Source of the DNA: a virus | IMG/VR virus record: IMGVR_UViG_3300008259_000897 | Span: 1 to 21,543 of that record | DNA: 21,543 nucleotides | Reading direction: 5' to 3' (one strand) | Part shown: positions 1 to 21,543 of the stretch, piece after piece | Position numbering within the stretch: the stretch's first letter is position 1 | How the letters are laid out: every line of letters starts with the position of its first letter | The notes under the pieces: model-generated | Told to the model about the DNA's origin: nothing | The model's input: the letters and a program-made list of their open reading frames with translations, nothing else | The model's database searches: none | Translations under genes and position numbers: made by a program

Positions 1-1
1 C

Positions 2-1684
2 GAACAAACACCAGAAAAACATATAAGTAGAAAGCAAGGTTGTCCTAAATGCAGTGTTAATTATAAAATATCACCAGAAGAATTTATTGAAAAGTCAAAA
101 AAAATACACGGTGATAAATATGATTACTCTTTATGTGAGTATAAAAATGCTAATAGTAATGTTACCATTATTTGCGGTGAACATGGTGAGTTTAAACAAT
201 ATGCTAAACTTCATATGAGTGGTAGCAACTGTCCAAAATGTTTTGGTAGAGATAAAGACAATAATGATGTTATTAATGCATTAAAACAAGTCCATGGTGA
301 TAAATACGATTATTCAATGGTTGAATACGTATCTGAAAAAACACCCATTAAGATTAAATGCTCAGAACATGGTATATTTGAACAAACATTCAATACACAT
401 AAAAAAGGTCATGGTTGTCCAAAATGTAGTGGATATTTTATGGATGCAACTTTATTTATAGAAAAAGCTAAAAAAACACATAGTGATAAATATGATTATT
501 CACTTGTTGATTATACAAATAGCAAAAATAAAATTAAAATTATATGTCCAATTCATGGTGAATTTGAGCAAGCACCAAATAATCATTTAGGCGGTAATGG
601 ATGTCCAAAATGCAAAGGGTTATCAATAACTGAAAAGAAAACAAAAACAACTGAAGAGTTTATAATAGAAGCTAATTTAACACATAACAATAGATATGAT
701 TATTCATTATCTAACTACCTTAATTGTAAAGATTATGTAAATATTATATGTTCAGAACATGGTGAATTTTCACAATTAGCTGATTCACATTTAAGAGGTT
801 GTGGTTGCCCTAAATGTGGTTTAAATTATGATAAATCTGAAGGTGAGGTGAAAGAGTTTATCAAATCAATTGGGGTGTTATATGTTGAAAATACTAAAAA
901 AATAATATCACCATTAGAATTAGATATATATATACCATCACATAATCTAGCAATCGAATTTGATGGTTTATATTGGCATTCTGAAATACATAAACCATCA
1001 AACTATCATCTAAATAAAACCGAATTATGTGAGAAACAAGGTATACAATTAATTCACATATTTGAAGACGAGTGGAGAGATAAACAAGATATAGTTAAAT
1101 CTAGACTATCAAATATCTTAGGATTAACACCCAATAAAATATACGCTAGGAAAACAGTTGTAAAAGAAGTGTCACCTAAATATTCTAAAGAGTTTTTAGA
1201 TACCAATCATATTCAAGGCAACGTCAACTCAAGCATCAAACTAGGGTTGTATTATAATGATGAGTTAGTATCTTTGATGACATTTGGTAAGGGTAGGATA
1301 GCTATGGGTGGTGACTCAAATCAATACGAATTACTTAGATTCTGCAACAAACTAGATACAACAGTTATTGGTGGAGCTGATAAGTTATTAAAATATTTCA
1401 TAAAAACATATAAACCAAAAGAAATTATTAGCTACGCTGATAGAAGATGGAGCCAAGGTGGGTTATATAATAAATTAAAATTTATAAACACCCATAATAG
1501 TAATCCTAATTATCACTATATAATAAATAATAAAAGAAAACATAGATTTGGTTTTAGAAAATCAATACTAGTTAATCAAGGGTACAATAAAGACCTTACA
1601 GAGCATCAAATAATGCTAGAAAGGAAAATATATAGAATATATGATTGCGGAACTATGGTATATAAAAAAACCCCAACTTATTAA
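2..1684 (+). CDS. Vsr-like homing endonuclease with zinc-ribbon-like repeat array, copy A (5' end outside window)
   Basis: The frame is open from base 2, so the ATG at 215 is internal and the gene starts left of the window. The visible part has the tail of one repeat and then four repeats of about 60 residues. Each repeat carries HGDKYDYS-type, C-x-x-HG-x-F, H-x4-GCPKC motifs, giving a C/H/C/C set that could bind zinc; it looks like the DUF723 family. A nuclease domain follows with LDIYIPS, AIEFDG and GLYWHSE, which resembles the Vsr/EDxHD fold of phage homing endonucleases such as I-Bth0305I. A C-terminal domain of about 180 residues (FRFCNKL, ADRRWSQG, RIYDCG) is shared with copies B and C. 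All candidate catalytic residues are present. The repeats probably bind DNA; this is an inference. The gene converges on the tail sheath gene and its last codons form the terminator stem. The homing role is likely but not proven. Confidence 0.82.
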   Translation, partial: EQTPEKHISRKQGCPKCSVNYKISPEEFIEKSKKIHGDKYDYSLCEYKNANSNVTIICGEHGEFKQYAKLHMSGSNCPKCFGRDKDNNDVINALKQVHGDKYDYSMVEYVSEKTPIKIKCSEHGIFEQTFNTHKKGHGCPKCSGYFMDATLFIEKAKKTHSDKYDYSLVDYTNSKNKIKIICPIHGEFEQAPNNHLGGNGCPKCKGLSITEKKTKTTEEFIIEANLTHNNRYDYSLSNYLNCKDYVNIICSEHGEFSQLADSHLRGCGCPKCGLNYDKSEGEVKEFIKSIGVLYVENTKKIISPLELDIYIPSHNLAIEFDGLYWHSEIHKPSNYHLNKTELCEKQGIQLIHIFEDEWRDKQDIVKSRLSNILGLTPNKIYARKTVVKEVSPKYSKEFLDTNHIQGNVNSSIKLGLYYNDELVSLMTFGKGRIAMGGDSNQYELLRFCNKLDTTVIGGADKLLKYFIKTYKPKEIISYADRRWSQGGLYNKLKFINTHNSNPNYHYIINNKRKHRFGFRKSILVNQGYNKDLTEHQIMLERKIYRIYDCGTMVYKKTPTY

Positions 1685-1700
1685 GTTAGGGTTTTTTATT
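1665..1700. terminator. Bidirectional intrinsic terminator between copy A and tail sheath
   Basis: AACTT 1675-1679 pairs with AAGTT 1683-1687 around an ATT loop. There is one C/A mismatch (1674/1688), then CCC 1671-1673 pairs with GGG 1689-1691. An A run (1665-1670) and a T run (1692-1697) flank the stem, so it can work for both converging genes. It overlaps the stop codon of copy A. Confidence 0.75.
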
Positions 1701-1715
1701 TTTATTTGGGTTATT

Positions 1716-4577
1716 TTAAATATTATTAAATGAAGCCCCAGTGTTCATTATTACAAATTCCACCTGAATAAACTCTAAAGCTCGCGTTGGTTTCAAGAAG
1801 ATTTGACCAGTTAATTGGTTTTTATCGAAATCTTCTGGGTCATTTGAAAGAACGACTCTAAAGTCTGTTAAACCTCTTTGAGCTCTAATGTTATCTAAGA
1901 TTGGGTTAACTTGGCTTAAGAATTGGTTTCTTACGATAGTATCGTTTTGTTCGAATAACAATCTGATACCAACAGCAGAAACAAGTTTTCTAGCTTGTAA
2001 CAATAAACGTCTAACGTTGATTCTGTTAAGAGCTGTTTCTTTAACTTGAAGTGTTTTATTACCCCATATTTTGATACCGTCAGATGCGAAAGTAGCGATT
2101 GGGTTAATTCTATTATCATAAAGGATATCTCTACCAGCAAGTGTTAATTTAGCTCTTGCTTGAATAGCGTCAACATCACCTCTATTAACCCCAGCAACTG
2201 CGAACCATGGGTAAGAGATATTATCAGTCAAAGCAATATTTCTAACTACATCACGTGTTGGTGGAGTATAGATAAGTACATTATTTTCTTTATCATCAAT
2301 TTGAATCCATGGCCAATAAGTACAAGAGTAGTTACTATCATAGTTACCATCTAATCTATCAACAACCTCATTTACATCTAATATTTGACCATCAGCAGAA
2401 GTATCTGGTGTTGTCATGATGTATAATGAATCGGCTCTATCGATTTCAGTCATTTCAATTGCAGCTTCAACTAAGTTAGTATTATCCCAGTTATCAATAC
2501 CTGGTGTTGCAAAAATGTTGATATTAACAGCTTCTGGATTTTTGAATGTCCAAATTCCTTCTAAGTAAGCATAGTAATCAGAATTAATACCTAAATCACC
2601 ACTTGTTAATGTTCTATTTTTAAATGTTCCACTAAGTAAACCAGAAGCACCATAAGTACCATTTATTGTGTATTTATCAGTGTTTGTTCTTCTTGTTCTA
2701 TAATCATCCCATCCATCAAAACCACCGTAAGGTACAAAAGTAAATTTACGAGCGTTTAATTTTTCATAAGGACCACCAATTAAACCAGCTTCAGTTCTAA
2801 ATTGCGAATCACCAGTGTCAAATTTAAAGATTGGTGAATAATATACACCATTAGCTGGAGTACCAGAAACTAAAATTTTAACGTTATCGATTGTTACAGC
2901 AGAAGCTGAAATATCCATATGGAAACCATTAGTTAAACCAGTCCAAATGTTAGGGTTTATTGTTTGAGGTATACCTTTATAATCAAAGAAATCCGCATCA
3001 ATACCTACAGTATTTGAAATACCTAAATACGCTTTATTTTTGACTTCGGACGCTGTATAAGCAGTTTTATATAACATAGTTGGGTCAACCACTGTAGTAT
3101 TTGAATTAGATTGGTAATCACGGATTGGGTATCCAACGAAACCAGCTGGGAATGCATCACTATTATTAGTTGTATCATCAATTTCTAATAAAACGTATGC
3201 AGATTTAGATTTATAAACACCATCCAACGTACCAATCATTCTACCAATATAATTATTAGACGCTGGGTCCATAACACAGTTAGAGAAAGATTCTAATGGG
3301 TTAGGTAATGTATCTGAATCATTAAAAGCTCTAATACGAACATCAAATTGTTTTGTGTCTGGTCTGATGTTAACGATAGAAATTTTAAATTGTTCATTAG
3401 CAGCATTACCATCAGTAATTGTTGTAAATCTAAATAATTTCAATACTTTATTACCACGTAACTCAGAAACTACCCATGGAGTAATAGCTGGTTGAAATTC
3501 TTGTAGATAATCACTAAATTCATTAACATATGGTACCAACGCTTGTTTAATTCCTCTAATCTTTTTTAATTTATTATTTGTGTTAAATAAATTTTCAAAA
3601 TATTCCTCAACAAATAATGCTGTGTTACCATCATCATTATTTCTTCCTAATACTTTATTAATTTTACTAGTTTTAGTTGAATCAAATGACAACGTATAAT
3701 CAAAAGCACCTTGTCTAGTTGATGTACCACTAATTGAAAATACACCAAGTGGGTCATTAACAGAACTAGTTACTGTTGAATCAAATCCAATGTTAGTTGA
3801 ACCAGTTATTTCGAATAATGGTAATTGACTACTAGTATCAACAGAACCTCTAGAACGTAACAAAGCAACTATTTGGTTTTCAACATCAGTGTAAGAAGAA
3901 CCACTATAATTAGTAACATCACCAGATGTAGTACCAGTTATAATACCAGTTCCATGTGTCAATAAGTTATTAGCATTAACTGACAAACTAAAACTAGCAC
4001 CGTAGAATGATGAACCACTTTTATAGTATTCTACTGGAATGGGAGGAACTGTTACTGTACCAATACTTGCATTACCTAAAAATGCTAATTGTGAACTTAA
4101 TTGTCCGTTATCAATAAGGGTTTGAATTGTAGGTTCAGTAGATACTAATGTTACGATTGTACCAGCAGAAGTAGCTGTATAACTAATTAATGGTGCGTAT
4201 GAGTTAGTTGCTGTTTCAACAACTGTTGATTCATCCAATGCAGCATCTAATGCAATACCCCAAGATAAACCAGCATAATAACCAGATAACCCTAATACTC
4301 TTGTTACGAATAATTGGTTTGATTGTGATAAGTATGATTTTGCAATATAAGGTAATTCATATTTTGGTGCACCATTGTCTTTAATTACAGTAGCATCTAA
4401 ACCACCAAAGAATGAATTGAATTCATCATAATTGGTAATAAAAATAGGTTGGAATGCTGGACCGATTTTAGTCTCACCAACCATACCTAAAGTTGTAACA
4501 CCAACGTTACGTGTTATAAATGTTAAGTCTCTTTCAGACGTGTATACGCCTGGGGAAACAAATACTTGATTTGGCAT
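1716..4577 (-). CDS. Contractile tail sheath protein (T4 gp18-like)
   Basis: This is the major contractile sheath subunit, polymerising around the tail tube. The N-terminus (VSPGVYTSERDLT, then VGETKIGPAFQP and a YDEFNSFFGG motif) is the classic sheath start. The C-terminal 150 residues are the conserved sheath core: IWGNKTLQ, NVRRLLLQARKL, LFEQND, FRVVLSNDPED and a final segment ending in VEFVIMNTG. At 953 residues it is much longer than T4 gp18 (about 660). The extra length is in the middle, roughly residues 100-650, where variable surface domains are inserted in this family. The ATG is preceded by an A-rich leader without a Shine-Dalgarno box. An ATATTTAT motif lies about 50 bases upstream. 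The tail tube gene expected right after the sheath is not here; copy A occupies that place on the other strand. Confidence 0.95.
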   Translation of the reverse strand: MPNQVFVSPGVYTSERDLTFITRNVGVTTLGMVGETKIGPAFQPIFITNYDEFNSFFGGLDATVIKDNGAPKYELPYIAKSYLSQSNQLFVTRVLGLSGYYAGLSWGIALDAALDESTVVETATNSYAPLISYTATSAGTIVTLVSTEPTIQTLIDNGQLSSQLAFLGNASIGTVTVPPIPVEYYKSGSSFYGASFSLSVNANNLLTHGTGIITGTTSGDVTNYSGSSYTDVENQIVALLRSRGSVDTSSQLPLFEITGSTNIGFDSTVTSSVNDPLGVFSISGTSTRQGAFDYTLSFDSTKTSKINKVLGRNNDDGNTALFVEEYFENLFNTNNKLKKIRGIKQALVPYVNEFSDYLQEFQPAITPWVVSELRGNKVLKLFRFTTITDGNAANEQFKISIVNIRPDTKQFDVRIRAFNDSDTLPNPLESFSNCVMDPASNNYIGRMIGTLDGVYKSKSAYVLLEIDDTTNNSDAFPAGFVGYPIRDYQSNSNTTVVDPTMLYKTAYTASEVKNKAYLGISNTVGIDADFFDYKGIPQTINPNIWTGLTNGFHMDISASAVTIDNVKILVSGTPANGVYYSPIFKFDTGDSQFRTEAGLIGGPYEKLNARKFTFVPYGGFDGWDDYRTRRTNTDKYTINGTYGASGLLSGTFKNRTLTSGDLGINSDYYAYLEGIWTFKNPEAVNINIFATPGIDNWDNTNLVEAAIEMTEIDRADSLYIMTTPDTSADGQILDVNEVVDRLDGNYDSNYSCTYWPWIQIDDKENNVLIYTPPTRDVVRNIALTDNISYPWFAVAGVNRGDVDAIQARAKLTLAGRDILYDNRINPIATFASDGIKIWGNKTLQVKETALNRINVRRLLLQARKLVSAVGIRLLFEQNDTIVRNQFLSQVNPILDNIRAQRGLTDFRVVLSNDPEDFDKNQLTGQIFLKPTRALEFIQVEFVIMNTGASFNNI

Positions 4578-4728
4578 AGTTTCTTTTTTTGTTTTTGTTA
4601 TTATTTACTTTATTCAGTTCTTTATTATAAATATTAAGTTTTTTTCAAAAGAATTGAAAAAAAAAATTAATAATTTGTTTTATTATGATTTTTTTCATAC
4701 TTTTGTCATATATACTATTAAAAACACA
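4578..4728. other. Divergent intergenic region between sheath and small RHH-like gene
   Basis: Very AT-rich, 151 bases. It must hold the promoters of the leftward sheath gene and of the rightward RHH-like/copy B pair. On the minus strand ATATTTAT is at 4634-4627. A frame open from a TTG at 4654 joins the RHH-like gene, but its residues look like read-through of a leader. Confidence 0.4.
4627..4634 (-). promoter_or_regulatory. ATATTTAT motif upstream of tail sheath
   Basis: Minus-strand ATATTTAT followed by AATAAAG, 50 bases before the sheath ATG. It is one of seven such octamers close to starts in this window. A promoter role is inferred only from position and recurrence. Confidence 0.35.
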
Positions 4729-4896
4729 ATGAAAAGAGATAAAAACTTAAAAATAACAACAAATACCCACCAAATACTTAAAAAGTATTGTGAAGATAAT
4801 GGTCTTAAAATGTTTGCATATACAGAATTATTAATTAAACGTAATTGTATATTAAAACCTCAAAATAAAGATAAAGAAGATATGTATGGTGAATAA
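4729..4896 (+). CDS. Small ribbon-helix-helix-like DNA-binding protein
   Basis: This is a 55-residue protein, starting at the first ATG. An upstream TTG at 4654 would add 25 residues of poor sequence, and I reject it. A short beta-like segment (NLKITTNT) is followed by two helices (HQILKKYCEDNG and AYTELLIKRN), the size and pattern of MetJ/Arc or CopG-type repressors. The KYCEDN stretch closely matches KYCEEN in the small protein at 19577-19738. Its end overlaps the start of endonuclease copy B by 11 bases, so the two are probably co-translated. It may repress its own operon. The fold assignment is from pattern only. Confidence 0.6.
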   Translation: MKRDKNLKITTNTHQILKKYCEDNGLKMFAYTELLIKRNCILKPQNKDKEDMYGE

Positions 4897-6742
4897 AACT
4901 ATTAACTTTATTGATAAAGTTAAGTTAATTCATGGTGATAAATACGATTATTCGTTGGTTAATTATACTAATAATACAACTAAAGTTGAAATAAAATGTT
5001 TTAAACATGGTATTTTTGAACAAACACCAAAAAAACATTTGATTGGTCAAGGTTGTCCAAAATGTGGTATGAATAAAATAACGAATAATGAATATATCAA
5101 TAAAGTTAAGTTAATTCATGGTGATAAATACGATTATTCGTTGGTTAATTATATTGACTCAGTAACTAAGATTGATATAATATGTAAAGAACATGGTATT
5201 TTTAATCAAATACCACATAGTCATTTATCTGGTAATGGTTGTCCAAAATGTGTTGGGATAAATAAAACAACAAGCCAATTTATAGGTGAGGCTAAAATTA
5301 TTCATGGTGATAAATACGATTACTCTCTAGTTGACTATATAGATTCAACAACAAAAGTAAAAATAATATGTCCAGAACACGGAACATTTAATCAAGCACC
5401 AACAAATCATATTTCAAATAAACAAGGTTGTCCTATTTGTGGTAATTTATTAAAAAAAGAAAATACTAATGGTTTTATTAAAAAGGCTAAACAAGTCCAT
5501 GGCGATAAATACGATTATTCTTTGGTTAATTATATTGATAATAAAACTAAAGTAGAGATTATATGTAAAGAACATGGTAGTTTTTTAACAAAACCAAATA
5601 ATCATTTGAGTGGTAGTGGTTGTCCTAAATGTGTTAATAACCAAAAAAAAACTAATAAAAACTTTATCTATTGTGCTAATTCAGTTCATGGTGATAAATA
5701 CGATTATTCTTTGGTTACTTATACCAATAATAAAACATATATTGATATAATATGTAAAGAACATGGGATTTTTAAACAATCACCTAATAATCACGTTTCA
5801 AAAAAACAAGATTGCCCTAAATGTAGTCTTAGGTATGATAAATCAGAAGGTGAAGTTAAAGAATTTATTTCTTCATTAAAATTATTATTTGAAGAAAACA
5901 CTAGAAAAATAATACAACCATTAGAATTAGATATATACATACCATCACATAATATAGCAATCGAATTTGATGGTTTATATTGGCATTCTGAGAAATTTAA
6001 AATAAATAATTACCATCTAAATAAAACAATTGAATGTGAAAAACAAGGTATTCAATTAATTCACATATTTGAAGATGAATGGTTATATAAACAAGATATT
6101 GTTAAATCTAGATTAATGAATATCTTAGGGTTAACACCTATCAAAATATACGGTAGAAAATGTATTATTAAAGAGATATCTTCAAAAGAAGCTAAAGAAT
6201 TTCTTAACAATAACCATATTCAAGGTGGTATTAACTCTAAATATAATATAGGGTTATATTATGATGATGAGTTGGTTAGTCTTATGACATTTGGTTGTTT
6301 AAGAAAATCAATGGGTAATAATTCAATTGAAGACGCATATGAATTATTTAGATTCTGTAATAAACTAGATACAACGGTTATAGGTGGAGCTGATAAATTA
6401 TTAAAATACTTTATAAAGACATATAAACCCAATGAGATTATTAGTTATGCTGATAGAAGATGGAGTCAAGGTCAATTGTATAAAAAATTGGGATTTGAAT
6501 TTATACATAATTCAAAACCAAATTATTTCTATATTAATAATTGTAAACGAGAATATAGATTTAAATACAGAAAAGACGTTCTAGTTAAAGAAGGTTTTGA
6601 TAAAAACAAAACGGAACGTGAAATAATGGAAGAAAGGGGTTTTAATAGAATCTATGATTGTGGTAATAAAAAATATATTTTAAAGATAATACCAACATGT
6701 TATAATAACCAAACCTCCAGCTCCACCAGCACACAACACTAA
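4886..6742 (+). CDS. Vsr-like homing endonuclease with five zinc-ribbon-like repeats, copy B
   Basis: This is the only complete member of the family in the window (618 aa). Residues 1 to about 315 are five tandem repeats of about 62 residues, each with HGDKYDYSLV, an NY(T/I) stretch, C-x-x-HG-x-F, and a final CPKC or CPIC. The nuclease core follows (ELDIYIPS, AIEFDGLYWHSE, then LIHIFEDEW), with Asp, Glu and His in the places expected for a Vsr-type fold. The C-terminal domain ends in NRIYDCGNKKY. The last 15 or so residues (Ser/Thr-rich, ending TQH) have no match in copies A and C and look like read-out into flanking sequence. The ATG overlaps the RHH-like gene. Nucleotide similarity to copy A is high, suggesting recent duplication or transfer. 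Confidence 0.85.
   Translation: MVNKTINFIDKVKLIHGDKYDYSLVNYTNNTTKVEIKCFKHGIFEQTPKKHLIGQGCPKCGMNKITNNEYINKVKLIHGDKYDYSLVNYIDSVTKIDIICKEHGIFNQIPHSHLSGNGCPKCVGINKTTSQFIGEAKIIHGDKYDYSLVDYIDSTTKVKIICPEHGTFNQAPTNHISNKQGCPICGNLLKKENTNGFIKKAKQVHGDKYDYSLVNYIDNKTKVEIICKEHGSFLTKPNNHLSGSGCPKCVNNQKKTNKNFIYCANSVHGDKYDYSLVTYTNNKTYIDIICKEHGIFKQSPNNHVSKKQDCPKCSLRYDKSEGEVKEFISSLKLLFEENTRKIIQPLELDIYIPSHNIAIEFDGLYWHSEKFKINNYHLNKTIECEKQGIQLIHIFEDEWLYKQDIVKSRLMNILGLTPIKIYGRKCIIKEISSKEAKEFLNNNHIQGGINSKYNIGLYYDDELVSLMTFGCLRKSMGNNSIEDAYELFRFCNKLDTTVIGGADKLLKYFIKTYKPNEIISYADRRWSQGQLYKKLGFEFIHNSKPNYFYINNCKREYRFKYRKDVLVKEGFDKNKTEREIMEERGFNRIYDCGNKKYILKIIPTCYNNQTSSSTSTQH
4914..5153 (+). repeat. 54-bp perfect direct repeat within copy B
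   Basis: Bases 4914-4967 and 5100-5153 are identical and lie 186 bases (62 codons) apart, one repeat unit of the protein. Further, less exact copies follow each later unit. The identity at DNA level shows recent unit duplication or gene conversion in the array, and makes unit gain or loss by recombination likely. Confidence 0.85.
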
Positions 6743-6790
6743 ACCTATTGTTGTTGAATAAAAGATGGAAATAATTAACTGTATCCAGAT
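6680..6790 (-). pseudogene. Possible remnant of a small membrane protein under the 3' end of copy B
   Basis: On the minus strand a frame without ATG reads lysine-rich residues, then a hydrophobic stretch (WIQLIISIFYS, TTIGLVLCAGGAGGLVIIT) and stops at 6680. It looks like a single transmembrane segment. It overlaps the odd C-terminal tail of copy B and directly follows the stop of the gene at 6801. It could be the 3' remnant of a structural gene cut by the arrival of copy B, or chance. Confidence 0.25.
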
Positions 6791-6800
6791 GTGCTTTTTA

Positions 6801-7346
6801 TTATATTTTTTGTATAGGTGATACCATATTATTTTTTATTAGTATGTTTTCAAAATGATAATTAACATTTATTTCACCAATACTAGTTAATATATTATTA
6901 TCGTATTCTAAACCATAAATTAATTCACCCCAAAATAAACTATCAATATTTTTAATTAAAAAAACTAATTTAGTTTCATCAAAATTATCAACTTCAAATT
7001 CATAATTAAAAATAGTACCATTTAAATGTTGTATTGAAATTAAATAATTACTATTATTTTCCTTTACAACATAGTCGTTTACCTCTACCCTATTTGATAA
7101 AGTATACGGCTCATCATTAACCAATATATTAATTTGACAACTACTATATGAAGCACCGTAAAATGAAGCATGACTATTAACACTACTCCAATTCTCGTAG
7201 GTTAGTTGATTGTTTTGGTCTAAAATAGGTACATTAGTATTACATTCAATTTGATGTGCCAAGATATAATTTGATTGTAAATCATTTAATTGTCCGATGG
7301 TAACTTCAGCACCATAACCTAAAAATTCTATCTTTATATTATCCAT
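6801..7346 (-). CDS. Hypothetical virion-associated protein
   Basis: This is a 181-residue protein of unknown family. I chose the ATG at 7346 (MDNIKIEFLGYGAEV). A TTG at 7364 would add six residues and overlap the upstream stop. A segment with HASFYGASY is followed by beta-rich sequence with alternating hydrophobic residues, and there is no signal peptide or membrane helix. It follows the fibre gene by 10 bases on the same strand, so a tail-fibre accessory or chaperone role is possible by position only. Confidence 0.6.
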   Translation of the reverse strand: MDNIKIEFLGYGAEVTIGQLNDLQSNYILAHQIECNTNVPILDQNNQLTYENWSSVNSHASFYGASYSSCQINILVNDEPYTLSNRVEVNDYVVKENNSNYLISIQHLNGTIFNYEFEVDNFDETKLVFLIKNIDSLFWGELIYGLEYDNNILTSIGEINVNYHFENILIKNNMVSPIQKI

Positions 7347-7356
7347 ATTATTAATT

Positions 7357-7635
7357 TTAAGCAAGTGTTAATTCAATTGAAGGAAAACTAGTTCTAGTAC
7401 CACCTTTACTCCTAGGATTGGCTGGGAAACCGCCAGCACTATCTGTTGTATTCGTCCAAGCTATTAAATTATTAGATGGACAAGCAGAACCATATAAGTT
7501 AGTCGTTGTCCCACCAACAGCCACACCAATAACAATCCAACTACCACCACTAAAGGTTAAATTTTGACCAGATTCAGCAACTATTGGAACAGAATTTAAT
7601 GTTGAAACTGTACCACCAGTACTCTGACCAACCAA
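7357..7635 (-). CDS. Tail fibre protein, C-terminal fragment (frame-shifted from main part)
   Basis: The ATG at 7635 is probably internal. The same frame is open upstream to about 7808 and reads plausible protein (PIATSSVAIGTG, then NFKIPYNLT and VRIGIYRGQDLTAVLVG), continuing the fibre at 7797-9593. A one-base change between about 7798 and 7812 would join them; one extra T in CATTTCC on the minus strand does so. The fragment is Gly/Ser/Thr-rich, ends ELTLA, and looks like a receptor-side beta domain. It is followed at 10 bases by the 6801-7346 gene. Confidence 0.55.
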   Translation of the reverse strand: MVGQSTGGTVSTLNSVPIVAESGQNLTFSGGSWIVIGVAVGGTTTNLYGSACPSNNLIAWTNTTDSAGGFPANPRSKGGTRTSFPSIELTLA

Positions 7636-7796
7636 AACAGCTGTTAAATCTTGACCTCTATAAATACCTATCCTAACACTATCAGAACCAGCGGTTGAAA
7701 CTGAAAAATCAACTTTACTTATAGTTAAATTATAAGGTATTTTAAAATTTAGATAGTAATCATTTGAACCAGTACCTATTGCAACACTAGACGTTG

Positions 7797-9593
7797 CTAT
7801 TGGAAATGAGATGTATCACCGTTAGCTTGGTCTTGAACAACAAATGCATCACCAGAACCAGACTGAATAATCTTAACCATTTCAACTGAACTAGACCCAG
7901 AGAATAATGATTGAGTACCCCCAGTTACTGTTAAATTACCATTAACTGTAAGACCAGTAACAGTATTAAATAATACATTAAATGTACCACCAGTATTATT
8001 GGTATATGTAAATGTATTATTAGAATAAGTCGCACCAGTTACAAATACATCAGTATTTACTGGTAAATTAAAATATGTAGTAGCAGAAATAGTTGTTGCA
8101 GTTAAACCATTCGTAAATGTTGTTGGACCAGTAACAGTCCCACCACTAAATGTACTACCACCACCATCACTGAAACCAGTTACTGTGAACGTACCCCCAG
8201 TGTTATTGGTAAATGTAGCAGTTCCAGAACTATAAGTACCACCAGTTACTCTTACATCGATAGGTAAGTTAGAATATGTAGTAGCTGATATTGTAGTTGC
8301 TGTAATTCCATTATTGTTTGCTCTAAAACCATTTGATTGGAATGTTGTACCAGAAATATAACCGTCAGCTCTTATTAATGATGTAGTATTACCAGCAGTA
8401 TTTAATCCTTCTATTAAATTAGTTGTATTATCAGCATTTCCAGTACCATTTTTGATTGATAAAGCATCTAACGTTGAATTTGTAGTTATTTCTGGATTTA
8501 CAGAGTTGTTGTATGCTTGTTGTAATGTAGTTGTTGCTGCTCCACCAGCTGCTCCAGCTGAATCACCAAATTTTGATACATTAAAAAATATAGCTTTACT
8601 ATCATCGGTTAAATCAGTTGCAGAACTTAATACTGAAAGTATACCAATCAAAATACCGTTATTTTGAAAATTAGTAAACTCAATAAAAGGTTCTGATGCA
8701 ATAGCAGCAATAGCTTGAGCTAACGTTGAATATTCTGTTTGTCCGTATTGAACTCTAAACACCCCATTTTGAACTAAATAAATTCTTTGGTTAGTTGCTT
8801 TGGTACCAGATAATGAAGTTATTACACCACCAACATCATATTTTGTTGGGTCAATTACAGTAACATTAGATGCTGTACCACCAGTTTGAGTTCTATATTG
8901 AAAAGTACAAGGTGAAGTCCCAGAAACATAAATTGCGTTAGGGTTTAATGTGTCATTCGCAAAATTGATACCTAAACCATGTAAATACCCAGCACTAGTA
9001 TTAAAACTTAGATTAGCACCATTCGCTGACGCTGTAATTCCCTCATTAACAAAACCAATAGGGTCAAACATATCACGTAATTGTGATAATGGTGATAATA
9101 CAAAATCTGGTTGACTAAACGCATTAATAATATTTGTTTTATCAGCGTGACCTAATTTACCTAAGAATATATTTTGTCTTCTTTGTTTCTCAGTCAAATT
9201 AATGTTTGATTGTGATATTGTACCACCACTAGTTAAATAAACCCAAGTTTCAGTTGAGGTATTAAGATAAGTTGCAGTATGAGTACCACCACTATAAGTT
9301 ACATAATATAATTGAGGGCTTAAAGGGTTTGTCGTATCATCAACTATCCAACCCTTGATTGGCCCTACCCTAAATGTACTACTAGTCAATTTTGTTAACC
9401 CAGTAAATTCAAACACACCAGTAGATGAGTTAACTGTTGATATATTATAACCCAACGCTACCCATTCTGTTCCGTTACTAGCTATTTGTATTGAGTTTGT
9501 TTCACCCAAAATAACAAAAAGTTTTCCGTCTATTGTTTCACTACCGTAAGGGTCAACTGTAACAGCACCCCCACCATTATTTTTAATAACCAA
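7797..9593 (-). CDS. Tail fibre / virion structural protein, main part
   Basis: This is a long Gly/Thr/Asn-rich protein with several near-repeats of the type TGGTY-x2-GT-x-TFTNNTGGTF and repeated TTISATTY units, typical of trimeric beta-structured phage fibres. The first ATG is not the true start. The frame is open further upstream and reads FTVTLPSAVGIQGRLLVIKN, a beta segment common in such fibres, so it should be joined to the N-terminal fragment at 9530-9862. It ends at a TAG right where the frame of the C-terminal fragment begins. Host adsorption is the likely role. Two breaks in one gene make it either inactive, phase-variable or mis-assembled. Confidence 0.7.
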   Translation of the reverse strand: MVIKNNGGGAVTVDPYGSETIDGKLFVILGETNSIQIASNGTEWVALGYNISTVNSSTGVFEFTGLTKLTSSTFRVGPIKGWIVDDTTNPLSPQLYYVTYSGGTHTATYLNTSTETWVYLTSGGTISQSNINLTEKQRRQNIFLGKLGHADKTNIINAFSQPDFVLSPLSQLRDMFDPIGFVNEGITASANGANLSFNTSAGYLHGLGINFANDTLNPNAIYVSGTSPCTFQYRTQTGGTASNVTVIDPTKYDVGGVITSLSGTKATNQRIYLVQNGVFRVQYGQTEYSTLAQAIAAIASEPFIEFTNFQNNGILIGILSVLSSATDLTDDSKAIFFNVSKFGDSAGAAGGAATTTLQQAYNNSVNPEITTNSTLDALSIKNGTGNADNTTNLIEGLNTAGNTTSLIRADGYISGTTFQSNGFRANNNGITATTISATTYSNLPIDVRVTGGTYSSGTATFTNNTGGTFTVTGFSDGGGSTFSGGTVTGPTTFTNGLTATTISATTYFNLPVNTDVFVTGATYSNNTFTYTNNTGGTFNVLFNTVTGLTVNGNLTVTGGTQSLFSGSSSVEMVKIIQSGSGDAFVVQDQANGDTSHFQ

Positions 9594-9862
9594 TAATCTA
9601 CCTTGAATACCAACAGCTGAAGGTAAAGTAACAGTAAATGTAAAATATAAGGTGCGTATAAATTACCAGTCATTGTATCACCAGTTCTAGCAACTCTATC
9701 CCAACCAATTGGAAGTATTGAATTAGCCGTGGTTCCAGATGCGTAAAGGATTACGTCACTAGTATTTATTGCTAATTCACCTAATTGTAAATCACCAGCT
9801 GTTGGAACTTTGCCAGCAACATTTGAACGTTTTATTAAAAACGTATTTTTTCTATTTGCCAT
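9530..9862 (-). CDS. Tail fibre protein, N-terminal fragment (frame-shifted)
   Basis: Only the first 70 or so residues (9862 down to about 9650) are real. They read MANRKNTFLIKRSN, LQLGELAINTSD, YASGTTAN and GWDRVARTGDTMTGNLYAP, the virion-attachment end shared with the fibre at 10026-11378. After this the frame reads Leu-rich nonsense, while the correct sequence (FTVTLPSAVG) continues in another frame. The break lies at about 9640-9652. From the usual layout of such fibres, a short segment between the LYAP and FTVTLPS regions also seems to be missing. Confidence 0.6.
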   Translation of the reverse strand: MANRKNTFLIKRSNVAGKVPTAGDLQLGELAINTSDVILYASGTTANSILPIGWDRVARTGDTMTGNLYAPYILHLLLLYLQLLVFKVDYWLLKIMVGVLLQLTLTVVKQ

Positions 9863-10025
9863 GTATATAATGGTATGTCTTAAAAATCTCTATAAAGAGT
9901 TATAATTTTGGGTTATGTAACCTCTATAAAATAAATATACACAACCCAAAGATTGTGCATATTATAATTATTATATTTTAAAAGTAAATCTATAAAAAAT
10001 TAACTAATTGATTACTAATTAGTTA
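9863..10025. other. Intergenic region between the two fibre genes
   Basis: 163 bases, AT-rich. On the minus strand it has ATATTTAT at 9938-9931, 69 bases before the fibre ATG. It also has weak inverted repeats (CTCTATAAAGAG and CACAA/TTGTG). I see no clear terminator for the upstream fibre gene. Confidence 0.3.
9931..9938 (-). promoter_or_regulatory. ATATTTAT motif upstream of fibre gene
   Basis: Minus-strand ATATTTAT followed by TTTATAGAGG. This is the most distant from its start (69 bases) of the seven copies. Confidence 0.25.
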
Positions 10026-11378
10026 CTAGTAAAAACCCCCATCGAGTACGTCAAATTCCGTAATTACTCTTACACCATTTGGTGTATTAACATTCGTACT
10101 TCTAATTACGATATCGTTTAATTCCGTAATCCAACCTCTGTTAGCGTATCCAGTTGATGCAGTATACTCTGTGATACTAGGTATCTGAGTTGCTGTTAAA
10201 CCAGTTAATGTATCTAGTCTGTTTATGTTTAAGTTAACATTACCACCATTTACACCATTACCATCTTGAACAGTCCAACCAGCACCAATAGACGTTACCG
10301 TTGTATTTCCAGTTGGGTTATAGTTAAGTGATATGTTAGGGTCTTCTACATATAATTGATTAGTAAATGCGGAAATTGATGGACCAAATACTGTTAAAGA
10401 ACCTTGTATTACAGCATCACCAGCAACATTTAAACCACCAGTACCAACATTTACAGTACCATCTGATGGAACACTAAATGTATTTGTTCCAGCATCATAA
10501 GTAAATCCAGCTTCATCAGTTAATAAACCACCAGTACCAACATAAACAACTCTACCAGCTGTCAAGTTAGATAGTGTTATACCAGACATTGATGTAATGT
10601 TTATTGTTTTATCTACTTGTCCTTGGTTTTGTGCTAAAGTAATCAAGTTACTAGTTGGATTATAAGTTAAACCAGTTACATATGTATCTGTTGAACTTAA
10701 ACCAGTTACTTGGTAAGTAGTACCATCATTGTTGGTAAATGTAGTTGTACCAGCTGCATATGTACCACCAGTTGTAAATACATCTTTGAATCCAGTAACA
10801 TTAAATGTACCACCAGTACTATTTGTGAAAGTAGTTGTGCCAGTAGAACCAACATAAACCATTGTACCGCCAGTTACATATGGTAACCCAGTAATAGCAG
10901 CACCATTACCTTGAAGAGTTGTTGCTGAGAATGTACCACTAATAGTCAAACCAGTCATCGTATTAATTGATGCTGTTAAATCAGATTGACCATTGTTTTG
11001 TTTAATTGTAAATAAGTTGTTACTATATGTAAAACCAGTTACATAAGTATCAATACCAGCAATTGATGATACATCAGCCAATACGAATCCAGAAGTTGTA
11101 CCAGATAAGAACTTACCACTTAAATTTGTAATACCACTATACGCAGTAATTTGATTTCTAAGCTTTAAATCATATAAGTTAGAACCAGCTTCAAAGAAGT
11201 TAGCTGTTGTACCAGTACCAGCTGGTGTCCAATTGTTAGTTGATGATGTAACACCAGAAAAGTATACAATACCATCAGCTGTGTTTACAATAGGTTCACC
11301 TTGTAATAATGAAGAAGGTAAAGGTCTATTGACGATATTACTATTCTTTAAAATGTGTGTAGTTTGTCTAATTGCCAT
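10026..11378 (-). CDS. Tail fibre / virion structural protein
   Basis: This 450-residue Gly/Thr-rich protein starts MAIRQTTHILKNSN, LLQGEPIVNTADGIVYFSG, matching the N-terminus of the neighbouring fibre (INTSDVILYASG). The two are probably paralogues attached at similar virion sites. The middle holds repeated TTFTN-(S/N)-(T/D)-GGTF-like and YVTG-(F/L)-TY units. The C-terminal 130 residues (VEDPNISLNYNPTGN, GWITELNDIVIRS) are non-repetitive and end in LDGGFY, like the HGGVY end of the next gene. The stop is TAG. An ATATTTAT motif is 20 bases before the ATG. Confidence 0.78.
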   Translation of the reverse strand: MAIRQTTHILKNSNIVNRPLPSSLLQGEPIVNTADGIVYFSGVTSSTNNWTPAGTGTTANFFEAGSNLYDLKLRNQITAYSGITNLSGKFLSGTTSGFVLADVSSIAGIDTYVTGFTYSNNLFTIKQNNGQSDLTASINTMTGLTISGTFSATTLQGNGAAITGLPYVTGGTMVYVGSTGTTTFTNSTGGTFNVTGFKDVFTTGGTYAAGTTTFTNNDGTTYQVTGLSSTDTYVTGLTYNPTSNLITLAQNQGQVDKTINITSMSGITLSNLTAGRVVYVGTGGLLTDEAGFTYDAGTNTFSVPSDGTVNVGTGGLNVAGDAVIQGSLTVFGPSISAFTNQLYVEDPNISLNYNPTGNTTVTSIGAGWTVQDGNGVNGGNVNLNINRLDTLTGLTATQIPSITEYTASTGYANRGWITELNDIVIRSTNVNTPNGVRVITEFDVLDGGFY

Positions 11379-11398
11379 GTCTTAATTTTTGTTTTTAT

Positions 11399-11406
11399 AT
11401 AAATAT
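11399..11406 (-). promoter_or_regulatory. ATATTTAT motif upstream of fibre gene
   Basis: Minus-strand ATATTTAT followed by ATAAAAAC, 20 bases before the ATG at 11378. Confidence 0.35.
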
Positions 11407-11416
11407 GTTAGTTTTG

Positions 11417-11815
11417 TTAATATACACCACCATGTAAAAAATCGTCTTGAATTATTGAATTATCTGCTGTTATTTGTCTTAGATTACTCATTGAATCGTA
11501 ACCTAAATCCAATAAAGGTGTTGTTACACTTATTGTGGATGTCCAAACACTGGAAGTACCACTCACTGTGTTTATATCTCTAAATCGTTGCAAAGGAATA
11601 CCTAAATCGATAGTAGCATCAAGTAAAGGTATTATACTAGTATTGAAAATTGTCTGTCCAGTACCTAATATGATTTCAGCATCACCACTACAAGATATTA
11701 TAGTATCAGTATAAACGGCAGTACATGCAGAAATAACTGGTGTGTCCCCAGTTATTAGCAATGGTTCAATAATGAACATTTGATTTATACTTGAAGAATT
11801 ATTTGAACAGCTCAT
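11417..11815 (-). CDS. Small fibre-like virion protein
   Basis: This 132-residue protein starts one base after the gp15-like stop, clearly in the same transcript. It is rich in Ser/Thr/Ile. It has ATIDLGIPLQRFRDINTVSG and WTSTISVTTPLLDLG, segments seen in repeated virion fibre proteins. Its ending, DDFLHGGVY, resembles the end of the next gene (LDGGFY). It is probably a baseplate or fibre component. The family cannot be named. Confidence 0.6.
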   Translation of the reverse strand: MSCSNNSSSINQMFIIEPLLITGDTPVISACTAVYTDTIISCSGDAEIILGTGQTIFNTSIIPLLDATIDLGIPLQRFRDINTVSGTSSVWTSTISVTTPLLDLGYDSMSNLRQITADNSIIQDDFLHGGVY

Positions 11816-11816
11816 A

Positions 11817-12878
11817 TTAAATTGTATTTCCTAATAAAGTAAAAACCCCTTCATCGTTAAAGTTTTTTGTTATTTTAATTGTTACCACATCATTTGCATT
11901 AAATGTCAAAGGTGATGTCATAACCGACCCATCAAAAACTCCTATATTATTCACTAAAATAACTATCCTACTAATACCACTAATATTAGTTAATTGCGTA
12001 AACATCACTTTATATTGATTTGTAAACGAAAATTGTGTTTCACTCTTAGGTTTAAAATCAAAAGTGAAATTAACATCATTTACATTTATTTTTGGTGTCA
12101 ATATTATATCACCAAGGTTAATAACCGATTCCTCAATTTCAGTTGTAACCATCATTCTATTAATTGTTGGAACAACTTCAAAATCTTCTTCATCTAAAAT
12201 ATAACCCAATAATTTTACTTCAAATAACTGAACATAAAATCTTCTGTTTTCAAAATCATCAACATTACTCTCATCACCTATAGCTTCTAAATGCAAAGGC
12301 ATTGGATGACCATTAACATTGATATAACATTGTCTTGATTGAAATGCTCTTTGAATGATTCTATTGAATTTATTCAAATCTTTCATTCTATTTGTAAACA
12401 ATCTTATTTCATAAGTCATATCAACTGGTGTCGGTTGAGGAACTTTATATAAATCAATACCTTGTCTGATACCATCCCATGTTGGAACTTTCATGTAGGT
12501 ATATGTACGATTACCTGGGATATTCCATAATCCAGCTTGGTTTTGACCTTGTTGAATATCTGGTTTTCTTATGATTGTAATAAATGGTAATTCAATATTT
12601 TTATATTTATCAGAGAATTGCCATGTTTTACTAAACTCAGTCCATCTTTGTATTGTTAAGAAAATTACTGGAACCTTATCACCATTAATACTAAAACCAA
12701 AACCCTTATCAGACCCAGCAAACTCAACAACAGATTGGTCCATATCCTCCTCCAATACCCCTTTAGGTAAAAAAGTACCTTTATCGGCAATTCCATCTAG
12801 AATATCTTCTCTTCTTTCTGGTCCGACTCTTTGTCTATTGATGTTTATGTCGCTTCTCCAACCTTTAGGCATCCCCAT
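11817..12878 (-). CDS. Tail sheath stabiliser/terminator-like protein (T4 gp15-like)
   Basis: In T4, gp15 caps the sheath and tube and joins the tail to the neck. Residues about 70-245 follow the gp15 pattern: VPVIFLTIQRWTEF, a hydrophobic beta segment (ELPFITIIRKP), then PVDMTYEIRLFTN with a helix after it. Next comes a charged segment (DESNVDDFENRRFYVQLFEV) and an LGYILDEEDF stretch, where gp15 has its RRR..FEV..W...DDAEG region. The protein is longer (353 aa against about 272), with an extra beta domain after residue 260. It sits directly after the gp14-like gene, the T4 order. The match is from remembered sequence pattern, not from a search. Confidence 0.6.
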   Translation of the reverse strand: MGMPKGWRSDININRQRVGPERREDILDGIADKGTFLPKGVLEEDMDQSVVEFAGSDKGFGFSINGDKVPVIFLTIQRWTEFSKTWQFSDKYKNIELPFITIIRKPDIQQGQNQAGLWNIPGNRTYTYMKVPTWDGIRQGIDLYKVPQPTPVDMTYEIRLFTNRMKDLNKFNRIIQRAFQSRQCYINVNGHPMPLHLEAIGDESNVDDFENRRFYVQLFEVKLLGYILDEEDFEVVPTINRMMVTTEIEESVINLGDIILTPKINVNDVNFTFDFKPKSETQFSFTNQYKVMFTQLTNISGISRIVILVNNIGVFDGSVMTSPLTFNANDVVTIKITKNFNDEGVFTLLGNTI

Positions 12879-12909
12879 GTTTTATATTATTTAATTTGTT
12901 TTAATATTA

Positions 12910-13431
12910 TTACAAGCCTCTGAATTCTGAACTATCCACTGGTGAACACTTAACAGTACGATATGCAGCCTTGTAACCCATTATCGTATGTTTATTATCA
13001 AAATTCTTAACCCCATCATTAACCACACTAAAATATCTTATCTCAGTTTCATTTATCGGATAACCAATATAATCACCATATGATAAACTAGCGTTAAGTT
13101 CTTTTAATTGAGCATCATACACACCAAAGGTTAAATGACCATCTTGAATGTATCTCAAACCACCATTGTTATTATATGCTTTATTTTCAGCCTCTTCAAT
13201 CAAAGGAACAACCTTTAATTCAATAGGTGGGAAAAATCTAATTCCATCTTTCGATGCTTCACCATATAACATATCACTCTCACTCATCTCTCTATCAACA
13301 GTATAAAGAATAACAACGAAATTACCATCACCCTCAACAGATTCGCGACTCATAGATATTTCTAAATTGTAATCATCCTCTGAAAAAAACTTGTTTATTC
13401 TCGTGATAGGTATAATTTTATTATTTTTCAT
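12910..13431 (-). CDS. Neck protein-like (T4 gp14-like)
   Basis: This is a 173-residue protein. DMLYGEASKDG, a LTFGVYDAQLKE segment, GDYIGYP and a final YFSVVNDGV stretch follow the order seen in T4 gp14 (FGEDL, FGMQVQDEVTLS, GDLIYFP, LFEIN). It is shorter than T4 gp14 (about 256). It lies just before the gp15-like gene, separated by 31 bases. An ATATTTAT-CTATAAAA stretch is right before its ATG. The neck role is supported by both pattern and order, but remote. Confidence 0.5.
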   Translation of the reverse strand: MKNNKIIPITRINKFFSEDDYNLEISMSRESVEGDGNFVVILYTVDREMSESDMLYGEASKDGIRFFPPIELKVVPLIEEAENKAYNNNGGLRYIQDGHLTFGVYDAQLKELNASLSYGDYIGYPINETEIRYFSVVNDGVKNFDNKHTIMGYKAAYRTVKCSPVDSSEFRGL

Positions 13432-13442
13432 GGCTTTTATAG

Positions 13443-13450
13443 ATAAATAT
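13443..13450 (-). promoter_or_regulatory. ATATTTAT motif upstream of gp14-like gene
   Basis: Minus-strand AAATATTTATCTATAAAA ends just before the ATG at 13431. It is almost the same as the sequence before the gp13-like gene (AAATATTTATATATAAAA), which is on the other strand. Confidence 0.45.
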
Positions 13451-13479
13451 TTATAAATTTATTAATAACCAATAAACTA

Positions 13480-14556
13480 TTGATTTTATTTAAAATAATT
13501 AGTATATTTAATAAAAATTACAACATTTTGATTAACCTAGATGACTTACGAGGCCATAGTGCACTTTCATTGTTAGAAAACTATGAAGGTATTAACCCAT
13601 ATATACTTAAACTCAAACACGAATACAAAAAAAACAAAAAATTATTACTTACTGACAACCAATCAAAGTATATAGTTCGAAATCACGATAGAGAACCACA
13701 AATGATTAATCGTGTTATAAATATCACAGAATACCTAGGGTTAGAATTACAAAAACAAGACGCTTTATCATTCGTTCCTCAAAGAATTCTTATCGAATTT
13801 ATATTAGCCGAAACTGAAAAGACATTCCATGTATACGGAAAACTAAATAGAAACCAACAATCATCTAAAATGTATTGGCTACCCAAAACACAAGTAACCG
13901 ATGACCCATACTTCGAATCAATCAACGTAGATGTTGATTTTAGCCAATATAACGACATATTAGCTAAACAAGGTAAAAAGCTTTACCAACACCAAGAAGA
14001 AGGTGTTAAATTCCTTCTTTCACGAAATGGATGTATATTAGGAGACGGGATGGGGATGGGAAAAGGCTTGATTACCAGTACTTTAGCTATAACACCTACT
14101 GGGAAAAAGAAATTTGGTGATTTAAAGATTGGTGATAGAATAATTGGTTCAAATGGTAAACCATGTAATATTATTGGTATTTACCCACAAGGATTAAAAG
14201 ATATATATAAGATAACATTTAATGATGGTTATTCTATTACAACAGATGGCTCACATTTATGGGCTGTATCTTCATGTAATTCTGGTGAAAATTCTAAAAC
14301 TAGGGAAAACAAATATAGAACACTTAGTACTGAACAAATGTTGGATGAAAATTTAACTTTAGAACTAAAAGGAACTGGTAGGAATGGAAAAAAACCTTAC
14401 AAGTTTAAAACATACTATAAACAAAAAAACGGTAATTCTAAATGGCAAATTCCAATTGTTAAACCAATTGAATTTGAAAATAACGATATATTACCAATTG
14501 AGAAAATAGACTTGCAATATTACAAGGTCTTATGGATACTGATGGTCATTGTATGA
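13480..14556 (+). CDS. SNF2-type helicase, N-terminal extein plus N-terminal half of intein
   Basis: Residues 1-195 are the helicase N-terminus. They end in a Q-like YQHQEEGVKFLL segment and the P-loop GDGMGMGK. At residue 196 the intein begins, interrupting the P-loop between Lys and Thr; the extein resumes at 14928. Removing the intein and one 32-bp repeat copy gives a helicase of about 632 residues spanning 13480-16273. The likely role is DNA remodelling or fork regression in phage replication or recombination, like T4 UvsW. The start is a TTG; no ATG exists near it although the frame is open from 13447, so the true start is unsure. After residue 347 the frame is wrong: the LAGLIDADG motif is read in the next frame. 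A GIYPQG-x-KDIYKITF beta unit and DGSHLW belong to the intein. Confidence 0.8.
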   Translation: MILFKIISIFNKNYNILINLDDLRGHSALSLLENYEGINPYILKLKHEYKKNKKLLLTDNQSKYIVRNHDREPQMINRVINITEYLGLELQKQDALSFVPQRILIEFILAETEKTFHVYGKLNRNQQSSKMYWLPKTQVTDDPYFESINVDVDFSQYNDILAKQGKKLYQHQEEGVKFLLSRNGCILGDGMGMGKGLITSTLAITPTGKKKFGDLKIGDRIIGSNGKPCNIIGIYPQGLKDIYKITFNDGYSITTDGSHLWAVSSCNSGENSKTRENKYRTLSTEQMLDENLTLELKGTGRNGKKPYKFKTYYKQKNGNSKWQIPIVKPIEFENNDILPIEKIDLQYYKVLWILMVIV

Positions 14557-14927
14557 AATCAAAAAACGATAATTTTAGTGGTACTGAATATTGTACTGTA
14601 TCTGAAAGATTAGCTGATGATGTCGCTGAAATTGTTCATTCATTGGGTGGTATTGTAAGAAAGAAAAGTAAAATTGGTAAATATAAAAAACCAGATGGTA
14701 CTGTTGTTGAATGTAGAAAAGCTTACAGATTAAATATTAAAATGCCAGAACAATTTAATCCGTTTAGATTAAAACGAAAAGCTGTTGAATACAACCCACC
14801 TAAAAAATATAAAATTGGTAGATATATAAAAAACATTGAACCATGTGGTCAAGCTGAGACTGTTTGTATTTCTGTTGATGCGGATGATAAACTATACACA
14901 ACTGAACACGCAATTGTAACGCACAAT
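14065..14927 (+). other. Class 3-type intein in the helicase P-loop, endonuclease degenerate
   Basis: The intein starts GLITSTLAITPTG, aligned with the usual block A but with Gly where Cys or Ser is normal. It ends AIVTHN before an extein Thr. Block B has HLW (Trp at 14260-14262), block F has TVCISVD (Cys at 14865-14867), and Thr at 14919-14921 precedes HN. Together these are the W-C-T set of class 3 inteins, which use the block F Cys instead of residue 1. The class 3 Snf2 intein of Deinococcus radiodurans is a precedent in a similar host protein. The central LAGLIDADG endonuclease has lost its first half: LPIEKID runs almost directly into LLQGLMDTDGH. The junction at about 14500-14520 is also one base out of frame, so the intein is 863 bases. 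Confidence 0.8.
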
Positions 14928-15311
14928 ACGACCCAATCAATTGTTGCCGCTTTAGAAAGTGGTGCTGAAAGGATTCTTATAGTAGCACCATCATCAACAA
15001 AAATAAATTGGGAACGTGAAATCAATGTTTTTTGTGATGATACAGCAATAATCGATGGGAAGAAATTCAACAGTGCTAAGTTTACAATAATTAACTTTGA
15101 TATTCTTAAAAATTTCCATACATTAACTGATGGAAAAAAGAAAAAAGAAGGTGAACCAGAAAAAGTGTTGATTAGAGATTTAGCTAACCAAAAGTTTGAT
15201 TTAGCTATTATTGATGAAGCTCATTACCTAAAAAACCATGAAAGTATTCGTGGTAAGATTATGGTGGATTTATCCGTAAACGTGGTAAGATTATGGTGGA
15301 TTTATCCGTAA
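14532..15311 (+). CDS. C-terminal half of intein plus helicase motifs Ia and II
   Basis: The frame is open slightly upstream of the ATG and reads LLQGLMDTDGH, the second LAGLIDADG motif, so this is a continuation of the previous segment, not an independent gene. The intein ends with HN at 14927. The extein then runs TTQSIVAALESG, ERILIVAPSSTKINWEREI (motif Ia region) and LAIIDEAHYLKNHES, with the DEAH box at 15213-15224. The frame is lost at the 32-bp duplication at 15249-15312, after which IYP and a stop follow. Confidence 0.75.
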   Translation: MDTDGHCMKSKNDNFSGTEYCTVSERLADDVAEIVHSLGGIVRKKSKIGKYKKPDGTVVECRKAYRLNIKMPEQFNPFRLKRKAVEYNPPKKYKIGRYIKNIEPCGQAETVCISVDADDKLYTTEHAIVTHNTTQSIVAALESGAERILIVAPSSTKINWEREINVFCDDTAIIDGKKFNSAKFTIINFDILKNFHTLTDGKKKKEGEPEKVLIRDLANQKFDLAIIDEAHYLKNHESIRGKIMVDLSVNVVRLWWIYP

Positions 15312-15312
15312 A
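15249..15312 (+). repeat. 32-bp tandem duplication that breaks the helicase frame
   Basis: Bases 15249-15280 and 15281-15312 are identical and adjacent. Since 32 is not a multiple of three, the second copy shifts the frame. Removing one copy joins the DEAH-box part to LSVNYNINKVWLLTGTP without any gap. Confidence 0.95.
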
Positions 15313-16273
15313 CTATAATATAAATAAAGTATGGCTACTGACTGGTACACCAGTTGCAAATAGACCAATGGATTTCTTTAATTTATTAAAGATAATTAAG
15401 TCTCCTATTGCGGAAAATTGGAAACACTTTGCTGTTAGGTATTGTGATGGTAGACAGTTCATGAGAACGCTTAAAAATGGGCAAAGAAAGCAAATATGGT
15501 TAACTGATGGTGCTAGTAATCTAGAAGAACTAGCCGCAAAAACCAAAAACATAATTCTTAGACGTTTAAAAACTGATACATTGGATATGCCAGATAAAGT
15601 AGTTACACCAATGTATCATAAATTAGACCTTAATGGATGGAAGATGTATGATTTATTGTGGGATGAGTATATGGCTAAAAGAAAAGCTGAAGGTAAAAAA
15701 TCAATTGAATCACAAAAAGACCTAGTTGAACTTATATTATTAAGAAAATTCATCGCTATGCAAGCTATTCCTTCAACAATAGAAATGGTTGAAAATGCAA
15801 TAGAAATGGGTAGAAAAGTGATAGTATTTACATCGTTTACTGAAGAACTAGAAGTATTAGCTAACCACTTTGGTAAAGTATCTGTTAAACACAACGGACC
15901 AATGACAACCAAAGCCAAACAAAAATCAGTAGATGACTTTCAAAACAATCCAAAGGTTAAAGTATTCGTTGGAAATATTAAAAGTGCTGGTGTTGGTATT
16001 ACACTTACTGAAGCAACCGTTGTTATCTTTAATTCGTTTGATTGGGTTACTGGAAATAATGAACAAGCAGAAGACCGCAGCTATCGAATTGGGCAGAAAA
16101 ATGATGTAAATGTGTATTATCAACTATTTATGGATACAATATCTGTAAGAATGTGGGAAACACTTAAAAATAAAAAAGATATTATAGATACCATAATGGG
16201 TGATAATAAATTAAGTGACGAAGAAATAACCATCAATTTGATGGATGAAATAATGAATGAATTAAATGATTAA
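15293..16273 (+). CDS. SNF2-type helicase, C-terminal RecA-like domain
   Basis: The ATG at 15293 lies inside the second 32-bp copy and is unlikely to be a real start. The segment holds motif III (WLLTGTPVANRPMDFF), a linker with RRLKTDTLDMP, motif IV (VIVFTSFTEELEVLANHF), motif V (VFVGNIKSAGVGITLTEA) and motif VI (EQAEDRSYRIGQKNDVNVYY). This is the full second helicase domain of the SNF2 superfamily, close to the SMARCAL1/HARP type. Without the upstream frame it cannot bind ATP. It overlaps the glutaredoxin gene by 8 bases. Confidence 0.88.
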   Translation: MVDLSVNYNINKVWLLTGTPVANRPMDFFNLLKIIKSPIAENWKHFAVRYCDGRQFMRTLKNGQRKQIWLTDGASNLEELAAKTKNIILRRLKTDTLDMPDKVVTPMYHKLDLNGWKMYDLLWDEYMAKRKAEGKKSIESQKDLVELILLRKFIAMQAIPSTIEMVENAIEMGRKVIVFTSFTEELEVLANHFGKVSVKHNGPMTTKAKQKSVDDFQNNPKVKVFVGNIKSAGVGITLTEATVVIFNSFDWVTGNNEQAEDRSYRIGQKNDVNVYYQLFMDTISVRMWETLKNKKDIIDTIMGDNKLSDEEITINLMDEIMNELND

Positions 16274-16520
16274 AATTTACTCCATAGAAGATTGTCCGTA
16301 TTGCACGGAATTAAAAAATATCCTTACTGAAGAAGGTATAGAATTTATTGATGTTGATGTTAACTTAGAAGAAAATGAAGCTGAGTATAATCAAATACAT
16401 GAAATAACAAAATCCGACCAAGTTCCAATTGTTAAAGTTGGTAAACAATTACTTATACCAAATATTAGTTTTGCAACAATTCGTGAGGCGGCAGATTTAA
16501 CCAAACAATTTTTAGGTTAA
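16266..16520 (+). CDS. Glutaredoxin
   Basis: This is an 84-residue thioredoxin-fold protein. The redox site CPYC is at residues 10-13, and the cis-Pro loop reads SDQVPIVKVG at about 50-59. Glutaredoxins in phages (T4 NrdC is the classic case) supply electrons to ribonucleotide reductase; no reductase gene is in this window. The ATG overlaps the helicase stop, so it is translationally coupled. Its stop overlaps the stop of endonuclease copy C on the other strand by four bases. Confidence 0.9.
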   Translation: MIKIYSIEDCPYCTELKNILTEEGIEFIDVDVNLEENEAEYNQIHEITKSDQVPIVKVGKQLLIPNISFATIREAADLTKQFLG

Positions 16521-16756
16521 ATACTTAATACATATTTCTTATTACCACAGTCGTATATTCTATTTATACCTCTTTCTAACATAATCTGATGTTCTGTTTT
16601 AGATGGGTCAAATCCTTCTTTAACTAGAACATCTTTTCTATGTTTAAACCTATACTCTCTGTTGGTACCTATTATATACCAATAGTTTGGTTTAGAATCA
16701 TGTATATGTGTAAACCCTAATTTCTCATACAACCCACCTTGACTCCATCTTCCCAA
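16517..16756 (-). pseudogene. Homing endonuclease copy C, C-terminal fragment
   Basis: This is the end of copy C in a shifted frame. It starts at RWSQGGLYEKLGF and runs to NRIYDCGNKKYVLSI, matching copies A and B. Compared with copy B, 71 bases are missing at about 16751-16755, which encode the GADKLLKYFIKTYKP to ISYAD stretch. The ATG is accidental. Confidence 0.8.
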
Positions 16757-18098
16757 TAACCGTTGTATTTAATTTATTACAGAATCTAAATAACTCATAT
16801 GAACCTTCTTTAGAAATCCCACCCATTGATTTTCTAAGTGTTCCAAACGTCATCAATGACACTAGCTCATCATTATAATATAACCCTAGTTTGATACTTG
16901 AGTTGACGTTGCCTTGAATATGATTGGTATCTAAAAATACTTTAGAATCTTTTGGTGTTACTTCTCGTATCTCTGTTTTTCTACCATATATCTTACTGGG
17001 TGTCAATCCTAGTATATTTGATAGTCTAGACTTAACTATATCTTGTTTATATAACCATTCATCTTCAAATACATGAATTAATTGAATACCTTGTTTTTCA
17101 CATTCAATTGTTTTATTTAGATGATAGTTTGAAGAGATATATTCTTCAGAATGCCAATATAAACCATTATATTCTATTGCTAGGTTACGTGAGGGTATGT
17201 ATATATCTAATTCCTTACCATTTAATATTAATCTATTATTTAATTCTGTATCTATATTTAATGATTTTAAATAATTATTAACAGAATCTTGACTTAAATT
17301 ATATTTTAAAGCACATTTAGGGCATTTATTTTTTTTACTTAAATGATTATTGGGTGTCTGTTCAAATTCGCCATGTTCTGTACAAATAATTTTAACTTTT
17401 TCTGTTGCAGAAACATAATCAACTAGCGAATAATCATAATTATCTTTATGTGTTTTTTTTGAGTCTTTAATAAATTTTAATTTATCATTAATTAATTTAT
17501 TTTCTTTATAACATTTAATACAACCAACACCTCTTAGGTGAACATCTGGTCTTTGACTAAAAACACCATGTTTAGGACAAATAATATCAACAACAATATT
17601 ATGTTTTTGGTAGTTAACTAGTGAATAATCATAATAATCGTCAAATTTAATATTTGCGTTAGAAATGAATACATCACCCAAATTTAAATTATCTACTTTA
17701 TATTTAAAATAACATTTTTTACAACCTTCACCCCTTAAATGAACACATGGTCTTTGTTCAAACTCACCATGAATTGGACATATTATTTTAATATTGGTTT
17801 GTAAATTAACATACTCAACCAACGAATAATCGTACTTATTACCATGCTTAGCTATAAACGAATTAATCACATCTTCTTTAGGTAATTTATATGATGAATA
17901 TTTTTCTATCTTAGAACATGAAGGACAACCTTGACCATTGCTATGGTCTCTAGCTATCTTTTCAAAAACACCATGTTCTGGGCATACAATAGTAACTTTA
18001 TTACCAACACCATCGTACTCAACCAATGAATAATCATATTTGTTATTATGTTTCAATGAACATTGAGTTATGAATTCTGCTGTTGTTTTTTTTGCCAT
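16725..18098 (-). pseudogene. Vsr-like homing endonuclease copy C, broken by a deletion
   Basis: From the ATG at 18098 there are four repeats with KYDYSLVEY, C-x-x-HG-x-F and G-C-x-x-C. The repeats are more diverged than those of copy B; one has the first His replaced (KFDDYYDYS). The nuclease core (ELDIYIPS, AIEYNGLYWHSE, IHVFEDEW) is complete. The C-terminal domain is cut after TTVIG by a 71-base deletion. The new frame adds KMESRWVV and stops, losing about 100 residues. The nuclease core might still fold. The start is 20-25 bases from the left end of the TnpB element, which separates this gene from small ORFs that were probably upstream of it. Confidence 0.8.
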
Positions 18099-18136
18099 TT
18101 TAAAATTTTATTATAATTTATCAAATACCTAGAAAA

Positions 18137-18159
18137 CCAAGTTATCTTTAGTGGCTTGG
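18137..18159 (+). repeat. Left-end hairpin of the TnpB element
   Basis: CCAAGTTA 18137-18144 pairs with TGGCTTGG 18152-18159 (eight pairs, two of them G-T) around the loop TCTTTAG. It has the same loop as the right-end hairpin. Confidence 0.7.
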
Positions 18160-18232
18160 ATGATATGTCTTATTTTTATTTTGCAAATATACTACATTTT
18201 TTTATAAAAATAATCTTTTTTAAAATTTTTAT

Positions 18233-18240
18233 ATATTTAT
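18233..18240 (+). promoter_or_regulatory. ATATTTAT motif upstream of tnpB
   Basis: ATATTTAT followed by CTAATATAAG, 27 bases before the tnpB ATG and inside the element. It could be a native promoter of the element or a phage-like one. Confidence 0.3.
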
Positions 18241-18267
18241 CTAATATAAGAGTAATCTGATAAATTA

Positions 18268-19440
18268 ATGTTAATAACTTATAAATATAAACTTAAACCC
18301 AATGATGAACAAATTGTTTTATTAAATAAACATTTTGGGTCAATTCGTTTTGTTTATAATCACTTCTTAAATGAAAGAAAAACAGAATATGAGACAAATA
18401 AAAACTCAATTAATTATTATGATAACGCTAAATCATTAACTGAATTAAAAAAAGATGATAACTATTCATGGTTAAAAGAGATTAATTCTCAGTCTCTACA
18501 AGATTCATTAAAAAACCTAGAAACAGCTTATAAAAATTTTTTTAGATTTAATAAAGGATTCCCCAGATTTAAATCTAAACATGGTAAAAATAGTTTTACT
18601 GTACCACAATCCGTTAAACTAAATAAAAACGAATTATCCATACCTAAGTTTAAAGAACCTATCAAAGTAATAATTGACAGAACTTTTAATGGATTAATTA
18701 AACAATGCACAATATCTAAAACACCAACTAATGAATACTTTGTTTCTATATTAGTGGAAACAGAATACGTTAAATTAGAAAAAACTGGTAAACAAGTAGG
18801 TATTGATTTAGGTATTAAAGATTTTGCTATTACTTCAGATGGTTTTAAATATAAGAATAATAGATATACTAAAACATATGAGAAACAACTTAAAATTGCA
18901 CAACAACATTTAAGTAGAAAAACAAAAGGAAGTAATAGATATAATAATCAAAAATTAAAGGTGGCTACTATTCACAAGAAGATAACCAATTCTAGAATAG
19001 ATAATTTACATAAAATATCCACAGATTTAATTAGAAAATACGATTTAATTGTATTAGAAGATTTAAATGTTAAAGGGATGGTTAAAAATCATAAACTATC
19101 TAAACATATTTCAGATGCGTCATGGGGTAGGTTTGTAAGTATGTTAACTTATAAAGCTGAATGGAATGATAAACAAATTGTAAAGATAAATAGATTCTTT
19201 CCTAGTAGTAAAACATGTAATTGTTGTGGACATATAAATCAAAATCTAACTTTAAATATTAGAGAATGGACTTGTCCATCTTGTAATAAAAAATTAGATA
19301 GAGATTTAAATGCGAGTATTAACATCCTTAAGGAAGGGTATAAAATAATATCGTCAGGGACTGACGATTACAGACGTGGAGATGAAATAAGACCAGCTAC
19401 CGCTGGCACAATCGATGAAACGTCTAAAATTCTTAATTAA
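18268..19440 (+). CDS. tnpB: TnpB RNA-guided nuclease
   Basis: This is a 390-residue protein of normal TnpB length. The N-terminal part (YKYKLKPNDEQ, RFVYNHFLNER) is the usual wedge domain start. RuvC catalytic residues are intact: Asp180 in GIDLGIKDF, Glu264 in VLEDLNVKGM, and Asp346 in DRDLNAS. The zinc finger has Cys317/Cys320 and Cys336/Cys339. TnpB cuts DNA next to a short target motif, using an RNA made from the 3' end of its own gene and the right end, and so restores lost copies of its element. It appears fully functional, in contrast to the broken genes around it. Confidence 0.95.
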   Translation: MLITYKYKLKPNDEQIVLLNKHFGSIRFVYNHFLNERKTEYETNKNSINYYDNAKSLTELKKDDNYSWLKEINSQSLQDSLKNLETAYKNFFRFNKGFPRFKSKHGKNSFTVPQSVKLNKNELSIPKFKEPIKVIIDRTFNGLIKQCTISKTPTNEYFVSILVETEYVKLEKTGKQVGIDLGIKDFAITSDGFKYKNNRYTKTYEKQLKIAQQHLSRKTKGSNRYNNQKLKVATIHKKITNSRIDNLHKISTDLIRKYDLIVLEDLNVKGMVKNHKLSKHISDASWGRFVSMLTYKAEWNDKQIVKINRFFPSSKTCNCCGHINQNLTLNIREWTCPSCNKKLDRDLNASINILKEGYKIISSGTDDYRRGDEIRPATAGTIDETSKILN

Positions 19441-19484
19441 TTTAATTAAGAAACCCATTGGTCTTTAGCCGATGGGTAGTTCAT
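19345..19484 (+). ncRNA. Predicted omega RNA (reRNA) scaffold of TnpB
   Basis: The 3' end of tnpB and the right end form several hairpins. ATCGTCAG 19350-19357 pairs perfectly with CTGACGAT 19361-19368. CCAGC 19393-19397 pairs with GCTGG 19402-19406. TTCTTAATTAA 19430-19440 pairs with 19442-19452. The last is the right-end hairpin at 19453-19477. The guide would be the 15-20 bases after about 19484, starting in TCAAATATACTAC. The 5' limit is approximate. Confidence 0.65.
19453..19477 (+). repeat. Right-end hairpin of the TnpB element
   Basis: ACCCATTGG 19453-19461 pairs with CCGATGGGT 19469-19477 (nine pairs, one G-T) around the loop TCTTTAG. Confidence 0.8.
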
Positions 19485-19596
19485 CAAATATACTACTATT
19501 AAGATTTTCACTAGAATATTTTGGACCAATTTTAGTGTAATTTTCTTTTAAGAAAAGTATTTCTTCATTAGTCCATCTAACCTTTTTTATTTTCAT
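19465..19596 (-). pseudogene. Truncated SANT/Myb-like small ORF, interrupted by the TnpB element
   Basis: From the ATG at 19596 it reads KKVRWTNEEILFLKENYTKIG, then KYSSENLNSS. This is the N-terminal helix-turn-helix-like domain often found at the start of phage endonuclease-associated proteins. The normal continuation after LN-x-S is missing. The frame enters the right end of the TnpB element and stops there after 43 residues. The ATG overlaps the end of the RHH-like gene. Rejoining across the element gives only a few more residues (KL, stop), so the gene may have been short or damaged before insertion. Confidence 0.5.
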
Positions 19597-19738
19597 TTAA
19601 TTCATTTTCTATAAATTTTCTTATTTTTTTAGATATTGAAAAATTATTTTCTTCACAATATTTAATATATTTATCTTTTATTTCTTTTGATATTCTAATA
19701 TGTATATATTCTTCTTTGTTTTCTTTTTGTGTTCTCAT
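19577..19738 (-). CDS. Small ribbon-helix-helix-like protein
   Basis: This is a 53-residue protein. A short beta-like YIHIRISKE is followed by helices KDKYIKYCEENN and SKKIRKFIENEL, the pattern of CopG/Arc-type DNA-binding proteins. It parallels the RHH-like protein at 4729-4896, which precedes endonuclease copy B. Here the endonuclease (copy C) lies further downstream on the same strand, beyond the TnpB element. ATATTTAT is 14 bases before the ATG. The stop is TAG and it overlaps the SANT-like ORF by 20 bases. Confidence 0.55.
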   Translation of the reverse strand: MRTQKENKEEYIHIRISKEIKDKYIKYCEENNFSISKKIRKFIENELNENKKG

Positions 19739-19814
19739 GTCATCACTTTTAAATAAATATTAATAAAAATATTAAAAATACAACATTTCCAAATATTTAT
19801 ATATAAAATTAATT
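19739..19814. promoter_or_regulatory. Divergent promoter region with two ATATTTAT motifs
   Basis: This lies between the leftward RHH-like gene and the rightward gp13-like gene. Minus-strand ATATTTAT at 19760-19753 and plus-strand ATATTTAT at 19793-19800 are each 14 bases from their ATG. The region is almost pure A/T. Confidence 0.45.
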
Positions 19815-20957
19815 ATGGGAGTTAGTAATCAAGAAAAGGAAAAGTTGTTTAAGCAATTTAGACATTCTGTTGGGGCACCAATAAGACAAATTGAAGTGTT
19901 GGACGAAATGTTATGTACTCTGTTAGAGATATGTATCGAGGATTACGCTATGCATGTTCAGGAGTTTTTAATCGAGCATCAGTGGCAATCTTTGTTAGGG
20001 CAAAGTATCGATACATTAGATATGGCATTTGCTTTAAGTGTGAGAAGTTTCGACTTTATGACTCAATATACATATGCATATTCAAAACAAGTTGGTTTAC
20101 AAACCAATGGTCCATGGGAACTTAAAAAAGACTATGTTGAATTAGAAGCTGGTAGACAAGTTTACCAAATTCCAGCTGGACGTGAAATAAACGAAGTATT
20201 ATGGATAACACCTCCAGCAACTAGTCAAGCGTTGTTGGCTAATTATGGTGGTATTGATTATGGATTCGGTGGTGGATTTGCTCAAACTGGAGGTGGTACT
20301 GGTACTGGTGGACCTGGTAATGGTCGCTCTGGGTATTATATTGCACCAGCATTTGATATTTTATTGACAGCTGCTGATATGAATCTTAAGAATCGTATTG
20401 TTAGAAGTGAATTGGTTTATAAGGTAACTGCTGGACCTAACGGAACAAAATTATTACATTTATTAAGTACACCAGGTTCTAAGTTATCATTTGGTCAAGG
20501 TATGGGTGGTGTCGGTAGTTCTATCAACATGACTGGATGTCAAGTATGGTATTTCTATTATGACACAACACATGGTGATGCAGATGCTTGTAAAGCTGAT
20601 AATCCAGATATCATTAAAATGCCTAATCAAGTTCCTTTGTCTAAATTAGATTATACTGACTTCAATGAACCTACAAAAACTCTTATACGTCAATTATTCA
20701 TTGCTGAAGCTAAGAAAACACTAGGTAGAACAAGGGGTAAGTTTGGTGGTGTTGTTGGTCCACCAGATGCTGAAAGAACTATGGATTACGAAACACTTAT
20801 TTCTGAAGGTAATGAAGAGAAAAAAGCGGCATTGGAAAGACTAGACGCTAGGTTAGATAGGTTATCTTCAACAAAACAGCTAGAACGCGGTGCAAATGAA
20901 TCTGAATTCTTAAATAAAAGTCTTAGTTTTCGACCTATGGGATTCTGGGTATACTAA
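19815..20957 (+). CDS. Neck protein-like (T4 gp13-like)
   Basis: This is a 380-residue protein, against about 309 in T4 gp13. In T4, gp13 joins the head portal to the tail through the neck. An N-terminal VGAPIRQIEV and helix (LCTLLEICIEDYAMHV) correspond to the LGAPIINVEL and helical start of gp13. A beta segment follows (AGRQVYQIPAGREINEVLWI). The end has KTLIRQLFIAEAKKTLGR, a DYETLISEGNEEKKAALERL helix and PMGFWV, resembling the EEARLEKEALREEL and PPFGILVG end of gp13. A Gly-rich loop at residues 145-170 is unusual. No Shine-Dalgarno box precedes the ATG. It is on the strand opposite to the gp14- and gp15-like genes. The assignment is from pattern. Confidence 0.6.
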   Translation: MGVSNQEKEKLFKQFRHSVGAPIRQIEVLDEMLCTLLEICIEDYAMHVQEFLIEHQWQSLLGQSIDTLDMAFALSVRSFDFMTQYTYAYSKQVGLQTNGPWELKKDYVELEAGRQVYQIPAGREINEVLWITPPATSQALLANYGGIDYGFGGGFAQTGGGTGTGGPGNGRSGYYIAPAFDILLTAADMNLKNRIVRSELVYKVTAGPNGTKLLHLLSTPGSKLSFGQGMGGVGSSINMTGCQVWYFYYDTTHGDADACKADNPDIIKMPNQVPLSKLDYTDFNEPTKTLIRQLFIAEAKKTLGRTRGKFGGVVGPPDAERTMDYETLISEGNEEKKAALERLDARLDRLSSTKQLERGANESEFLNKSLSFRPMGFWVY

Positions 20958-20960
20958 AAC

Positions 20961-20989
20961 AAAAAAGGAGCAATTACAGCTCCTTTTTT
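20961..20989. terminator. Bidirectional intrinsic terminator
   Basis: AAAAAAGGAGC 20961-20971 pairs perfectly with GCTCCTTTTTT 20979-20989 around a seven-base loop. The A and T runs serve both the gp13-like gene and the converging gene at 20997. Confidence 0.92.
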
Positions 20990-20996
20990 TATTGGG

Positions 20997-21543
20997 TTAA
21001 AAACCCCATTCATCTTCTTTCTTTTCTAACACTTCCTCTTCTACCTCAAGTATTGACAATTCATCAGTTTCTTCGTAGTCTTCTGGTAGTTCAGCATATG
21101 TATCATCAAAATCATCATCTCGCTGTATAACATCATCAGTTCTTACTACATCACCGTTGTCATCTTCTTCTTCTGAAACATCAGAATCATCTTCGTCTTC
21201 ACTTTCGGATAATTTACGTTTCTTTTTTTCTTTTTCTTCTTTTGTTAGAATTACTTCACCAGCTTTTTCTTTTAACAATGTACCAATAATTTCAGTATTA
21301 ATTTCGTTAGGTGTTATATCACTAGGTACTAATTCATCATTAGGTTCATCAAATAAATCCAATGTTTTACCTTTTAATGCTTCTTGTTCAGTTAAATAAT
21401 CCAAATACTCATTATAACGATTATCGTTCTTTTCTAATTTATTTTGTTTATAGAAAGCATCTCGTTCTATGGCTATTGATTCATATTTAAAAATGTCAGT
21501 TATTGGACAAATTACTTCATCCCATTTTCTAGAAGTCAAACTA
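20997..21543 (-). CDS. Acidic protein of unknown function (5' end outside window)
   Basis: The frame stays open to the window edge; the TTG at 21539 is not a convincing start. At least 182 residues are visible. The first 110 are charged and helical (KWDEVICPITDIFKYESIAIE, RYNEYLDYLTEQEALKG). A KEEKEKKKRK basic stretch follows, then a long Asp/Glu-rich tail that ends in DEWGF. Such tails occur in head-assembly and structural proteins and in disordered linkers. No family can be named. The neighbour is the gp13-like neck gene, so a head or neck role is possible by position. Confidence 0.65.
   Translation of the reverse strand, partial: SLTSRKWDEVICPITDIFKYESIAIERDAFYKQNKLEKNDNRYNEYLDYLTEQEALKGKTLDLFDEPNDELVPSDITPNEINTEIIGTLLKEKAGEVILTKEEKEKKKRKLSESEDEDDSDVSEEEDDNGDVVRTDDVIQRDDDFDDTYAELPEDYEETDELSILEVEEEVLEKKEDEWGF

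Follow-up and report, generated by a model that had tools for sequence, protein, structure and literature searches.

The window, the whole 21,543-nucleotide stretch of viral DNA analysed here (IMG/VR record IMGVR_UViG_3300008259_000897), carries an SNF2 helicase gene that is split over three reading frames and whose Walker A motif is interrupted by an insert at 14065-14927, lying between Lys and Thr (GMGMGK/TTQSIV; the slash marks an insertion point or splice junction throughout, and features are on the + strand unless stated otherwise). The N-extein, with the start of the helicase, occupies 13480-14064 (start codon uncertain) and ends in GDGMGMGK, as indicated by the empty allele L101. It is followed, in the same frame, by the N-terminal part of the putative intein (14065-14501), which comprises splicing blocks A and B with Gly1 where class 1 inteins have their nucleophile (14065-14067, by alignment), Asp at B:7 of the DxxH motif (14245-14247), the partner of Gly1 by family comparison, and His B:10, Leu and Trp B:12 (14254-14262, His at 14254 and Trp at 14260). 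The C-terminal part (14502-14927) is read in another frame and contains a second LAGLIDADG motif (QGLMDTDGH) and blocks F and G, with Cys F:4 (TGT, 14865-14867), the putative class 3 nucleophile and branch point, and Thr G:5, the penultimate His and the terminal Asn (14919-14927). Thr+1 (14928-14930), Thr in 58/58 intein alleles, would be the Walker A Thr once spliced. The C-extein continues with a first stretch of the SNF2 domain (14928-15308; PF00176, E 3.3e-7) and then, at 15293-16273, with the SNF2 C-terminal part and Helicase_C (PF00271, E 6.1e-14; PF00176, E 5.1e-13), so that both families score above cut-off in the C-extein and, together with the Walker A GMGMGK/T, identify the extein as an SNF2 helicase. 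A preliminary description had named this extein and the Lys/Thr insertion point, and both are borne out by alignment, by the Pfam domains and by the empty allele L101. Re-reading of the window likewise found its residues and positions to be right (Gly1, HLW, the block F Cys, Thr-His-Asn and Thr+1), and the 'repaired' intein that it implied agrees with the N- and C-terminal parts indeed lying in different frames. Because the intein halves are broken, Pfam returned weak matches to them and NCBIfam none; PF14528 rose above cut-off once the intein was read in frame.

Other genes of the window include a glutaredoxin gene overlapping the helicase end (16266-16520, +) and a TnpB/OrfB-like protein with OrfB_IS605 and Cas12f1-like TNB domains (18268-19440, +). 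An HGDKYDYSLV-repeat protein occurs in three copies (2-1684, +; 4886-6742, +; 16517-18098, -), with DUF723/treble-clef and Mom-like domains matched by Pfam in the middle copy only; such repeat stretches are numerous in relatives and likely represent a free-standing mobile gene.

The helicase frame is interrupted twice. An intact and near-identical reference is provided by L082 (contig IMGVR_UViG_3300009026_000039), whose frame is open through extein and intein, unlike that of the window. Compared with L082, the window misses 240-241 bp at the junction 14501/14502, including the first LAGLIDADG motif, which shifts the frame in a region that is otherwise 100% identical, and a tandem duplication of 32 bp at 15252/15284 (15252-15313), not present in L082, breaks the helicase again. 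Mutual restoration of the two breaks was ruled out, as the three ORFs occupy three different frames. Conceivably, the window represents a real decaying copy from a population with the 240-bp deletion and the frameshift, in which helicase and intein are both dead: the deletion and the duplication are present in the sequence, and dead class 3 inteins do exist, as exemplified by Arsp-FB24 (PMC3196547). However, a base-by-base comparison of window and L082 over ~3 kb yielded zero substitutions, and similar gaps are found elsewhere on the contig, which is ~100% identical in the rest: the window lacks 148 bp after 7803, 253 bp after 9642 and 71 bp after 16752; these adjoin other broken ORFs and are probable assembly gaps. 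Gaps free of substitutions fit scaffold gaps or contig-end overlaps better than mutation, so decay appears improbable, and stripped scaffold gaps (Ns removed) together with overlapping contig ends are the most likely source of the breaks. Having its frame broken twice, the exact window copy as assembled cannot splice and has a low likelihood of being active; the analysis was therefore carried out on intact relatives, with the window sequence left unmended.

In a multiple alignment that included 15 class 3-type inteins from phages and prophages, Trp, Cys and Thr fell at B:12, F:4 and G:5, respectively, while the W-C-T signature was lacking in eight class 1 inteins of the same alignment. This upholds the class 3 assignment made from the window alone. 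Class 2 was set aside, since Cys F:4 and the WCT triplet indicate class 3. For the intact L082 intein, AlphaFold2 gave a confident model (pLDDT 91, pTM 0.90) with the HINT splicing fold, of which the best structural match over the whole length was PI-SceI (Z 25), an intein that carries a LAGLIDADG endonuclease. Its splicing domain came closest to that of M. smegmatis DnaBi1, a class 3 intein (6bs8; Z 19.0; rmsd 1.4 across 123 residues), with lower scores for class 1 splicing domains such as those of gp41-1 (Z 16.7) and of Npu DnaB (Z 15.2); a PDB sequence search, in agreement with the structure match, also returned inteins as the nearest relatives.

Through IMG/VR scans for relatives, 58 distinct full-length inteins (311-380 residues) were collected and aligned, all at the same insertion site, which answers the proposal to look for this site in related phage helicases. 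His B:10, Cys F:4, Thr G:5, the terminal His-Asn and Thr+1 are invariant (58/58), both LAGLIDADG motifs with their catalytic Asp are nearly invariant in the intact relatives (the window as assembled is without the first), and B:12 is Trp in 52/58 and Phe in 6/58, rare deviations from Trp B:12 being tolerated in the published class 3 set as well. Residue 1 is Ala in 21 inteins, Gly in 11, Cys in 10, Met in 5, Phe in 5, Leu in 3, Ser in 2 and Glu in 1, and is thus not conserved as a nucleophile. The retention of catalytic residues in 58 same-site inteins, along with the structural matches to inteins, excludes chance resemblance. The group can hardly be called rare, as the preliminary description had it: a published count in nr gives 1701 class 3 inteins (PMC7891396), and in one phage collection the present intein has matches in 771 records. 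As a whole, that interpretation is therefore partly supported.

Four alleles, L028, L011, L104 and L105, combine Cys1 and Thr B:7 with Cys F:4, and L028 additionally has a class 1-like Phe at B:12; they are possible class 1/class 3 intermediates. They also allow the reading that some or all members are class 1-like, namely that the alleles with Cys1 and Thr B:7 (TxxH) use Cys1 and that Cys F:4 is incidental. Against this, position 1 lacks a nucleophile in most alleles, that of the window among them, and no allele departs from Cys F:4 or Thr G:5, which makes a class 1-like behaviour very unlikely. By its sequence, the family is assigned to class 3 with high confidence, and the locus is very probably explained by a mobile intein of this class that encodes a LAGLIDADG homing endonuclease and occupies the Walker A loop of an SNF2 helicase of a tailed phage.

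The class 3 splicing pathway is established for other inteins. By analogy, after translation Cys F:4 would, with assistance from His B:10 and Thr G:5, attack the Lys-Gly1 bond, the N-extein would be transferred to Thr+1, and the terminal Asn would cyclise with joining of the exteins. As joining would restore GMGMGKT, the helicase is proposed to be active only after splicing.

Among 80 loci drawn by the helicase C-terminus, blind to the intein, 21 were filled, 56 empty and three cut off. The insertion point is confirmed by the empty allele L101 (DNA ~92-94% identical), which reads GGGAAAA/TCCATA versus GGGAAAA/intein/ACGACC in the filled allele. Between L082 and L101, the only change near the site is in the six bases after the insertion, the next differences lying 39 bp upstream and 60 bp downstream. 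The P-loop position after the insertion is Thr in 53/53 unique intein-bearing exteins but Ser in 33/38 empty alleles, and the association of Thr/Ser with intein presence holds over eight independent pairs (median p 0.016). These comparisons suggest co-transfer of the flanking codons with the intein. Homing would proceed by the endonuclease cutting intein-free alleles and repair copying the intein in, and at least two following codons would be carried along (Ser-Ile to Thr-Thr). The Thr/Ser difference at this position of the ATP-binding loop suggests that, as it spreads, an intein can permanently alter the protein that hosts it.

The intein itself is a mosaic. The alleles L083 and L084 are 95-100% identical in their upstream flanks but drop to 62-88% identity in the intein's first 240 bp, over which L084 resembles L091; the front ~240 bp and an endonuclease segment have been swapped as blocks between alleles. 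A second intein was observed in the same helicase gene at motif VI (EDR/CYRIGQ) in L083, L084, L094, L096, L114 and L119, and without the P-loop intein in L163 and L221; it is of class 1 type, with Cys1, YDL in block F and VHN/C. In the window this second site is empty (EDR/SYRIGQ, 16078/16079), the class 1-type intein being found there in close relatives.

Class 3 inteins in the P-loop of a helicase are already known from phage isolates, in one case from an SNF2 helicase. The helicase intein of Brevundimonas phage vB_BpoS-Domovoi (ON529855; L138), annotated just as 'helicase', shares with the window family the SNF2 domain (PF00176), the Walker A K/T site, W-C-T, LAGLIDADG_3 and Thr+1, but it is ~33% identical, has Met1 with Gly B:7 and belongs to another phage group. 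The Deinococcus radiodurans Snf2 intein is reportedly class 3 and resides in an SNF2-family protein of a bacterial gene, a likeness to the window intein drawn from the literature. The inteins of mycobacteriophage cluster C1 HepA-like helicases (Alice gp175) have W-C-T and the same insertion after the P-loop Lys, but differ in having Ser+1, in their mycobacteriophage origin and in being ~33% identical; Alice gp175 is likely the 'HEL' intein that Kelley et al. 2016 describe for the cluster C1 HepA-like helicase (PMC5050341). M. smegmatis DnaBi1 (PMC6195587) is alike in being a class 3 P-loop intein with DxxH and with the P-loop hydroxyl residue as +1, and shares its helicase with the class 1 DnaBi2 at another position, which parallels the relatives of the window with a second intein; it differs as a mini-intein without endonuclease, with Ala1, in DnaB. 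The helicase intein of Salmonella phage vB_SenS-Ent3 (HG934470; L225) resembles these in its P-loop site (GSGK/), LAGLIDADG and THN, but is not class 3, with Cys1, Leu B:12 and Gly F:4. Given the Domovoi and Alice arrangements, the window intein extends a known group. Both a phage origin of class 3 inteins and their spread, for which the preliminary description saw a possible vehicle here, had already been proposed by Tori and Perler 2011, as cited in PMC3196547.

Within the family, the residue at B:7 follows residue 1. In the first tabulation (n=58), Gly1 was paired with Asp in 11/11 inteins, Leu, Met, Phe or Glu at position 1 with Gly in 14/14, and Ala1 with Cys in 18/21, and the residue 1-B:7 pair ranked third of 64,620 column pairs in the family alignment and first among chain-distant pairs. 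The pairing is also obeyed by distant class 3 inteins in unrelated proteins. In 165 pooled inteins, Gly occupied B:7 in 41/42 with a large residue 1 versus 2/123 others, and Gly1 was paired with Asp B:7 in 20/21; the rule-breakers among the 165 are L073, L266, L269 and L304, and the rule is broken as well by L389, a cellular intein in which Leu1 goes with His B:7. The large-residue rule had been fixed before a new scan, in which 33 inteins <90% identical to the earlier ones had Gly at B:7 in 11/11 with a large residue 1 versus 0/22 others; this set contains no Gly1 and so covers the large-residue rule only, the Gly-Asp half lying outside it. As a statistical pattern among phage class 3 inteins, the coupling is supported with high confidence.

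Such a link could arise from shared ancestry or exchange of the front block rather than from physical contact, and two observations point that way: the front was swapped as a block within the helicase family (L083 versus L084), so that the residue switches are not all independent mutations, and the neighbouring residues 60 and 63 correlate with residue 1, too. Yet with one sequence per 50%-identity cluster the rule still held (12/13 versus 1/52, Fisher 4e-11), a tree built without the intein front gave 17 independent pairs, all in the same direction (p 1.5e-5), and outside the helicase family, in unrelated exteins, no column was tied to residue 1 as strongly as B:7 (0.61 versus a permutation maximum of 0.44). 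The rule also held in the preset set, and B:7 contacts the front junction in the crystal structure of the class 3 AceL NrdHF intein (PMC7891396). We therefore regard ancestry or exchange as an unlikely sole cause of the link. The Cys1-Thr B:7 pairing did not reach significance on the tree, with three independent pairs. On the cellular side, a contig search of genomes returned one relative only (Mesorhizobium), and alphaproteobacterial genomes held few class 3 relatives (7/385 with any match); with so few cellular relatives, the coupling is barely tested in cells.

Physically, residue 1 may pack against B:7, such that bulky residues would need Gly and Gly1 would go with Asp; the full pairing would be bulky residues with Gly, Gly with Asp, and small residues with Cys, Asp, Ser or Thr. 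Class 3 inteins are said to have no conserved residue at B:7, and the A1G mutant of AceL NrdHF, with Ser at B:7, is inactive (PMC7891396), which fits the coupling rule. A literature search found no earlier report of the coupling; Tori and Perler 2011 and Brace et al. 2010, the latter on the D. radiodurans Snf2 intein, were outside its scope, and priority is not established. That residue 1 and B:7 are physically coupled in class 3 inteins by an undescribed rule, and that natural class 1/class 3 intermediates occur at one site, is put forward as a tentative reading, possible rather than probable.

The usefulness of the group lies in its size, its allelic nature and its variation at the very residue that defines intein classes, with B:7 largely predictable from residue 1, though residue 1 is thought free in class 3. 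The coupling supplies a rule for protein engineers changing residue 1 and offers an explanation of the dead A1G. Moreover, these natural sequences make the origin of class 3 from class 1 testable, and if the tentative reading is true, the class switch could be retraced experimentally from natural intermediates.
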